Assembly (NCBI GenBank): GCA_024691425.1
Contig: JAILNQ010000123.1
Coordinates: 124,001 to 188,000, forward strand
From: Lachnospiraceae bacterium
GTDB lineage: Bacteria; Bacillota; Clostridia; Lachnospirales; Lachnospiraceae
Direction: 5' to 3'
DNA: 64,000 nucleotides
Below the pieces are notes generated by a model. That model did no database searches. It saw only the letters and a list, made by a program, of their open reading frames with translations, and was not told where the DNA came from. A program made the position numbers and the translations under genes. Every line of letters begins with the position of its first letter. The first letter of the stretch is position 1. Shown here one piece after another: positions 1 to 64,000 of this stretch.

Positions 1-124
1 CCTCATCAAACCTGTCAGAAAGCCATGCCTTTTTTGAAGATACCTGCACATCGTTGTTATTGGAGATTGCGCAGCAGATATGCTCCTTTTCAATGTTATC
101 CTTTGTTACCTTGATGTATTCCAT
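1..124 (-). CDS. GNAT-like N-acetyltransferase, N-terminal part only
   Basis: The window edge cuts this gene; only 41 codons are visible, too short for the ORF track. It starts at an ATG read from 124 downward, with a clear AGGAGG site about 6 bases upstream. The N-terminus (MEYIKVTKDNIEKEHICC) resembles, from memory, the start of a family of GNAT acetyltransferases from clostridia in which the cofactor domain follows this segment. The acetyl-CoA site itself is outside the window, so the function is inferred. It lies 13 bases downstream of the radical SAM gene and may share its transcript. Confidence 0.55.
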   Translation of the reverse strand, partial: MEYIKVTKDNIEKEHICCAISNNNDVQVSSKKAWLSDRFDE

Positions 125-137
125 ATTCTGCCTCCTA

Positions 138-1016
138 TTAAAGATCAAATATGCTCATCTGCGGATACTTATCCGGCAGTTCACGTATAAATCCGAAACA
201 CTCATCCGGGGTTGAAAGAATTCCGTTGTCCTTACAGATTTTTCGTAATAGCCCCGTCAGTTTTTCTGCGTTCGGGCTCTGAAGTTCATACGCATTCCCG
301 TACTGTTTGATATAACGCTCTTTCATTCCCGGAAAATGCTTATCAAGTGCTGCATAATAGTATTCCCGATCACCTTCCCGAAGAGTCAGACCCATTCCGA
401 AATCAATGATCCCCTTTACACCGACCCTGACGCACTCGTTCAGAATTGCCATAATATTCTCCTCTGTATCATTGATAAACGGCAGAATCGGGGTGATCCA
501 GACAACTGTCGGAATACCCCTTCTATGCATTTCCTCCAGTACTTCGATCCGGCGCTTTGTATTACATACGTTCGGCTCCAGTATCCGGCACAGATCATCG
601 TCATAGGTCGTAAGTGTCATCTGCACCACACATTTTGCAGACTGATTGATTTCTGACAGCAGATCTATATCTCGGAGAATACGGTCGGATTTGGTCTGAA
701 CTGCAGCTCCGAATCCATTCTGCAGAATAATCTCCAGGCATTTTCTTGTCAGCCGGAGGTCTTCTTCACAATGCATATACGGATCCGACATCGCGCCCGT
801 CCCGATCATGCACTTTTTTCTTTTCGACTTCAGCGCCGCATCAAGAAGCTCCGGCGCATTACGCTTCACCTCGATATCTTCAAACGGATGGGTAAACTGA
901 TAGCACCTGCTCCTGCTGTCACAGTATATGCAGCCGTGAGTGCATCCCCGGTATATGTTCATTCCAAAGTATCCGCCGCGGCCGGTCAGAATCCCCTTTG
1001 CATCCGCAAAATGCAT
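138..1016 (-). CDS. SPL-family radical SAM protein
   Basis: This 292-residue protein has the radical SAM iron-sulfur cluster site CTHGCIYC (Cys25, Cys29, Cys32) close to the N-terminus, followed by a TIM-barrel-like body. The arrangement RGCTHGCIYCDSR fits the spore-photoproduct-lyase-related COG1533 group of stand-alone radical SAM proteins. The cluster would cleave S-adenosylmethionine to start radical chemistry, but the substrate of this subgroup is not known. The start has a GGGGA site 8 bases upstream and lies 4 bases after the stop of the WYL regulator gene, so the two are probably co-transcribed. It lacks features that would make it a true spore photoproduct lyase. Confidence 0.85.
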   Translation of the reverse strand: MHFADAKGILTGRGGYFGMNIYRGCTHGCIYCDSRSRCYQFTHPFEDIEVKRNAPELLDAALKSKRKKCMIGTGAMSDPYMHCEEDLRLTRKCLEIILQNGFGAAVQTKSDRILRDIDLLSEINQSAKCVVQMTLTTYDDDLCRILEPNVCNTKRRIEVLEEMHRRGIPTVVWITPILPFINDTEENIMAILNECVRVGVKGIIDFGMGLTLREGDREYYYAALDKHFPGMKERYIKQYGNAYELQSPNAEKLTGLLRKICKDNGILSTPDECFGFIRELPDKYPQMSIFDL

Positions 1017-1020
1017 ATTA

Positions 1021-1938
1021 TCATCCCCGCATACTCTCGTATCTCTCTGCTATTTCAGATGTTATCTGATAGAGCTTCTCCCTGATTTTCTCCGGTTTCA
1101 GGACCGTCGCCTTATCCTGGCACGAAAGCAGCCATGAAAGGAGACCTTCATCATCGGCGTACTCATGTTCAAACAGCAGTCTTCCGTCATCCATTTCCGT
1201 AAAGGAATCTGCACCATACTCCTCTACAAGCTGCCATTTCATCGATGGGTCAAACAATATCTTCACCTGTCCCTTAGCTGGAAATACTTTCTTGCTTGAC
1301 AGATCCGGCATCGGGACTTCACGATTTCCTTCATAGGACAGGACATGCGTTATACCATCCATACGGTTCAGCTTGAACAGCCTGAAATCGTTTCTCAGGA
1401 GACAGTAGCCGTATACATACCAGCTTGTCCACTTGAAAATCAGATAATACGGTTCGATCTCCCTTTCAGTATCTCCGCTCGGAGAATAATACTTAAACCT
1501 GATGGTCTTCTTTAACCCGATCGCATCCTGTATGGTTTCTATCTTCGGAGCAAGCGATTCCCGGTTCCATGAAGAAAGATCGATCAGAATGGAATCCCTT
1601 CCGCTGACGAACTCAGAAGATCCCGCCTGGATCTTCTCCATGAGCTGACCGTAGTATCTGCTTCCGCTCACGCTGTCCAGACTGCGCAGTCCCGCAAGGA
1701 TCATCTGCATATCCTTTGATGTCAGAATAGTCCTGTCCATGCGATATCCGTTCACGATACTTATACCGCCGCCGGTTCCCTGCGCAGTCTCTATGGGAAT
1801 GCCGGCCTTGCACAGATCCTCTATATCCCGATTGATTGTCCTTCTCGATACCTCAAACCGCTCTGCGAGCTCCGGTGCAGTCGTTTTCTCTTCCTGCAGA
1901 AGCACGGACAGTATCCCGATCAGCCTGTCTATCTTCAT
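1021..1938 (-). CDS. YafY-type HTH/WYL transcriptional regulator
   Basis: A 305-residue DNA-binding regulator. Residues 1-60 form an HTH_11 winged helix (EEKTTAPELAERFEVSRRT), and the middle part has the WYL-domain pattern (IKFKYYSPSG-like strand, then WTSWYVYGYC). WYL proteins of this type usually repress or activate their own and neighbouring genes in response to a small ligand or nucleic acid. The ORF track begins 13 codons earlier; I chose the ATG at 1938 because homologues begin with MKIDRLIGIL and a GGAG lies 10 bases upstream. A TATAAT box and a dyad lie directly upstream, which fits autoregulation. The next gene, the SPL radical SAM protein, follows after 4 bases. Confidence 0.85.
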   Translation of the reverse strand: MKIDRLIGILSVLLQEEKTTAPELAERFEVSRRTINRDIEDLCKAGIPIETAQGTGGGISIVNGYRMDRTILTSKDMQMILAGLRSLDSVSGSRYYGQLMEKIQAGSSEFVSGRDSILIDLSSWNRESLAPKIETIQDAIGLKKTIRFKYYSPSGDTEREIEPYYLIFKWTSWYVYGYCLLRNDFRLFKLNRMDGITHVLSYEGNREVPMPDLSSKKVFPAKGQVKILFDPSMKWQLVEEYGADSFTEMDDGRLLFEHEYADDEGLLSWLLSCQDKATVLKPEKIREKLYQITSEIAERYESMRG

Positions 1939-1974
1939 TCCTCTCACGCTCCGTTTGTATAATACCAGACTAAA

Positions 1975-2025
1975 CACGACAGCAGTATGTCATGTTTATT
2001 ATAGCAGTGAAATTTTTTTCGCCAA
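1975..2025 (-). promoter_or_regulatory. Promoter and dyad of the WYL regulator gene
   Basis: Reading the minus strand, TTGGCG (2020-2025), a 16-base spacer and a perfect TATAAT (1998-2003) precede the regulator gene. Just downstream of the -10 box is an imperfect dyad, CATGACA-tactgc-TGTCGTG (1975-1994, 6 of 7 bases matching), placed where a repressor would block the start site. The promoter is well supported by sequence; the operator role is inference. Confidence 0.5.
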
Positions 2026-2083
2026 GAGAAAAGACCGCCGACAGACTGAAAATTCCATCAGCGGCCACCATCATTGCTAACGC

Positions 2084-2713
2084 TTACCCGAATATCTGTC
2101 CCGGGAGCTTCAGTTTCTCTTTGGGCGGGAATTCTCTGTCGAACTCTTCCACATCTTCATCCTTCACATAGTATCCCTGAGGCGTCTGATAAACTCCGGT
2201 CACGTCATCCAAGTATCCGGGAATCAGTTCCTTGCAAAGGAAGAAAGAGGAATCCGCATCCTCCGGCAGGTCATGATAGCGGATTCCGAACTTACTTGCG
2301 AAGTCAAAACCGCTCTTGCCGTAAAAGTCGATGTTTCCTTCAAACAGAACCGCACCGAATCCCATTTTTGCAGCTTTCTCCAAAGAGTAATCCAACAAAG
2401 CCTTTCCGTAACCCTTGCGCTTCAGATCCGGGGTGATACCGATCGGACCCATCGTTAAGACGGGGATTGTCCTCCCGTCATCCGCCTCGATGACTGTCTT
2501 CATGAACATATTCTGCCCGATCAACTTACCGTCCTTCTCCATCACAAAGTCAAGTTCCTTCACGAATGCAGGATCATCCCTGAGCACATGGATCACATAA
2601 TGCTCACTGCATCCCGGACGGTAAACATTCCAGAATGACTCCCTTACAAGGTTCTCTGTAGCCCTGTAATCTTCTTCTTTTTCCGGTCTTATCGTATAAT
2701 CGTATGTATTCAT
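2084..2713 (-). CDS. GNAT family N-acetyltransferase
   Basis: A 209-residue acetyltransferase of the GNAT fold. The acetyl-CoA pyrophosphate-binding motif is seen as ITPDLKRKGYGKALL (R/Q-x-x-G-x-G/A pattern), preceded by the beta-strand LTMGPIGI and followed by AVLFEGNIDFYGKSGF, the usual FYxxxGF motif near the C-terminal strand. It probably transfers an acetyl group to a small amine or a protein, substrate unknown. The ORF track runs 47 codons further upstream into the XRE gene; the ATG at 2713 is preferred because GGAGG lies 6 bases before it. It is the last gene of a PAP2-like, XRE, GNAT cluster, with a 16-base gap after the XRE gene. Confidence 0.85.
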   Translation of the reverse strand: MNTYDYTIRPEKEEDYRATENLVRESFWNVYRPGCSEHYVIHVLRDDPAFVKELDFVMEKDGKLIGQNMFMKTVIEADDGRTIPVLTMGPIGITPDLKRKGYGKALLDYSLEKAAKMGFGAVLFEGNIDFYGKSGFDFASKFGIRYHDLPEDADSSFFLCKELIPGYLDDVTGVYQTPQGYYVKDEDVEEFDREFPPKEKLKLPGQIFG

Positions 2714-2729
2714 CTTATTCCTCCATAAA

Positions 2730-3359
2730 CTATATATGATCTGCATTTTTTGCTGCACTCGTCCACTTTCCGGCAAGCAGTCCCTTTGCAACCAGGATAG
2801 CCAGACAGATGATGCCTGCATACGGCTGTCTCGCCAGTATGAATACTGCCGCACATGCTATGGACATCACCATCCCGCATGAAACCCTATGACGGCTTGC
2901 AACCGGCTTATCAAGACGGCTGATGATGGCGCCGCATATTCCGTTAAGAGCCGTCACACCGATCAGAACCGCAAAAACTGCTTTGATCCATGTGCTTAAG
3001 CCTGTGATCGCATATAGCGATACTGAAGAAGGATTCTCTGTTCCGTTTCCAAATACAGGCAGAAACAGAAGCAATGCCAGAAAGATATCTAACATATTGC
3101 AGATCAGCGATATGTATTTACGAGCGAACTCTTTCTTCTCATCTTCCGCCGCAGAAATGATCTCTTCTGTACAGATCAGATCATCGATCGACACCGAGAA
3201 GAATTTTGATATCTCTTTCAGCGAATCAAGGCTCGGGTAGCCGCGTCCTGATTCCCATTTCGATATCGCGGTCCTCGAGACAAACAAGGCCTCTGCCAGC
3301 TCTTCCTGAGTCATCGATCTGGCTTTCCTTAATTCCTGCAGTTTTTCATTAAACTCCAT
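2730..3359 (-). CDS. XRE-family HTH regulator with membrane segments
   Basis: Residues 5-60 form a Cro/C1-type helix-turn-helix (MTQEELAEALFVSRTAISKWESGRGYPSL). After a short linker come four hydrophobic stretches, roughly residues 85-105, 115-140, 155-175 and 178-195, so the protein is probably anchored in the membrane. This HTH-plus-transmembrane design is common in Firmicutes, where it may sense envelope changes, but no ligand is known. Its start overlaps the last 11 bases of the upstream PAP2-like gene, which suggests translational coupling and a linked role. A GGAGA site lies 5 bases upstream of the ATG. Confidence 0.85.
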   Translation of the reverse strand: MEFNEKLQELRKARSMTQEELAEALFVSRTAISKWESGRGYPSLDSLKEISKFFSVSIDDLICTEEIISAAEDEKKEFARKYISLICNMLDIFLALLLFLPVFGNGTENPSSVSLYAITGLSTWIKAVFAVLIGVTALNGICGAIISRLDKPVASRHRVSCGMVMSIACAAVFILARQPYAGIICLAILVAKGLLAGKWTSAAKNADHI

Positions 3360-4029
3360 ATTCTCTCCTATCGGCTTTCTTTGCCTTGTCTGTATATAGC
3401 ACGGCTGAACGGTACATCATGAACAACCCTGCACTCAATAATACGGAAGCTGCAATATCCGTCACCCAGTGCACCCCCGAGATCAGTCTTCCGATCACCA
3501 TAAATGCCGAAAATGCGATCACAGTTACTGCGGCCGATTTTCTGATCAGAGTGTCCGTCGTTCTCCTGTAAGCCTGGAAGGTCAGCGTAGGCATCACGCT
3601 CAGCACGAGCAATGTCGTTGAAGACGGGTAGGATGCTTCCAGCCTTCCTTCTATCAGGACTGGTCTGTAATTGATCGGGATCATCTCAAATATCAGGTAA
3701 CAGACTATTACCAGCACATAATAACCGCCCAATAACAGTATATCTGGATCAACCCTGAGCAGGCTCCGCCTCTTTATCAGCTGCAAAAACCCCAGTGCGC
3801 CGAAGCATACGCATATAAATATGGGAACAAGTCCTAGCCAGTCCGTGATCGTATAAAGCAGCATGTGCACACCGGAAAGATGATGGAACCACACATTAAA
3901 TGCGGCAAACCCGATCCTTGTTCCGTTCTGTCCCACGGCCTGCACATCGACACACAGGACCAAAACCGTCCATAGCGCAAAAGAACCGATCAGTCCGATC
4001 CCCATCAGCAGGTTTCTTTTTTCCTTCAT
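3349..4029 (-). CDS. PAP2-like membrane protein, probably catalytically altered
   Basis: This 226-residue protein has about six transmembrane helices and the layout of a PAP2 lipid phosphatase. Motif 1 is reduced to NYRP without the usual lysine seven residues earlier, where a Glu stands. Motif 2 reads YPSSTT where PSGH is expected, so the general-acid His is replaced by Thr. Motif 3, GRLISGVHWVTD, keeps the Arg, the nucleophile His and the Asp. It may therefore be a weak phosphatase, a phosphate-lipid-binding protein or an enzyme with shifted chemistry. The gene overlaps the start of the membrane XRE regulator, suggesting that the two work together at the membrane. Confidence 0.75.
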   Translation of the reverse strand: MKEKRNLLMGIGLIGSFALWTVLVLCVDVQAVGQNGTRIGFAAFNVWFHHLSGVHMLLYTITDWLGLVPIFICVCFGALGFLQLIKRRSLLRVDPDILLLGGYYVLVIVCYLIFEMIPINYRPVLIEGRLEASYPSSTTLLVLSVMPTLTFQAYRRTTDTLIRKSAAVTVIAFSAFMVIGRLISGVHWVTDIAASVLLSAGLFMMYRSAVLYTDKAKKADRREYGV

Positions 4030-4101
4030 GTTCTCTTCGTCCTTTCATTCAGTATTGCCCGCCGGCAATCTGAAGGTATCAAAGGAACACGAAGAATGAA
4101 A

Positions 4102-4132
4102 GAAACGTATCGTCACACCCTTGATACGTTTC
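4102..4132 (-). terminator. Hairpin downstream of the XRE/SOR-like gene
   Basis: A perfect 10-base inverted repeat, GAAACGTATC with an 11-base loop and GATACGTTTC, lies 50 bases beyond the stop of the XRE/SOR-like gene. On the minus strand it is followed by TTTCATTCTT, a moderately U-rich tail, so an intrinsic terminator is the simplest reading. An operator for the PAP2-like gene start at 4029 is the alternative. Confidence 0.5.
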
Positions 4133-4181
4133 GTGTCATGTATTCATTCCGTCCGTTATTTCTTTATCTGATCCAAGCGAT

Positions 4182-4865
4182 TTAAGCCCGTCTTCCACCG
4201 AGCAGCATATCTGCCGCTTTCTCCAACACCCTTCTTTCCCGCGATTCATCATAGCCGCTTTCCTTATCATCGATGCCCTTTACCGGATCGATCGAAAACA
4301 GGCCGTCACGGTTACAGTAAAAGAAGATTCTTCTGACCCTCCTTATCTTAAACCTTGCCTCGGCGCTTCCTTCCGGATAGAGCTTCACTATCTGAACGTC
4401 ATCTGATGAGGCTGCTGCCGCAAACGAAATATAGTGTTCCTTTGTCATGCTATGGTCGATCCGGACATAATACTCATCTTCAACACGTTCAATGAATATC
4501 ATATGATGTTCATCTGTCGGTTCTGCCTCTAAAGGCATGAGCTGGATTCCGTGACAATGGATAGCCGCTTCACCCATACCATGTATCACATTTCCGCAGA
4601 CCGGACAGACATAGAACTTCGACCGCAGCATGTTCGCGGATACATTCGCATTATGAACGGGGTTGCCTGATATCAGCTCCGTTATCGAAATCCGGAATGC
4701 TTCTGCGATAGGCTCTAAAAGCGTAATATCCGGATATCCTTTTCCGGTTTCCCATTTTGAGACTGTCTTATCGCTTACCCCGAGCTTTTCTGCCAGCTGA
4801 AGCTGCGTAATCCTGTTCTTTTCCCGCAGTTCCTTAATAACTGCACCTGTAACATATTGATTCAT
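4182..4865 (-). CDS. XRE regulator fused to a desulfoferrodoxin-like domain
   Basis: The 227-residue protein joins an XRE helix-turn-helix (residues 8-62, QLQLAEKLGVSDKTVSKWE) to a desulfoferrodoxin/superoxide-reductase-like module. The N-terminal metal site of that module is CPVCGNV (Cys87, Cys90) with Cys104 followed by His instead of the usual second Cys. The iron-centre ligands are partly kept: His120/121, His138 and His144 in HSMTKEHYI, and Cys184. The last ligand, expected as His in C-N-x-H, is Asp187 (CNRD). A redox- or metal-sensing regulator is likely; full superoxide reductase activity is doubtful. The ATG at 4865 has GGAGAG upstream; the ORF-track start 14 codons earlier is not supported. 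Confidence 0.8.
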   Translation of the reverse strand: MNQYVTGAVIKELREKNRITQLQLAEKLGVSDKTVSKWETGKGYPDITLLEPIAEAFRISITELISGNPVHNANVSANMLRSKFYVCPVCGNVIHGMGEAAIHCHGIQLMPLEAEPTDEHHMIFIERVEDEYYVRIDHSMTKEHYISFAAAASSDDVQIVKLYPEGSAEARFKIRRVRRIFFYCNRDGLFSIDPVKGIDDKESGYDESRERRVLEKAADMLLGGRRA

Positions 4866-4935
4866 TTTTTCTCTCCTCTTTCCATAGGTTTCATCAAGGC
4901 AGCTCATCAGTCTGCCAGTGCATGTTCAGATTGTA

Positions 4936-4951
4936 GATCGGCCCGATCATA
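4936..4951 (-). promoter_or_regulatory. Palindrome over a possible -10 box of the XRE/SOR-like gene
   Basis: GATCGG-c-CCGATC (4936-4948) is a perfect 13-base palindrome about 70 bases upstream of the XRE/SOR-like start. It overlaps TATGAT (4946-4951, minus strand), a possible -10 box. A regulator bound here would block transcription, consistent with autoregulation. No good -35 is visible, so the promoter call is weak. Confidence 0.3.
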
Positions 4952-4975
4952 TAAGCTACCTACGGAAAGTAGAGT

Positions 4976-6295
4976 CTATTCCTTGAAAATATGCTTGAAC
5001 TTCCCGCTTACCGCATTTGCCTGCGGAAGCTGATCGGATAATACGATCTCAATACCGTTTACCCCCTTGCTCGCGAAGAAGGACAGGAGCTGCCTCTTAG
5101 CCTCCGAAAATCCCTCTTCCTTCCGGTCACTGACTATCCTGAGCTCAAGCTTCTTCGGCCCTTTCTGTATCAGCTGGAATCTCCGGATGCACTTTACTTC
5201 CTCGAGAATTTTATACAGCGACATCGGTGCGATTTTCACATCATCAAAAATCAGGGTATCATCCGTGCGGCCCTCAATCTCGAGCCACAGCGAATTCTTG
5301 CCGCACTTGCATTTTTCATCGTGAACTATGATCCGGTCCGTCAGTTCATAACGGATGAACGGCTGGATATAGTTTGCCAGATTCGTGATCAGCACCTTGT
5401 CTGAGAGCTCCCCGTATCCGACAGGTCTGTTGTCCTTATCGACGGGTTCAACGATAACCCAGTCCTCATTTATATGAAGATGACCGCAGGAGCACTCGCA
5501 TGCGATCTCTCCTGCTTCCGTGCACGAATAATGAGTCTGCACATAGCACCCGAATTTATCCGAAAGCTTCTTGCGGACATCATCCGTCAGCAGTTCACCG
5601 CCTGTTATCACAACATCCGGATGGATCTTAAGTTCGTCAAATTCAGCCAGGAGTGCAAGGTTTGACGGATAGCCGCTCAGCATTGCAGGCGCAAAATCAT
5701 TGAGCTTTCGGATTATCTGCTCCTCCGGGGCATTTACATCCACCGTGATCTTTGTCTGCTTTCCGGGCATTTTCAGCTGCAGGTACCGCGACATGCCGCA
5801 CGCCAGATAAAAACCGTAGTCAGCAAAGACACCCGCGGTTTTCTTGCCGTGACGCATAAAATCATCATAGTCCTCGCGCCTAGCAAATGTCCTGAACGCC
5901 GCGATTGCGGAAGACACATCAATACAGTTCTTATCGTACAGCACAACGGCAGGGTTGCCTGTAGACCCGGAAGTCTTGAAGACGAGATAGCTCCCGCAGA
6001 GCATTCTGCCGACATGATCGAGATCGGTGCAGAACCCGTCGATCTCTCTCATCGTCACGCGCCGGTCAGTCACAACGCGGTCAAAGTCCGCCATCATTTC
6101 AGGCTTTGTCACAGGAGGAAGATCCTCAAGGCGAAAATCCTCGCCTAAACCCGAATAAAGTAACCCATAGAACGGGCTGTTCTTCTTCGCATATCTGACA
6201 AGTTTTTTCAGTCTCGCCTGCTGCATCCGGACAGTTTTTTCTCTTGAGCAGTCATTCCCCTGATATGTTTTCAGCATTGCACTTATAAGACTCAT
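4976..6295 (-). CDS. PaaK/CapK-like AMP-forming ligase
   Basis: A 439-residue adenylate-forming protein of the phenylacetate-CoA ligase (PaaK) and CapK group. The AMP-binding loop is TSGSTGNPAVV, followed by GGELLTDDVR and HYSCTEAGEIACEC, the typical region before the cysteine-rich segment (CKCGKNSLWLEIEGRTDD). Such proteins activate a carboxylate as an acyl-adenylate; the substrate cannot be read here. I placed the start at 6295, where GAGGA lies 6 bases upstream, rather than 25 codons earlier, where the frame would overlap the CPBP gene. It is the last gene of the tetR-MFS-CPBP-ligase operon, so it may modify the compound that the MFS pump handles. Confidence 0.75.
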   Translation of the reverse strand: MSLISAMLKTYQGNDCSREKTVRMQQARLKKLVRYAKKNSPFYGLLYSGLGEDFRLEDLPPVTKPEMMADFDRVVTDRRVTMREIDGFCTDLDHVGRMLCGSYLVFKTSGSTGNPAVVLYDKNCIDVSSAIAAFRTFARREDYDDFMRHGKKTAGVFADYGFYLACGMSRYLQLKMPGKQTKITVDVNAPEEQIIRKLNDFAPAMLSGYPSNLALLAEFDELKIHPDVVITGGELLTDDVRKKLSDKFGCYVQTHYSCTEAGEIACECSCGHLHINEDWVIVEPVDKDNRPVGYGELSDKVLITNLANYIQPFIRYELTDRIIVHDEKCKCGKNSLWLEIEGRTDDTLIFDDVKIAPMSLYKILEEVKCIRRFQLIQKGPKKLELRIVSDRKEEGFSEAKRQLLSFFASKGVNGIEIVLSDQLPQANAVSGKFKHIFKE

Positions 6296-6308
6296 ATATT
6301 TCCTCGAT

Positions 6309-7178
6309 TCACATTTTTTCATCCTCGCCGAAAACCGTTTCGAGAAGCCTGCCGACATGCCGCGTCTCAAAGAACATATCTTTTTTTATAACGACAATGA
6401 CAACGGTAACTGCTATGACAACGAGCGTCTCCACGCATTTCGTCTCAGGCGTCATAGCGATCTTCTCCTGCATGAAGTTCACGAAAAGATGGAATACCAT
6501 GCACGCTAATATCGAACGGTCGCTGACGAGATAAACCCAGGTAATGATATATCCGAGCGGAATACCGCTTATAAAGAAGTTTATCACATAAAGAGGGTTT
6601 TCCATAAGTCCCGCCTGATAAGTTCCCTTTATGAATATGAGCGGGAAATGCCAGAATGACCAGAGCGCGCCGAAAATCAACGATTCCCAGAACCAGTTCA
6701 TGTACTGCCCGATCGAATCTTCGCAGTACCCTTTCCAGCCGACTTCTTCGATAATGGATGCTATAGTGATCGTTATCAGAGCACTCCCGATACCCACGCC
6801 GGTGAATGAGAAGTCCTCAGTGAATGCGAACTGGTCTAGAGACTGTCCGAATGCGAGCGATAGCAGTATCGACAGAACTATGATCAGCGCAAATACAAGT
6901 ATCGCGATGAGTACATTGAGCCATTTGACCTTATAGAACCCTATGATCTTGTTCTTCAGATCCTTCTTCAGAATATCCGATCCCGATACGAGTATAAATA
7001 CTGTTGATACTACGGCAGGTGCTATAAGGCCTATCATCATGGATACGGCTCCGATGTTTTCAGGCAGAAAGATCGCCGGGATCCAGAATATCCATGTGAA
7101 AAAATACGCCATGGCAAAAAAGAGTACCGGTCTGTATCTGTACGGCTTCTCGCCTGTTCTTGGTTCAGCTGTTTTCAT
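6309..7178 (-). CDS. CPBP-family intramembrane metalloprotease
   Basis: The 289-residue protein has about eight transmembrane helices and the signature of CAAX-protease/bacteriocin-processing (CPBP, ABI) enzymes: EEVGWKGY in motif 1, FWHFPLIF in motif 2 and FHLFVNF in motif 3. The two Glu and two His residues would bind zinc or act as catalyst inside the membrane. Members process prenylated or small peptides, or protect against bacteriocins, but the substrate here is unknown. Its ATG overlaps the stop of the MFS gene by 4 bases (ATGA), so it is translationally coupled to the transporter and controlled by the same TetR promoter. Confidence 0.88.
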   Translation of the reverse strand: MKTAEPRTGEKPYRYRPVLFFAMAYFFTWIFWIPAIFLPENIGAVSMMIGLIAPAVVSTVFILVSGSDILKKDLKNKIIGFYKVKWLNVLIAILVFALIIVLSILLSLAFGQSLDQFAFTEDFSFTGVGIGSALITITIASIIEEVGWKGYCEDSIGQYMNWFWESLIFGALWSFWHFPLIFIKGTYQAGLMENPLYVINFFISGIPLGYIITWVYLVSDRSILACMVFHLFVNFMQEKIAMTPETKCVETLVVIAVTVVIVVIKKDMFFETRHVGRLLETVFGEDEKM

Positions 7179-8431
7179 TGTTCTTTTCCTCCTTTTTCCC
7201 TATCAGAACAAACTTCAAGTATCTTTATGTTTTCAGAGAACAGTATCGTTGCGGATGATATGGCAAGGCATATTCCCGCGATCATTATCACAAGGGCCGA
7301 ACCTCGCCCTACTCCCCGTCCACCTATCTTACCGAGCGCATCGGCGGCAGCTCCCGACACTGCGTAGGCAACAACATAGCCGAGCTTCGAAAGGAATCCT
7401 ATCAGACCCCATGCTCTTCCCTGCACTTCATCGGCGATATTAGTCCGGACGAGATAATCAAGGCAGTTGTTCGCAAACGGAAGCGCCGCAAAAAACATGA
7501 ATCCGAAAATGCATATCGGTATGATTTTCTCGAAAATACCAAAGCCGGCCATGAATACACCGGACAGGATCAGCGACAGAGAAAGTGTTCTGGCGTAGTG
7601 ACCCTTTATTCCTCTTATGCCGAGAATGAGACCGCTTACGAGCATGCCGCATGCACATATCGTCTCTGCCGTTCCGAGCGTTTTCGCATCTGAGAACGAC
7701 AGTATCAAAGGCTCGGCCAGCACCTGGAACATTCCCATGAAAAGCGTGATCGCTGAGGAGATCGCAACCAGCATCAGCACCCCTCTCTTTTCGGTCAGTA
7801 CTTTCCACCCTTCCTTCATGCTGTGCCAGAAAGGATCCTTCTTTTCCGATTCCTTTGTTCCGATGCCGGCTCTCACGACTGCCGCGCTCACAACCGTCAG
7901 AAAGAATGTGCATATATCTATGAAAAGAAGCAGCTTCACATCACTGACTGCAAGAAGAAATCCGGCAATGACCGGCGAAAACAGATATCTTGCGCTTCCG
8001 GCAAGAGATACGAGACCGCTTGCCTTTGAGTATTCCTCTTTTGTCAGAAGGTCTGTGATCGTCGCACGGAAAGACGGCTCAAGAAGCGCTGAAAATGATG
8101 CGCTTACGAACACGCCTATGCATATCTGTGTCAGTGTGCCCCCGCCTCTCATCATGCAGAGAAGGATATATATGATTCCGAGAGCAGAGCATCCGTCTCC
8201 GATCATCATGAGCAGCCGTCTGTCATACCGGTCTGCAAGAACGCCTGCCGGAACGCTCAGAACGAGGGTCGGAAGGAATCCGAGGAGCGTCACAAGTGCC
8301 ATGCTCGCGGCGCTGCCGGTCTGCTGAAAAATGTACACACCGAGTCCGAAACTCGTAAGGCCGCCTCCTATTGATGAAATAAGCTCTCCGGTCCAGAGAA
8401 GCAGGAATCTTCCGAAATTTTTATTCTTCAT
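7175..8431 (-). CDS. MFS efflux transporter, DHA3 (macrolide-efflux) type
   Basis: A 418-residue major facilitator with 12 predicted helices. The start FLLLWTGELISSIGGGLTSFGLGVYIFQQTGSA is the usual beginning of DHA3-type efflux proteins, and LADRYDRRLLM is the conserved loop between helices 2 and 3. It is expected to export a drug-like or self-made compound in exchange for protons. The gene sits 25 bases behind a TetR regulator and is coupled by ATGA to a CPBP protease, with a PaaK-like ligase last. This is a classical inducible efflux arrangement with two additional genes whose role is unknown. Confidence 0.9.
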   Translation of the reverse strand: MKNKNFGRFLLLWTGELISSIGGGLTSFGLGVYIFQQTGSAASMALVTLLGFLPTLVLSVPAGVLADRYDRRLLMMIGDGCSALGIIYILLCMMRGGGTLTQICIGVFVSASFSALLEPSFRATITDLLTKEEYSKASGLVSLAGSARYLFSPVIAGFLLAVSDVKLLLFIDICTFFLTVVSAAVVRAGIGTKESEKKDPFWHSMKEGWKVLTEKRGVLMLVAISSAITLFMGMFQVLAEPLILSFSDAKTLGTAETICACGMLVSGLILGIRGIKGHYARTLSLSLILSGVFMAGFGIFEKIIPICIFGFMFFAALPFANNCLDYLVRTNIADEVQGRAWGLIGFLSKLGYVVAYAVSGAAADALGKIGGRGVGRGSALVIMIAGICLAISSATILFSENIKILEVCSDREKGGKEQ

Positions 8432-8456
8432 TTTCTCTTTCTCCCGTATTCACCTT

Positions 8457-9065
8457 TCACATCTGCGGCTTCCCGCCGCCGATAAGATGTCTTATGAATC
8501 CCATTGTGCCCTCTTTCGCTCCGAGAAGGTATTCCGCAACACCTATGAACACTTCTATATCTCTTTCTGTATAATCATCCTCATCAAATATCTCATTGCT
8601 GATGACGAGCAACATCCTGACACGCTCACATATATCATCACAGTCAAAAATCCCCTGGGCGTTTCCTTCCTCAACCGCCTTTGCCAGGATCGGCACGACT
8701 TTTTCGATCAGGCTGCGTTTGATCTTGATGTGCATCAGTGCATTCTCAGGCTGGATGAGCGCCTCTTCGATCGGCTGTTCACTGTGCTCCGGGCGGATGG
8801 AGCTGATGATCCCGACGATCTTATGCTGCACCGGGATATCCGAATTCAGGATCTGCACGGCAGTCTCGGTTTCTTTATCGATCATCATTCCTATAACTTC
8901 CTCGAGCATGTTCTCCTTGCTTTCGAAATAATAGTAATAAGTCCCCTTTGCTATGCCGGCTTCCTCGATGATCTCATCAACGCTTGTATTCTCGTAGCCG
9001 CGCTGAATGAACATCCTGTACGCGATCTGAAGAAGCTCCAGTTTTCTCTTTTCACCCTTTTTCAT
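8457..9065 (-). CDS. TetR/AcrR-family repressor of the MFS operon
   Basis: A 202-residue TetR regulator. The helix-turn-helix is at residues 8-50 (MFIQRGYENTSVDEIIEEAGIAKGTYYYYFESKENML), and the variable C-terminal domain would bind the inducer. It is the first gene of the operon that carries the MFS pump, CPBP protease and PaaK-like ligase. Its promoter is flanked by two nearly identical CGAC-5-GTCG dyads, so it very likely represses its own operon. GGGAG is located 9 bases upstream of the ATG. The inducer is probably a substrate of the pump, as in other TetR-efflux pairs; this is an inference from gene order. Confidence 0.92.
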   Translation of the reverse strand: MKKGEKRKLELLQIAYRMFIQRGYENTSVDEIIEEAGIAKGTYYYYFESKENMLEEVIGMMIDKETETAVQILNSDIPVQHKIVGIISSIRPEHSEQPIEEALIQPENALMHIKIKRSLIEKVVPILAKAVEEGNAQGIFDCDDICERVRMLLVISNEIFDEDDYTERDIEVFIGVAEYLLGAKEGTMGFIRHLIGGGKPQM

Positions 9066-9102
9066 ATGATTTTCTCCCTTTTTACATCGTTCCGATGAAA
9101 TT

Positions 9103-9172
9103 CGACTATCGGTCGGTTTTTAATATAAACCATCCAAAATCCCATGTCAATACTTTTTTCGACTTTTAGTCG
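9103..9172 (-). promoter_or_regulatory. tetR operon promoter with two operator-like dyads
   Basis: On the minus strand, TTGACA (9145-9150), exactly 17 bases and TATATT (9122-9127) form a near-consensus promoter. Two 13-base dyads flank it: CGACT-ttt-AGTCG (9160-9172, perfect) just upstream of the -35 and CGACtatcgGTCG (9103-9115) at the expected transcription start. Their centres are 57 bases apart. Both resemble short TetR half-sites. The placement explains repression by blocking RNA polymerase from both sides. Binding itself is inferred. Confidence 0.75.
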
Positions 9173-9188
9173 GTTTTTTTACAGGCAC

Positions 9189-9214
9189 AAAAAAAGCGGC
9201 CCGGACCGGACCGC
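9189..9214 (-). terminator. Intrinsic terminator after the aldo/keto reductase gene
   Basis: GCGGtCCGG and CCGGgCCGC form a strong GC stem with one mismatch (9196-9214); on the minus strand it is followed by seven T residues (9189-9195). It lies 15 bases after the stop of the aldo/keto reductase gene and separates it from the tetR promoter. Confidence 0.85.
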
Positions 9215-9229
9215 AATTTTATGCTATTT

Positions 9230-10264
9230 TCAGATTTTTACAGTTCCCGCGAGAACCTTTTTGTAATCTTCTATGTTCTTTTTCAGAAGGGATGGAATGT
9301 CAAGGCCATAAGGGCACTTCGGAAGGCATGCTCCGCATTCGAGGCAGCTCTCTGCCCTCTTCATTTCCGCCTGCCAGTAATCATTGAGCCAAGCATCGCT
9401 CGGCGCACGCCTCAGCATAAGTGCCATACGGTTGCAGGTGTTTATCTGTATTCCTACGGTGCAGGGCATGCAGTATCCGCAGCCTCTGCAGAACTCTCCC
9501 TTCAGGTCTTCTATCTCCGATCTTATGAACTCCCTGATCTCATCATCCATCACCGGAGTATCGTCCATGTATGAAAGCCATTCATCAAGTTCGGACTCCC
9601 TCTGTATTCCCCAGATGGGCATTAACCCGTCGAACTGCCCCATGAACGCCATAGCCGCCCTGGAGTCGGTAATGAGTCCGCCGGCCAGTGCTTTCATTGC
9701 TATAAGTCCGACTTCATTTCTCTGGCATTTCCTTATGAGCTCGATCTCTCTGTCATCCGCAAGATAGCTTATCGGGTACTGGAGAGTTTCATATACACCG
9801 GATTCTGCGATAGCTTCTGCGATGCCGATCTTATGTGCCGTTCCTCCGATGTGGCGGATCTTTCCCTGCTTCTTTGCTTCGAGCATGCAGTCGTACATCC
9901 CGTCCGGACCGCCCGGAAGCCAGCATTCACCCATAAGATGGAACTGATAGACATCGATATATTCCGTGCGGAGCTTTTCGAGCGACGTTTCAAGATCTTT
10001 CCAGAAAGCTTCAGGAGTCTTTGCAGTTGTTTTTGTCGTTATAATGATATCATCGCGGTCGACATACCCCGTGCCGAAAGCCTCACCGAGCTTTTCCTCG
10101 CTGTCGCTGTATGCACGCGCGGTATCAAAAAACCTCATTCCGCCGTCATATGCCCTGCGGAGCAGCTTTACTGCGTCTTCCTTCGATATCCTCTGGATGG
10201 GCAGGGCTCCAAAACCGTTCTGTACTGCAGTGATGCCTGTTTTACCGAGCGTGACTTTCTTCAT
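9230..10264 (-). CDS. Aldo/keto reductase with C-terminal 4Fe-4S domain
   Basis: The 344-residue protein begins with an aldo/keto reductase barrel (LGKTGITAVQNGFGALPI, then FFDTARAYSDSEEKLGEAF with the catalytic Asp and Tyr). The C-terminal part carries two cysteine clusters, CRGCGYCMPC near residue 255 and CLECGACLPKCPYGLDIP near residue 315. The second is a typical 4Fe-4S signature. This combination is known as a group of anaerobe aldo/keto reductases thought to couple carbonyl reduction to iron-sulfur electron transfer; substrate unknown. GGAGG precedes the ATG. It follows the PFOR gene by 32 bases and may use ferredoxin electrons from it. Confidence 0.9.
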   Translation of the reverse strand: MKKVTLGKTGITAVQNGFGALPIQRISKEDAVKLLRRAYDGGMRFFDTARAYSDSEEKLGEAFGTGYVDRDDIIITTKTTAKTPEAFWKDLETSLEKLRTEYIDVYQFHLMGECWLPGGPDGMYDCMLEAKKQGKIRHIGGTAHKIGIAEAIAESGVYETLQYPISYLADDREIELIRKCQRNEVGLIAMKALAGGLITDSRAAMAFMGQFDGLMPIWGIQRESELDEWLSYMDDTPVMDDEIREFIRSEIEDLKGEFCRGCGYCMPCTVGIQINTCNRMALMLRRAPSDAWLNDYWQAEMKRAESCLECGACLPKCPYGLDIPSLLKKNIEDYKKVLAGTVKI

Positions 10265-10296
10265 AGTCTACCTCCTGCATTCATAAACACATGGTA

Positions 10297-13200
10297 TCAG
10301 ATGCCGTTCTTTTCCATTGCTTTGTACTTCTCGTATCGCTCCTTAGCGTCCTTCGCTCCCTGCGCGAAAAGCTTTTCGGCATTTTCAGGGAACGTCTTCT
10401 TAAGAGAAGAATATCTCGTCTCTCCTGCCAGGAATTCCTCATAATCGAGCGACGGCTCCTTGCAGTCGACTACGAGCGGATCCGGGAGCCTTGGATCATA
10501 GTGGTACAGCGTCCAGTATCCGCTTTCAACCGCACGTTTCATCTCGGCCTGAGCCGAACCCATTCCGGCTTTGATCCCGTGCGTTATGCAAGGCGTATAT
10601 GCAACGATCACGGAAGGTCCGTCATATTCTTCTGCTTCCTTTAAAACCTTCAGAAGCTGGTTAGGATCAGCTCCCATTGAAACAGAAGCGACATAAACAT
10701 TTCCGTAAGTCATGAAGATCGCACCGAGATCCTTCTTCCTCGTCTTCTTTCCGGCAGATGCGAACTGCGCGACCGCACCTATCGGCGTAGCCTTCGAGCT
10801 CTGTCCGCCAGTGTTCGAATAAACTTCGGTATCGATAACGAGCGTATTGATGTTTGCACCTGTTGCAATTACGTGATCAAGTCCACCGAAACCAATATCA
10901 TATGCCCAGCCGTCGCCGCCGTACATCCAGAATGATTTTCTCGCAAGTGTGTCACGGCGTGCGAGTACGGCCTGTATCAGTGTGCTGTTATCCTTATCAT
11001 CCGCACTCTCTAAAATCTCGATGAGATCATCGGCCGCAGCGCGCGATCCGTCAAAATCATCAAATTCATCAAGCATTTTCTGGCACGCTTCTTTTATCTT
11101 CTGATCGGATGATGCTCCGAGAAGTTCTTCGACTTTCTTCTTCAGGGACTTACGCTGCTGGTTCACTGAAAGATACATTCCCAGCATGAGCTCCGCATTG
11201 TTCTCGAACAGCGAGTTCGTCCATGCCGGACCGAATCCGCGCTCATTGACCGTATACGGTATTCCAGGATAGGTCGCTCCCCATGCCTGTGAGCAGCCCG
11301 TTCCGTTAGCCCAGTAGACTCTGTCGCCGAACAGCTGCGTCATGATCTTTGCATACGGTGTCTCACCGCATCCGGCGCAGGCGGCCGAGAACTCGAGGAG
11401 CGGAGTCTCGAACTGGCTTCCCTTAAGAGTGTACTTGTTATATGCGTCGCTCTTCTTAGTTATCTTAAGTGAATAATCCCATTCAACGCGTTTTTCATCG
11501 GTAAGTTCAACGGGACCCATCGTAATGGCCTTTTCCTTCGCAGGGCATGCCGCCGTGCAGCTTCCGCATCCCGTGCAGTCGAATTCCGAAACGCTGAGCG
11601 TATATTTATAGCTTCCTGCAGGCCTCGCATCCGTAAGCTTCATCGTCTCCGGAGCATTTGCTGCCTCCTCATCCGAAAGAAGATGAGGACGTATCGCCGC
11701 ATGAGGACATACGAACGAGCACATGTTGCACTGCAGGCATTTTTCCGGATCCCATTTCGGAGTGTTGACGGCTATACCGCGCTTCTCATATGCGGTAAGA
11801 CCCATCTCTATTGAGCCATCCATTCTGTCAATGAATGCTGAAACAGGAAGCTCGTTTCCTTTCTGCCTGTTAATATGGTCACAAACTTCAACGACAACGG
11901 CAGGAGCATTTTCTGTTCCCTTTATCTCTTCATCACTGAGGTTTGCCCACTGCGGCGGGACCGCGACTTCATGGACGCTTTCAGCTCCCTTTTCGATCGC
12001 ATCGGTATTCATCTTCACGATCTTGCTGCCCTTGGTGAAATATGCCTTTTCGGCTGCAGCTTTCATTTCAGAAATGGCCGTATCGATAGGAAGCAGTCCC
12101 GAAATTTTAAAGAACGCAGCCTGAAGCACCGTGTTAGTATGGCTTCCAAGGCCCAGTTCCTCTGCGATAGCAGTTGCATTTATTACGAAAAGCCTTACCT
12201 TGTTCTTGGCAAAAAGCCTCTTGACTCTGTTCGGAAGCTCCGTCTCGAGCTCTTCATCAGTCCATGTGCAGTTGAGAAGGAAAATACCGCCCTTCTTCAC
12301 CTCCGAGGCAACATCATACTGCTTGATGAAGCTCTGATTGTGGCAGGCAACTATATCGCCTGATTTTACATAGTAGCTTCCTCTGATCGGTTTCTTCGAG
12401 AAGCGCAGGTTTGATTTCGTGACGCCGAACGATTTCTTCGCATCATACTCGAAGTATGCCTGGGAATACATGTCGGCAAGATCTCCTAGGATTTTCGCCG
12501 TGTTGTGGTTCGCTCCGACGGTTCCGTCACCGCCGAGTCCCCAGAACTTGCAGCAGATCATATCCGGTGAGCCTACCTCAAAATCGAGCGGCTCCGCCTT
12601 AAGAGAAAGATGTGTCACATCATCCTCTATTCCTATCGTGAAGCTGTTTATCGGACGGCTTGAAGCAAGATTATCGAACACAGCAACGATCTGTGCAGGG
12701 TTCGTATCCTTTGATGAAAGTCCGTATCTTCCACCTATGACTTTTATATCTCTTCCGGCGCCGTAAAGAGCCGTGCAGACATCAACGTAAAGCGGTTCGC
12801 CTGCTGCACCCATCTCCTTGCATCTGTCAAGGACCGCAATCCTATTGACGCTTGCCGGAATAGCTTCAATAAACTTCTTCGTATCAAAAGGCCTGTACAT
12901 ATGTATCTGAAGGAAGCCCGTCTTGCGTCCCCTTTTGTTCAGCGCATCCACGGTCTCCTCTATCGTACCCGAAACCGAACCCATCGCGATGATGATATCC
13001 GTGGCATTATCCGGACCGTAGTACTGGTAAGGAACATAATTCCTTCCTACGGTTTCTGACACTTTTTTCATATAATCTTCTATGATGTCCGACAGTTCCC
13101 GATAGCACTTGTTGTTCGCCTCACGGAACTGGAAATAGACGTCGTCGTTCTGAACCGTGTTCCTAAGAAGCGGATGTTCCGGATTAAGCGCATGCTCGCG

Positions 13201-13809
13201 AAAATCATCAAGCGCCTTCATATCAGTCAGCGCCGAAAGCTTCTTCACATCCGGCATCTCTATTCTCGACATTTCATGGGAAGTTCTGAATCCGTCAAAG
13301 AAATGCATTACGGGGATACGTCCTTTGATCGCGGACAGATGCGCTACAGCCGCCATGTCGGCAGCCTCCTGTACGCTTCCGGAGCAGAGCATTGCCATTC
13401 CTATCTGACGGCATGCCATGACATCGGATTGGTCTCCGAATATGCTCATCGCATGCGTGCCTACTGTTCTTGCGGCAACGTGAAGAACTGCCGGAAGGTG
13501 CTCTCCCGTGATCCTGTAAAGCGTAGGGATCATCAGCATAAGACCCTGGCTCGATGTATAAGTTGCGGCAAGGCTTCCCGTCTGAAGAGCGCCATGGACC
13601 GCTCCTATGGCACCTGCCTCTGACTGCATCTCGACCAGCCTGACCGTCTGTCCGAACATGTTCTGCCTGCCTTTTGCAGACCACTCATCCGTCTTCGCCG
13701 CCATAGGCGATGAAGGGGTTATCGGATAAATCGCCGCAACTTCAGTGAACTCATATGCGACGCCTGCGCAGGCACCGTTTCCGTCAACTGTAACTATGTT
13801 TTTTCCCAT
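10297..13809 (-). CDS. nifJ: Pyruvate:ferredoxin (flavodoxin) oxidoreductase
   Basis: A one-chain PFOR of 1170 residues, full length for the family. It oxidises pyruvate with CoA to acetyl-CoA and CO2 and reduces ferredoxin. Domains in order: pyruvate-binding domain I (IYPITPSSPMAAKTDEWSA), CoA/transketolase-like domain II, gamma domain III (GLGGDGTVGANHNTAKIL), two ferredoxin-type clusters (CLQCNMCSFVCPHAA and CTGCGSCTAACPAKEKA near residues 690-760), then the thiamine diphosphate domain (CAGCGETPYAKI and GGDGWAYDIGFGGLDH). AAAGGAG lies 6 bases upstream of the ATG. In the 45-base gap before it, GAGAAaCCG-gaa-CGGTTCTC can fold into a hairpin that may stabilise the nifJ message. Confidence 0.97.
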   Translation of the reverse strand: MGKNIVTVDGNGACAGVAYEFTEVAAIYPITPSSPMAAKTDEWSAKGRQNMFGQTVRLVEMQSEAGAIGAVHGALQTGSLAATYTSSQGLMLMIPTLYRITGEHLPAVLHVAARTVGTHAMSIFGDQSDVMACRQIGMAMLCSGSVQEAADMAAVAHLSAIKGRIPVMHFFDGFRTSHEMSRIEMPDVKKLSALTDMKALDDFREHALNPEHPLLRNTVQNDDVYFQFREANNKCYRELSDIIEDYMKKVSETVGRNYVPYQYYGPDNATDIIIAMGSVSGTIEETVDALNKRGRKTGFLQIHMYRPFDTKKFIEAIPASVNRIAVLDRCKEMGAAGEPLYVDVCTALYGAGRDIKVIGGRYGLSSKDTNPAQIVAVFDNLASSRPINSFTIGIEDDVTHLSLKAEPLDFEVGSPDMICCKFWGLGGDGTVGANHNTAKILGDLADMYSQAYFEYDAKKSFGVTKSNLRFSKKPIRGSYYVKSGDIVACHNQSFIKQYDVASEVKKGGIFLLNCTWTDEELETELPNRVKRLFAKNKVRLFVINATAIAEELGLGSHTNTVLQAAFFKISGLLPIDTAISEMKAAAEKAYFTKGSKIVKMNTDAIEKGAESVHEVAVPPQWANLSDEEIKGTENAPAVVVEVCDHINRQKGNELPVSAFIDRMDGSIEMGLTAYEKRGIAVNTPKWDPEKCLQCNMCSFVCPHAAIRPHLLSDEEAANAPETMKLTDARPAGSYKYTLSVSEFDCTGCGSCTAACPAKEKAITMGPVELTDEKRVEWDYSLKITKKSDAYNKYTLKGSQFETPLLEFSAACAGCGETPYAKIMTQLFGDRVYWANGTGCSQAWGATYPGIPYTVNERGFGPAWTNSLFENNAELMLGMYLSVNQQRKSLKKKVEELLGASSDQKIKEACQKMLDEFDDFDGSRAAADDLIEILESADDKDNSTLIQAVLARRDTLARKSFWMYGGDGWAYDIGFGGLDHVIATGANINTLVIDTEVYSNTGGQSSKATPIGAVAQFASAGKKTRKKDLGAIFMTYGNVYVASVSMGADPNQLLKVLKEAEEYDGPSVIVAYTPCITHGIKAGMGSAQAEMKRAVESGYWTLYHYDPRLPDPLVVDCKEPSLDYEEFLAGETRYSSLKKTFPENAEKLFAQGAKDAKERYEKYKAMEKNGI

Positions 13810-13854
13810 AATAACTCCTTTGAGAATCGAGAACCGTTCCGGTTTCTCATGTTC

Positions 13855-16338
13855 TCACGCTTTATCAAGTCCGAGTCTTGCGACTGCTTCTTCTCTCATC
13901 TTGTATTTCAGCACCTTGCCCGCTGCATTCATCGGGAATTCGTCAACGAACTCGATATACTTCGGAACCTTGTGGCGGGCGAGATGGGATTTGATATATT
14001 CATCCATCTCCTCAACCGACATTGTCTCGCCTTCCTTCAGTATGATGCAGGCCATGGCTTCTTCGCCGTATCTCTTATCCGGAACGCCGATCACCTGAAC
14101 GTCCTTGACTTTCGGACACGTGTATATGAATTCCTCTATCTCCTTCGGATAGATGTTCTCACCTCCGCGGATTATCATGTCCTTGAGACGTCCGGTTATC
14201 CTGTAGTTCCCGTTCTCGTCCTTTGCGGCAAGGTCTCCTGAATGGAGCCATCCTGCAGAGTCTATCGTTTCTCTCGTTGCTTCGGGCATCTTATAGTAGC
14301 CCTTCATCGTATTGTAGCCTCTGGCGCAGAATTCACCGTTCTCACCGATACCGGCTTCCTCGCCTGTTTCGGGGTTAATGACCTTGCATTCAACGTGAGG
14401 AAAAGCATATCCTACCGTCTCGGTGCGGACATCTATCGGGTCTGTCCATGAAGACATCGTATTTCCCGGTGCGGTTTCAGTCTGTCCGTACACAGACACG
14501 ATCCCGCGCATGTTCATCTCATTCGGATCAGCTGCCCTTTTCATGAGCTCCGGCGGACATCCTGCTCCTGCCATGATGCCTGTCCTCATATATGAGAAAT
14601 CAGTCTTCCTGTAATCCTCATGATTGAACATCGCTATGAACATCGTAGGAACTCCGTTGAAGCAAGTTATCCTCTCCTGATTGATGCATGCGAGTGATGA
14701 CTTTGCCGAAAAGTACGGCATCGGACATATCGTGGCTCCGTGCGTTATCGATGACGTCATCGAAAGCACCATTCCGAAACAGTGGAACATCGGAACCTGG
14801 ATCATCATTCTGTCTGCAGTGGAAAGTCCCATTCTGTCGCCTATGCACTTTCCGTTGTTGACTACGTTGTAGTGCGTGAGCATTACGCCTTTAGGGAACC
14901 CTGTGGTTCCGGACGTGTACTGCATGTTGCATACATCATCCGGGCGCACGTTCGCGGCCATCTTCTCAAGCTCCTGATCGGACACCATGCTGTGTCTTTC
15001 CATTGCCTCCTCGAAAGTCAGCGCGCCGGGCATCTTAAAGCCTACGGTGATGACGTTCCGCAGGAACGGAAGCTTCTTGCAGTGCAGTGATTTTCCTCCC
15101 TTAGAGGATGCGATCTCAGGGCAGAGCTCATTGATGATCTCTTTGTAATCCGAATCGACCGCACGCTCTATCATAACGAGCGTATGAGTATCCGACTGGC
15201 GGAGAAGATATTCCGCTTCATGTATCTTATATGCGGTGTTCATCGTTACAAGCACCGCACCTATTTTGCAGCACGCCCAGAACGAAATGTACCATGCGGG
15301 CACGTTAGTCGCCCACACCGCAACTTTTGCGCCGGGTTTGACGCCCAGGCTTATCAGCGACTTCGCAAAATCATTCACGTCATCGCGGAATTCCTCGTAT
15401 GTTCTCGTATAATCGAGCGTAGTGTATTTGAAGCAGTACTGATCGGGAAATTCCTCGACCATCCTGTCAAGAACCTGAGGGAAAGTCAGGTTGATGAGCT
15501 CATCCTTCTTCCAGACGTACTGACCTGTTCCGTCATGGTTCGGATAGAGCATTTTCTTCTTGCCCCTCGTGTTCTCGAACCGACTCATGTAATTGACGAA
15601 ATACGGGAAAATGACCTCGTAATCGTCAAGATCCTCCATGTATTCCGGCTTCCATTCAAGAGAGATGTATCCGGCATAGTCGATCGAATAGAGCGCATCC
15701 ATGAACTCCTTGATCGGCGCGCTTCCCTCGCCTATGAGATTATATGTGTCCTCATCATCTGAATCGCTGAGATGAACGTGCTTAACATACGCACCGAGAT
15801 TGCGGATAGTCTCCTTCGGTTCCTCTTTTCCGAACCTGTACGTGTGGTGCAGATCCCAGAGAGCCGCAAGATTGTCATCCGCGAACTCATCGAGCATTTC
15901 ACACAGTTTCTTCGTGTCGGAGAAAATCCCTTCGGTTTCGATGAGCACAGTCACATTCTTCTCGCGCGCATGCGGAAGAAGCGTTGAGATCGCTGCTCTG
16001 ATCGCTTCCTCATCCTCTGTCGCGGTTCCTATCCCTACATAATCGACCCTCATATAGCTGGCAATATCGATTATCTTCCTGATGTCCTCGATCGCCTGAG
16101 GATCAGTTACATCATAGTTTCCGTCAAAAACAGGGATCGCCAGCTTCCTGTCGCGCAGCTGCCTTGTCGTCGCGGCAATGTTGTACTGGTTGAAGACTCC
16201 GCCTTTTACATACAGTTCCTTATCGCCTATAAGCTTATATACTTCTATACCCGAAAAATCCATTTCCTCGGCGATATCAAGGAAACGGTCCCATGAAATG
16301 TCCTTCCATCCGCGGGTGGAAAAAGAGAGTCTCATCAT
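13855..16338 (-). CDS. Sugar-isomerase-like TIM barrel fused to acyl-CoA synthetase
   Basis: This 827-residue protein joins two enzymes. Residues 1-270 are a xylose-isomerase-like TIM barrel of the sugar phosphate isomerase/epimerase group, with the metal-ligand pattern kept (IETEG, LWDLHHTYR, VKHVHLSD, SLEWKPE). Residues 285-827 are an AMP-forming acyl-CoA synthetase with MQYTSGTTGFPKGV, VYGQTE, GRLKDMIIRGGENIYPKE and the C-terminal lysine in NAAGKVLKYK. Both halves look active. The fusion suggests that one molecule is isomerised and then activated, or that the barrel supplies or reads an acid; the substrate is unknown. The ATG overlaps the stop of the LeuA-like gene (TGATG). nifJ follows 45 bases later. 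Confidence 0.85.
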   Translation of the reverse strand: MMRLSFSTRGWKDISWDRFLDIAEEMDFSGIEVYKLIGDKELYVKGGVFNQYNIAATTRQLRDRKLAIPVFDGNYDVTDPQAIEDIRKIIDIASYMRVDYVGIGTATEDEEAIRAAISTLLPHAREKNVTVLIETEGIFSDTKKLCEMLDEFADDNLAALWDLHHTYRFGKEEPKETIRNLGAYVKHVHLSDSDDEDTYNLIGEGSAPIKEFMDALYSIDYAGYISLEWKPEYMEDLDDYEVIFPYFVNYMSRFENTRGKKKMLYPNHDGTGQYVWKKDELINLTFPQVLDRMVEEFPDQYCFKYTTLDYTRTYEEFRDDVNDFAKSLISLGVKPGAKVAVWATNVPAWYISFWACCKIGAVLVTMNTAYKIHEAEYLLRQSDTHTLVMIERAVDSDYKEIINELCPEIASSKGGKSLHCKKLPFLRNVITVGFKMPGALTFEEAMERHSMVSDQELEKMAANVRPDDVCNMQYTSGTTGFPKGVMLTHYNVVNNGKCIGDRMGLSTADRMMIQVPMFHCFGMVLSMTSSITHGATICPMPYFSAKSSLACINQERITCFNGVPTMFIAMFNHEDYRKTDFSYMRTGIMAGAGCPPELMKRAADPNEMNMRGIVSVYGQTETAPGNTMSSWTDPIDVRTETVGYAFPHVECKVINPETGEEAGIGENGEFCARGYNTMKGYYKMPEATRETIDSAGWLHSGDLAAKDENGNYRITGRLKDMIIRGGENIYPKEIEEFIYTCPKVKDVQVIGVPDKRYGEEAMACIILKEGETMSVEEMDEYIKSHLARHKVPKYIEFVDEFPMNAAGKVLKYKMREEAVARLGLDKA

Positions 16339-17747
16339 CACGGCTCCTCCTCATAGATAACTTTGTTGACTGCGTTGAGGTATGCTCTTACGCTTGCGCC
16401 TATTATGTCCGTTGACAGTCCGCGGCCGGAATATACCTTGCCGTTCGCACGAAGCTTGACTATCGTTTCCGCCGCAGCCTCTTTTCCCTCAGTTACCGCT
16501 TTTATCTGAAAATCATCGAGTTCATAATGTCTTCCCGTTATCTGTTCTATCGCCAGGAACGCCGCATCTATCGGTCCATCGCCGAGCGATATGCCTTCAA
16601 TGCTCTCATCTTTTGTAGCAAGCTTGACATGAGCCATCGAAGTTATTGCGCTTCCGGTGTTCGCAATGTAATTCTCGAGCTCGTATCTTGCCGGGACCTG
16701 CATCGCCGCAGTCGCAACGATCGCATCCAGTTCCTTCGTGGAAACATTATCCTTCTTTGTTGCAAGCTTCATGAAAGCATCATAAACGCTGTCGGCATCT
16801 TCATCGCTTAAGCTGTATCCGAGTTTTTCTACAACCGAAATAACGGCCTCCTTCGAATCATGCGCCGTCAGCCTGTCATCAGCAGCATCAACGCTTCCTG
16901 TGAATCCAAATGCAGTCTTTGAATCATCCGGCACGCAGAATCTGTTTATCTGTCCGACTGTTCTCTTCATCGATGACGTAGCGACATTCGTTCTGACTCC
17001 GAAGCTCTCGCCCTTGCCGGCAATGACACGGCACACGTTTTCAAGCGAAGCCGTGTTGACCGGATAAGCGGATGCCTTTATCTCGCCTGCGCCATGGCAA
17101 AGTGCCGCGATAACGCACGCATCTGCCATGGAAAGCTCGTCGGAGCATGAAACTCCCCATGATATCTCCGTCAGTTTCGGATCCGCTTTAAGCCTGTCCT
17201 CAAGAAATGCCGCAAACTCCTCAGGAAGCATCGTTCCTGCATCATCACAGAAAGTTATCGTAGTCGCACCCTTCTCGATAGAAGCCTCAACTATCTGAGA
17301 GATCGCAGCAAGATCGCCTCTTGTTGCATCATCTATCAGCACTTCCACGTCATCCGTGTACTGCCTGCATTTTTCTACAGTCTCTTTTACCATCTCGATA
17401 ATGGCCGCCGCCTTCTTATGATAGACATACTCCATGCGTACGCTGCTTCCGGGCGCGACTATCTGAAGCCTGAAATGATCCGCTTCGGAAAGCGCAGCCG
17501 CAGTCGGTGCGGGATCTGCACCCAGAGGGACCGGAACTGCGATCAGGCTGTTTTTAACGGCGGTAACGACAGACTTTATCAGAAGGCTGTCCACTTTGCT
17601 GTTTCTTATCTCGTCGAGTTCGATCACGTCAACACATAGCTTGTCTAAAAGCTTTGCAACTTCCAGCTTCTCTTTGAAAGATAGCGAGTTGTCTTTTCCT
17701 GTTGAAAGCTTTCTGACCGTGCTGTCGCAAACTCTGACCGTATTCAT
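16338..17747 (-). CDS. LeuA-like protein lacking catalytic residues
   Basis: The 469-residue protein has the layout of 2-isopropylmalate synthase: a DRE-TIM barrel (residues 1-290), a linker and a C-terminal LeuA dimer/regulatory domain (residues 350-465, VKLATKDESIEG through GASVRAYLNAVNKV). The catalytic signature RDGEQ reads RKLST, and the metal-binding HTHDD reads SCSDE, so the metal site of the synthase is lost. The rest of the fold is well kept, with no frameshift or stop, which points to a new role such as leucine or acyl-CoA sensing or a scaffold. It is coupled by TGATG to the TIM-barrel/acyl-CoA synthetase fusion. AAGGAGG precedes the ATG. Confidence 0.8.
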   Translation of the reverse strand: MNTVRVCDSTVRKLSTGKDNSLSFKEKLEVAKLLDKLCVDVIELDEIRNSKVDSLLIKSVVTAVKNSLIAVPVPLGADPAPTAAALSEADHFRLQIVAPGSSVRMEYVYHKKAAAIIEMVKETVEKCRQYTDDVEVLIDDATRGDLAAISQIVEASIEKGATTITFCDDAGTMLPEEFAAFLEDRLKADPKLTEISWGVSCSDELSMADACVIAALCHGAGEIKASAYPVNTASLENVCRVIAGKGESFGVRTNVATSSMKRTVGQINRFCVPDDSKTAFGFTGSVDAADDRLTAHDSKEAVISVVEKLGYSLSDEDADSVYDAFMKLATKKDNVSTKELDAIVATAAMQVPARYELENYIANTGSAITSMAHVKLATKDESIEGISLGDGPIDAAFLAIEQITGRHYELDDFQIKAVTEGKEAAAETIVKLRANGKVYSGRGLSTDIIGASVRAYLNAVNKVIYEEEP

Positions 17748-17771
17748 GTGACTGCCTCCTTTTTTGTTCTC

Positions 17772-19082
17772 TTACTTTTTCTTAAGATAATCTATTGCTG
17801 CCTCAAGCTGATTGTCTGTACCGTCAGCTTTATATTTCTCTTCGTCCCATTCAACAACGATGTCGGGTTCTATTCCGACTTCATGGATGTTTTCTCCATC
17901 GGGCGTGTAATATTTCGAATTTGTGATCTTCACTCCGCTTCCGTCATCGAGCGGTGTTATGATCTGCGTTATCCCTTTTCCAAAAGTCTTCGTGCCGATG
18001 ACCGTAACCAGTCCATGGTCACGCAGCGCGCCCGTTAGTATTTCGGATGCACTGGCTGTATTTCCGTCAACGAGCAGGACGCACGGAACCTTGAGATAAT
18101 CATCATCTCCCTTGTCCTCATACTTGTATGACAGTCCGTGCTTATCCTTAACGGATACGATCACTCCGTCCTTTACAAGCCTGTCCGCGACCTCAACGGA
18201 AATATCGACATATCCTCCGCCGTTCGAACGGAGGTCTATGATCAGGCTCTTCATTCCCTGACCTTCCAGATCATCATAAGCCTCACGGAACTGATCTGCG
18301 GTGGCATCGGCGAACTCGGATATCCCAATGTATCCGATATCGTCCTCGAGCATTTCATATTCTACTGTTACCGCATTTATCTCATCGCGTCTGAGATTGA
18401 ACACGATCACCTCATCGCTTCCGGCCCGCATAACGCCGACACTGACTTCGGTACCCTTCGGTCCGCGGAGTTTTGAGACTACAAGGTTCAGATCCTGCCC
18501 TGTAACATCCTCTCCGTCAACCTCAACAATGATATCATCAGCAAGCATTCCGGCCGCTTCCGCAGGAGAGTCTTTGATCGGTTTTACTACAGTTATCGCC
18601 TTGGTGTCAGGATCCTGGGTGAGATAGGCTCCGATCCCTTCGAACGTTCCCGAAGTTCCTTCCATCATCTCCGCGAATTCCTCTTCGTTGTAATAGACGG
18701 AATATGGATCACCGAGCGCCTCGAGCATTCCCTTGTACATGCCTTCCTGCAGCTCTTCCTTGTCCACGTCCTCGAGATAAGTGTTCTCTATCAGTCCGTA
18801 GAGGTTGTCGATCTTATCTATCGATTCACGATCAAGCGCGGAGCTTGCGACGCTTCCGAACAGCTTTGAATATATGCTTCCGCTCACGATCATCTTCGTT
18901 ACTGAAACGGCCGCATAGATAACCGTTCCGATCACGACTATCCCGAACGCTATCAAAAGGCCCTGAACAACACCTTTCTTCTGGGCCTTCTTCACCTGCT
19001 TCGTAACATAATCTATCGACATCTGGCTGTATACCGGTTCCTCAGCCGTCTCCTCCCCGGCGGGGATATTATTCTCTTCCAT
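17772..19082 (-). CDS. S41 C-terminal processing protease (CtpA-like)
   Basis: A 436-residue protease with a cytoplasmic N-terminus, one transmembrane helix (about residues 39-61), a PDZ domain (about 140-225) and an S41 peptidase domain. The catalytic Ser is in DGNTASASE and the Lys in TKTFGKGIT, spaced as in CtpA/CtpB. It works outside the cell membrane, cutting the C-terminal ends of envelope proteins, in some bacteria of peptidoglycan hydrolases. It follows the EnvC-like gene by 25 bases, in the same direction as ftsE and ftsX. The ORF track starts 22 codons earlier; the ATG at 19082 begins the usual short acidic cytoplasmic segment, although its Shine-Dalgarno site (GCAGGA) is close. Confidence 0.92.
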   Translation of the reverse strand: MEENNIPAGEETAEEPVYSQMSIDYVTKQVKKAQKKGVVQGLLIAFGIVVIGTVIYAAVSVTKMIVSGSIYSKLFGSVASSALDRESIDKIDNLYGLIENTYLEDVDKEELQEGMYKGMLEALGDPYSVYYNEEEFAEMMEGTSGTFEGIGAYLTQDPDTKAITVVKPIKDSPAEAAGMLADDIIVEVDGEDVTGQDLNLVVSKLRGPKGTEVSVGVMRAGSDEVIVFNLRRDEINAVTVEYEMLEDDIGYIGISEFADATADQFREAYDDLEGQGMKSLIIDLRSNGGGYVDISVEVADRLVKDGVIVSVKDKHGLSYKYEDKGDDDYLKVPCVLLVDGNTASASEILTGALRDHGLVTVIGTKTFGKGITQIITPLDDGSGVKITNSKYYTPDGENIHEVGIEPDIVVEWDEEKYKADGTDNQLEAAIDYLKKK

Positions 19083-19107
19083 TTCCTGCTTTTCTCTCTT
19101 TCTTTGC

Positions 19108-20328
19108 TTACGACAAATAGTTCCACGGGCTGACATACGCTCCGTCAAGTCTTACCGAAAAATGCAGATGCGGTCCCGTGCTCCTTCCGGTGGAACCTAC
19201 GCATCCTATCTGCTCGCCTCTTGCGACCATAGTGCCCGATCCGACCGAAACAGAACTTGCATGCATATAGATCGTTATCAGGCCGTCACCATGATCTATC
19301 ATGATATAGTTGCCCATCGTCGGCGAATATGATGCCGCGATCACCTCGCCGTCATATGCGGCCAGTATCGGTGAACCGCTCGGTGCGGCCATATCGACTC
19401 CGTTATGGAACTGCTGATTTCCGAGTATCGGATGCGTTCTGTATCCGTAATCGTCCGATATCCTCGTATATGAAGGTGCAGGCCATTTAAACTGGCCGCC
19501 GTCATAAACTATGGTTTTCTTGTTCTCTGCAAGGAGGCGCTTCTTCTCTTCAAGTATGGCGGCCTCGAGGTCTTTTATTATCTGATCCTGCTCGGCTATC
19601 ATCGCCTCATATTCGGCAATGGCGGCCTCTTTATTGCTGATATCTCCCTCGTATACCGTTATCTCTTTTTCCTTGTCCTCCATGAGGGCTTCAACGGCAT
19701 CCTGTTCGTTCTTTACTGCCGCACGCGCATCCTCAAGCTCCAGCTTCTGGGCTATAAGCTCTTCTTCTTTTGCGGCAACGGTTTCCTTCGCGAGTATATA
19801 AGAATCGAGCATGCGCTTGTCATAAGCGGAAATGCGCGTTATGAACTCTGCCTTGTTCAGAAACTCCGCGAAGCTTTTTGAGGTCAGGAGCATTTCTGCA
19901 GTTGATGTCTCCCCGCGCTCATACATGAACTTCACGCGCCTCTTCATAGTGTCATACTGCTGCGCCTCAACTTCTTTTGCTTCTTCGAGTTCTCTTTCTG
20001 TCGTCTCGATCTCGAACTCCTTGTCGGAGATGAGGCTCGTCAGAGTATCTATCTTGTCATTGATATCAGAAAGCTCGGAATCAAGTTCCTGTATGTAGTT
20101 CTCAAGATCGTTTTTTGTAGTCTCGAGGCTGGCAAGAAGTGATTTTACGTCAGTGAGGTTGCTTTTGAGTGATTTCCGCTCTTCTTCGGCCTTTTTCTTG
20201 GATTCCTCACTCTCTCTTATCTTGTCATTCGTAAGGGAGGCCGCATGCACAAATAGCGGCACATGTGCCGCTAAGAATGACGTAACTATCAACATTGCCA
20301 CAAAACGCGCTCCCCGTCTGCGTTTCAT
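19108..20328 (-). CDS. EnvC-like M23 peptidase / murein hydrolase activator
   Basis: A 406-residue secreted protein. A signal peptide spans residues 1-29 (cut near VHAAS). A long coiled coil follows (about 33-285), the part that contacts FtsX in EnvC and PcsB homologues. The LytM/M23 domain is at about 290-403, with HNGVDMAA and GPHLHFSVR, the positions where zinc ligands of active M23 peptidases stand; the first ligand region keeps His-x-x-x-Asp and the HxH pair is complete, so it may cut peptidoglycan itself instead of only activating amidases. It is encoded directly after ftsE-ftsX and before ctpA, the expected context of an FtsEX-controlled wall hydrolase. Confidence 0.92.
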   Translation of the reverse strand: MKRRRGARFVAMLIVTSFLAAHVPLFVHAASLTNDKIRESEESKKKAEEERKSLKSNLTDVKSLLASLETTKNDLENYIQELDSELSDINDKIDTLTSLISDKEFEIETTERELEEAKEVEAQQYDTMKRRVKFMYERGETSTAEMLLTSKSFAEFLNKAEFITRISAYDKRMLDSYILAKETVAAKEEELIAQKLELEDARAAVKNEQDAVEALMEDKEKEITVYEGDISNKEAAIAEYEAMIAEQDQIIKDLEAAILEEKKRLLAENKKTIVYDGGQFKWPAPSYTRISDDYGYRTHPILGNQQFHNGVDMAAPSGSPILAAYDGEVIAASYSPTMGNYIMIDHGDGLITIYMHASSVSVGSGTMVARGEQIGCVGSTGRSTGPHLHFSVRLDGAYVSPWNYLS

Positions 20329-20350
20329 ATCTTTCCCCTTCTGAAGCTTA

Positions 20351-21250
20351 CTAAACTTTCAAATGTCTTCTGACTGTGATCAGGCTTCCAAGAAATCCTA
20401 TCCCCACTCCGAGTATCAGCGATATCGGTATCAGATTCCTGAACAGCTCCTGCACGCTCATGAACTTGAGCATATCAGACAGCACGGCAAAATTAGCATT
20501 TGCATATTCCATCATTAATTTGTATAGGTAGTATATCGCTACCAGCGGTAGGGCTGAACCTATCAGTCCGATCAGGATTCCTTCTATCACGAAGGGAGAC
20601 CTTACGACAAAATCCTTTGCGCCTATAAGTCTCATTATTCCGATCTCTTCGCGCCTTACGGATATTCCCATTGCAACTGTATTGCTTATAAGGAACACCG
20701 ATACCAATAGGAGTATGCCTATGATCGCTAGCGAAACATAACTTATCAGCGTGTTCACGTTCGTCAGAACCTCTGCGGTGATATCGGAGCGGTTGACCTC
20801 TCTTATCCCAGGCACTGAATTGAGCCATTCCACGAGTTCCGGCTGCTTCGAAACATCTTTCAGATATATCTCGTAGTTCTCGGAACCTTCTAGAGGATTG
20901 TCGCCTTCATATCCATCGGCGTATTCCCCTAGGTAATCCTCCTTGAAGCTGTCCCACGCTTCAGCGGAAGATACGAACTTGACTTCTGAAACTTCTTCCC
21001 TCGACTGTATCTGGCTTCCTATCTGCTGAATCTTGTCATCGCTGAGGCCCTCGTCAAAGAACACGGTCACCGCAACTCCTGACTGGGCCGCCTTCACGCT
21101 ATACTGAACATTAATGACCAGACAGTAGAACAGTCCGAACAGGAATATGCACGATGAAATCGTGGCGATCGTTGCCAGGGAAAAGACCTTGTTTCTGAAG
21201 ATGTTCTTGAATCCCTGCTTGAATGTATACCAAAGCGTGCTAATCCTCAT
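20351..21250 (-). CDS. ftsX: Cell division protein FtsX
   Basis: A 299-residue membrane protein with four helices (about residues 22-45, 170-195, 220-245 and 268-290) and a large outside loop between the first and second. This is the FtsX topology. FtsX forms a complex with the ATPase FtsE and passes ATP-driven movement to a wall hydrolase outside the cell. The gene overlaps the end of ftsE by 11 bases and is followed by the EnvC-like gene, its likely partner. Its start reads ATGAGGATTAGC, inside the ftsE frame, with GGTGAG upstream. Confidence 0.96.
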
Positions 21251-21926
21251 CTATATACTCACCCTTCTCTTCATCACTGATGATGATTCCTTTTCTCATC
21301 GTGATAACACGTTTGCGCATCGCATTGACTATCTCTCTGTTATGCGTAACGACGAGAACTGTCGTACCGCGCCTGTTAATCTCCTCTAAAAGCTTCATGA
21401 TCTCCCATGAATTTCTCGGATCCAGGTTTCCTGTAGGCTCATCGGCAAGAAGTATCGGAGGATTGTTCACGAGCGCTCTTGCAAGCGCCACCCTCTGCTG
21501 CTCGCCGCCCGAAAGCTGCCATGTCTTTGCCTTGTACTTTCCTGCAAGACCGACAAGCGAAAGCATCGCAGGCACGTTCTTCCTTATCTGGCGGGTGGGC
21601 ACCTCAATAACGCGCTGCGCGAATGCAACGTTCTCATAAACATTCCTGTCCTTTAAAAGCCTGAAATCCTGGAACACCACTCCCACGTTCCTGCGGAACT
21701 TCGCAACTTTACGTCTGCGCAGTCTCGAAAGATCGTAGTTATTGACTATTATCCTTCCGCTCGTGGGCGTAAGCTCTCGGAGCAGAAGCTTGATAAGCGT
21801 TGACTTGCCGGAGCCGCTGTCTCCGACGATGAATACGAATTCCCCTTTTTTGATGTGCAGGCTGACGTCATTGAGAGCAGGCACACCCGTGGAGTACGAT
21901 TTGCTGACTGACTCCATTGTGATCAT
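21240..21926 (-). CDS. ftsE: Cell division ATP-binding protein FtsE
   Basis: A 228-residue ABC ATPase. Walker A is GDSGSGKST, the signature is [15 protein letters not shown], and Walker B is [12 protein letters not shown]. The sequence [25 protein letters not shown] matches FtsE of Gram-positive bacteria closely. It powers FtsX to control septal or side-wall hydrolysis. GAGGAG lies 6 bases upstream of the ATG, and the CdaR-family regulator gene ends 30 bases before it, so both may be transcribed together. Confidence 0.97.
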
Positions 21927-21956
21927 GATATCTCCTCATTTCCCCTTAAAAAAATA

Positions 21957-23045
21957 CTACTGATCAAAATCTTCCATATAACGCATGTACTTGACGACCA
22001 TCAGAGCGATCTTGAACGTGATCGCATCCTCGAACACTCTAAGGTCGAGCCCCGTCGTCTTCTGAAGCTTGTCAAGACGGTACACGAGCGTATTACGGTG
22101 TATGTACAGCTGACGGCTCGTTTCCGAAACGTTCAGGCTGTTCTCAAAGAACTTGTTGATCGTCATAAGAGTTTCTTCATCGAACTCGTCCGGGCTCTTC
22201 CCGTCGAAGATCTCTCTTATGAACATCTTGCATAAAGGTATGGGCAGCTGATATATGAGACGCCCGATACCGAGTGAGCTGTAAGCTATGATATCCCTGT
22301 CATCAAAGAATATCCTTCCGACGTCGAGCGCCATCTTCGCTTCCTTGTATGACTTCGAAACCTCACGTATCTCATTTACTATCGTTCCGTATGAAACGTG
22401 GCAGGTATTCCCTGTCTGTTTGCTGACGATCTCAAGAACCTGGCGTGCTGCCTTATCAACATCCTCGTAAGTTTCATTCGCGGCAAGTTCCCTGACGATT
22501 ATAATGCCCTTCTCGTCAACCGCCGTGATAAAGTCCTTCGTCCTTGATTTGAAGAAGGTCCGAATGCTCTCGAGCATGTTCACTTCTTTTGCCGAAGGCG
22601 TTTCCGCTATTATGATTATCCTTCGCGCCTCTGCATCAATACGCAGCTTCTGTGAACGCGTATAAATATCTACGAGAAGCAGATTGTCGAGCAGGAGGTT
22701 CTTGATGAAGTTATCCTTATCGAACCTCTCCCTGTATGCTATCAGCAGATTCTGTATCTGGAACGCCGCAATCTTTCCTATAGTATATGAATCCTCAGTG
22801 GTACCCTGCGCAACAAGAATGTACTCTATCTGAAGCTCATCATATACTTTGAAAAACTGATAGCCCGAAATCTCCTGGCTGTCCGCAGGCGACTGAGTGA
22901 AGCTCGCCGCGGCCTCGTGATAGTTGATCGTTTCCTTGAAAGTTGAGGCAAGAACCTTTCCGTCAGCATCGATAACCGACAGTTCTACCCTCGTGATCCC
23001 CTTTAACCCCTCAATAGTACTCTGAAGTATCTGATTAGAAATCAT
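21957..23045 (-). CDS. CdaR/PucR-family transcriptional regulator
   Basis: A 362-residue regulator. The N-terminal 125 residues look like a sugar-diacid-recognition-type sensor domain (VELSVIDADGKVLAST), and the C-terminus is the PucR-type HTH (NVSETSRQLYIHRNTLVYRLDKL). Members activate genes for sugar diacid, purine or amino acid use; the ligand here is unknown. The ATG at 23045 has AAGGAG 6 bases upstream, better than the ORF-track start 6 codons earlier. It lies directly before ftsE, which is an unusual neighbour for this family; a shared transcript would tie the ftsEX module to its promoter. Confidence 0.85.
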   Translation of the reverse strand: MISNQILQSTIEGLKGITRVELSVIDADGKVLASTFKETINYHEAAASFTQSPADSQEISGYQFFKVYDELQIEYILVAQGTTEDSYTIGKIAAFQIQNLLIAYRERFDKDNFIKNLLLDNLLLVDIYTRSQKLRIDAEARRIIIIAETPSAKEVNMLESIRTFFKSRTKDFITAVDEKGIIIVRELAANETYEDVDKAARQVLEIVSKQTGNTCHVSYGTIVNEIREVSKSYKEAKMALDVGRIFFDDRDIIAYSSLGIGRLIYQLPIPLCKMFIREIFDGKSPDEFDEETLMTINKFFENSLNVSETSRQLYIHRNTLVYRLDKLQKTTGLDLRVFEDAITFKIALMVVKYMRYMEDFDQ

Positions 23046-23093
23046 ACCTTTCTCCTTTGGCATCCGTCTATAAGCCTGTTAACCCCCACAGAC

Positions 23094-23125
23094 ATTATAT
23101 CGTTTATTCTAATACATATTGACAA
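23094..23125 (-). promoter_or_regulatory. Promoter of the cdaR-like/ftsEX transcript
   Basis: On the minus strand, TTGTCA (23120-23125) and a perfect TATAAT (23094-23099) lie about 50 bases upstream of the regulator start. The 20-base spacer is longer than ideal, which suggests an activator-dependent promoter. The -35 box is inside the arm of the A/T hairpin that ends the upstream gene. Confidence 0.45.
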
Positions 23126-23146
23126 AAAAGAAAAGATTTTTTGTCA
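23120..23146 (-). terminator. A/T-rich hairpin after the glycosyltransferase gene
   Basis: TGACAAAAAA, a 7-base loop and TTTTTTGTCA form a perfect 10-base stem 16 bases after the glycosyltransferase stop. The descending arm is T-rich, so it can act as a terminator in both directions although GC pairs are few. Confidence 0.5.
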
Positions 23147-23161
23147 CTTTTTCACAAAGCA

Positions 23162-24592
23162 CTATCTTTTTGCTTTATAAAATTCACACCTGTATCTGTC
23201 GAATTCAAAATCGGCCTCTTTCTCCATGCAAAGCCCGTATCCTTCAAGTGTTTCAAGATCGGAATCATCCGGCGAGGCGCCATCGAGCACCGCAATCCAC
23301 AGATCCGATCCATTCTTCTCGGAAAGATCGGCAGCCGCATCAAGCGGGAACATGAATGTCAGCTCGGCGGCACTGCCGTCAACATATGTATAGAAAGGAA
23401 TGCAGTTCTGAAGCTCCTCGTGTCCGCCGATGCAGTACAGCACGTCCCCCTCATTTATGTTTTCAGAAAGGAATGCGATCTCCTCATCAGCGCTCGTTGC
23501 GTACTCGCCAGAAAACGTCACCGCATATGTGCATGCTCCCACAGCTACGGAGATAGCAGCGGCGGCAATGAATGTCCTGTCGGACCTTGAGAGCATGATC
23601 GCAGCGAAAAGCCATAGCAGTCCTGTTGCAAAGAACATATATCTGTCAACGAAAATATTCGCACTCATTATCTTGCTTACAACCGTTCCGAAAATCAGGA
23701 CCCCGTAGTATACGGTAAAACAGCAGCCGGCATATATGCATTCCGGATTCCTGCTTCCGCCTTTTATAACGCCATAAGCGAAAATCACAAGCGACGCTGC
23801 CATAAGTGCGGCCGCAAGAACGGTTCCGGCTTTCATTCCGGATATGTAAGGATATGCCATGTACTGCACGAACAGAGGCAGATCGATGTCGGGCATCGAG
23901 AAATACCCGCTGACCCTCGATATCTGCCGGAGCGTTATTATAAGGCACGGCGTATACAGCACGATGGTCGCAAGAAGGCAGATGAACCAGCTCTTAAGTC
24001 TCTTCCTCTCACAGATAATGAAGTATATCAGCACATAAAGATACGAAAACCCTGCGGTCACGAACGCAAAATGATGCGTATAACCTGCCAGTACGGAGAA
24101 AACGGTAAATCCTGCCCAGCTTCTGAATGTGTTCTCCTTTACTGCTTCATATGCATATATGCCGGATCCCGTCGCAAAGAAGAACCCGAGGCTGTACATC
24201 CTTATCTCCACCCCGAAATACAGCATGAGCGGCATCAGAGTAATAAACGTCATAAAAAGAAGCGCCGTCTTAAGGGAGAATCTGCGCCGAACTTTCACTG
24301 CTCCGAGCACAAGCGTCAATAGCATCGGTATCACCGAAGTGATCTTCATGACGGGAATGCTGTAACCGAACACCTTCGTCATGCCAAAAAGCAATATATT
24401 GTAAAGCGGAGGGAGAGTGTCTGCCATCGAGCGCTTTATGACGCCGGAAAAATCCGTATGCACAAGAGATGCCGAGAACGCTTCATCCATCCAGACGTTG
24501 CTGTTCCAGACCAGCGACAGGTAAATGCACGAAAAGACGGCAAATGCAGCCGATATGATGATTTTTTCATTTTTTTCGGAAATATTCTTCAT
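23162..24592 (-). CDS. GT39/PMT-like membrane glycosyltransferase
   Basis: A 476-residue integral membrane protein with about ten helices. The first outside loop has WMDEAFSASL and, further on, DTLPPLYNILL, the acidic motif pattern of GT-C glycosyltransferases (ArnT/PMT-like, PF13231-type) that use polyprenyl-phosphate sugars. The last 100 residues form a soluble domain outside the membrane. It may add a sugar to a lipid, wall polymer or protein; the acceptor is unknown. The ATG at 24592 is preferred over the TTG 13 codons upstream, but neither has a convincing Shine-Dalgarno site. It is divergent from the yjfB gene, and an A/T hairpin follows it. Confidence 0.75.
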   Translation of the reverse strand: MKNISEKNEKIIISAAFAVFSCIYLSLVWNSNVWMDEAFSASLVHTDFSGVIKRSMADTLPPLYNILLFGMTKVFGYSIPVMKITSVIPMLLTLVLGAVKVRRRFSLKTALLFMTFITLMPLMLYFGVEIRMYSLGFFFATGSGIYAYEAVKENTFRSWAGFTVFSVLAGYTHHFAFVTAGFSYLYVLIYFIICERKRLKSWFICLLATIVLYTPCLIITLRQISRVSGYFSMPDIDLPLFVQYMAYPYISGMKAGTVLAAALMAASLVIFAYGVIKGGSRNPECIYAGCCFTVYYGVLIFGTVVSKIMSANIFVDRYMFFATGLLWLFAAIMLSRSDRTFIAAAAISVAVGACTYAVTFSGEYATSADEEIAFLSENINEGDVLYCIGGHEELQNCIPFYTYVDGSAAELTFMFPLDAAADLSEKNGSDLWIAVLDGASPDDSDLETLEGYGLCMEKEADFEFDRYRCEFYKAKR

Positions 24593-24621
24593 ATAATTAT
24601 GTTTTTTTCCGATATATGTGA

Positions 24622-24627
24622 TATAAT
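24622..24627 (+). promoter_or_regulatory. -10 box of the yjfB gene
   Basis: A perfect TATAAT lies 31 bases upstream of the yjfB ATG. No clear -35 is seen 16-18 bases further upstream (the sequence is T-rich), so another sigma factor or an activator may be needed. Confidence 0.4.
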
Positions 24628-24658
24628 ACAATCAAAGTAATACGAAAGGAGCATGCAA

Positions 24659-24850
24659 ATGGAATTAAGCATTGATGCTATCCCCTATATTTCAATGGCT
24701 ATGGCGCACGAGAATGTTATGTCTGCTGTCGGCACAAGCATGCTCGAAGCAACTCTTGACGTAGCATCCTCGGAGATCGAAAACCTTACCAAGGCCATGG
24801 AGCTTTCCGTCAATCCTGCGGTAGGCGCTAATATTGATGTAGCAGTCTGA
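24659..24850 (+). CDS. YjfB-family putative motility protein
   Basis: A 63-residue protein matching the YjfB family (PF14070-type): an N-terminal helix, MSAVGTSMLEATLDVASSEIENLTKAME in the middle and the C-terminal NPAVGANIDVAV that recalls the family ending PxLGxNIDxxx. In Bacillus subtilis yjfB belongs to the motility (sigma-D) regulon; its molecular role is unknown. The ORF track starts at an ATG two codons upstream, but AAAGGAG is 7 bases before the ATG at 24659, so this is the likely start. No flagellar gene is near it. It converges on the orphan sensor gene with only 4 bases between the stops. Confidence 0.75.
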   Translation: MELSIDAIPYISMAMAHENVMSAVGTSMLEATLDVASSEIENLTKAMELSVNPAVGANIDVAV

Positions 24851-24854
24851 CGGT

Positions 24855-25697
24855 TCATTCGGACCCGCCGAGGTTTATCTTTCTGAACCCTATCACGAAG
24901 TTCGCAATCCCGGATGAATCAGTTATTTTCGCGTAGCAGATCTGGAAATGGGACGTAGTCCTATCCGGATTTATTCTTATGTAATTAACACTGTACAGAT
25001 CGTCATCCCCTGCACAGCAGACCAGCGTGTCATATCCCGTCTCTTCCATCAGCCTGTCAAAGTCTTCGGGCATCGCATAGGTCTCAAAATACTTCTGCAT
25101 AGAAAAATGATAATCAACCATCGTCCTGCCGATCTTTACCGCTTCACCGTTATCTGAAAAATCACCATTATTCTGCACAAGCGTGACTTTTTTACTCTTT
25201 CCCTCAAGATACCAGACTGACATATATTCCCTTGAAAGTCCGTCAAGAAGCTTCACATGCCTCTCCTGTTCGGCCTTGATCTCGAGCTGATGGCGGTACT
25301 GACTGTCTATGTTCTCGAAGCCGTACAGGATCTTTCGCCCGTCCTCGATCGGTACGATCTTCAGGCGATAATACAGTATCCTGTCATTATGAACGGAGCG
25401 ATAAATATGAAGCACCGGGATTTTGCCGGTAAGCTTTTCCGTGATGTATGCCTTATCGGCTAACCGCAGGACCTCCTCGGCATCATCCGAATACACGGTA
25501 TCGTGTACATACTTCTCCATTATCTCCGTCATCGTGACGCCTCTTCGGAAATCTTCCTCATAACGCATGGAATAATCGTCAAGACGGATCGGGTATGCCT
25601 TTTTCGTGTCCGCATCCATGTACACTATGGACGTATAGCTTTCGGCTATCGCAAAAAAAGCCTCATATAATAGTTTTGCCCCATCCTGATCATACAT
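24855..25697 (-). CDS. Orphan PAS-like sensory protein without output domain
   Basis: The 280-residue soluble protein shows two similar halves, each starting with a short segment on a person-like ligand fold: YTSIVYMDADTKKAYPIRLDDY near residue 20 and YMSVWYLEGKSKKVTLVQNNGD near residue 160. The same pattern (x-S-I/V-Y-x-x-D/E-x-x-x-x-x) is frequent in N-terminal PAS-type sensor regions of clostridial GGDEF proteins. Here no GGDEF, kinase or DNA-binding domain follows. It may bind a ligand and pass the signal by protein contact. I cannot name a family. GGAGAAG precedes the ATG, and GH43 lies 27 bases upstream, so it may be co-transcribed with it. Confidence 0.55.
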   Translation of the reverse strand: MYDQDGAKLLYEAFFAIAESYTSIVYMDADTKKAYPIRLDDYSMRYEEDFRRGVTMTEIMEKYVHDTVYSDDAEEVLRLADKAYITEKLTGKIPVLHIYRSVHNDRILYYRLKIVPIEDGRKILYGFENIDSQYRHQLEIKAEQERHVKLLDGLSREYMSVWYLEGKSKKVTLVQNNGDFSDNGEAVKIGRTMVDYHFSMQKYFETYAMPEDFDRLMEETGYDTLVCCAGDDDLYSVNYIRINPDRTTSHFQICYAKITDSSGIANFVIGFRKINLGGSE

Positions 25698-25724
25698 AGG
25701 AATCTTCTCCTTTTTGTACCTCTG

Positions 25725-27137
25725 TCAGCTGAGCGTGAAACCGCCGAACTGCAGGTGTCCGTCTCCGCGGAACGTGAAGAACAGGCTATTCACACCGTCG
25801 GGAACCGCAACGCATCCTTCGGTCTCATGCCAAATGTTCGCATATCCTATGTCAAAGCTTCCGAGGATCTGTCCGTCCCACGCAGTCCTTACCTCCAGTT
25901 TTCCGTTCGCATATCCTTTCGTCTGCACCGAAATAACCTTCGCACCCATGCATTTGAAATACTTAAAACCGGCTCTGGCACCGTCAGTCATGTTGCATAC
26001 ATACCCGTTGACTTCGTCACCGTCGCGGCCTTCCTGGGTGATCTTCGGGAACCTGTCGTCCATCCATCCCTGCCACGGAACAGAAAGCTCCTGCTCATCC
26101 GTGAAGAGGTTGCATGCCAGATAGGCCGGATAAAAACCCTTTTCGGTAAAAGGCACGCTGCCGCATGATGTCAGCTCTGCCTGGCGGAACTTCACATCGC
26201 CGTCGGGAACGAGTTTTTCAAAGCATCCCTGGCGGCTGTAGTTCGTGCCGTTCGTATGTCTGTGATAAAAAATATACCACTGCCCGCCGATCTCAACCAT
26301 GCTTCCGTGATTGTTCGCGCAGTAGCATCCCGGCATATCCGCCCTTTTATATGTATCTATTCCTATGTCCCCGTTGTCTACGAGAACTCCCTGATATGTA
26401 AATCCGATGTCGGGTTTTTCGCTCGTTGCATAGCACAGTTCCCTGCACACCTGTGAAGAATAGATGAAATAATAGAGCCCGTTCCTCTTTCTGATCGAAG
26501 GTGCTTCAAAGAACGCATGGTTCTCAAATGCGGTTCCCTTGCTGTTGTGCTGAGCCGGAACAATGAACACCGGTTCCTTTTCGACCGTCAGCATGTCCTG
26601 GCCGAGCACCGTGCACATAGCGCCGTGCCTGGACGTATCCGGGATCGCGCAGAAACCTGTATAGAGATATGTTTTGTCCCCTTCAGTGAGCACGCCCGGG
26701 TCGAACTGCGGTTCATCGCCTTCTCTCTCTCCGAGCCTCGTGCCGTCTTCATAATGAACGTATCCGTAAAACTCATATTTTCCGGCAGGCGTATCCGAAA
26801 CTGCCACAGACACTATGCCACAGTTCGAGAGAACATAGTAAAGATAATATCTTCCATCGGGACCTACCGTAACATCAGGTGCGTAAAGGTTCCCCTGCAG
26901 ATCCGTGTTTGCCGGATCGTCGCTCTTCTTATATATGACCCCCTCATACCTCCAAGTGCCAAGGTCTGATACATCGGCGGACCAGCATACATAATCGCCC
27001 ATGCAGTACACGTCTCCGTTGAACTTATCGTGCGAACCGTACACATACACGCGCCCGTCAAAAACATAAGGCTCTCCGTCCGGTATGTATTCCCATGAAG
27101 GAAGATAGGGATTAGTTATCTGTTTCAGAGTATCCAT
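25725..27137 (-). CDS. Glycoside hydrolase family 43 (arabinosidase/xylosidase)
   Basis: A 470-residue intracellular GH43 enzyme (no signal peptide). The three catalytic acids of the five-bladed propeller are readable: Asp20 in IPDGEPYVF (base), Asp88 in LYAPDVTV (pKa modulator) and Glu211 in FFEAPSIRK (acid). A C-terminal beta-sandwich of about 130 residues (from residue 340) looks like a CBM6-type accessory module. It would release arabinose or xylose from short oligosaccharides taken up from plant polymers. GAGG lies just upstream of the ATG. The GH51 arabinofuranosidase elsewhere in the window points to the same diet. Confidence 0.92.
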   Translation of the reverse strand: MDTLKQITNPYLPSWEYIPDGEPYVFDGRVYVYGSHDKFNGDVYCMGDYVCWSADVSDLGTWRYEGVIYKKSDDPANTDLQGNLYAPDVTVGPDGRYYLYYVLSNCGIVSVAVSDTPAGKYEFYGYVHYEDGTRLGEREGDEPQFDPGVLTEGDKTYLYTGFCAIPDTSRHGAMCTVLGQDMLTVEKEPVFIVPAQHNSKGTAFENHAFFEAPSIRKRNGLYYFIYSSQVCRELCYATSEKPDIGFTYQGVLVDNGDIGIDTYKRADMPGCYCANNHGSMVEIGGQWYIFYHRHTNGTNYSRQGCFEKLVPDGDVKFRQAELTSCGSVPFTEKGFYPAYLACNLFTDEQELSVPWQGWMDDRFPKITQEGRDGDEVNGYVCNMTDGARAGFKYFKCMGAKVISVQTKGYANGKLEVRTAWDGQILGSFDIGYANIWHETEGCVAVPDGVNSLFFTFRGDGHLQFGGFTLS

Positions 27138-27185
27138 TCATTTACCTCCTGTGAAGCGATCATCTCTCCGTTCGGAAAATGCCTC

Positions 27186-28157
27186 TTATCCGAGCGCCGA
27201 AAGAACCGGATCAAGGCCGAACATGACAAACAGCATGATAAGCAAAGCAAGCACTGTCGGAACATTTATCCAGTTCTTCCGCTCATGCTTTACGGTGAAC
27301 ATTTCCTTGAGTCCTTCAAATCTGCCTTCGTGCTTTGAAAGCCATACAACGCACGGTACGGCGATGGCAGTAGATATGAGCGCTCCGATCAGCGTAACAC
27401 CGAGGAGCACATAGATCGCATTCCCTTTCCTTGCGGCTTCCGCGGATTCTGCAAGATCCACGCCGTCTCCTGCATACTTAGCGGCCGCCGTCATTACAAA
27501 GAGAAGCAGCATGTTCGCGCCGTTTACGCATATATGCAGTATTATCGACGGATACACGCTGTCTGCCGCTTTATTTACGATCGCGAAAACCACACCGAGC
27601 ACGAACGCATACGCCGCCTGGTTGACATTCATATGCGCGAGCGCAAAGAAGAGCGCCGAAATGAGCGCTGCCCGCATAGGCCCTTCATGTTTCTCGTATC
27701 CGCGCGCGAATATCGATCTGAACATGAACTCCTCACAGAACGGCCCATAAACTGCCGCGAGGAAAAGAACGATCGCATTCGATCCTCCTGTAAGGCTGTC
27801 CGACATCTGCACCATCGTGTTCTCCACGAAAAGCTGTGAGAGCACATTCACGAAAGATGCCAGCGGAGTTACAAGAACAGACAGGAGAATGCACATCAGG
27901 ACGCTCCCTGCTTTTATCGGGCGGAATCCGAGATCCGTCTTAAAGTCCGATCTCTTGATCAGTATGTATATGGCAGAAGGGATCAGTATAGTAAGCTCTG
28001 ATATGACAAGCGAAACCTCCACGGGCAGGGTGAGTCCCTTTCCGTCAAGAAGGGTTATTCCGACTGACATCAGAATATGCGCGATCATGGAGAGCAGAAA
28101 AAGCCATCCGAGCCCTTTCAGTTCAGAATCTGCATTATCTCTTTGCAATAAATCCAC
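27186..28157 (-). CDS. CPBP-family intramembrane metalloprotease
   Basis: A membrane protein of about 323 residues with eight helices and the CPBP motifs CEEFMFRSIF, FALAHMNVNQAAYAFVLG and ILHICVNGANML. It would cut a membrane-bound or prenylated substrate; the substrate is unknown. The ORF-track start is a GTG whose Shine-Dalgarno site (AGAGG) touches it. A TTG four codons in (28148) sits about 5 bases after AGAGGTGG and may be the true start. C-terminal residues 255-320 form two additional helices joined by a basic loop. It is not clearly in an operon: 50 bases separate it from the CvfB-like gene and 48 from GH43. Confidence 0.88.
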   Translation of the reverse strand: MDLLQRDNADSELKGLGWLFLLSMIAHILMSVGITLLDGKGLTLPVEVSLVISELTILIPSAIYILIKRSDFKTDLGFRPIKAGSVLMCILLSVLVTPLASFVNVLSQLFVENTMVQMSDSLTGGSNAIVLFLAAVYGPFCEEFMFRSIFARGYEKHEGPMRAALISALFFALAHMNVNQAAYAFVLGVVFAIVNKAADSVYPSIILHICVNGANMLLLFVMTAAAKYAGDGVDLAESAEAARKGNAIYVLLGVTLIGALISTAIAVPCVVWLSKHEGRFEGLKEMFTVKHERKNWINVPTVLALLIMLFVMFGLDPVLSALG

Positions 28158-28207
28158 CTCTTATATATTCTCCTTCGGAATGCGAGAATCTCTTCAGAGC
28201 TTCTTGC

Positions 28208-29050
28208 TCATTTTATCTTTCGTATCGATTTTTCTTCTATTATTATCCTGCGCTCCTTGTACAGTCTTCCGACCGCGCGCTTGAATGCGTTCTTGCTCAT
28301 TCCGAGTTCTCTTTTTATGACCTCGGGACTTGCCGAATCAGAAAAAGGCAGCACCCCGTCATAGCTGTCAATGACAGACAGAACATGCTCGGCATCCGCA
28401 TCCATCTGGATGTAAGCCTTCTCCCTTGCCGAAAGAGTAAGCTTTCCGTCATCCCTGACATCGGTGACTCTCGCTTCTATCGTCTGCCCGACGCGCAGGC
28501 AGAAAACCTCTTTTGCCGGGACAAGTGCCGAATACTTATCATCCACCGCAACGAATGCGCCAAAGCGTTCGCTTATCTGGTAAACTCTGCCTGTGACTTT
28601 ATCATCCTTCTTATATGGTGAATCGCAAGACAGTGCATTGTAGACATTCATAGTAAGACAGAGTCTTCCGCTCTTATCAACGTAAAGGCTTACTAGAACC
28701 TCTTCTCCCGGCTCAACCTTCTTAGTCTGCTCCGCATACGGCAGCAGAAGGTCTTTCTCAAGTCCCCAGTCGACGAAGGCTCCGGGTTTTTCCACCGCCG
28801 CGACGCGAAGAAGCTTCACTTCCCCGAGCATTATGAGAGGAGTCCTTACCGTAGCGATAAGCCGGTCCATTGAATCCCGGTATATGAATACTTCCATTTT
28901 ATCGCCGATTCCGGCATCACCTGCCTGGTTCTTCGGAAGAAGTACCTCCTCGGCTCCGTGATTTTTGCCTCCGGCATTCTCGGAAAGATATACTCCGTGT
29001 TCGGTTCTCCCTGAAACATACAGGGTCATTTTTTTTCCGGGTTCTATCAT
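28208..29050 (-). CDS. CvfB-like S1 RNA-binding protein
   Basis: A 280-residue protein with tandem S1-type OB folds and a C-terminal winged helix, as in CvfB/YitL proteins. S1 repeats are visible in LLRVAAVEKPGAFVDWGLEKDLLLPY and VTGRVYQISERFGAFVAVDDKYSALVP; the winged helix is at about 225-275 (VIKRELGMSKNAFKRAVGRLYKERRI). CvfB homologues bind RNA and affect virulence-gene or translation control; the targets here are unknown. The ORF-track start is 27 codons too far upstream; the ATG at 29050 has GGAG 9 bases before it and follows the CbiT-like stop by one base, so the two genes are tightly coupled. Confidence 0.9.
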   Translation of the reverse strand: MIEPGKKMTLYVSGRTEHGVYLSENAGGKNHGAEEVLLPKNQAGDAGIGDKMEVFIYRDSMDRLIATVRTPLIMLGEVKLLRVAAVEKPGAFVDWGLEKDLLLPYAEQTKKVEPGEEVLVSLYVDKSGRLCLTMNVYNALSCDSPYKKDDKVTGRVYQISERFGAFVAVDDKYSALVPAKEVFCLRVGQTIEARVTDVRDDGKLTLSAREKAYIQMDADAEHVLSVIDSYDGVLPFSDSASPEVIKRELGMSKNAFKRAVGRLYKERRIIIEEKSIRKIK

Positions 29051-29051
29051 A

Positions 29052-29957
29052 TTATGCTCCGGCCTTGAATGAAATGATCCATGGTGCTGGCTCTGCATCC
29101 ACGTTATGCCTGCTAGTGACTTTCGATACACTTACCTGTATGATCTCAGGATCGGAAATGCAGATGCTCTTGCACTTCTCGATCATTGAAGCCGCAAGCA
29201 CGAAGTCGAGAGTGTAGATGACGAATTCCATGTTCGGGTTCAGCTTCAAAAGGCACGATATCTCCTGCTCCATTGATGCGCTCGCAACGAGCATCGTGAC
29301 GTCGGGAACAGGAAGTCCCTTCATAGTTTCATCATCGATATGATCGATGATCGTAACATTATTTAATCCGAACTGCTCAACGTTCTCCTCGAGCGCGTTT
29401 CTGTCATTCCCGTTATATTCGACAGCTATTATCGTGCCTTCTCCGTTTAATATTCCGGCTTCGACGACGATCGACTCCGCCGAGATAGCGCATATATTCT
29501 TGCCTTCTTCTATCTGCATCTTCGACAGGATGATCGCGCGGATCTCGCTGCCGACATATTTAACGCTTCCCTTCGCGAGCGAACGGTTGTCTATTCCGAA
29601 CCGCATCGTTGCTCTTGCGTTCGGATTCAGGATTATCATTCCCGCAGAGGCATTGATCCCTCTGTCTATCATGAAGCTGACATCATCTTCCTTTATCGGT
29701 CCGGTCGGCTCGCTTCCTTCATTATATATGACTTTGCAGTCACCGAGCCCCGCATTGTACATTCTGTAAAATATGTCCGGATGACCTGCCTCAGTGAATA
29801 CGAGCACGCATCTGTGAGCCTCGCATGTAGGTATGAGGTTCTTGTTCTTCTTCGTGATATCAAGTATCTTCACATGCTCGAGATCGATGTCCGTATTATC
29901 CGAAAAATACTGGAGCCACGAAATTATGCTCTTATTGTTGAACAGCGCGTTTTCCAT
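29052..29957 (-). CDS. Degenerate CbiE/CbiT-like methyltransferase-fold protein
   Basis: This 301-residue protein resembles the C-terminal half of CbiE joined to CbiT (precorrin-6B methylases of cobalamin synthesis). CbiE-like: VLVFTEAGHPDIFYRMYNAGLGDCKVIYNEG. CbiT-like: GSEIRAIILSKMQIEEGKNICAISAESIVVEAGIL. In true CbiT the SAM-binding loop reads DIGAGTGS; here it is AISAESI, without the glycines, and the N-terminal part of CbiE is missing. SAM binding and corrin methylation are therefore unlikely. There are no other cobalamin genes nearby. It lies between the oxidoreductase operon (30 bases) and cvfB (1 base), so a role connected to these is possible. GGAGG precedes the ATG at 29957. Confidence 0.65.
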   Translation of the reverse strand: MENALFNNKSIISWLQYFSDNTDIDLEHVKILDITKKNKNLIPTCEAHRCVLVFTEAGHPDIFYRMYNAGLGDCKVIYNEGSEPTGPIKEDDVSFMIDRGINASAGMIILNPNARATMRFGIDNRSLAKGSVKYVGSEIRAIILSKMQIEEGKNICAISAESIVVEAGILNGEGTIIAVEYNGNDRNALEENVEQFGLNNVTIIDHIDDETMKGLPVPDVTMLVASASMEQEISCLLKLNPNMEFVIYTLDFVLAASMIEKCKSICISDPEIIQVSVSKVTSRHNVDAEPAPWIISFKAGA

Positions 29958-29987
29958 GAAATACCCTCCTTCTTGATTGAACATCCT

Positions 29988-30929
29988 TTAGCGTCCGCAT
30001 CTGTAGACTATGTCATCCCATCTCTTATCAACTTCGGCCTGGAACGCCTCGATGAGATGCTCGTTTCCCGGTGCGAAAAGATGCTTGAATCTACCCTGCT
30101 CTCTTAAGAAATCTTCGATCGGAAGTTTCTTTTTCGGCTCATAGGTCAACCTCCAGCTTCCGTGGTCAACCTCAAACATAGGCCAGTAGCACGTATCGAT
30201 CGCAAGCTGGCAAATCTTCATGACATCCGCAGTCTCATATCTCCATCCTCTCGGGCAGGGCGCGAGCATATTCAGAAATGCCGGACCTTCCGTATAGATG
30301 GCCTTTTCTGATTTTATGTGTATATCCTTGAAATCCTTCGTGAAAGTCGTCTGCGCAACGTACGGAACATGATGCTCTGCGATTATCGCGGAGAGATCTT
30401 TTCTCGTCTGGATCTTGCCGTTGCTTTCCTTTCCGACCGGCGTCGTGGTCGTGTCGGCAAACTGCGGCGTAGCTGATGATCTCTGAATTCCGGTATTCAT
30501 GTAGGCGCCATTGTCATAGCATACATAGACCATGTCATGTCCGCGTTCCATAGCTCCGGAAAGCGACTGGAATCCGATGTCGTACGTTCCGCCGTCTCCG
30601 CCGAAGGTTATGAACTTGAAGTTCTCTTCCTCGGGAAGCTTTCCCTTTTTCTTCAGCGCACGGTAAGCGGTTTCAACACCTGAAAGAGTTGCCCCTGCAT
30701 TTTCGAACGCATTGTGTATGTAGCTGTCATACCATGCCGTATACGGATACATGAAGGAAGATACCTCAAGACATCCCGTAGCATTTCCGATGACGGCACG
30801 GTCGCCTTCATGCAGAGCACGGAGCACCGCTCTTATTCCTATAGTGGCCCCGCAGCCGGCGCACATCCTGTGTCCGCTCGCCAGCCTCTCCGGCCTGCTC
30901 ATTACTTCTTTGAGATTATATCCTGCCAT
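29988..30929 (-). CDS. porB: 2-oxoacid:ferredoxin oxidoreductase, beta subunit
   Basis: A 313-residue thiamine-diphosphate subunit. It has CAGCGA near residue 23 (cluster-linked cysteines), GGDGGTYDIGFQSLSGAMERGHD for magnesium and diphosphate binding, and DNGAYMNTGIQRSS. The sequence fits PorB of four-subunit pyruvate:ferredoxin oxidoreductases; indolepyruvate or 2-ketoisovalerate as substrate cannot be excluded. It works with the alpha, gamma and delta subunits encoded directly upstream; only one base separates it from porA. The order gamma-delta-alpha-beta is the usual one for Por operons. Confidence 0.92.
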   Translation of the reverse strand: MAGYNLKEVMSRPERLASGHRMCAGCGATIGIRAVLRALHEGDRAVIGNATGCLEVSSFMYPYTAWYDSYIHNAFENAGATLSGVETAYRALKKKGKLPEEENFKFITFGGDGGTYDIGFQSLSGAMERGHDMVYVCYDNGAYMNTGIQRSSATPQFADTTTTPVGKESNGKIQTRKDLSAIIAEHHVPYVAQTTFTKDFKDIHIKSEKAIYTEGPAFLNMLAPCPRGWRYETADVMKICQLAIDTCYWPMFEVDHGSWRLTYEPKKKLPIEDFLREQGRFKHLFAPGNEHLIEAFQAEVDKRWDDIVYRCGR

Positions 30930-30930
30930 G

Positions 30931-32121
30931 TCACTGTCCCTTCCTTGTACGCAGTCCTACATATCTGTGCTGTGCGAATTTTTTGCCCTCTGCAGCTTCG
31001 GAAAGCTCCTTGAATATGCCGCACGCCGTCTCAACCGTAAAATCGCGCCCGGCAAGACCGTACACATAGCTTACCGCTTCAACTTCTGCTCTGTTCATGT
31101 AAAGAGCCGCCGTAACCTCACTCGCAAGCGGTCCCCCGTGTCCGTTATAGCTTTCGCATCTGTCCATGATCGCTACTGCCTTGCAATTTTTCAGTGCCTC
31201 GGCGATCTCTTCCGCGGGGAAAGGCCTGAACACACGGAGCTTCAGCACGCCGGCTTTCATTCCGTTATCCCTCAGCTCATCAACGGCGGTTTTCGCAGTT
31301 CCCGCGGCCGACCCTATGATCAGCATTATATAATCCGCATCTTCCGTTCTGTACTGTTCGAACAGTTCGAATCCGCGGCCGAACTTTTCTTTGAACTTCG
31401 CTGCAACTTCCCTGATAACTTCCTTTGACCTTATCATCGCCTGTTCCTGGTTGTATTTGGCTTCCATGGAATAAGCAGAAATTGCATATGGTCCGACTGC
31501 AACAGGCTTTCCGGGATTGAGCAGGAACTCCTCGGGATGATATTCTCCGACAAATTCCTTTACATCCGCATCTTCCTCGAGCAGTATGTTCTCTACCGCA
31601 TGGCTCGTAATGAAACCGTCCTGACAGACCATGACAGGAAGATGTACCCTGCTGTCCTCAGCAATAGGAAACGCCTGAATGAAATTATCATAGGCTTCCT
31701 GATTGTTCTCAGCGTATATCTGTATCCACCCGGTATCCCTTGCTCCCATCGAATCCGAGTGGTCGCAGTTGATGTTTATAGGTCCGGATAGAGTTCTGTT
31801 TACAAGCGCTAATACGAGCGGAAGACGGTTCGATGCCGCAACCAATAGCTCCTCCCACATGAATGCAAGTCCGCACGAAGAAGTTGCAGTCATGCTTCTT
31901 GCGCCCGCTGCTTCTGCGCCTACTGTTGCGCTCATCGATGAATGCTCCGACTCAACGGGAATGAACTCAGTATCCATCTCGCCGTTAGCTATATAAGAAG
32001 AAACCATCTGGGGTATCTCCGTTGAAGGCGTTATAGGAAATGCAGGCATTACATCAGGATTCACCTGACGTATCGCATAGGCAACTGCCTCGTTTCCTGA
32101 CATACGGTCTTTCTTTGACAT
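30931..32121 (-). CDS. porA: 2-oxoacid:ferredoxin oxidoreductase, alpha subunit
   Basis: A 396-residue alpha subunit. It starts SGNEAVAYAIRQVNPDVMPAFPITPSTEIPQ, the substrate-binding pyrimidine domain, and includes EDADYIMLIIGSAAGTAKTAVDELRDNGMKAGVLKLRVFRPFP, the transketolase-C-like part. It binds the 2-oxoacid next to the thiamine cofactor of PorB. The ORF track begins 21 codons earlier; the ATG at 32121 is preferred because it overlaps the delta-subunit stop by one base (TGATG) and homologues start at SKKDRMSGNEA. It duplicates the function of the one-chain PFOR at 10297-13809, perhaps for another oxoacid or for the reverse reaction. Confidence 0.92.
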   Translation of the reverse strand: MSKKDRMSGNEAVAYAIRQVNPDVMPAFPITPSTEIPQMVSSYIANGEMDTEFIPVESEHSSMSATVGAEAAGARSMTATSSCGLAFMWEELLVAASNRLPLVLALVNRTLSGPININCDHSDSMGARDTGWIQIYAENNQEAYDNFIQAFPIAEDSRVHLPVMVCQDGFITSHAVENILLEEDADVKEFVGEYHPEEFLLNPGKPVAVGPYAISAYSMEAKYNQEQAMIRSKEVIREVAAKFKEKFGRGFELFEQYRTEDADYIMLIIGSAAGTAKTAVDELRDNGMKAGVLKLRVFRPFPAEEIAEALKNCKAVAIMDRCESYNGHGGPLASEVTAALYMNRAEVEAVSYVYGLAGRDFTVETACGIFKELSEAAEGKKFAQHRYVGLRTRKGQ

Positions 32122-32426
32122 CACATACCTCCCTGCTTCATGGTTATCGCTCCGAACGGGCAGGCTTTCTCGCATATCCCGCATCCCTTGCAGTGATCCA
32201 TGTCAAAATCGTCGCGCTTGCCGTCTTTTACCGGAATGCATCCGTCAGGACAGACCGGTGTGCACAGAAGGCACTGCTTGCATTTTACGGAATCAAATAC
32301 AGGTGTAGCTGTCCTCCACTCACCTGTCTTAAAATCTGCTGATGTGCCTCCGGCGAAAATCATGAGGCCTTCTGTAAGGTCTTCACATGGAGACTGTTCA
32401 TTGATATTGCTTATATCGGTTCTCAT
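32121..32426 (-). CDS. porD: 2-oxoacid:ferredoxin oxidoreductase, delta (ferredoxin) subunit
   Basis: A 101-residue 2x[4Fe-4S] ferredoxin-like subunit. The clusters are CKQCLLCTPVCPDGCIP and CKGCGICEKACPFGAI. A 45-residue N-terminal stretch (GEWRTATPVFDSVKC) is typical of PorD, so it is not a free ferredoxin. It carries electrons from the thiamine site of PorAB to external ferredoxin. It lies 5 bases after the gamma gene and overlaps porA by one base. Confidence 0.93.
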   Translation of the reverse strand: MRTDISNINEQSPCEDLTEGLMIFAGGTSADFKTGEWRTATPVFDSVKCKQCLLCTPVCPDGCIPVKDGKRDDFDMDHCKGCGICEKACPFGAITMKQGGM

Positions 32427-32431
32427 TCCGC

Positions 32432-33034
32432 CTACCTTTCCGAAGCCGCGCTGAGCTGGTCTTCAAGTGCATCGAATGTCATCGTCAGAGCTTTCATGTT
32501 ACCGTCGATGACCTCGGGCTTCTTTGCGAATTTGTGTTCATATGAAGCTCTCATCTCTTTTATGAATGATTCCTTGTCCATGACTGATGAGACCGCAACA
32601 GCTGCCGCAAGCATCGGCGAGTTCGGAAAATACTTCCCGAGAGCTTCTACCGATATCGTACGCGCATCCACTGTATATACACGTCCTTCATAACCGTTCA
32701 GAAACTGTCTTACTTCATCTGCCGTCTTATCCGTATTCACGATGATAGCACCTTCCGTCTTAAGACCTGCAGTCACATCAACGGATGCTAAGAGCGACTC
32801 ATCTACAACTATAACGAGATCGGGATTGTATATATTGGAATGAACCCGTATCTCCTTATCACTTATCCTGTTGAACGCGGTTATCGGCGCACCCATCCGT
32901 TCAGGGCCGTACTCGGGAAAACCCTGTACATATGCACCTGTCTTGAAACAGACGTCGGCAAGCAGCAGCGCCGCCGTTTTAGCACCCTGTCCTCCGCGTC
33001 CATGCCATCTGATCTCAATGCTTTTGCTGCTCAT
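32432..33034 (-). CDS. porG: 2-oxoacid:ferredoxin oxidoreductase, gamma subunit
   Basis: A 200-residue gamma subunit with the hallmark IRWHGRGGQGAKTAALLLADV at the N-terminus and FPEYGPERMGAPITAFNRIS further on. It forms the CoA-linked part of the heterotetramer. The ORF track begins with a TTG five codons upstream; the ATG at 33034 is favoured by AAGGA 8 bases before it. It is the first gene of the por operon, whose promoter lies about 60 bases upstream. Confidence 0.93.
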   Translation of the reverse strand: MSSKSIEIRWHGRGGQGAKTAALLLADVCFKTGAYVQGFPEYGPERMGAPITAFNRISDKEIRVHSNIYNPDLVIVVDESLLASVDVTAGLKTEGAIIVNTDKTADEVRQFLNGYEGRVYTVDARTISVEALGKYFPNSPMLAAAVAVSSVMDKESFIKEMRASYEHKFAKKPEVIDGNMKALTMTFDALEDQLSAASER

Positions 33035-33063
33035 CTCATTTCCTTCCAAATAATACAGATTCT

Positions 33064-33099
33064 GTTATGAACTTTGATAACGACCTTACCATCATATCA
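33064..33099 (-). promoter_or_regulatory. Promoter and dyad of the por operon
   Basis: On the minus strand TGATATGAT (33091-33099) is an extended -10 box; no good -35 is seen, as is common with extended -10 promoters. Downstream of the expected start lies GTTAT-8-ATAAC (33064-33081), an 18-base dyad with 5-base arms that could be an operator. Rex was considered, but the half-site spacing differs from the usual Rex box. Confidence 0.4.
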
Positions 33100-33117
33100 C
33101 AAAGCAACAGGAATCGC

Positions 33118-35469
33118 TCACTTTTTTTCCGCAAAATACAGTCTTGAGGAGAAATCCGGGAACACTCTTGTTCTGCTGTTGAAGCCCGTAGATGAAAACG
33201 CGGGCAGAAGATGCACCCCTGCTTCAGAAAGGACATCCCCATACACTGTATAATCTTCCTGCTCCCCGTCAAGTTTCACGAACTTTGATACAAGATCATG
33301 AACGGCAGATCCGTTCTTCACATGCACAGGCGCTATCATGTTTATGAGGTCTCCGAACATTCTGACATCAAGTTTGAACGGCCTGTTGTAGAACCTGTAT
33401 AAAGCATCTTTCTCGAGTCCGTGCATTTTTATTGTTCCGCTCTGATCATTCGGTACGGACAGTTTTCTATAGTACAGGGCAACGCCTCTAGACCGGTCGG
33501 CCGATACGGCATTGAACGAGGCGGTATTGCCGTCATAAATATTCTCACCCCTGTAAAATCTTCCCATCTGAAATACGCTGCGCCATTTCTTGTACAGGCT
33601 TATCTGCTCCCTTATCGCCTCAAGCGTTCCCGTATCGAGATCGCACAGGTTGCATTCATAACCGAGAGCTCCGAACGCCGCGACATCGAATCTCGTCTCA
33701 AGCGGCGTAACACGGAGCGTCTGATGATTCGGTACCGATGAAACATGCGCGCCCACCGTCCTTAGCGGATATCCGTAACTGTATCCGGTCTGTATCGCAA
33801 CCCTTTCTGACGCATCCGTATCATCACTTCCCCACATCTGGGAAAAATAGCACAGCATACCGAGATCAGATCTGTTTCCTCCCGATGCGCATCCTTCAAA
33901 AAGAATGTCCGGAAATCTCTTCGTGAGCTTATCGAGTATCCCGTACAGTCCCATGATGTACCTGTGAGCCGTCTCGCCCTGCTGCGAAGGAGCCAGAGAA
34001 GGAGCATATACATCGCTCATCGTCCTGTTCATGTCCCACTTGACGTAATCTATGTTTCCGGTTTCAAACAGGTCTGTCAGCGTATTTTCCAGATAAGTGC
34101 ACACTTCCGGATTCGCAAGGTCGAGTATCATCTGATTCCGCCCCGGTGAATGCGGCTTTTCCGGTACCTTCATCGCCCAGTCAGGATGCGCCCTGTAAAG
34201 ATCGCTGTCTTCGCTGATCATTTCCGGTTCAACCCAGATCCCGAATCCGATCCCGAGATCATGTATCTTTTTTGACAGGCCTTTTACCCCGCCCGGAAGC
34301 TTCCTCTTATTCGGATACCAGTCACCGAGGGACGATCTGTCATCATTTCTTTTCCCGAACCATCCGTCATCCATAACGAGAAGCTCAATGCCGACCGACT
34401 TCGCTTTTCTCGCCATCCGAAGGAGCTTGAACTCCGTGATGTCAAAATACGCCGCTTCCCAGCTGTTGAGAAGGACAGGCCTTTCCATATTTGCCCATTC
34501 TCCCCGGAGTATATGGTCCGAAACGAATCTGTGCATGTTATATGACATGCCGTTGAATCCTTCATCCGAAAACGTGAACACTGCTTCGGGCGCTTCAAAT
34601 TCGCTGCCCGGCTCGAGACAGAATTCAAACCCTTTAGGGTTGATCCCGCTCAAGAATCTGAGTTTTCCGAATTCACTGACCTCGGCGATCTCCGTATGAT
34701 TGCCGCTATATATCAGATTAAAACCGTAAGCTCTGCCTGAATTCTCGCTCGTGCTTTTTTCGCTGAACATGACAAACGGATTCGCAGTTGACGAAGATGC
34801 ACCGACGCACGAATCATTGACGATCCTTCCTCTTTTCAGCTCATGGTCGACCCTTCCCATCTCCCTTATCCATGCACCGTTGAATGTCGTAAAAATCATG
34901 TCTTTTCTGTCAGTATCGATCTGCATGGACATGAAGCGGAGGATCCTCGCGCTGTCTTTTCCTCTGTTGATAAGCTTTGCAGACCTGGTTATGACATCGC
35001 ACTTTTCGAACACATAATATGACAGCTCAACAGCAAGATCATACTGCCTGTCGGCAAGCGTTATTATGAGAGCGCTGCATTCTCCGCCTTTGTCATAGGA
35101 TGAAGGAAGAGTGCTGAGCGGTATTTTTCCGTTTATGATCTTCGCACTCTCGAACACGAAATCGGAAGTCCTGCTTCCGTCCGCATGAACAACCTCAATG
35201 AAAGGTTCACGGTTGTCACTTTTTCCGTTCGCAGAAAACTCGAGTCTTATATCATTCAGCGTAAATGATGAGTTCTCCTCGTTATAAACGTTATTGTTCC
35301 CCGGAACGAACTCATGCTTCTCGATCAGCGCTTCTATCGTTTTACTGTCTTCAAGCCTTATCCTCCTGCCGTAGTAAAGATGCTCCAGATATCCGATATC
35401 TATCACGGTAAACACATATGCCGTATTATCAGTCTCCAATATGAATGCATTGTCAATCTGTCTTATCAT
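33118..35469 (-). CDS. GH36 alpha-galactosidase
   Basis: A 783-residue cytoplasmic alpha-galactosidase of family GH36, about the usual length (720-750) of AgaN/RafA-type enzymes. It has the N-terminal beta-sandwich (1-320), the catalytic barrel with LLVMDDGWFGKRNDD near 365, the nucleophile Asp479 in YVKWDMNR and the acid/base Asp in MWGSDDTDASER (549/550), then a C-terminal beta domain. It cuts alpha-1,6-galactose from melibiose, raffinose or stachyose. It is the last gene of the GH2-symporter-GH36 operon; no signal peptide is present, so the sugar is imported first. Released galactose would enter the GalK/GalT pathway encoded next to it. Confidence 0.96.
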   Translation of the reverse strand: MIRQIDNAFILETDNTAYVFTVIDIGYLEHLYYGRRIRLEDSKTIEALIEKHEFVPGNNNVYNEENSSFTLNDIRLEFSANGKSDNREPFIEVVHADGSRTSDFVFESAKIINGKIPLSTLPSSYDKGGECSALIITLADRQYDLAVELSYYVFEKCDVITRSAKLINRGKDSARILRFMSMQIDTDRKDMIFTTFNGAWIREMGRVDHELKRGRIVNDSCVGASSSTANPFVMFSEKSTSENSGRAYGFNLIYSGNHTEIAEVSEFGKLRFLSGINPKGFEFCLEPGSEFEAPEAVFTFSDEGFNGMSYNMHRFVSDHILRGEWANMERPVLLNSWEAAYFDITEFKLLRMARKAKSVGIELLVMDDGWFGKRNDDRSSLGDWYPNKRKLPGGVKGLSKKIHDLGIGFGIWVEPEMISEDSDLYRAHPDWAMKVPEKPHSPGRNQMILDLANPEVCTYLENTLTDLFETGNIDYVKWDMNRTMSDVYAPSLAPSQQGETAHRYIMGLYGILDKLTKRFPDILFEGCASGGNRSDLGMLCYFSQMWGSDDTDASERVAIQTGYSYGYPLRTVGAHVSSVPNHQTLRVTPLETRFDVAAFGALGYECNLCDLDTGTLEAIREQISLYKKWRSVFQMGRFYRGENIYDGNTASFNAVSADRSRGVALYYRKLSVPNDQSGTIKMHGLEKDALYRFYNRPFKLDVRMFGDLINMIAPVHVKNGSAVHDLVSKFVKLDGEQEDYTVYGDVLSEAGVHLLPAFSSTGFNSRTRVFPDFSSRLYFAEKK

Positions 35470-35487
35470 TTCCGAACACCTTTCTCA

Positions 35488-36873
35488 TCATCCCTTTTTC
35501 AGCTGCTGAGTTATCTCAGCCATCTTTGCTTCATTGAGAATGAACTTCCTTCTGAAATATATTATCGCAGCAAAGAGCCCGATCACAGGGATCACGGTCA
35601 TGGTCATACGCAGACCTAACCGTGCCGCCGCATCTGTCGAAAGTGAAAAATCAATGCTCTTTTCCGCCTCGGTTATCTCCTCGCTTTTCAGATTGTTTAT
35701 CGACAAGCAGATCGATGCAATAAAAGCGGCAATACCTGATGCCAGCTTTACAACAAATGTCTGCATTGAAAAGATGACCGACTCATCCCTCCTTTTGTTC
35801 TTCAACTCGCCGTAATCAACACTGTTGGCAAGAAATACCGTTGTCAGGACCTGTAACACACCGTTTGCCGCAAATATGAAAAATCCGGGAACAAACAGGA
35901 TGAACACGCTCTTCATTGAAGTAAAGGTTATCCCGAAAAGACACGCATATCCGATAACCGCGCTGGCGATACAGATATAGAATATCTTGACGTTCTCCGT
36001 TATCTTTCTCAGAAGCGGATAGAATATCATCATGGACAGTATCTGGATCGCTCCACCGAACATGTTGAAATACGTATAGCTCTCATACCAACCGACACCG
36101 CCGAAATCATATTTGAAGAAATAGATGACCAGATTTGATGTTATATAAACGGAACAGTTGATCAGGACGATAGCCACTACCGCCGTCATTGCCTGATCAT
36201 TTCCGACAAGCGCCGAAAACATCTGCTTAACCGATGCGGTCTCCATGTTGACCGTGGATTTTTCTTTTATGTTAATACATGTAATGGAGACGAAAAATAT
36301 GAACAGGACCGCCACAATAAGGGAAAACCACATGAATCCGATGCGCTCATCTGATCCTCCGAGCCAGTGAACCGCCATCATGGTGATGACCGTGACGATC
36401 GCAGAACCGACACCCGCACAGCTCCTGCCGAGCGTGGACATGCCTTCCCTCTCTTTACCTGATTCAGTGAACGCAGGTATCATCGACCAGTACGGTATGT
36501 CCATCATCGTATATGTTATTCCCCACAATATGTACGATATAGCGGCATATGCGACCATTCCCTTTCCGTCAATGGAGGGCGGTGCGGCGAACATTGCAAA
36601 CAGCACGGCCGCATTTGTGACTGTACCTATCATGAGCCATGGTCTGAACTTCCCCCAGCGGGTCTTTGTTTTGGCCACTACAATGCCCATTATCGGATCG
36701 TTGAAGGCATCAAATATGCGGGCAGCCAGAAGTATAAAACCCATGGCGATCGCAGAAACGCCGAGGATGTCCTGATAGTAGTACAGGATATAGCTCGCCG
36801 AGAGCATGTATACCATATCTTTTCCGACGGCGCCGAGTCCGTACGAGACTTTCTCTTTTAATGATAATTTCAT
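35488..36873 (-). CDS. GPH-family glycoside:cation symporter
   Basis: A 461-residue membrane protein of the glycoside-pentoside-hexuronide family (MelB-like, 12 helices). Family features: KEKVSYGLGAVGKDMVYMLSASYILYYYQDILG at the N-terminus, RIFDAFNDPIMGIVVAKTKTRWGKFRPW in the first cytoplasmic loop and DYGELKNKRRDESVIFSMQTFVVKLASGIAAFI near 350. It would bring galactosides in with sodium ions or protons. Its ATG overlaps the stop of the GH2 gene by 4 bases, and the GH36 gene follows after 18 bases; this fits a transporter for melibiose, lactose or galacto-oligosaccharides. Confidence 0.93.
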   Translation of the reverse strand: MKLSLKEKVSYGLGAVGKDMVYMLSASYILYYYQDILGVSAIAMGFILLAARIFDAFNDPIMGIVVAKTKTRWGKFRPWLMIGTVTNAAVLFAMFAAPPSIDGKGMVAYAAISYILWGITYTMMDIPYWSMIPAFTESGKEREGMSTLGRSCAGVGSAIVTVITMMAVHWLGGSDERIGFMWFSLIVAVLFIFFVSITCINIKEKSTVNMETASVKQMFSALVGNDQAMTAVVAIVLINCSVYITSNLVIYFFKYDFGGVGWYESYTYFNMFGGAIQILSMMIFYPLLRKITENVKIFYICIASAVIGYACLFGITFTSMKSVFILFVPGFFIFAANGVLQVLTTVFLANSVDYGELKNKRRDESVIFSMQTFVVKLASGIAAFIASICLSINNLKSEEITEAEKSIDFSLSTDAAARLGLRMTMTVIPVIGLFAAIIYFRRKFILNEAKMAEITQQLKKG

Positions 36874-39311
36874 CTTGTACCTCCCTCTCCTGATACCTTG
36901 AACTCAAGTTTTACCGTCTGTCCTCTTCCGTCCGTAATACTCAGTATCCCCTTTCCGGTTCCGTTTGAGCGTACATATGTGCCGCCTGCCCCGCCGGAAA
37001 GCGATAATATGTGAGGTCCTATAATCTCTATCGCGCCCTCTGTCGCAAACTCTACCGGATCGTTGCAGAAGTTCAGTATATTCCCGTTCTCGTCGACTGC
37101 CAGAAGACGAACGAGTGCAACATCATATGTCTTTTTTTCGAAAAGAACTTCCGAGCTCGCCATGGCTTCAATGTGCATCTGTGAAGAAGGTGAGATAACT
37201 GTTTCCTTTACGACCTCACCGTTTTTTACAGCCTCGAACCTGTATATGCTGACTTTCCCGCCCCAGTTCGCAACGTATTTATTGTACAGTTCCACGGCAT
37301 CGCTGATTCTCATGCGATACCTGGCCGCAATGACTGCGGCCTTAGCCATGAACGCTGGCGAAAGCCGGTACATGCCATGCTCCGCAACGGAATTGAGAAG
37401 GCTTTTTATCTCCCTTGCCTTACCGGGCGGCATGCCTTCATGCACAGTAAGAGCATCTCCGACATAGTCATCTATTTTAACAGGTCCATGGATAAGTCCG
37501 CTGAAAGATGAGTTCTTTACATCGTATTCCTTTATAAGTTCATCATTCTTGTACATCCTGACGCTATCTGCGTTTGATATTATATAAACCTCTCCTGTGT
37601 TCCCGCCCGGATGCTCTCCTATGTTCATCGCCGAGGATATCTCAAGGACCGGGGTCCGGTCCTGCTGCGCAGCGTATACATATGCGGCAAGCTTCGGATT
37701 CCTGAACATATCGCACACTCCGTGATAGCATATCCTGTCTCCGCTTCCGAAATCCTTGTGAGTATTGTAATCGAACATGCACCATCCGAATGAGCCTGTT
37801 ATCTCCGGATCCCTTGCAGCAGAATCCAGCACCCTGGCATGACGAAGCATATGCTCGAGCCTGTGGTCTTCACTGTCGAAAGCCTTTGTCGGGAACATAT
37901 GGCCGTTATACTCCGTGATCAGATAAGGCTTGCCGGAATCCGATGTCACCGAATTCTTCTTCGCCGTTCCGGCATTTTCGCCGTAATGGCTGAAATCGTT
38001 GAATGTATAAACATCCTCCTGAAAGATCCCTTTTCTGTAGCATCTGACGCCTCCGGTCTGCCTGTCGGGATCCTCTGCATGTGCTAATGCATTCGTTCTC
38101 GCATAGAATTCCTCGTCATCGACCGATTCGTTGATCCTGACTCCCCAGAGGATGATCGAAGGATGATTGATGTTCTGACGTATCATGTCCTTGACATTGT
38201 CAACCGCCTTATCCTTCCATTCTTCACCTCCGATATGCTGCCAACCTGGTATTTCTGTGAACACTAAAAGCCCGATCTCATCGCATCTGTCAATGAAGCT
38301 CTGGGCCTGGGGATAATGCGAGGTCCTGACTGCATTCACTCCGAGCTCATTCTTTAAGATGTCGGCGTCGAGTTTCTGCATGGAATCAGGCATGGCATAT
38401 CCGACATAAGCATATGACTGATGCCTGTTGAGTCCTCTTATCTTGAGTTTCCTTCCGTTTAAGAAAAATCCGTTCGCCCGAAAAACTGCCTTCCTGAAGC
38501 CGAACGTGTCGATCCGCTCATCGGCTGTACCTTTCGAACTGTCCGCAAGAACCGTAACAAGCTCGTAAAGCGCAGGATTTTCGACATCCCACAGTTCCAC
38601 GTCATCGATCCTTACGGCGATTTCCGTGTATCCTTCCGTAACTTCTGTCCGGTCGCTGCCTAACTTCTCTTCCGAGCCTTTCCGCCTGATGTAAGCGGTG
38701 AGCACCTCCCGCCCGCTGCAGCCTTCATTATAGACTTTTGCGATCACCGCGCCCTTGCGGCAGAATCTCTTGCCGTCCTTTTCGAACCTTTCGATCAGCT
38801 TGGTGCTTATCACCGTCCGCGAAATGTATGCCCGGGGTTTTACCTCTATATATACATCTCTGTATATGCCGCCGTAAGTCATGTAATCGATCGCGAATCC
38901 GAAAGGCGGCTGATCGAGAGTTTCATTGCTGTCAACTCGAACGGCAATGACATTATCATGACCGTACTCAAGATCAACGCTTATATCAACTGTAAATGCC
39001 GTGTAGCCGCAATGATGCGTGTATGATTTTCTGCCATTGACATAGACTGTCGCCTCATGAGCAACACCTTCAAACGTCAGAAGTACCATCTTTTCTTTCC
39101 ATTCTTCCTCGGCGAAAAGATGCCTTCTGTATAAGCTCACCATCTGGTATATGCCTTCATCAAAATAATGAAACGGCGTTTCCTTTACGGTATGAGGTAT
39201 CAGGGCATCGGTCATCTGTCCTTCATCATAATCCGGTAGCGTCTTTTCTTCCGAAAACGTCTCTGAAAACTTCCATCCTCTGTCTATATATATCCTTCCG
39301 GTGTTCATCAT
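36870..39311 (-). CDS. GH2 beta-galactosidase
   Basis: An 813-residue GH2 enzyme with the usual order of jelly roll (1-160), immunoglobulin-like domain (160-275), catalytic TIM barrel (275-560) and C-terminal sandwich domains. The acid/base is Glu395 in LWGVRINES and the nucleophile Glu467 in YLITEYNGHM. Family GH2 also includes beta-glucuronidases, but the gene order with GalK, GalT and GH36 favours beta-galactosidase. It is cytoplasmic. Two ATG codons lie in a row; the second (39308) has GGAGG at better spacing. It is the first gene of the galactoside operon, and the promoter region with the 18-base palindrome lies between it and galK. Confidence 0.93.
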   Translation of the reverse strand: MMNTGRIYIDRGWKFSETFSEEKTLPDYDEGQMTDALIPHTVKETPFHYFDEGIYQMVSLYRRHLFAEEEWKEKMVLLTFEGVAHEATVYVNGRKSYTHHCGYTAFTVDISVDLEYGHDNVIAVRVDSNETLDQPPFGFAIDYMTYGGIYRDVYIEVKPRAYISRTVISTKLIERFEKDGKRFCRKGAVIAKVYNEGCSGREVLTAYIRRKGSEEKLGSDRTEVTEGYTEIAVRIDDVELWDVENPALYELVTVLADSSKGTADERIDTFGFRKAVFRANGFFLNGRKLKIRGLNRHQSYAYVGYAMPDSMQKLDADILKNELGVNAVRTSHYPQAQSFIDRCDEIGLLVFTEIPGWQHIGGEEWKDKAVDNVKDMIRQNINHPSIILWGVRINESVDDEEFYARTNALAHAEDPDRQTGGVRCYRKGIFQEDVYTFNDFSHYGENAGTAKKNSVTSDSGKPYLITEYNGHMFPTKAFDSEDHRLEHMLRHARVLDSAARDPEITGSFGWCMFDYNTHKDFGSGDRICYHGVCDMFRNPKLAAYVYAAQQDRTPVLEISSAMNIGEHPGGNTGEVYIISNADSVRMYKNDELIKEYDVKNSSFSGLIHGPVKIDDYVGDALTVHEGMPPGKAREIKSLLNSVAEHGMYRLSPAFMAKAAVIAARYRMRISDAVELYNKYVANWGGKVSIYRFEAVKNGEVVKETVISPSSQMHIEAMASSEVLFEKKTYDVALVRLLAVDENGNILNFCNDPVEFATEGAIEIIGPHILSLSGGAGGTYVRSNGTGKGILSITDGRGQTVKLEFKVSGEGGTR

Positions 39312-39328
39312 GATTCCTCCGATTATTC

Positions 39329-39420
39329 TTGCGCGTATATGTCTTTTGTGTATATTATGGTAAGGTCAGAATGCATTCTGACTACGAGTCCATATTATCA
39401 GAATATGGTCATTCACTCAA
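39329..39420. promoter_or_regulatory. Face-to-face promoters with shared 18-bp palindrome
   Basis: Rightward (galK): TTGCGC (39329-39334), 16 bases, TATATT (39351-39356). Leftward (GH2 operon): TTGAGT (39415-39420), 17 bases, TAATAT (39392-39397) with TG one base upstream (extended -10). Between the two expected start sites is GTCAGAATGCATTCTGAC (39365-39382), a perfect 18-base palindrome. A second short inverted repeat, CCATATT-5-AATATGG (39390-39408), covers the leftward -10 box. One regulator bound at the palindrome would control both genes. The palindrome is seen directly; the promoters and the regulation are inference. Confidence 0.65.
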
Positions 39421-39439
39421 TAAAGAACGGAGGCACAAA

Positions 39440-40723
39440 ATGGGCGCATCAGCAGTTACTGACGAGAGACTTGAGGAGATATACGGCAAAAGCCTTGTCG
39501 CATATCAGAGGGAGCGCATTGATAACGTTCTGAAGCATTATTCGGAAATGTTCTCGGCAGATGATGACATACATTTTTTCTCTGCCGCAGGACGGTCGGA
39601 AATAGGCGGAAACCATACTGACCATCAGCGCGGACAGGTTCTTGCGGCATCGCTTTCCATAGACTCTCTCGCAGCTGCATCGGCCGTGCCTGAAAACGTC
39701 ATAACCCTGCACTCTGAAGGTTACGACACATACAGGATAGACCTTGATGATCTTGAGATCCGTGATGAAGAATCCGGAGCTGCGGCGCTTATAAGAGGCG
39801 TGGTGGCAGGATTTTCGAAGAAAGGATTCAAAACCGGCGGATTCAATGCATACGTTACGAGTGATGTCCTCGGAGGGAGCGGGCTTTCATCGTCCGCTTC
39901 GTTTGAATCGCTGATCGGGGTAATTCTTTCCGGACTGTATAATGACGACGCTGTTTCTCCCGTTGACATCGCCAAGATCGGCCAGTACGCCGAAAATCAT
40001 TACCTGAAAAAACCGTGCGGGCTCATGGATCAGATGGCATGCAGCGTCGGAGGTTTTGTGCACATAGATTTTGCAAAGAACGGGGGCGGGGATCCGTTTT
40101 TCGATGACTCATATCCCTCGATACGCCGCATAGATTTCAACCCCGAAGACTACGGATATACTCTGTGCATCACGGATACGAAAGCGAGCCATGAGGACCT
40201 CACCGACGAATACGCCGCAATACCTGCGGAGATGAAAGAGGTCGCGGCATTTTTCGGAAAGGAAGTGCTGTCTGAAGTATCTGAAAAGGAGTTCCTAGAG
40301 AAAATTCCGGAGATCAGGAAGACGACCGGGGACCGTGCAATAGTGCGTGCCATTCATTTCTTTGAAGAGAATAAGAGAGTCATCTCAGAAGCCGGCGCGC
40401 TGCTAGCGGACGATTTTAACGGTTTCATGAAAAGCTTTGCGGCCTCGGCTAAATCATCATTCGAATATCTCCAGAATGTTTTCTGCGTCAAGGATGCCAG
40501 GCAGCAGAGCATGTCGATCGCTCTTGCGGTCAGCGACTTATATCTTGCAGCTAACGCAAAAGGTGCGGCCAGAGTACACGGCGGCGGATTCGCAGGAACG
40601 ATACAGACTTTCGTAAAGAGTGAATACGCAGACGAATACATAAAGGCAATGGATGCTCTTCTCGGGGAAGGAAGCTCACGCATCTACACCATAAGAAAGT
40701 ACGGCTGCATCCGGATAATCTGA
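39440..40723 (+). CDS. galK: Galactokinase
   Basis: A 427-residue GHMP kinase that phosphorylates galactose to galactose-1-phosphate with ATP. Galactokinase signature: GRSEIGGNHTDHQRG near residue 50; ATP loop: LGGSGLSSSASFE near 143; KKPCGLMDQMAC near 188, with the catalytic Asp; C-terminal motif: RVHGGGFAGTIQ near 385. The ORF track begins 37 codons earlier; I chose the ATG at 39440 because GGAGG is 7 bases upstream and homologues start near TDERLEEIYG. It faces galT, with 14 bases between the stops, and is divergent from the GH2 operon. Confidence 0.96.
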   Translation: MGASAVTDERLEEIYGKSLVAYQRERIDNVLKHYSEMFSADDDIHFFSAAGRSEIGGNHTDHQRGQVLAASLSIDSLAAASAVPENVITLHSEGYDTYRIDLDDLEIRDEESGAAALIRGVVAGFSKKGFKTGGFNAYVTSDVLGGSGLSSSASFESLIGVILSGLYNDDAVSPVDIAKIGQYAENHYLKKPCGLMDQMACSVGGFVHIDFAKNGGGDPFFDDSYPSIRRIDFNPEDYGYTLCITDTKASHEDLTDEYAAIPAEMKEVAAFFGKEVLSEVSEKEFLEKIPEIRKTTGDRAIVRAIHFFEENKRVISEAGALLADDFNGFMKSFAASAKSSFEYLQNVFCVKDARQQSMSIALAVSDLYLAANAKGAARVHGGGFAGTIQTFVKSEYADEYIKAMDALLGEGSSRIYTIRKYGCIRII

Positions 40724-40737
40724 ATCCTGTCCTTTTT

Positions 40738-42324
40738 TCATTCAAACTGGCTTATGAACCGCATAAATGCTTCGATTCCTTCAGGCGTCTGTTTATAGAC
40801 GCCTGCATTTTCGAGCACATGCGAAAATACGATACCGGTCTCCTGCCTTAAGAATTCTTTGATGGCGTCGGTTTCTTTTTCACGGTTTTTTTGCAGCGTG
40901 TCTACGTTATCCTTAAGGATCTGCCTTATCCATTCCTCGTGCACATTAAGCTTCTCGTCTTTTTTCAGCTCGCAGCAAACCGCTTCTGTTACGTCACCAT
41001 CCGCACGGCTCAAGCTGTTTTCAATGATCTCTTCAATCATTCCGAGCTCATACCGTAGCCTTGCCGGAAGTATCGCCATGCCCATCACCTCGATGAGCCC
41101 TATGTTCTCTTTCTTTATATGATGGTACTCGCTATGAGGATGATAAACGCCCAGAGGATGCTCTGCTGTCGTTATGTTGTTCCGGAGCACGAGGTCCATC
41201 TCATATCTGTTTCCGCGCATCCTCGCTATCGGAGTTATCGTATTGTGAGGCGTTTTTATGCCGTCCTCGTACGTATGCGCAAAAATGAACGCCTGCTCAT
41301 CCGTGTAGTTTCTCCATGCATCAAGTATCATCGTGCAGACCTTGATAAGCTCTGCCATGTTCTCAGTTCTGAGCCTTATAGTCGTAAGCGGCCAGTTTAT
41401 CAGTCCTGCTTCAATATCTTCATAGCCCTTCAGCGTGAACTTCTTTGCATATCCCGCCCTTACCATAGGGAATTCATAGCATCCGCCCTGGAAATGATCA
41501 TGCGTCAGTATCGATCCGCCGACTATCGGAAGGTCCGCATTCGATCCGACCGTGTAGTGCGGGAACGCCTGTATGAAATCGAGGAGCTTTGCGAAAGCAT
41601 CCTCATCGATCTTCATCGGAGTGTGCTCTGCATTGAAAACTATGCAGTGCTCGTTGTAATAGACATATGGGCTGTACTGAAGATAATATGACTGCCCGCA
41701 TAGCTTTATCGGAATGATGCGGTGATTCTGCCGTGCAGGATGCGTCAGCGTTCCTGCGTATCCTTCATTCTCCCGGCACAGAAGACAGAGCGGATAACCT
41801 GACTTAGGGGCATTCAGCGCATTCGCTATATCCCTCGGATCCTTCTCCGGCTTCGACAGGTTTATCGTTATGTCAAGATCGCCGAAAGGCGTTGAAGACA
41901 CCCACTTTATATCCTTTGCGATACGGTCGGTCCTGATATAGTTGGTCGCATTAGAAAACGAATAATACCAGTCTGTTGCATCCTTCGGCGAAACCCGGTA
42001 TTTTTCCATGAAGTGTCTGTTCACTGCCGACGGCGGCGGGGTTATAAGCCCCATGATCTTCGTATCAAAAAGATCACGCGAGGCAATAGTGTCGCTTTTT
42101 AATATCCCTTTCGAAACGGCATATTCCGTCATATCCTCAAGGATAAAATGAAGATCACGCGAAGGTGCGCTTCCTCCTTCCGGCTTGAACTCGTCTTCCT
42201 CAAAAAGCTCGAGAAGCCTGTTCCTGCACAGTATCTCGTCATCCTCTTCGATAAGGCCGCATCCTCTTCCGTATGTTATAAGCTCATCTATAAGATCCGA
42301 AACCGATCTGCCGTTTTCGTTCAT
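40738..42324 (-). CDS. galT: UDP-glucose--hexose-1-phosphate uridylyltransferase (class II GalT)
   Basis: A 528-residue class II GalT, the long Gram-positive type (about 490-520 residues). Typical pieces: LITPPPSAVNRHFMEKY near 95, SGYPLCLLCRENEGYAG near 175, VGGSILTHDHFQGGCYEFPM near 265 and AIFAHT/TPHNTITPIAR-type segments near 355. It moves UMP from UDP-glucose to galactose-1-phosphate. The ATG at 42324 has GGAG 7 bases upstream; the ORF-track start is 10 codons earlier and lacks support. It is convergent with galK and has its own promoter with a dyad that shares half-sites with the galK palindrome. Confidence 0.96.
   Translation of the reverse strand: MNENGRSVSDLIDELITYGRGCGLIEEDDEILCRNRLLELFEEDEFKPEGGSAPSRDLHFILEDMTEYAVSKGILKSDTIASRDLFDTKIMGLITPPPSAVNRHFMEKYRVSPKDATDWYYSFSNATNYIRTDRIAKDIKWVSSTPFGDLDITINLSKPEKDPRDIANALNAPKSGYPLCLLCRENEGYAGTLTHPARQNHRIIPIKLCGQSYYLQYSPYVYYNEHCIVFNAEHTPMKIDEDAFAKLLDFIQAFPHYTVGSNADLPIVGGSILTHDHFQGGCYEFPMVRAGYAKKFTLKGYEDIEAGLINWPLTTIRLRTENMAELIKVCTMILDAWRNYTDEQAFIFAHTYEDGIKTPHNTITPIARMRGNRYEMDLVLRNNITTAEHPLGVYHPHSEYHHIKKENIGLIEVMGMAILPARLRYELGMIEEIIENSLSRADGDVTEAVCCELKKDEKLNVHEEWIRQILKDNVDTLQKNREKETDAIKEFLRQETGIVFSHVLENAGVYKQTPEGIEAFMRFISQFE
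40782..40805 (+). other. Perfect hairpin inside the 3' end of galT, downstream of galK
   Basis: CAGGCGTCT, a 6-base loop and AGACGCCTG make a perfect 9-base stem 59 bases after the galK stop, inside the galT reading frame. In the galK direction the bases after it are CATTTTCG, a weak T run. It may stop or protect the galK transcript where the two genes converge. It is also compatible with being only coding sequence. Confidence 0.4.
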
Positions 42325-42367
42325 ATTCATTCTCCTTCTGCTATTGAACAACATCCGATCCGAAACC

Positions 42368-42414
42368 TGTCAGATTTTACAAAAACTGACACGTTCGGCA
42401 GTATTAAGATTATA
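42368..42414 (-). promoter_or_regulatory. galT promoter and operator-like dyad
   Basis: On the minus strand, TGATATAAT is an extended -10 box (TATAAT at 42409-42414); no -35 is obvious. Just downstream of the expected start is TGTCAG-12-CTGACA (42368-42391), with further T/A pairing inside the gap. The outer half-sites GTCAG/CTGAC are the same as in the galK palindrome, although the spacing is 4 bases longer. Confidence 0.5.
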
Positions 42415-42435
42415 TCACTGTTCAAGCCTATATGA

Positions 42436-42441
42436 TATAAT
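42436..42441 (+). promoter_or_regulatory. -10 box very close to the rarA start
   Basis: A perfect TATAAT lies only 9 bases before the ATG at 42451. Transcription would start within a few bases of the start codon, so the message would be leaderless or begin translation at the second ATG (42460). No Shine-Dalgarno site is present before 42451. Confidence 0.4.
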
Positions 42442-42450
42442 AATCATGTT

Positions 42451-43779
42451 ATGGAACAGATGAACTTATTCTCGGATTCACCATCACAGTTCACAAGATC
42501 GCCCCTCGCGAGCAGGCTGCGTCCGGAAACGCTCGACGAATACGTCGGCCAGCAGCACCTCGTCGGACCGGGAATGCTTCTTCGTCAGCTCATCGAGAAG
42601 GACCAGATATCCTCCATGATCTTCTGGGGACCTCCCGGTGTCGGTAAAACCACGCTTGCCCGCATCATCGCGGGAAGAACCAATGCGAATTTCGTCGAAT
42701 TCTCTGCCGTGACCAGCGGAATAAAAGAAGTCAAAGAAGTCATGAAAAATGCGGAAGACAACCGCAGGCTCGGTATCAAGACTCTTCTTTTTGCGGACGA
42801 GATACACCGCTTCAACAAAGCCCAGCAGGATGCGTTCCTTCCTTATGTTGAAAAAGGAAGCATAATTCTCGTGGGCGCTACAACGGAAAATCCTTCATTC
42901 GAGATCAATTCCGCTCTTCTTTCAAGATGCAAGGTGTTCATATTGAAAGCGCTCACCGAAGATGACCTGTACAGGCTTCTTCAGCATGCGCTCACATCTG
43001 AAAAAGGGCTCGGCGGATCACAGATAGACATATCAGAAAATGACCTTCACTCCATCGCGGCATTTTCGAACGGAGATGCCAGGACAGCTCTCAATACTCT
43101 TGAGATGGTAGTGAACAACAGCACGCTGAATAAAGACGGAGTGATAGAAGTTACAACAGAAACGGTGGCGCAGTGCATGGACCGCCGCTCGCTCCTATAT
43201 GATAAGAACGGCGAAGAGCATTACAACATCATTTCCGCTCTTCATAAATCCATGCGCAATTCCGACCCTGATGCCGCGGTCTACTGGATGAGCCGGATGA
43301 TCGACGGCGGCGAAGATCCTCTGTACATCGCAAGAAGAATGGTAAGGTTCGCGAGCGAGGATGTCGGAATGGCCGATTCGAATGCGCTGAACGTTGCAGT
43401 GAACGCATACCAGGCGTGCCACTTCCTAGGGCTTCCCGAATGCAACGTGCATCTTGCCCATGCGGCCGTCTATCTCTCGATGGCTCCGAAGTCGAATGCC
43501 CTCGAGGTCGCATGTAACATGGCAGCCGAGGACATAAAGAACTCTCCCGCCGAACCGGTTCCTATGAATATACGGAACGCGCCGACCAGCCTCATGAAAG
43601 AGGCCGGCTATGGAAAAGGCTACATATATGCGCATGACACCGAGGAAAAGATCACGAAGATGCAGTGTCTCCCCGATGCATTAAAGGACAGAAGATACTA
43701 CGAGCCGGGAGTCATGGGCGACGAGGCAGCAGTTAAGGAACGCCTCGACGAGATCAGAAAATGGAGAAGCGAAGACTGA
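42451..43779 (+). CDS. rarA: Replication-associated recombination protein A (RarA/MgsA)
   Basis: A 442-residue AAA+ ATPase. Walker A is WGPPGVGKTTLARI, Walker B LLFADEIHRFNKAQQDA, and GATTENPSFEINSALLSRCKVF is typical of RarA. The C-terminal half has the tetramerisation region (LYIARRMVRFASEDVGMAD and LMKEAGYGKGYIYAHD). RarA works at stalled replication forks and binds single-stranded DNA ends. Two possible starts exist, 42451 and 42460; the second begins MNLFSDSP, closer to homologues, but neither has a good ribosome site. A 9-base perfect hairpin follows the stop, then a tRNA gene. Confidence 0.96.
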   Translation: MEQMNLFSDSPSQFTRSPLASRLRPETLDEYVGQQHLVGPGMLLRQLIEKDQISSMIFWGPPGVGKTTLARIIAGRTNANFVEFSAVTSGIKEVKEVMKNAEDNRRLGIKTLLFADEIHRFNKAQQDAFLPYVEKGSIILVGATTENPSFEINSALLSRCKVFILKALTEDDLYRLLQHALTSEKGLGGSQIDISENDLHSIAAFSNGDARTALNTLEMVVNNSTLNKDGVIEVTTETVAQCMDRRSLLYDKNGEEHYNIISALHKSMRNSDPDAAVYWMSRMIDGGEDPLYIARRMVRFASEDVGMADSNALNVAVNAYQACHFLGLPECNVHLAHAAVYLSMAPKSNALEVACNMAAEDIKNSPAEPVPMNIRNAPTSLMKEAGYGKGYIYAHDTEEKITKMQCLPDALKDRRYYEPGVMGDEAAVKERLDEIRKWRSED

Positions 43780-43802
43780 ACGGTGCTTGTAATAAGCACC
43801 GT
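43780..43802 (+). terminator. Hairpin between rarA and the tRNA gene
   Basis: ACGGTGCTT-gtaat-AAGCACCGT, a perfect 9-base stem, begins directly at the rarA stop codon. No T run follows, so it is not a classical terminator; it may act as a transcript-end stabiliser or processing site before tRNA-Gly. Confidence 0.4.
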
Positions 43803-43828
43803 CCAGTGGTAGAATATCATAGTCAGAC

Positions 43829-43899
43829 GCAGGGTTAGTACATCGGTAGTACATCGGCTTCCCAAGCCGAGGAGGCGGGTTCGATTCCCGTACCCTGCT
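43829..43899 (+). tRNA. tRNA-Gly (anticodon CCC)
   Basis: A 71-base cloverleaf. The acceptor stem GCAGGGT pairs with ACCCTGC (7 of 7), discriminator base T. The D arm is GTAC-ATCGGTA-GTAC, the anticodon stem TCGGC pairs with GCCGA around the loop TTCCCAA, giving anticodon CCC (reads GGG), and the T arm holds GGTTCGATTCC. No CCA is encoded, so it is added after transcription. TTCTTTTTG follows the gene and may help termination. Confidence 0.95.
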
Positions 43900-43909
43900 T
43901 CTTTTTGTT

Positions 43910-46075
43910 CTACAGATCCTGTCGTCTGCGCCTGTCATTGGCATCGCGATAGAATCTCTTTTTTTCTTCATACATTCTCTGATCCGCTTCCATCTTATGC
44001 GAATTATAATCCTCGTCTCCTTGCGAAGCGAACGATCCGCCCAAAGCCACGTGAATGCCCTGCTGTTCAACCATATCCCTTACTTTTTCGATGTTGCTCT
44101 CGAACGTCTCCTTATAATTCTCATAAGTGTACACAGCAAATTCATCGCCACCTAGTCGATAGACGTTATTGCGGCCAAACACTTCCGAGAGTGCGGATGC
44201 CACTTTTTTTATCATCGCATCTCCTGCTTCATGTCCTTCCTTATCGTTCACCACCTTAAGTCCGTTGACATCGCACATGATGAATCCGTACGGTCTTGAA
44301 GTATCAAGACTGTCTCTCTCATATTCACGAAGAGCCCGTCTGTTGCCAACTTCGGTAAGCCCATCATGATAACTGTAATCAACAAGGCGTCTCTGATTGT
44401 CTCTTGTTGCAACAAGCTCGGACAGGAAAAACATGAGAAGTTTTATGATCTCGGATATCTCTTCCATCATATTGACCGGCGGATTGTCTACACCGAAGAA
44501 TCCTATATATGAACCGTTAAGTATGAGCGGTCCCGTAACCAGCGTTTTAGTTCCCTGCGGTTTTAAGAGTTCATACATATTTTCACTGACTTCACGATAT
44601 TTTTCCAGGTCATATATCAGGACATGACCGCCTCTTTCATACTCCTCATACCATGTATCAATGAAGCCTGTATACTTTACTCCCTTGAGGTTATCTATCT
44701 CCGGCGTTACGCCTTCGGCACAGTATTCATACGTATTGTCAAAAGTCCCGTTGCCCATGTCTTCAAATATATATGCTCGGTCGGCGTGAAGTTCACTGCA
44801 CAGATACTCAAGTACTTTTTCGATCTTCTCGTCGGGATCCATAGAGCCCATGATGTACTGAAGCAGATGATTGACAAAACGGTCTCTTTCAAGAGACGTC
44901 TTTTCTCTTGCCCACCAGTCAAATATCTGGAAACCCATGAACAGGAAGAAACTCACAAGCCCGAACCTGAACCAGCTTCCGTGCCATATTGATCCTCTCC
45001 GGGCTACCATATACCTTCCCATATCGATAAACGATGTGGCTATGAAAATAGCCGCGCCTATGTAAAAATATTTCATATAAGAAGAAATCGATCTTCTGCG
45101 GCAGTAGCGCTCGTTGTTTATCAGCATTATGATCAGCCATATCAACTGGATGGCATATGAAAAATAGATCACCGGTACCATCCGATGCATATCAATATCA
45201 TAGGCATATCTTGCCGTAAACAGGCACATTAAACATGCAACAGTAAACACAAAAGACAGATAAGGATATATTTTCTTCTGTTGTTTTGTTTTGGAATTCA
45301 CGAAATAGATCATCGGGAAGCCTGCCAGATGAAGGATCAGATACACGATCTCCCGCGATGCATATGTAGTTCCGGTCAGAAGCTGCGGCAGACCCGTATC
45401 ACACAGGCTCCAAAATCCGAAAAGGATTGCAGAAAGGCCGAGCGCCCACAGTGAGCGCATCATGGGGTTTTTGTACGACATTACAAAAAAGAATGCAATG
45501 ATGACCACTCCGAAAATGATCATCAGAATGGACAGATTCATTCCCGTGATATTACGCCTCATAACGGCGTATCGGTACAGTTCTTCATCTCCTAGCTGAA
45601 TCTCGTTGACTAGTCCACCATGTCTGTCGTTAAAAGCCGTCTCGGCTTCTATTCGGACCACAGCGCCTTCATACTTGGTCCCCAGTCCTATCATATGATA
45701 GGAAATACCATCTCCTGTACCTGTCAGGTTTTCCATGGTATTGAAGGAATACATCTCTTTGTCATTTATATATACGGAAAAATTCAGATTGCTTGTTGAA
45801 AAATAAATTGAATCCGATTCTTCCATCTTTGAGGGCAGAGTCTTTGACGCAGTAAAACTGCCCCCGAGTTTGCCTGCGGTGATCACATTTATCTTGACTG
45901 CTTCCCCCGTATCAAGTATCCAATCACTGGAAAAATCCTGATCTGCAGCTTCCTTATCGGTATGCATGAACTCCTGCATATCGGTATAAAAACAGACATG
46001 AGCCAGCGTCAGAATAAGTATGATAAAATATACGGACACGCAGGCTTTCATCAGCTTGCCTATGTTAGATCTCAT
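43910..46075 (-). CDS. Membrane diguanylate cyclase (7TM, GAF, GGDEF)
   Basis: A 721-residue signalling protein. One helix near residues 10-28 is followed by an outside beta-rich domain (about 30-170), a block of about seven helices (175-385), a GAF domain (about 400-535, RAYIFEDMGNGTFDN through GFFGVDNPP) and a GGDEF domain (550-715). The active site is RLGGDEFAV, complete, and DYSYHDGLTEVGNRRAL is the usual start of the domain; no inhibitory RxxD site is seen directly before it. It should make c-di-GMP in response to an outside signal. It is convergent with the tRNA gene. Gene end and tRNA end lie 10 bases apart. Confidence 0.92.
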   Translation of the reverse strand: MRSNIGKLMKACVSVYFIILILTLAHVCFYTDMQEFMHTDKEAADQDFSSDWILDTGEAVKINVITAGKLGGSFTASKTLPSKMEESDSIYFSTSNLNFSVYINDKEMYSFNTMENLTGTGDGISYHMIGLGTKYEGAVVRIEAETAFNDRHGGLVNEIQLGDEELYRYAVMRRNITGMNLSILMIIFGVVIIAFFFVMSYKNPMMRSLWALGLSAILFGFWSLCDTGLPQLLTGTTYASREIVYLILHLAGFPMIYFVNSKTKQQKKIYPYLSFVFTVACLMCLFTARYAYDIDMHRMVPVIYFSYAIQLIWLIIMLINNERYCRRRSISSYMKYFYIGAAIFIATSFIDMGRYMVARRGSIWHGSWFRFGLVSFFLFMGFQIFDWWAREKTSLERDRFVNHLLQYIMGSMDPDEKIEKVLEYLCSELHADRAYIFEDMGNGTFDNTYEYCAEGVTPEIDNLKGVKYTGFIDTWYEEYERGGHVLIYDLEKYREVSENMYELLKPQGTKTLVTGPLILNGSYIGFFGVDNPPVNMMEEISEIIKLLMFFLSELVATRDNQRRLVDYSYHDGLTEVGNRRALREYERDSLDTSRPYGFIMCDVNGLKVVNDKEGHEAGDAMIKKVASALSEVFGRNNVYRLGGDEFAVYTYENYKETFESNIEKVRDMVEQQGIHVALGGSFASQGDEDYNSHKMEADQRMYEEKKRFYRDANDRRRRQDL

Positions 46076-46141
46076 AAAGCACCTCGTACGTCTTTGGGTA
46101 TTTATAATTTTACCTTGTTTTTCTCCCTAAGTCAGTATTTA

Positions 46142-46147
46142 ATTATA
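46142..46147 (-). promoter_or_regulatory. -10 box of the diguanylate cyclase gene
   Basis: A TATAAT on the minus strand about 66 bases upstream of the cyclase ATG. The best -35 (ATAACA, 16 bases upstream) is poor and lies in the end of the TetR gene. The leader also has GAGGTG directly before the ATG. Confidence 0.3.
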
Positions 46148-46165
46148 TTCTTGTGTACAGTTCTG

Positions 46166-46741
46166 TTATCGCAGATCAGAAGTTCCGGCTGGTAAATCAT
46201 ATAGCCTCTTCAGATATTTTGCTATCGTATCCTTTAAATACTCAGGATCATCCTTCATTCCCTGACGGACCCAGCATGATATGACATTCCATATCGCCCC
46301 GATATTCAGAGCGATCAGGTACTCGCTATCCAGTCCCTTAAAAAGTCCGACAAAAGGATTGTCCGCACTTACCGTTCCCGTCTTATGCAGTAAAAGGTAC
46401 TCATTCATGCAGTTAAGCACCACATGAAGCATATCGTTTTTTTCCAGGAGAATCAACATTTCCCTGTTCTTCTCGACGAATGAAAATATCGTGGAAAGAA
46501 CATCTGCACTGCCGCCATCTACGATACCGAAATAATCCTTCAGATCTTTTCTCACGATCGATAAAAGAACATCATCTTTTGACTCGAAATTTCTGTAGAA
46601 AGTCTTTCTGGCAAGTTTTGATTCGATAAGTATCTGCTTTACAGAAATATCATTGTAAGGATACTGATGCATCAGCGCAAGCAGTGCCTCCGTTATTTCT
46701 CTCTGAGACCTTAATGCTGAAGGGTTTGATGATTCTATCAT
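46166..46741 (-). CDS. TetR/AcrR-family transcriptional regulator
   Basis: A 191-residue TetR protein. HTH at residues 10-55 (REITEALLALMHQYPYNDISVKQILIESKLARKTFYRNFESKDDVL), a pattern common among clostridial TetR proteins with the C-terminal domain of the TetR_C_7/AcrR type. It is divergent from the HXXEE membrane protein gene, with a 131-base shared control region that holds TGACAC/GTGTCA-like words, so the HXXEE gene is the likely target. The ligand is unknown. Homologues are often seen beside HXXEE genes. Confidence 0.88.
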   Translation of the reverse strand: MIESSNPSALRSQREITEALLALMHQYPYNDISVKQILIESKLARKTFYRNFESKDDVLLSIVRKDLKDYFGIVDGGSADVLSTIFSFVEKNREMLILLEKNDMLHVVLNCMNEYLLLHKTGTVSADNPFVGLFKGLDSEYLIALNIGAIWNVISCWVRQGMKDDPEYLKDTIAKYLKRLYDLPAGTSDLR

Positions 46742-46758
46742 AATCTTTTTTTCCTGAA

Positions 46759-46858
46759 AGTGACACTATTTCATAAAATTGTGTATCTTCCTGCTGATGT
46801 ATTTACATCTTCGGGATTTACAGTATCATAAAATCAAAAGTGATACAAGTGTGTCAGT
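46759..46858. promoter_or_regulatory. Shared control region of the TetR and HXXEE genes
   Basis: AGTGACACT (46759-46767) next to the TetR gene and TGATACAAGTGTGTCA next to the HXXEE gene contain the related words TGACAC, GATAC and GTGTCA in opposite orientation. The 9-base word TCATAAAAT occurs twice (46771 and 46826). TTTACA (46802-46807) and TATCAT (46824-46829) with 16 bases between give a fair rightward promoter, followed by the second operator-like word. Confidence 0.35.
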
Positions 46859-46872
46859 TAAGGAGGCAGAAA

Positions 46873-47481
46873 ATGAAAGAATATCTTTTACTTTTACCGA
46901 TTATATTTATTTTTCATGACATGGAGGAAATCGTAGGATTCGGGTGGTTTTTCCGAAAAAATCAATGGCTTTTCGACCGCTATCCGACAGTGACGGCAAT
47001 GTACCGTGATTCGAATGAAACGGGCTGGAAGATAGGAGTATACGAAGAGTTCATCCCTTTTTTCGGCGTCAGCCTTCTGGCTTACTACTTTCCGGGCAAC
47101 GTCCTGTTTGCCATCTGGTACGGATTTTTCATAGATCTTGCAGCGCATTTTGTAATACATATTGCGTTCTCGATCAAGATCGGAAAATACATTCCCTCAG
47201 TGATCACGAGCATCATCTGCCTTCCAATAAGCATTCTGATACTTTTCAGATGCAGCCTTTTACTTACATTTGATGCCGCAACGGTGATTTCTGTCATTGC
47301 AGGGATACTGATAATGATCGCAAATTTTGCTTTTTTAAGGCATTTCATTCCATTCATGAGCAGAAAAATCCCCGCTCACCGGGGCTGCCCGTCAATCATT
47401 GAACAGGCTTCTTATTATGGAAATAATATTCCAGATCGAGCCCCATATCTGCCAGAAAAGGAGCAGAAGAAGTGCAGCTGA
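46873..47481 (+). CDS. HXXEE-domain membrane protein
   Basis: A 202-residue integral membrane protein with about five helices. It starts MKEYLLLLPIIFIFHDMEEIVGFGWFFR, containing the family motif H-x-x-E-E (His15 to Glu19), and has YEEFIPFF and DLAAHFVIHIAFS, two more acidic/His sites in helices. Biochemical function unknown; the motif suggests a metal or a hydrolase-like site. AAGGAGG is 7 bases upstream of the ATG, so the ORF-track start 11 codons earlier is wrong. The last 30 residues (from about CPSIIEQ) overlap the antisense 37-residue gene and look less conserved, so the end may be a recent read-through extension. Confidence 0.82.
   Translation: MKEYLLLLPIIFIFHDMEEIVGFGWFFRKNQWLFDRYPTVTAMYRDSNETGWKIGVYEEFIPFFGVSLLAYYFPGNVLFAIWYGFFIDLAAHFVIHIAFSIKIGKYIPSVITSIICLPISILILFRCSLLLTFDAATVISVIAGILIMIANFAFLRHFIPFMSRKIPAHRGCPSIIEQASYYGNNIPDRAPYLPEKEQKKCS
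47362..47385 (-). terminator. Terminator of the 37-residue peptide gene
   Basis: CCCCG-gtgag-CGGGG followed by ATTTTT on the minus strand, 7 bases after the stop of the small peptide gene. It lies inside the 3' end of the plus-strand HXXEE frame. Confidence 0.75.
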
Positions 47482-47505
47482 TGCAGCGCCTAGTACTATT
47501 TTCAT
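47392..47505 (-). CDS. Small hydrophobic peptide, 37 residues
   Basis: This gene is too short for the ORF track but has all signs of a real one: GGAGGT exactly 8 bases before the ATG, 37 codons and a GC hairpin with T run 7 bases after the stop. The peptide begins MKIVLGAASAALLLLLFWQI and ends IISIIRSLFND; residues 2-32 are one membrane-spanning stretch rich in Leu, Ile and Trp, so it is predicted to be a single-pass membrane peptide. I do not recognise a family. It could be a regulator of a membrane protein, a toxin-like peptide or a signal. It overlaps the HXXEE gene end in antisense and is about 240 bases downstream of the esterase. Confidence 0.7.
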   Translation of the reverse strand: MKIVLGAASAALLLLLFWQIWGSIWNIISIIRSLFND

Positions 47506-47509
47506 CTGA

Positions 47510-47725
47510 AATTACCTCCGATCACTGATGGACTGCGACGTGATCCTCGGCGGATATGTCGGTGCATATCTTGAGCCGTATCTCGATGAGATAAAAAGAA
47601 GGGCGCTCAGGATCAATACTTTTGATTCCGACGCCGACTTCATCAAACTGTGTTCATATAAGAGCGAATCAATAGCGGCAGGTGCCGCGCTTTACTACAT
47701 TTCCCAGTTCATCAACACGATCTGA
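47510..47725 (+). pseudogene. C-terminal remnant of a ROK-family regulator/kinase
   Basis: A 65-residue frame (ATG at 47528) reads DCDVILGGYVGAYLEPYLDEIKRRA and SESIAAGAALYYISQFINTI. These match the last part of ROK proteins (the LGG-x-V/I-G segment and the final helix region with A-A-x-G-A-A). The DNA-binding and sugar-binding domains are missing; an in-frame stop lies 18 bases before the ATG, and the start of the small peptide gene is directly beside the break. It is probably the stump of an old NagC/XylR-type sugar regulator gene, lost by deletion. Confidence 0.75.
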
Positions 47726-47744
47726 GACTATTCTCCGTTGATCT

Positions 47745-48575
47745 TCATAACTGTTCTATCCAGGTAAAGAACTTATCAAGTCCTTTGTTCTCCTGACGTG
47801 TCTCTAAAAAGCATCCTGCGGTATACCATGAATGCGTGTCCTTCTTGTCGGTCACGCTATAGATCTCGCATGCGTTTCCTGCCTCTTCGGCTTTTTTCGC
47901 AAACTCCTCTGCGCACGAATAATTAAGAATACCGTCATGCCTGCTCTGTATAAGAATGGCAGGGATATGATTCTTCGATATCAGATTTACGGGTTCGCCG
48001 CATTTTCTGTCATAATCCTTGCTGAACAGCTGATTCAGAAGGAGCCGAAGCGTAAGGGTTGAATTATTGAAACTGTAAGGTCCGCCGAATCCGGCAAATC
48101 CTATGATACCCGAAATGTCCACGCCGTACTTTTCCTGATCGCCGGCACTGTAGCACAGTATCGATGTGAGATGCGCACCCGCGGAAGGCCCTGACACAAC
48201 GATCTTCGATGTATCGATCCCTTTTTCCCTGAGATAACCTATCGCGGCATTATAACATCTGCACACATCCTCGATCTGGCACGGATACTTGTTTTTGGGC
48301 GACAGACGGTAACCGCCTGAGATCACGCGATACCCTTCCCCCGCGATCGCCTGCCCGACATAGTCGAAATAATCCGGATCTCCGGCATTCCATCCTCCGC
48401 CGTGCACCCAGAAAATAACTTTCGATCTGACCGCATTTTCGGGCTCATAGTACAGAAAATACTGGTCCTTGTCCGATCCGTATGATACGCGTTCAGGTGT
48501 ATATTTTTTCTCCGCCTTTGACAGTCTTTTGAAAAGTCCGAAATAGCTGAAGCTTTCACGCAGAAAATCTTTCAT
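47745..48575 (-). CDS. Alpha/beta-hydrolase esterase
   Basis: A 276-residue alpha/beta hydrolase of the BD-FAE/lipase-esterase type. The oxyanion motif is FWVHGGGWNAGD, the nucleophile elbow is VSGPSAGAH (Ser in PSAGA), the acid Asp is in QSRHDGILN, and the His is in DTHSWYT. It has no signal peptide. Such enzymes remove acetyl or feruloyl groups from sugars or hydrolyse small esters; in this plant-sugar context a carbohydrate esterase is plausible but not proven. It follows the TIGR01212 radical SAM gene by 18 bases. GAGGG precedes the ATG. Confidence 0.88.
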   Translation of the reverse strand: MKDFLRESFSYFGLFKRLSKAEKKYTPERVSYGSDKDQYFLYYEPENAVRSKVIFWVHGGGWNAGDPDYFDYVGQAIAGEGYRVISGGYRLSPKNKYPCQIEDVCRCYNAAIGYLREKGIDTSKIVVSGPSAGAHLTSILCYSAGDQEKYGVDISGIIGFAGFGGPYSFNNSTLTLRLLLNQLFSKDYDRKCGEPVNLISKNHIPAILIQSRHDGILNYSCAEEFAKKAEEAGNACEIYSVTDKKDTHSWYTAGCFLETRQENKGLDKFFTWIEQL

Positions 48576-48593
48576 TTTATTCCCTCTTAGCTT

Positions 48594-49484
48594 TTATCTG
48601 TCATTCATCCCGAGCACACGGTTCATATAATTCATGACCTTCTTCTTGTCAGCGCTCCACTCGGGTGCAATGAGTATCTTCTTGTCTCCGTCTCCCGTAA
48701 GCCTGTGTATGACTATATCTTCCGGCAGAACATCCAGGCATTTTTTCACGATATCCGCGTACTGCTGAAGCGAAAGACATTCAAACTTTCCCGCTGCGTA
48801 TTCATCCGCAAGATCCGTGCCGGCAAGCACATGGAGCAGCTGCAGCTTTATGCCCGATACGCCGCTTTTACCGACATATCTTGCAGTCTCCAGCATATCC
48901 TCTTCAGTCTCGCCCGGAAGACCTAGTATGACATGAACGATAGTCTCTATGCCTCTTCCGGAGAGCTTTTCCACCGCTCCATCATATGTTTTCAGCCGAT
49001 ATCCGCGGCGTATGTATGAAGCGGTCCGCTCGTGCACAGTCTGAAGCCCGAGCTCAACCCAGACAGGCTTTATCTCGTTCATCTCAGTCAAAAGATCCAG
49101 AACGTCATCGCCGAGACAGTCCGGCCTTGTGGCAACGGACAGCACCTCTACGCCCGGATACCCGATCGCCTGAGTGTACAGCTCTCTGAGTCTTTCCGCC
49201 GGTGCATACGTATTAGTGAACGCCTGGAAGTATGCGATGTATCCGCAGTCCTGCTTCGGAAGCTTGGATTCTATCCTTTTCTTTCCTTCGTCTAGCTGCT
49301 CTCTTACGGAAGCATCTGCATCACCTGCAAAATCACCGGATCCTCTTCCTGAACAGAAAATGCACCCTCTGTCACCGACGGTACCATCCCTGTTTGGACA
49401 CGAAAATCCGGCATTTATTGCTATCTTATAAAGTTTTTTTCCGTACTTTTGCCTTACGTACTCATTTACGGTCCGCTGCTTCAT
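48594..49484 (-). CDS. YhcC-type (TIGR01212) radical SAM protein
   Basis: A 296-residue radical SAM protein of the TIGR01212/YhcC family. The cluster region is AGFSCPNRDGTVGDRGCIFCSGRGSG, with the widely spaced first Cys and then CIFC (residues near 29, 41, 44), typical of this family. YFQAFTNTYAP and LGLQTVHERTASYIRRGY are further marks. The family is related to the Elp3 radical SAM domain; its substrate is not known. No clear ribosome site is visible; it starts 10 bases after the DUF6171-like gene stop, so it is likely coupled. Confidence 0.92.
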   Translation of the reverse strand: MKQRTVNEYVRQKYGKKLYKIAINAGFSCPNRDGTVGDRGCIFCSGRGSGDFAGDADASVREQLDEGKKRIESKLPKQDCGYIAYFQAFTNTYAPAERLRELYTQAIGYPGVEVLSVATRPDCLGDDVLDLLTEMNEIKPVWVELGLQTVHERTASYIRRGYRLKTYDGAVEKLSGRGIETIVHVILGLPGETEEDMLETARYVGKSGVSGIKLQLLHVLAGTDLADEYAAGKFECLSLQQYADIVKKCLDVLPEDIVIHRLTGDGDKKILIAPEWSADKKKVMNYMNRVLGMNDR

Positions 49485-49493
49485 TGCATGCTT

Positions 49494-49745
49494 TTACCAT
49501 TTCCTGTACGGGCATTTCCCGGTCTTTGCCGCCGCACGAAGTTCCACGTAGCATCCGCAGGCTCCGCATGTTCCCTCGTTCAGATAGTCGCAGCCCCTGC
49601 ATACCTCAAGCCGGGCTTCGTACTCTTCTGACGGAACCTTCATGCTGTCATCAAGCCTGTCGACTGCCGCCCTCACATCTGCAAGGAGCTTTTCGTTATC
49701 GAGCTCGGCAAGCAGGCATTTTCTGCACTTCCTCGGCCCTTCCAT
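49494..49745 (-). CDS. DUF6171-like small cysteine-rich protein
   Basis: An 83-residue protein with eight cysteines: CRKCLL near the N-terminus and CRGCDYLNEGTCGACGCYVE then GKCPY in the C-terminal half. It probably binds zinc or an iron-sulfur cluster. It corresponds to a small family found in clostridia (DUF6171, as I recall); function unknown. The ATG directly abuts the stop of the GH51 gene, and the radical SAM gene follows after 10 bases. Confidence 0.75.
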   Translation of the reverse strand: MEGPRKCRKCLLAELDNEKLLADVRAAVDRLDDSMKVPSEEYEARLEVCRGCDYLNEGTCGACGCYVELRAAAKTGKCPYRKW

Positions 49746-51251
49746 TTATCTGATGCGAAGAAGCGCCACGCTGTTCTTCGGAAGATTGAACTTGATCTTT
49801 CTTCCGTCTGCCGTATAGTCCGTAAACTTCTTTTCCGTCACGCACTCCGGATCATCGAACGTATTGTGTCCGGACATCTTTCCTGTAAGGATCGATGCCT
49901 CGACTTCTTTAGCTTCCTTCTCTGACAGAACGATCTCAACAGGAGCATCTTCTGAAACTGAAAGATTGCCGACGGTAACGTTTATGCATCCGTCAGAGCT
50001 TACAGAAACGGATTCTGAGAGCATTGCGACTTTCGCTTCGTCGCTTCCGATCTCCTTGTTGCCGTCAATGAAGCTCGCTACAAGATCCGCATCCTGATGA
50101 TGCCTGTACATATGGAATATATGATACGTCGGCGTCTTTATCATCTTCTCTCCCTCGGTGAGTATGACCGACTGGAGAACGTTCACCATCTGAGCTATGC
50201 AGGCAAGTTTGACCCTGTCGCATTTCTTGTTGAATATGTTGAGAGTCACGCATGCTACGAGAGCATCTCTTATCGTGTTCTGCTGATAGAGGAATCCGGG
50301 ATTCGTTCCCGGCTCGACATCGAACCAGCATCCCCATTCATCAACCGACATACCGATCTCTTTCTTCGGGTCGTACTGATCCATGATGGCGAAATGCTTG
50401 TTGAGCAGATCCTCCATCCTTATCGCTTTCTTGAGAGTTGTGTACCACTCGTCCTCGGTAAAGTCAGTCGCGCTGCCTTTATGCTCCCATACTCCGGGAA
50501 CCGTATAATAGTGCAGGCTGAGCTCGTCCATATAACCGTGGTTCTCCGGCTTGTGCGGGCTTGCAAAACACGTTTCGAGCACCTTCTTGGTCCAGTTGAT
50601 ATCCTCTGTATCGGCTCCGCCGCATATCTTCTTGATCGGAGCGCTGTTATCGTAATGCCTTATGTATGTCTGATAACGCCTGTAGAGATTCGCATAGTAT
50701 TCAGGCGTCATGTTTCCGCCGCATCCCCAGTTCTCGTTTCCGACTCCGAAATAGTCTATCTTCCAGGGCTTTTCGCGTCCGTTCGCCTTACGCAGATCAG
50801 CCATCGGAGACACTCCGTCAAAAGTCATGTACTCGACCCATTCGCTCATCTCCTGGACAGTTCCGCTTCCGACGTTTCCGTTGACGTACGTCTTGCATCC
50901 GAGCTGCTCGCAAAGTTCGAAGAACTCGTGAGTACCGAAGCTGTTGTCTTCAACAACTCCGCCCCAGTGAGTGTTTATCATCTTCTTGCGATTCTCCTTA
51001 GGCCCAATGCCATCCTTCCAGTGATATTCATCGGCAAAGCATCCGCCGGGCCAGCGCAGAAGCGGTATCTGCATCTCCTTCAGAGCTTCGACCACATCCT
51101 TCCTCATGCCGTTGACATTCGGAATCTCAGAATCCTCTCCGACATACAGTCCTTCATATATGCACCTTCCGAGATGCTCAGAAAAATGTCCGTAAATCTC
51201 AGGATTGATGTGTCCCCTTTTCTCGTTTTCGTTGATATACAGTTTTGCCAT
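49746..51251 (-). CDS. GH51 alpha-L-arabinofuranosidase
   Basis: A 501-residue cytoplasmic GH51 enzyme, standard length. N-terminal [24 protein letters not shown] and [18 protein letters not shown] are characteristic. Acid/base: Glu173 in [11 protein letters not shown]; nucleophile: Glu305 in [12 protein letters not shown]-terminal beta-sandwich follows (about 390-501). It removes terminal alpha-L-arabinofuranose from arabino-oligosaccharides or arabinoxylan. AAGGAGG lies 6 bases before the ATG. It follows the LRR gene by 118 bases without a terminator and may be on the same transcript as the VWA-AAA-LRR trio. Confidence 0.96.
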
Positions 51252-51267
51252 AAAGCCTCCTTAGATT

Positions 51268-51369
51268 TCAAACATCAAAATGATCCGACCACAAAAGTTC
51301 TACCGTATCATCACTATTGTAAATGTCCGCATATTCATTATCAAGCAGCTGATCCAATATATCGTAATT
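51268..51369 (-). other. Open in-frame extension behind the LRR gene stop
   Basis: Directly after the TGA of the LRR gene the same frame stays open for 33 codons, reading NYDILDQLLDNEYADIYNSD and so on, ending at a second TGA (51268). The composition (acidic, aromatic, few rare residues) looks like coding sequence. It may be the old C-terminus cut off by a stop mutation. Otherwise this spacer holds only the GH51 ribosome site. Confidence 0.4.
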
Positions 51370-52212
51370 TCAGAGCATAAGGCTGTCGGCCCCGCCTCCT
51401 GTGCCTCCTGCTTCCTTTATCAGGAACGACCGCGCGTACACATCCTTTGCCGGAACTGCGCTTATCATCTCGCTGAGCATCTGCCTGTCGGGTTTTACTG
51501 TATCAAGATATATCCTCAGATATGGCAGAATGTTCTCATCCTCTTCAAATATCGAATAGAACGCCGCACCTGATGCCTCGCCGAACCTGTTCGCGATCAG
51601 ATGGTTTTTTATGGCATTTTCCGTGCTTTCTGTAAGGAATGTGCTGTTTGACAGCCGGATATAGCAGAGACTGCATTTTCTGAATTCCTCTTTCTGGACA
51701 TAATCTCCCGTCTCTCCCGGAAGCTCTCCGTCCACCGAACCTATCCCGTCATAGGATATATCCTCTTCCCCGCACAGTGCCGCGCTCATCCGCACCTCGG
51801 AATCATCGCTTGCAAGCACCGACTGAAAAACTATGTCCCACTTTTCATACCAGCTCTTCTGCCCGACATCATCGCTCCTAAGAAGATGATCGTACGGAAG
51901 CTTATTCGCGCACAGGGCATGAAGCCTTGCAGTTACGCTGTCGCTGTCCGCAAACTCTATAAGCTTCAGGTTTTCGCAGCCCGCGAAAACATCCCTTCCG
52001 AAAAGACCCGGGCGGAAAGGCCCTGCAAACTTTACCGCCCGCAGATTCGAGCATTTTGCAAAAGCCCAGTCGCCGATACGCTCTATTGACCGCGGTAGCA
52101 TGACCTGTCTTATCTGCTTTGATGACAGAAACGCTTTGCTGTCGATACTTGTGAGCTCTCTTTTGGAAAGATCCAGTATTCCGTCTATTATTTCATATCC
52201 GTTAACATTCAT
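51370..52212 (-). CDS. BspA-like leucine-rich repeat protein of the VWA/AAA trio
   Basis: A 280-residue protein. Residues 5-95 form about three LRR_5 (BspA/TpLRR) repeats: LDLSKRELTSIDSKAFLSSKQIRQVMLPRSIERIGDWAFAKCSNLRAVKF. The following 180 residues, with several Cys (CGEEDIS, CSLCYI), have no family that I recognise. No signal peptide is seen, so it acts in the cytoplasm. The ATG at 52212 overlaps the AAA stop by one base (TGATG), so it is translationally coupled to the AAA ATPase. A target-recognition or adaptor role in the trio is an inference. The frame continues after the stop codon. Confidence 0.75.
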   Translation of the reverse strand: MNVNGYEIIDGILDLSKRELTSIDSKAFLSSKQIRQVMLPRSIERIGDWAFAKCSNLRAVKFAGPFRPGLFGRDVFAGCENLKLIEFADSDSVTARLHALCANKLPYDHLLRSDDVGQKSWYEKWDIVFQSVLASDDSEVRMSAALCGEEDISYDGIGSVDGELPGETGDYVQKEEFRKCSLCYIRLSNSTFLTESTENAIKNHLIANRFGEASGAAFYSIFEEDENILPYLRIYLDTVKPDRQMLSEMISAVPAKDVYARSFLIKEAGGTGGGADSLML

Positions 52213-53693
52213 CACAGTTCTTCAAGCGCCATTATCTCTTTTCTGAGCTCCTCTGCCCTGTCACCGACTCGCAGGACGCTGCTGTGTTTTTCATAAGCTT
52301 CCGACCTGAATTCCGAAAGGAACGATGACGCATCGGGATTGAGTGTAAGCTCGGTGACCAGTACCAGCATTTCATTGCTTTTGGCGCCGAAAATCTTCTC
52401 CATTCCGTCAAAAAGACATTCCGTCCTAGCAAGCACTCTGTCGGATTCAGACCGGAGCGCAGCAACTTTCCTGTTGTAGAGGTCTTTTATCGAACCGCCG
52501 CCTTCCATCAGCTCCTTAGCTTCTTTATAGAACCTGACTATTCTCTTATTATGCCTTTTCTCTGCGTCTGAGAGTGCTCCGGCTCTCGTTTTTTTGGAAA
52601 TGACTGTTTTGGCCGCATCTGCTAAGGCATCTGTTTTCTTCAGCGCTTCCTCCCCGTCAGAGCCTGCAACGGAGCTTACTCCGGGCCGGATCTGAACGAG
52701 CATCCTGTGGTCCTCGAGAACATCCCTCATTTCCGAGATTATCATGTCCGCAAGCAGTCCTGTAAGAGCGAGCCGTTCATCCACGGGCGCTGAAGATGCG
52801 GCCTTGACCGTATTATCAGAAAGCCTTCCGGAGAAAATCGCTTCCGCGTCATACTGCTTTTTGTATTTGTTATAAAGATCATAGTAGGCCGCAAACTCCT
52901 TGATCGTCTTCTCGTCAGTGATGTACTGGCAGATCAGGTTCTCATTCACGGTCTTTTTATCTTCTTCGTAAAGGCTTATGATGTCAGAAAGATCTTCCCA
53001 TCCTCTTGCCGTCACGTACGTTTTTCCGTACGCCGTCGTCTCCGCCTTGTAGAAGCTGTCCTTGTTGCTCTCTAAAAATCCCATTACTGCCCCGTGAAGC
53101 TGCTTTGCCGAAGCATACGCCTTCCATGCGGGGTAATCCGCCTCGACCGGTATGACTTTCATCCTGTCGAGCGTAACAACATCGAATTCCCTGACAGCCC
53201 TGTTGTATTCCGGAGGATTGCCGGCGGTCACTATCACCCATCCCGCAGGGACCGCATGCTTACCGAAAACCTTGTACTGAAGGAACTGCAGCATCGAAGG
53301 ATAAAGCGTCTCCGACACACAGTTTATCTCGTCGAGAAACAGTATTCCTTCATTGATCCCCGACTCCTCCATCGTGTCATATACGCTCGCGATGATCTCG
53401 CTCATGGTGTATTCCGATATCTTAACGCTCACATCCCCGTAGGTGCGTTCTTTGATGAACGGCAGTCCGAGCGCCGACTGTCTTGTGTGGTGCGTCATCG
53501 AATAGCTCACGAGCGCAATGGAAAGTTCGCTCGCGATCTGGCTCATAATGGCCGTCTTGCCTATTCCGGGCGCTCCTATAAGGAATATCGGGCGCTGCTT
53601 CTCGATGGGGATCCTGTAATCGCCGAATTCATCCTTCTTCAGATATGCGCTTACCGTGTCTTTGATATAGTTCTTTGCTTCCCTGATGTTCAT
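52212..53693 (-). CDS. MoxR-type AAA+ ATPase
   Basis: A 493-residue AAA+ protein. Walker A is IGAPGIGKTAIMSQ (near 38-50), Walker B is GILFLDEINCVSE (near 117-128), sensor 1 is VIVTAGNPPEYN and an Arg finger region VTLDRMK follows. This is the MoxR/RavA-like helical-insert group that works with VWA proteins as a chaperone or metal-insertion machine. The C-terminal 220 residues are helical with long charged stretches. The VWA gene is 20 bases upstream and the LRR gene is coupled downstream, so the three proteins probably form one complex. Confidence 0.85.
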   Translation of the reverse strand: MNIREAKNYIKDTVSAYLKKDEFGDYRIPIEKQRPIFLIGAPGIGKTAIMSQIASELSIALVSYSMTHHTRQSALGLPFIKERTYGDVSVKISEYTMSEIIASVYDTMEESGINEGILFLDEINCVSETLYPSMLQFLQYKVFGKHAVPAGWVIVTAGNPPEYNRAVREFDVVTLDRMKVIPVEADYPAWKAYASAKQLHGAVMGFLESNKDSFYKAETTAYGKTYVTARGWEDLSDIISLYEEDKKTVNENLICQYITDEKTIKEFAAYYDLYNKYKKQYDAEAIFSGRLSDNTVKAASSAPVDERLALTGLLADMIISEMRDVLEDHRMLVQIRPGVSSVAGSDGEEALKKTDALADAAKTVISKKTRAGALSDAEKRHNKRIVRFYKEAKELMEGGGSIKDLYNRKVAALRSESDRVLARTECLFDGMEKIFGAKSNEMLVLVTELTLNPDASSFLSEFRSEAYEKHSSVLRVGDRAEELRKEIMALEEL

Positions 53694-53713
53694 CCTTTAC
53701 CCTCTTTATGAAT

Positions 53714-54994
53714 CTACAGAACAACCTTTATCGCCCATCCGGGCACCGGAGGCCTGAAATCATCCTCCCTGTCAAATACGAACATGCAGTCGTATCCCGG
53801 CGGATTTTCCGGATATATGCCGTATCCGTCGGTAAAATATATGAGTCCCTTAAGGTCCGTCATCTCGCGTTTTGCAAGCATATTTCCCACATGCTCGAAC
53901 ACCGGGCGAAAATCAGTCGCTCCGAATCCCTTCACCTGCAGATTGTCTGCGATAGCACTCAGCATGTTCCTGTCAGTTATAACAATATCGCTCGTAATAT
54001 CGCTGTCGCACTGGATTATGTGCACGTTCATCTTTTCGGAAAATGATACGGACTCGGCAAGCAGATCGTATGTCCTTGCGAGAAATCCCTCCACGAGCTT
54101 TCCTTTGACTGACGCAGACGTATCGACCGCTATGACGAACTCCTTGATCTTCTTTTCTTCCGTGTATTCGAGCGGCTCGATGAGCGGCATGTCGCCATTC
54201 ATCTCAAGTCCGTACATATATGGGATGTAGTCGAACTCATCCGGGCTGACCTTTATCTCTTCCGACATTACGGCGAATCTTCGCACGATATCGTCAAAAT
54301 CATATTTCTTGCGGGTTCCCTCATTGAGATTCATAAGGATCGTCTCCCCGCCTTTTACGTCCTTCGAAAATGATTTCAGCTCCGCGGCAACCCGTCTTGC
54401 GATCTTCTCCCAGTCCTCAGCGGATATCGTGATCTCATCGCTATTAGCATCTGCATCTTCATAGTAATGCATGTCCATGGAAAAAAGCCTTGCGTATTCT
54501 TTCGCAGAATCCGAAGAGATCCCTCCGACCATGAACTCCCTGTACAGGCCCTCCGCAGTCAGTCTCGGAACCCACTTTATAAGCTTTGACAGAACGGCAG
54601 AAATGTCCGTATCCTCTTTTCGCGAAAATCCGCTGGACATTGACATTACTGCATTTTCGGCAGCTATGTCACAGGCGATGTCCCAGTTTTTTCTGTCAGC
54701 GATATCATCTCTTGAGAAATGCATGAAGATGTTATGAAAGATCACATGCAGCAGAAGCCTTACCGCAAAGCCGGCATCATCCCTGTAATCGGCAAGCAGT
54801 TTCGCAGGATTGTACCTAAGGCTTCCAACAGAACTCACATAGCCGTTAAGGCCTTCGTCAGCCGCAAGCCTTATCGCCGCAAGCGGCCTGTCGAAAAACC
54901 GGTACTTCACAACGATCGAATCTCTCGCAAGGGCAAATACTTTTTCAGCAAGTTCAGGTATTCTTTTGTCGCTGTCACTGCTTTTCAAATTCAT
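53714..54994 (-). CDS. VWA-like protein with a degenerate metallopeptidase domain
   Basis: A 426-residue cytoplasmic protein of the COG3864/DUF2201 type. The N-terminal part has LLHVIFHNIFMHF (His83 and His87), in place of the HExxH motif usual in this family; the catalytic Glu is Val, so peptidase activity is doubtful. The C-terminal VWA domain has a complete MIDAS: DTSAS (Asp291), GATDFRP and YFTDGYG. It is encoded directly before the MoxR AAA gene, the classical pairing. The start overlaps the truA end by 20 bases, which suggests coupling to truA. Confidence 0.82.
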   Translation of the reverse strand: MNLKSSDSDKRIPELAEKVFALARDSIVVKYRFFDRPLAAIRLAADEGLNGYVSSVGSLRYNPAKLLADYRDDAGFAVRLLLHVIFHNIFMHFSRDDIADRKNWDIACDIAAENAVMSMSSGFSRKEDTDISAVLSKLIKWVPRLTAEGLYREFMVGGISSDSAKEYARLFSMDMHYYEDADANSDEITISAEDWEKIARRVAAELKSFSKDVKGGETILMNLNEGTRKKYDFDDIVRRFAVMSEEIKVSPDEFDYIPYMYGLEMNGDMPLIEPLEYTEEKKIKEFVIAVDTSASVKGKLVEGFLARTYDLLAESVSFSEKMNVHIIQCDSDITSDIVITDRNMLSAIADNLQVKGFGATDFRPVFEHVGNMLAKREMTDLKGLIYFTDGYGIYPENPPGYDCMFVFDREDDFRPPVPGWAIKVVL

Positions 54995-55751
54995 ATCCGA
55001 CGAGAGTCAGTCCGTTCGCGGGTGCCGTATTTCCTGCCCGGGTCCTGTCTGCTGAAGCAATGATCTCCGGAATGTCGGAAGGCAGTATCTTCCCCGTACC
55101 GACATCTATCAGCGTCCCTGCGATTATTCTGACCATATTATATAAAAAACCGTTCCCAGTTACGTATATATCTATCTTTTTGTAGAATTCCCTTGTCAGG
55201 TCATGCATTACCTCGCCGGAATTCTCAAGGCGCATTTCATATATAGTCCTGACCGTAGAGTCAACATCCGCCGAAGCGCTGCAGAATCCTGCAAAATCGT
55301 GCTCGCCGACAAAATACGCGGCCGCGGTTTTCATCGCCTCGATATCGAGCGGATAGTGGACCCAGTGCGCATATCTGCTTATGAGCGGCATCGGGAACTT
55401 ATCGTGCCAGATGCTGTACCTGTAGGTCTTGCGGCAGTTCACCTTTCTAGGATGAAACCTCGCATCAGTCTCTTCCGACCTTCTGACAACTATGTCATCG
55501 GGAAGGCTCTGATTTATTGCATAGGAAAACTTTTCTCCCGGAATGTTCGAAGATGTGTCAAAAACTGCAACGGCTCCTTCGGCATGAACGCCCGCGTCGG
55601 TCCTCGATGCGCCGATCACCTTTATTTCCTCGTTAAGAAGCCTTGAAAGCTCTCTGTTCAGAATGCCTTCAATGGTCGGGGCGTCCGGCTGGATCTGCCA
55701 TCCGCAGTAGTCAGTCCCGTCATATGCGATTTCAAGCAGGATTCTTCTCAT
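54975..55751 (-). CDS. truA: tRNA pseudouridine synthase A
   Basis: A 258-residue TruA enzyme that makes pseudouridine at positions 38-40 of tRNAs. The catalytic Asp is in GASRTDAGVHAEGAVAVFDT; DGTDYCGWQIQP near the start and NGFLYNMVRIIAGTLIDVGTGK near 200 are typical. The ORF-track start is 9 codons earlier; the ATG at 55751 has GAGG 6 bases upstream. Its place after ecfT is standard for Firmicutes; the rplM-rpsI pair that often follows is replaced here by the VWA-AAA-LRR trio. Confidence 0.96.
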   Translation of the reverse strand: MRRILLEIAYDGTDYCGWQIQPDAPTIEGILNRELSRLLNEEIKVIGASRTDAGVHAEGAVAVFDTSSNIPGEKFSYAINQSLPDDIVVRRSEETDARFHPRKVNCRKTYRYSIWHDKFPMPLISRYAHWVHYPLDIEAMKTAAAYFVGEHDFAGFCSASADVDSTVRTIYEMRLENSGEVMHDLTREFYKKIDIYVTGNGFLYNMVRIIAGTLIDVGTGKILPSDIPEIIASADRTRAGNTAPANGLTLVGYEFEKQ

Positions 55752-55825
55752 GTTATCCCTCATCTTCCAAAGCACCATCTGGCGGATAAATGCCCATCAG
55801 CCTTACAGGGGAAATGACTTAATAT

Positions 55826-56626
55826 TCAGAATAAAATACCTACGGCTATGATCGCGGCAAGATACACTATCAGAACAGAATACGCGGCATAATCACGTCC
55901 GGTATAGCGAAGAGGCCTCATTTTCGTGCGTCCCTCGCCACCGCGGTAGCAACGTGATTCCATCGCTATCGCAAGATCGTTCGCGCGCCGGAATGCAGAC
56001 ACGAACAATGGCACAAGAATCGGAACGAGCGCCTTTGCACGCCTTATGATGTTTCCGCTCTCAAAATCCGCTCCTCTCGCCTGCTGCGCCTTTATTATCT
56101 TATCCGTTTCCTCGAGCAGCACAGGGATGAACGTCAGGGCGATCGACATCATCATCGCGATCTCATGCACCGGAATGCGGAAAAACTTAAGCCATCCGAG
56201 TCCCTTTTCAAGCCCGTCCGTGAGGTTCGACGGTGTCGTGGTCAGAGTCATCACAGATGATCCGACTATAAGATATACGAGCCGCAGCACCATGAATGCG
56301 GCTACTCTGAGTCCTTCTATCGTGATCGTGATCTTCCAGAATGAAACAAGTTCCCTCCCGGGTGTCAGAAAGATATTCAGGACGGCAGTGAATATGAGCA
56401 GTATGAATATCGCTTTGAGGCCGCGCAGCATGAAGCTTACCGGCACATGCGAAAGCACTATGACAGTAACGAGAAAGACAGTTGCCACCGCATATCCCGC
56501 AAAACTCTGGAAAAGAAAAAGAGAAATGACATAAAGAAGCGTACCGCTCAGCTTGACTCTTGGGTCAAGGCGGTGCAGCACTGATTCTGCGGGATAATAT
56601 TGTCCGAGTGTAATGTCTCTTATCAT
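55826..56626 (-). CDS. ecfT: Energy-coupling factor transporter transmembrane protein EcfT
   Basis: A 266-residue membrane protein with about six helices. The cytoplasmic coupling motifs are present: AQQARGADFESG and AMESRCYRGG, the two A-R-G/S-type motifs that contact the EcfA ATPases. It forms the module EcfA1-EcfA2-EcfT, which serves different vitamin-binding S components encoded elsewhere. It begins directly at the stop of ecfA2. Confidence 0.95.
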   Translation of the reverse strand: MIRDITLGQYYPAESVLHRLDPRVKLSGTLLYVISLFLFQSFAGYAVATVFLVTVIVLSHVPVSFMLRGLKAIFILLIFTAVLNIFLTPGRELVSFWKITITIEGLRVAAFMVLRLVYLIVGSSVMTLTTTPSNLTDGLEKGLGWLKFFRIPVHEIAMMMSIALTFIPVLLEETDKIIKAQQARGADFESGNIIRRAKALVPILVPLFVSAFRRANDLAIAMESRCYRGGEGRTKMRPLRYTGRDYAAYSVLIVYLAAIIAVGILF

Positions 56627-57481
56627 TCAGAAACGGCTCCTGAGCGCTCTTATTATCTCATTCTTTGCTTCTTCGACGGTAATGAGGTCAGTTCTTACAG
56701 GAAGTCCCATGCCCTTTAAGTCCGACAGCACTGCGGCAGCTTCAGGCACTGCAAGTCCCATTGCCTCAAGCTCCTTTCTGTTCATGAACACTTCCCTTGT
56801 CGGGCCGTCCATAACGAGCTGTCCGTTATGCATCACGAGCAGCCGGTCCACATGCTCCGCCAGGTCATCCATTGAATGTGAGATCAGAACAACAGTGATT
56901 CCGAGACTGTCGTGCAGATCGTCGGCAATTGAAAGTATCTCTTCCCTTCCGTGAGGGTCAAGTCCGGCACATGGCTCATCGAGCACGAGCACCTTCGGTT
57001 TCATCGCGAGAACTCCCGCGATCGCCGCACGGCGCTTCTCTCCGCCCGACAGATCAAAAGGCGAAACGTAGAATCTGTCATCTTCGATACCTACCGCCTT
57101 CAGAGCTTCATATGCACGCAGTTCGACCTCCTGTCTTTCAAGACCGAGGTTTTTAGGTCCGAAGCAGACATCTGTGAACACATCTTCCTCGAAAAGCTGA
57201 TGCTCCGGATACTGGAAAACGAGACCAACCTTACCCCTTAGGGCCTTCATGTCATATCCTTCAGACGCTATATCGACTCCGTCAAAATATATTCCGCCCG
57301 AATCCGGCTTCATGAGCCCGTTAAGATGAAGCGCAAGGGTGGATTTTCCCGACCCGGTATGACCTACGAGCCCTATGTACTCGCCGTCCTCTATCGAGAA
57401 ACTCACATCCGAAAGAGCCTTCTTCTCAAAGACTGTGCCGGGATTATATATGTGATCTATGTGATTGACTAAGATCGGCAT
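56627..57481 (-). CDS. ecfA2: Energy-coupling factor ATPase EcfA2
   Basis: A 284-residue ABC ATPase. Walker A is [13 protein letters not shown], the signature [17 protein letters not shown] and Walker [14 protein letters not shown]. The opening [18 protein letters not shown] is typical of EcfA2. It pairs with EcfA1. The start overlaps ecfA1 by 13 bases. Confidence 0.95.
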
Positions 57482-58317
57482 ATCGCTTCGCAGAGCTCCT
57501 TTTTGGTCAGTATGCCGTCCGGTATGTTAAGTCCGGCGGTCTTCAGTTCATAGGCAAGCTTTGTTACGACCGGAACAGTAAGGCTGTTCTCTTCAAGTTC
57601 CTCAACCCTCGAAAAAACTTCCCTCGGCGTTCCTTTCATAACTATGTGCCCTTTATTCATCACGTATATCCTGTCGGCATATACGGCTTCTTCCATGTTA
57701 TGGGTAATGAGTATGATAGTGATATTCTCAACATCGTTAAGAGCCCTTATCGCTCTTATGACCTCCTTCCGTCCTTCCGGATCGAGCATTGCCGTAGGCT
57801 CATCGAGCACGATGCACTTTGGATGCATTGCGAGAACGCCTGCAATGGCGATCCTCTGCTTCTGTCCGCCCGATAGTTTTGAAGGGGATGCTTTCCTGTG
57901 TTCGAGCATCTCAACGGTGATAAGACTCTCCTTCACCCTCTCCCTGATCTCCTTAGGATCTACTCCCATATTCTCAGGGGCGAAGGCGACATCCTCTTCA
58001 ACAATGGTCCCTATCATCTGATTTTCGGGATTCTGGAACACCATTCCGACGGTCTTCCTGATGTCCCATATCTTATCTGAATCCGTTGTATCCATTCCGT
58101 CAACATAAAGAACCCCTTCCGTCGGGCGGAGTATGCTGTTCAGATGTTTAGCGAGCGTGGACTTTCCGGACCCGTTAGGCCCGAGAACCGCAACAAAATC
58201 ACCCTGAGCTATTTCCAGGCTGACTTCATCCACCGCGCGGATAAAACCGTCCACATCACCGTTCTTATCGCGCCGCACATATTCAAATACGAGTTTATTA
58301 GCATCAAGCAGATTCAT
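57469..58317 (-). CDS. ecfA1: Energy-coupling factor ATPase EcfA1
   Basis: A 282-residue ABC ATPase. Walker [14 protein letters not shown], signature [17 protein letters not shown], Walker [14 protein letters not shown]. The opening [33 protein letters not shown] fits EcfA1. I prefer the ATG at 58317 over the ORF-track start at 58362, which lies inside the terminator behind rplQ. No Shine-Dalgarno site is visible before 58317, and the terminator ends only about 16 bases upstream, so how this gene is expressed is unclear; read-through from the alpha operon is possible. Confidence 0.93.
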
Positions 58318-58332
58318 GATATCGTTCAGGAT

Positions 58333-58361
58333 AAAAATGGGAGCCGCATATGCGACTCCCA
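58333..58361 (-). terminator. Terminator of the alpha operon after rplQ
   Basis: On the minus strand TGGGAGTCGCAtaTGCGGCTCCCA (with one G-T pair) is followed by TTTTT, 28 bases after the rplQ stop. This is a strong intrinsic terminator. The ecfA1 start codon lies 16 bases beyond it. Confidence 0.9.
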
Positions 58362-58388
58362 TATGATTTTCCGATCACAGTCCAAAGG

Positions 58389-58925
58389 TCATACAAGTTC
58401 AATAACAACTTCCATAGCAGCATCGCCCTTGCGGGGACCGATCTTGATGATTCTTGTGTAACCGCCGTTACGGTTCGCATACTTCGGTGCAATATCGTCA
58501 AAGAGCATTGCAACAAGATCAACGTTCTTCGTATTGCGCTTTCTTCCGGCCGCAGCTTCAGGTACTTCAACAACGGGATAGAGAACCTTCAGCATCTGTC
58601 TTCTCGCATGAAGCCTTGAAGGAGAATCCTTCTTGATAGACTTCTTTATCGTTTCATACTGAGTGACTTTCTTGCCGTCAACAACTTCCTTGACACGCTT
58701 GCCGTCCTTGTCCTTTAAAGGAATCTTAGCGTCAACTTCAACTGTCTCGTAGTTGTCGCGTTCCCTGACTGCAAGGGCAATGATCTTCTCCGCCTGCTTG
58801 CGGACTTCCTTAGCCCTAGCTTCGGTCGTGGTAATCTTTCCGTGGTATATAAGCTGTGTAACCTGATTTCTGAGTAATGCTTTTCTCTGGCTGGATGTCC
58901 TTCCCAGCTTTCTGTATTTTGCCAT
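58389..58925 (-). CDS. rplQ: 50S ribosomal protein L17
   Basis: 178 residues, about 50 longer than the usual 120-130. The core ([41 protein letters not shown] and [25 protein letters not shown]) is standard; the extra piece, about residues 65-100 ([22 protein letters not shown]), is the insertion known from Lachnospiraceae-type clostridia. It is the last gene of the alpha operon, two bases behind rpoA... stop, and followed by a terminator. Confidence 0.97.
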
Positions 58926-58926
58926 C

Positions 58927-59886
58927 TTAATCCTCTCCTTCGTTCAGCTGAAGACCTAATTCCTTCAGTTTTGCCAATACTTCTTCCAGTGACTTGCGTC
59001 CCAGGTTACGTACTTTCATCATTTCATCCGGTGTCTTGTTGATAAGTTCAGCAACCGTATTGATGCCTGCACGCTTTAAGCAGTTATAAGAACGGACTGA
59101 CAGCTCGAGCTCGTCGATGTTCATGTCAAGGACCTTTTCCTTGCCCTCAGGTTCCTTATCGATCATGACCGATACTTCGCGGGCGCTCTCTGAAAGGTTG
59201 ATGAACTGAGCAAGATGCTCAGAAAGAACCTTAGCCGCAAGGCTTACTCCCTCATCGGGGCCGAGCGTTCCGTTCGTGTACACGTCAAGCGTAAGCTTGT
59301 CATAGTCTGTAACCTGACCTACACGGGTATTCTGGACTGTCATATTAACACGCTCGATCGGCGTATAAATACTGTCAACTGCGATTACTCCTATAGGAAG
59401 CTCATCGTTCTTATTCTTGTCAGCTCCGACATAGCCACGTCCTTTTGTGATCGTGAGCTCCATGTAGAGCTTGCTGTCTGCACCGCCGTTGAGCGTTGCT
59501 ATCTTTGTCTCGGGATTGAGGATTTCGATATCCTGATCCACTCGTATATCCGCTGCCGTAACAGTTCCTTCTCCTTCAAACTCAAGAACCGCTATCTTGG
59601 GTTCGTTTGACGAGGAGTTGTTACGGATGGCGAGACTCTTGATGTTCATGATGATCTCGGTAACGTCTTCCTTAACGCCGGGTATTGATGAGAATTCATG
59701 CAGAACGCCGTCAATCTTGATCTGGCTTACTGCCGCACCCGGAAGGGATGAAAGCATGATCCGGCGGAGAGAATTGCCAAGCGTAGTACCATAACCTCTC
59801 TCGAGAGGCTCTACAACAAATCTTCCGTATCTCTTATCTTCGGATATTTCTGCAATTTCTATTCTCGGCTTTTCAAAATCGAACAT
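58927..59886 (-). CDS. rpoA: DNA-directed RNA polymerase alpha subunit
   Basis: 319 residues, normal length. The N-terminal dimerisation domain ([28 protein letters not shown]) spans about 1-230 and the C-terminal DNA/activator-binding domain about 250-315 ([26 protein letters not shown] and [11 protein letters not shown]). It lies one base before rplQ and 28 bases after rpsD. Confidence 0.98.
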
Positions 59887-59914
59887 AAAATATCTCCTCT
59901 CTTTACGATACGAA

Positions 59915-60508
59915 TTACTTTGAATACAACTCGACTATAAGCATTTCGTCAACGGGAACATCGATCTCTTCACGCGTAGGGAATGCTTTAACGGTTCCTT
60001 TCAAATTCTCCTGGTCAACATCAAGCCATGCGGGAACGATCCTTCCGCCTGCGGACTCGATGATATCCTTGTATCTTACAGAGTCTTTTTTGCTCTCTCT
60101 GATCTCGATAACATCTCCTGCCTTTACAAGGTATGAAGGGATGTTAACGACTTTGCCGTTTACCGTGACCTGCTTGTGGTCAACGATCTGACGAGCTTCT
60201 CTTCTTGTCCTTGCGAATGCAAGTCTGAAGATAACGTTATCAAGTCTTCTCTCAAGCATGATCATAAGGTTCTCACCTGTCATGCCCTTCATTCTGTCAG
60301 CCTTCTCATAATAGTTACGGAAAGGCTTCTCGAGAACTCCGTAGATGAACTTTGCCTTCTGCTTCTCGCGGAGCTGAAGTCCGTATTCGCTCATCTTTCT
60401 GCCTGACCTTGTCAGGGTTCTTCTTGACTTTTTATCATAGCCTAATACCGTCGGCTCTAAGCCGAGGGATCTGCATCTTTTCAATACAGGAACTCTATTG
60501 ACTGCCAT
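59915..60508 (-). CDS. rpsD: 30S ribosomal protein S4
   Basis: 197 residues with the S4 domain ([35 protein letters not shown]). It binds 16S rRNA early in assembly and in many bacteria represses its operon. It begins [19 protein letters not shown], without the zinc-knuckle cysteines of some S4 forms (C- type). Confidence 0.97.
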
Positions 60509-60574
60509 TTTAATCCTCCATATTGTTAATGACTTTTCTCAATCATATTTCATGATGAACCGAACTTATGGTCA

Positions 60575-60967
60575 TCATACTCTTCTGCGCTTAGGCGGAC
60601 GGCATCCGTTATGAGGAACCGGAGTTACGTCCTTGATCGATACTACTTCAAGACCTGTTGCCTGAAGAGCACGGATTGCTGCCTCACGTCCCGAACCGGG
60701 ACCCTTTACGAAAACATCGACATACTTAAGGCCATGAACAAGAGCTGCCTTTGTTGCTGTCTCTGCCGCTACCTGCGCAGCGTAAGGAGTAGATTTCCTT
60801 GAACCTCTGAAGCCAAGGCCGCCGGCACTTGCCCAACTCAGAGCGTTACCTTCAAGATCTGTAAGCGTAACGATCGTGTTGTTGAAAGATGCCTGGATAT
60901 GAGCCTGTCCACGTTCAACGTTTTTCTTGACACGTCTTTTAACTGCTTTCTTTGTTGTTTTTGCCAT
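60575..60967 (-). CDS. rpsK: 30S ribosomal protein S11
   Basis: 130 residues; [46 protein letters not shown] and the C-terminal [18 protein letters not shown] are diagnostic. It forms the platform of the small subunit. It follows rpsM by 55 bases. Confidence 0.98.
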
Positions 60968-61022
60968 TTAAACTAACCTACTTTCCGAATATTCATTCCC
61001 CTTCGGGGAAAATCATTGCCAA

Positions 61023-61391
61023 TTACTTCTTCTTGCCCGCTACCGTACGCTTCGGACCCTTACGCGTCCTTGCGTTGTTCTTCGTGTTCTGTCCGCGGAC
61101 CGGAAGTCCTTTTCTGTGGCGGATGCCTCTGTAGCAGCCAATTTCCTGGAGTCTCTTGATATTGAGTGCAACCTCTCTCTTGAGGTCACCTTCTACCATG
61201 TATTCAGCATCGATTATGTCGCTGATCTTCTTAACTTCCTCGTCCGTAAGGTCACGGCAACGAGTATCAGGATTAACCTTTGCCTTTTCCAGAATCTTTG
61301 TAGCCGTAGGTCTGCCTATACCGTACACATATGTAAGGCCGATCTCTACTCGCTTGTCTCTTGGTAAATCCACACCGGAAATACGAGCCAT
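61023..61391 (-). CDS. rpsM: 30S ribosomal protein S13
   Basis: 122 residues starting [26 protein letters not shown]. It binds the head of the 30S subunit and contacts tRNA. The ORF track extends 29 codons upstream into the structured spacer; GAGGT, 7 bases before the ATG at 61391, and the conserved N-terminus show the true start. Confidence 0.98.
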
Positions 61392-61730
61392 TCTTTTTAC
61401 CTCTTTTCTTTTCTCTTGCGTTAACGTTACTAATTGAATGGAACATGTTGAGCAATGCTCGCATATTCTTCCGGGCAATCCCGGATGTTTCCTGCCTTCA
61501 GGATCCTTGGGGCCCTCCTTCTGTCGGTCGCTCGCCCATTTTAAATCCGACTCCGTCGGATGGGGGCTCGCGGTGCAGCCAGGATCTTCCCATCTTCGAT
61601 GGGCCCCTCCTACCAGCAGGTTTCAATCGTAGATAGCTCTTCGGTGGGTTATTCCAAAAACTATCTATGTTTTTGTGATCTTCCTTTGACGGAAGGACGA
61701 TCACATCAGCCGCTTGTTGCGTTCGGGCTT
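61392..61730 (-). ncRNA. Hairpin-rich spacer between rpmJ and rpsM, candidate structured RNA
   Basis: The 339 bases between two genes that are usually 20-80 bases apart hold no convincing gene. On the transcribed (minus) strand the order of perfect or near-perfect stems is: TGTGATC/GATCACA with inner TCCTT/AAGGA (61674-61705), TAGATAG/CTATCTA (61630-61667), CCCATC-gaa-GATGGG (61589-61603), ATCCGAC-gga-GTCGGAT (61545-61561) inside CCCAT/ATGGG, and TCCGGG-attg-CCCGGA (61470-61485). GGGGCCC and GGGCCCC words add a possible long-range pairing. It may be a cis-acting regulator, an independent RNA or a mobile palindromic repeat. I could not match it to a known riboswitch or leader. Confidence 0.55.
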
Positions 61731-61844
61731 TTAGCCCTGTCTCTGCTTGTGCTTAGGGTTCTCGCAGATGATTCTGATCTTACCCTTTCTCTTAATGACT
61801 TTGCACTTGTCGCAGATCGGTTTTACAGAAGATCTTACTTTCAT
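61731..61844 (-). CDS. rpmJ: 50S ribosomal protein L36
   Basis: 37 residues, below the limit of the ORF track: [20 protein letters not shown], then [17 protein letters not shown]. The zinc ligands Cys11, Cys14, Cys27 and His32 are all present, so it is the zinc-binding (C+) form. AGGAGG lies 7 bases before the ATG. It is transcribed from the promoter at 61879-61907. Confidence 0.97.
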
Positions 61845-61878
61845 TTTTTTCCTCCTTCTTGAAAACAGACCGCTATAT

Positions 61879-61907
61879 ATTTTAACACCAAAGGCGCTAA
61901 AATTCAA
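61879..61907 (-). promoter_or_regulatory. Promoter of the rpmJ-rplQ operon
   Basis: Minus strand TTGAAT (61902-61907), exactly 17 bases, TAAAAT (61879-61884), with TG one base upstream (extended -10). It lies in the infA-rpmJ gap and would give a start near 61872, 28 bases before the rpmJ ATG. Confidence 0.75.
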
Positions 61908-61939
61908 TAAAAATCTGAACTACAGCATGTTGTATGCGA

Positions 61940-62158
61940 TTATTTATCTCTCCAGATGATACGTCCTTTTGAAAGGTCATATGGAGACATTTCAAGCGTA
62001 ACCTTATCGCCTGGCAGGATACGTATGAAATTCATGCGGAGCTTCCCGCTGATATGCGCTATAACCTCGTGGTCGTTTTCGAGTTTAACCCGGAACATCG
62101 CATTGGGAAGTTTCTCTACTACAGTACCCTCAAGCTCGATAACATCTGCTTTTGACAT
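61940..62158 (-). CDS. infA: Translation initiation factor IF-1
   Basis: 72 residues, a single S1-like OB fold: [28 protein letters not shown] and [28 protein letters not shown]. It binds the A site of the 30S subunit during initiation. GGAGG lies just upstream; the map gene ends 22 bases before. In some relatives a KOW-domain gene lies between map and infA; it is not present here. Confidence 0.98.
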
Positions 62159-62179
62159 CTAAAATCCTCCGTGTAATAT

Positions 62180-62935
62180 CTAATGTGACAGTGTCAGTAT
62201 CTCGGGGGCTCCCTCGGTTATAAGTATCGTGTTCTCATAGTGAGCCGAAGGAAGTCCGTCTTCCGCAACTACTGTCCAGTCATCGTCAAGCCACTCGACA
62301 TCGCATCTTCCGAGATTTATCATCGGTTCGATACAGAGCGTCATTCCCGGCATGAGCTTCGGGCCTCTGCGGTTCTGACGGAAATTCGGGATCTGCGGAT
62401 CCTCGTGAAGAGAAGTCCCTATGCCGTGTCCGACCAGTTCTCTTACGATTCCGTAACCGTACGGCTTGATGAAATCATCAATGGCGTTCGAAATATCAAA
62501 CAGATGATTTCCGGCTCTTGCCTTTTTTATCCCTTCGAAGAATGCCTGCTTCGTGACATCCATGAGCTGCTGAACTTCCGGTGAAACATTTCCGACCGGA
62601 TATGTCCTTGCCGCGTCTGAATGATATCCTTTGTAAATGAGGCCGGCATCAAGACTGACTATATCGCCGTCCCGCAGAATGCGGTTCTTCTTCGGGATTC
62701 CGTGAACGACTTCTTCATTGACGGAAACGCATATGCTCGCGGGATAGCCGTTATAGTTGAGAAAATTCGGAATTCCGCCTCTTTCCCGAATGAGCCTGTC
62801 CCCGTATCTGTCGATCTCAAGCGTGGAAATCCCCGGCTTTACGAATCTGCCGAGTTCGTCATGCACCTCCTCAAGAAGCCTGCACGATTCCCTCATCAGC
62901 TCAATTTCACGTTCGGATTTTATCGTTACAGCCAT
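62180..62935 (-). CDS. map: Type I methionine aminopeptidase
   Basis: 251 residues. The metal ligands are in DIVSLDAGLIYKGYHSDAART (two Asp), VRELVGHGIGTSLHEDPQIPNF (His), and TLCIEPMINLG and HYENTILIT (two Glu). It removes the initiator methionine. The ORF track starts 13 codons too early; the ATG at 62935 has GGGAG 6 bases upstream and lies 1 base after the adk stop. Confidence 0.97.
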   Translation of the reverse strand: MAVTIKSEREIELMRESCRLLEEVHDELGRFVKPGISTLEIDRYGDRLIRERGGIPNFLNYNGYPASICVSVNEEVVHGIPKKNRILRDGDIVSLDAGLIYKGYHSDAARTYPVGNVSPEVQQLMDVTKQAFFEGIKKARAGNHLFDISNAIDDFIKPYGYGIVRELVGHGIGTSLHEDPQIPNFRQNRRGPKLMPGMTLCIEPMINLGRCDVEWLDDDWTVVAEDGLPSAHYENTILITEGAPEILTLSH

Positions 62936-62936
62936 A

Positions 62937-63581
62937 TCATTCTCCCAGAAGCTTTTCGATGTCGGCGAAAACATCCTTCATGTCTTTTGTGCCGTCAACG
63001 GTTCTTAAGATGTTCAGCCTGCTGTAATAGTCTATGAGAGGCTGCGTCTGTTTATGATAGACCTCAAGACGCTTTTTCACTGTTTCGGGTTTGTCATCAT
63101 CACGGAGCACTAATTCGGCACCGCATGCATCACAGATTCCTTCCTTCTTCGGAGGGATATGCTCAACATGATAGGTCGCGCCGCATTTAGGGCATGCGCG
63201 CCTGCCGCTCATTCTCCGGATTATGTTCTCATCAGGAACATTGACGTCTATAGCAAGGTCGATCTTGTCGCCGAGCTTTGCTACTTCGGTGTCCAGTACC
63301 TCGGCCTGGGGAATCGTCCTGGGGAATCCGTCAAGCACATATCCGTCCGCGCAGTCGTCGGCCAAAACTCTGTCGAGAAGTATCCTGACAGTCAGCTCAT
63401 CGGGAACGAGCTGTCCCTTATCCATGTATTCCTTTGCTTCTTTTCCGAGATCCGTTCCTGCTTTAATGTTCGCACGGAAAATGTCTCCCGTTGAGATATG
63501 GGGAATGCCGTACTTTTCCGCTATGAGTTTTGCCTGCGTGCCCTTTCCGGCGCCGGGCGCTCCGAGCATTATGATCTTCAT
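62937..63581 (-). CDS. adk: Adenylate kinase
   Basis: 214 residues. P-loop GAPGAGKGTQAK, AMP-binding ISTGDIFRANI and LDGFPRTIPQAE. The LID domain carries a zinc site CPKCGATYH ... CDACG (four Cys), the form common in Gram-positive bacteria. It balances ATP, ADP and AMP. It is separated from secY by a strong 13-base hairpin. Confidence 0.98.
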   Translation of the reverse strand: MKIIMLGAPGAGKGTQAKLIAEKYGIPHISTGDIFRANIKAGTDLGKEAKEYMDKGQLVPDELTVRILLDRVLADDCADGYVLDGFPRTIPQAEVLDTEVAKLGDKIDLAIDVNVPDENIIRRMSGRRACPKCGATYHVEHIPPKKEGICDACGAELVLRDDDKPETVKKRLEVYHKQTQPLIDYYSRLNILRTVDGTKDMKDVFADIEKLLGE

Positions 63582-63607
63582 TTTGGTATCCTTTTCTAAT
63601 AGTTGCC

Positions 63608-63638
63608 AAAGACAAGGCCGTTTACCGGCCTTGTCTTT
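63608..63638 (-). terminator. Strong hairpin between secY and adk
   Basis: AAAGACAAGGCCG-5-CGGCCTTGTCTTT, a perfect 13-base stem. The T tract of the minus strand is within the stem and ends in TTTGG, so termination is probably partial; it may reduce transcription into adk or protect the secY message. Confidence 0.55.
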
Positions 63639-63670
63639 CCTATCTGCTTTTCGTAGGCTTTATGCCTTTT

Positions 63671-64000
63671 TCAGTCTGTCAGGAATCCTTTATAATTTCT
63701 GACAAGCATCTGGGATTCAATCTGCTTCATTGTCTCAAGTATTACACCGACGATGATGATAAGGCTTGTTCCGCCGAACGATACGCTCGCACCGAACAGT
63801 CCGTTGAATACTATCGGAATCATCGCTACGATTATAAGACCGATAGCTCCGATGAATACGATGTAATTGAGAACCTTCGTAAGGTATTCCTGGGTAGGCT
63901 TGCCGGGACGTGTTCCCGGAATGAAGCCGCCCGACTTCTTCATGTTCTCAGCAACTTCCATCGGATTGAACGTAATGGAAGTATAGAAATATGCAAAGAA
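63671..64000 (-). CDS. secY: Protein translocase subunit SecY, C-terminal part
   Basis: The gene continues beyond the window; the last 109 codons are visible. [13 protein letters not shown] at the edge, [20 protein letters not shown] and [29 protein letters not shown] are typical for SecY helices 8-10. The ORF-track start at 63961 is only an internal Met. SecY forms the membrane channel for protein export. Confidence 0.96.

Follow-up and report, generated by a model that had tools for sequence, protein, structure and literature searches.

The stretch of DNA analysed here (the window, 64,000 nucleotides) belongs to a genome, G000, assembled to 2.56 Mb in 127 contigs with 84% completeness, and the closest named relatives of this genome are Lachnospiraceae. 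The galactokinase gene galK and a gene for a GH2 beta-galactosidase are located on opposite strands on either side of a 128-bp spacer (39312-39439). On the minus strand, the GH2 gene is followed by genes for a sugar symporter and an alpha-galactosidase, and then by the por genes, which code for subunits of a 2-oxoacid:ferredoxin oxidoreductase. The features of the region are listed in Table 1.

Table 1. Genes, predicted promoter elements and repeats at and around the galK-GH2 spacer (positions in the window).
Feature	Position	Strand	Remarks
porG/porA/porB, 2-oxoacid (pyruvate-type):ferredoxin oxidoreductase subunits	29988..33049	-	downstream of the GH cassette
GH36 alpha-galactosidase (melibiase family)	33118..35469	-	
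GPH sugar:cation symporter, MelB-like	35488..36873	-	
GH2 beta-galactosidase	36870..39311	-	best solved relative is a beta-D-galactosidase
galK promoter, predicted -35 TTGCGC	39329..39334	+	TTGCG retained in most sister species
galK promoter, predicted -10	39351..39358	+	TATATT 39351-39356 (spacer 16) or TATTAT 39353-39358 (spacer 18)
18-bp perfect palindrome GTCAGAATGCATTCTGAC	39365..39382		centre 39373.5; initially transcribed region of both predicted promoters
Inverted repeat CCATATT-N5-AATATGG	39390..39408		second inverted repeat; covers the GH2 -10
GH2-operon promoter, predicted extended -10 TGA-TAATAT	39392..39400	-	spacer 17
Additional half-site TCAGAAT	39398..39404	+	overlaps the TG of the GH2 extended -10
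GH2-operon promoter, predicted -35 TTGAGT	39415..39420	-	TTGAG retained in 6 of the 7 sisters with the pair resolved; TTGTGA in G029
galK, galactokinase	39440..40723	+	
galT	40738..42354	-	convergent with galK in the window
PucR-like protein	21957-23063		Pfam
TetR	46166-46741		Pfam

A rightward transcription start is predicted for galK at approximately 39363-39365 and a leftward start for the GH2 operon at approximately 39385. The predicted GH2 start lies approximately 20-22 bp to the right of the galK start, so the promoters would face each other rather than diverge; the two -10 elements are separate, approximately 40 bp apart, and the predicted transcripts overlap by approximately 20 nt. The first-pass annotation had described promoters pointing toward each other, and the prediction agrees with it: an equally good face-to-face pair was obtained in only 2 of 400 dinucleotide shuffles (p ~0.005), and the facing form was also found in the sister genomes G018 and G015.

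A 9-of-12 consensus scan detected neither the galK nor the GH2 promoter, since the -35 box of each is sub-consensus. The most enriched -35 sequence in the genome is TTGAC, and both TTGCG and TTGAG are atypical. The assignment of the two promoters as real is supported by their conservation in relatives and not by their consensus score.

A galK of the window's type was found in 12 genomes of the genus, the window's own included, at approximately 70% protein identity. In eight of the 12, again counting the window's, galK is divergent from GH2 or por genes and an opposed promoter pair could be resolved, both promoters being present at matching spacing in the seven sisters (G018, G015, G029, G010, G033, G022 and G001). 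The pair occurs in more than one arrangement. The -10 elements are apart in the window genome, G018 and G015, so that the predicted promoters are face-to-face and 14-22 nt of their transcripts overlap. A symmetric -10, TATATTA, is common to both promoters in G029, G010, G033 and G022, where exactly 18 bp separate the divergent predicted starts; G001 has overlapping -10s and predicted starts that diverge by 13-15 bp. The earlier proposal that each transcript runs through the promoter of the other is thus retained for the window but does not extend to the five sisters with one -10 in common, in which the transcripts diverge.

Dinucleotide shuffles gave, for the face-to-face form, p values of 0.025 for G018 and 0/400 for G015, in addition to that of the window, and, for the shared -10 form, 0/400 for G010, G033 and G015, 0.003 for G001 and 0.007 for G022 and G029; these values are not independent across the eight genomes, because the genomes are related. 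The galK upstream region of G015 (L139) scores as both shared -10 and face-to-face, and could be an intermediate. The galK tree gave no resolution of the ancestral promoter geometry. Of the whole observation, the predicted promoter geometry is the part that is conserved and solid.

The work on bidirectional promoters that share a symmetric -10 reportedly goes back to Warman et al. 2021. In published promoters of this class the commonest distance between the starts is 18 bp, with reciprocal pairing of -7T and -11A (PMC10268837; PMC12825309). The five sisters with overlapping -10s resemble this class, four of them having starts separated by 18 bp, and all five (G010, G033, G022, G029 and G001) have, by prediction, divergent starts within the 7-25 bp that the class allows. 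In G010, the only genome for which this was worked out, by hand, the A and T of TATATT/TAATAT are reciprocally placed as in the published bidirectional promoters. The window falls outside the definition: its predicted starts do not diverge by 7-25 bp, its promoters face each other, and no single -10 serves both directions, the two elements being located at 39351-39358 and 39392-39397.

The genes located behind the minus-strand promoter vary. The order GH2-GPH-GH36-por was observed in the window and in G029, and also, within the reach of their contigs, in G001 and G022; GH2-por was observed in G010 and G033, and por stands directly behind the promoter in G018 and G015, as well as in G007, where the promoters are apparently separate. 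The GH2-GPH-GH36 cassette is complete, cut to GH2 or absent according to the species (L133-L142), with galK and por as constant members. The opposed promoter pair is retained despite the differing downstream genes. Because por stands opposite galK in the cassette-less species, the opposed promoter would not be specific to galactosides, and in those species it would drive the pyruvate-type ferredoxin oxidoreductase operon.

The orientation of galT also varies: this gene and galK converge in the window genome, G010, G029 and G018 but run in the same direction in G022, G001, G015, G025, G004 and G007, an apparent case of repeated inversion of a single gene within the genus.

The 18-bp palindrome that the first-pass annotation had reported between the promoters is present and exact. 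Since the predicted starts lie near 39363-39365 and 39385, it extends from about +1/+3 to +18/+20 of both predicted promoters, within the early transcribed region of each, as had been proposed. Its centre falls within approximately 1 bp of the axis of the promoter pair (approximately 39374-39375). The additional half-site TCAGAAT belongs to a stretch, ATATTATCAGAATA, that is retained in G010 and G033. No intrinsic terminator (hairpin and T run) was found, and no match to the CcpA cre TGWAANCGNTNWCA was found at up to one mismatch between 39312 and 39439.

Three perfect palindromes of at least 18 bp were observed in the window, where 0.28 would be expected; besides GTCAGAATGCATTCTGAC there are two intragenic ones. 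A 20-bp palindrome, TAGCGGCACATGTGCCGCTA, is located at 20254-20273, near the start of a PcsB/M23-peptidase gene adjoining ftsX, and an 18-bp palindrome, TCCTATCATATGATAGGA, at 45686-45703, within a GGDEF gene. Analysis of 464 kb of the window's genome yielded four further intergenic palindromes of at least 18 bp, where approximately 0.25 would be expected in intergenic DNA. The excess over expectation is at least 15-fold, as judged with a rough gene mask, which scored the window's own palindrome as genic because a TTG-started frame crosses it. A chance origin of the GTCAGAATGCATTCTGAC palindrome is unlikely.

The palindrome could still be a neutral by-product of local mutation, such as the template-switch correction of an imperfect repeat like the TCAGAAT copies, with the promoter pair alone being of importance. 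This would be in agreement with its confinement to one species, with the availability of raw material in the TCAGAAT at 39398-39404, and with the presence of long palindromes also inside genes of this genome. However, the genome has far more intergenic palindromes of such length than expected, and the one here has its centre at the promoter-pair axis. A neutral origin is considered unlikely, and the palindrome is probably functional. Tandem duplication was also tried as the origin of the spacer and rejected: the copies of ATATTAT are separated by 40 bp and those of TCAGAAT by 32 bp, and since these distances differ no single duplication fits.

A functional palindrome may act in RNA. The same hairpin of 7-8 bp, GTCAGAA-TGCA-TTCTGAC, would open both mRNAs and could protect their 5' ends or affect promoter escape, with no DNA-binding protein involved. 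The distance from the palindrome to the start of either predicted transcript is 1-4 nt. Folding energies are -9.2 kcal/mol for the initial 38 nt of the galK leader (z about -2.3) and -7.9 kcal/mol for the initial 47 nt of the GH2 leader (z about -2.5), although these z-scores merely restate the palindrome. A comparable 20-bp perfect palindrome, TCAGGTTTTGCAAAACCTGA, is found in the leader of an unrelated gene of this genome, apparently that of an amino-acid ABC binding protein (L159, 6994-7013). Several points speak against this reading: the loop of a hairpin need not be self-complementary, yet TGCA is palindromic as well; no equivalent is present at the starts of the sister species; and no match was obtained in Rfam. 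A role in RNA is the main alternative to an operator, though a less probable one.

The palindrome might instead be the operator of a conserved galactose regulon, bound by a regulator of the LacI, GntR or AraC type, as its perfect dyad symmetry and its position over both starts would suggest. Its distribution points the other way. The palindrome is missing from all sister intergenic regions examined, though the promoters are kept there, and the 84%-complete genome contains no second copy at up to two mismatches. At three mismatches the 18-mer has two matches in the genome, both in coding DNA. A relaxed 16-mer, TCAGAATNNATTCTGA, occurs at up to two mismatches in 28 places, nearly all of them coding, against 14-32 in Markov simulations, that is, at chance frequency. 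Among 36 congeners one match to the palindrome was found at up to two mismatches, inside an open frame (L132), and 397 genomes of the family, the window's own included, yielded two other matches at up to one mismatch, both in one conserved gene. The lack of a second copy in the genome, together with the intragenic location of the few near-matches elsewhere, argues against a gal regulon. The first-pass annotation had named a lack of recurrence near sugar genes as a refutation of its reading, and a gal regulon site is not supported: no such recurrence was found in the genome, in the 36 congeners or in approximately 395 other genomes of the family.

A hairpin, TCAGAAGTATTTCTGA, whose stem resembles the window palindrome, was observed in the gap that separates the binding-protein gene of a sugar ABC system from its permease genes (L038, 1501-1516; L181, 3479-3494). 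This weak intergenic match was rejected as a shared element, as it is not above chance.

Most ORFs between 16 and 55 kb of the window were compared with Pfam, which identified just the TetR and the PucR-like protein, and no LacI, GntR or AraC gene, in agreement with the earlier remark that the neighbourhood has no gal-type regulator gene. Only two LacI genes were found in the 2.56-Mb genome (L184 and L185), both beside alpha-glucan genes; judged by eye from their sequences, these neighbours are amylomaltase-like and alpha-glucosidase-like. Both LacI proteins were discarded as candidate regulators, given their alpha-glucan neighbourhoods and the lack of a matching palindrome. Because the palindrome lacks a second site and is absent from the sister loci, no autoregulated or regulon-type regulator is visible. 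The gene opposite galK in the cassette-less sisters is, moreover, por and not a sugar gene. The galactose-regulon reading is largely refuted and must be regarded as highly improbable.

We propose that the 128-bp spacer carries two oppositely oriented, overlapping sigma-A promoters, such that RNA polymerase bound at one would exclude RNA polymerase from the other. In the window species, the footprints of the two polymerases would collide over the 18-bp palindrome, which would lie beneath the leading edge of both, and each early transcript would cross the opposite promoter. A dimeric regulator occupying positions +1 to +20 of each promoter could then silence galK and the galactosidase operon together, in the way that BirA acts at bioO in Escherichia coli. 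A mutually exclusive promoter pair, with the palindrome as a species-specific shared operator, is given a probability of approximately 0.5.

We infer both the polymerase exclusion and the operator role from the sequence. RNA polymerase would probably occupy one side only at a time in both geometries, because the shared -10 and the face-to-face forms both imply it. The first-pass annotation had suggested a collision of polymerases, and competition between them would be expected. Against it stands the published finding that bidirectional promoters frequently have a basal activity insufficient for real competition (PMC12825309). The perfect dyad, centred on the promoter-pair axis, and the excess of intergenic palindromes speak for the operator; the presence of the palindrome in one species only and the lack of a candidate regulator gene beside the locus speak against it.

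Similar arrangements occur in Escherichia coli, where face-to-face promoters with an internal operator are found in argECBH and a dyad-symmetric operator, bioO, is located between the promoters of bioA and bioBFCD. The bio operon is under the control of BirA, and its promoters are face-to-face (PMC3494674). The window shares with these systems, as far as its predicted starts indicate, opposed promoters of divergent genes with overlapping early transcribed regions and a dyad-symmetric site between the starts (39365-39382). The likeness to bioA/bioBFCD extends to the functional link between the divergent genes, although the window palindrome is shorter than bioO, perfect and not conserved in the sisters, and no candidate regulator gene was found beside it. 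Opposed promoters of divergent genes and overlapping transcripts are shared with argECBH; the genes, the pathway and the sequence of the site differ, and no regulator was identified in the window genome. For the palindrome, a species-specific operator of the bioO kind is the most likely role, with a 5' hairpin at the head of the two mRNAs as the alternative.

By itself, the palindrome is a modest, species-specific lead. It is conceivable, as a speculative and rather doubtful extension, that the promoter pair switched between the shared -10 and the face-to-face form within the genus and that in the window species the split came with a new, perfectly centred operator, whose regulator would couple the expression of lactose/melibiose breakdown, galactokinase and ferredoxin oxidoreductase. 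The locus constitutes a natural series: across eight species one predicted promoter pair beside galK takes either of two known geometries, both mutually exclusive, and the genes on the opposite side vary. This series would allow the effect of geometry on polymerase competition to be tested with matched natural sequences.
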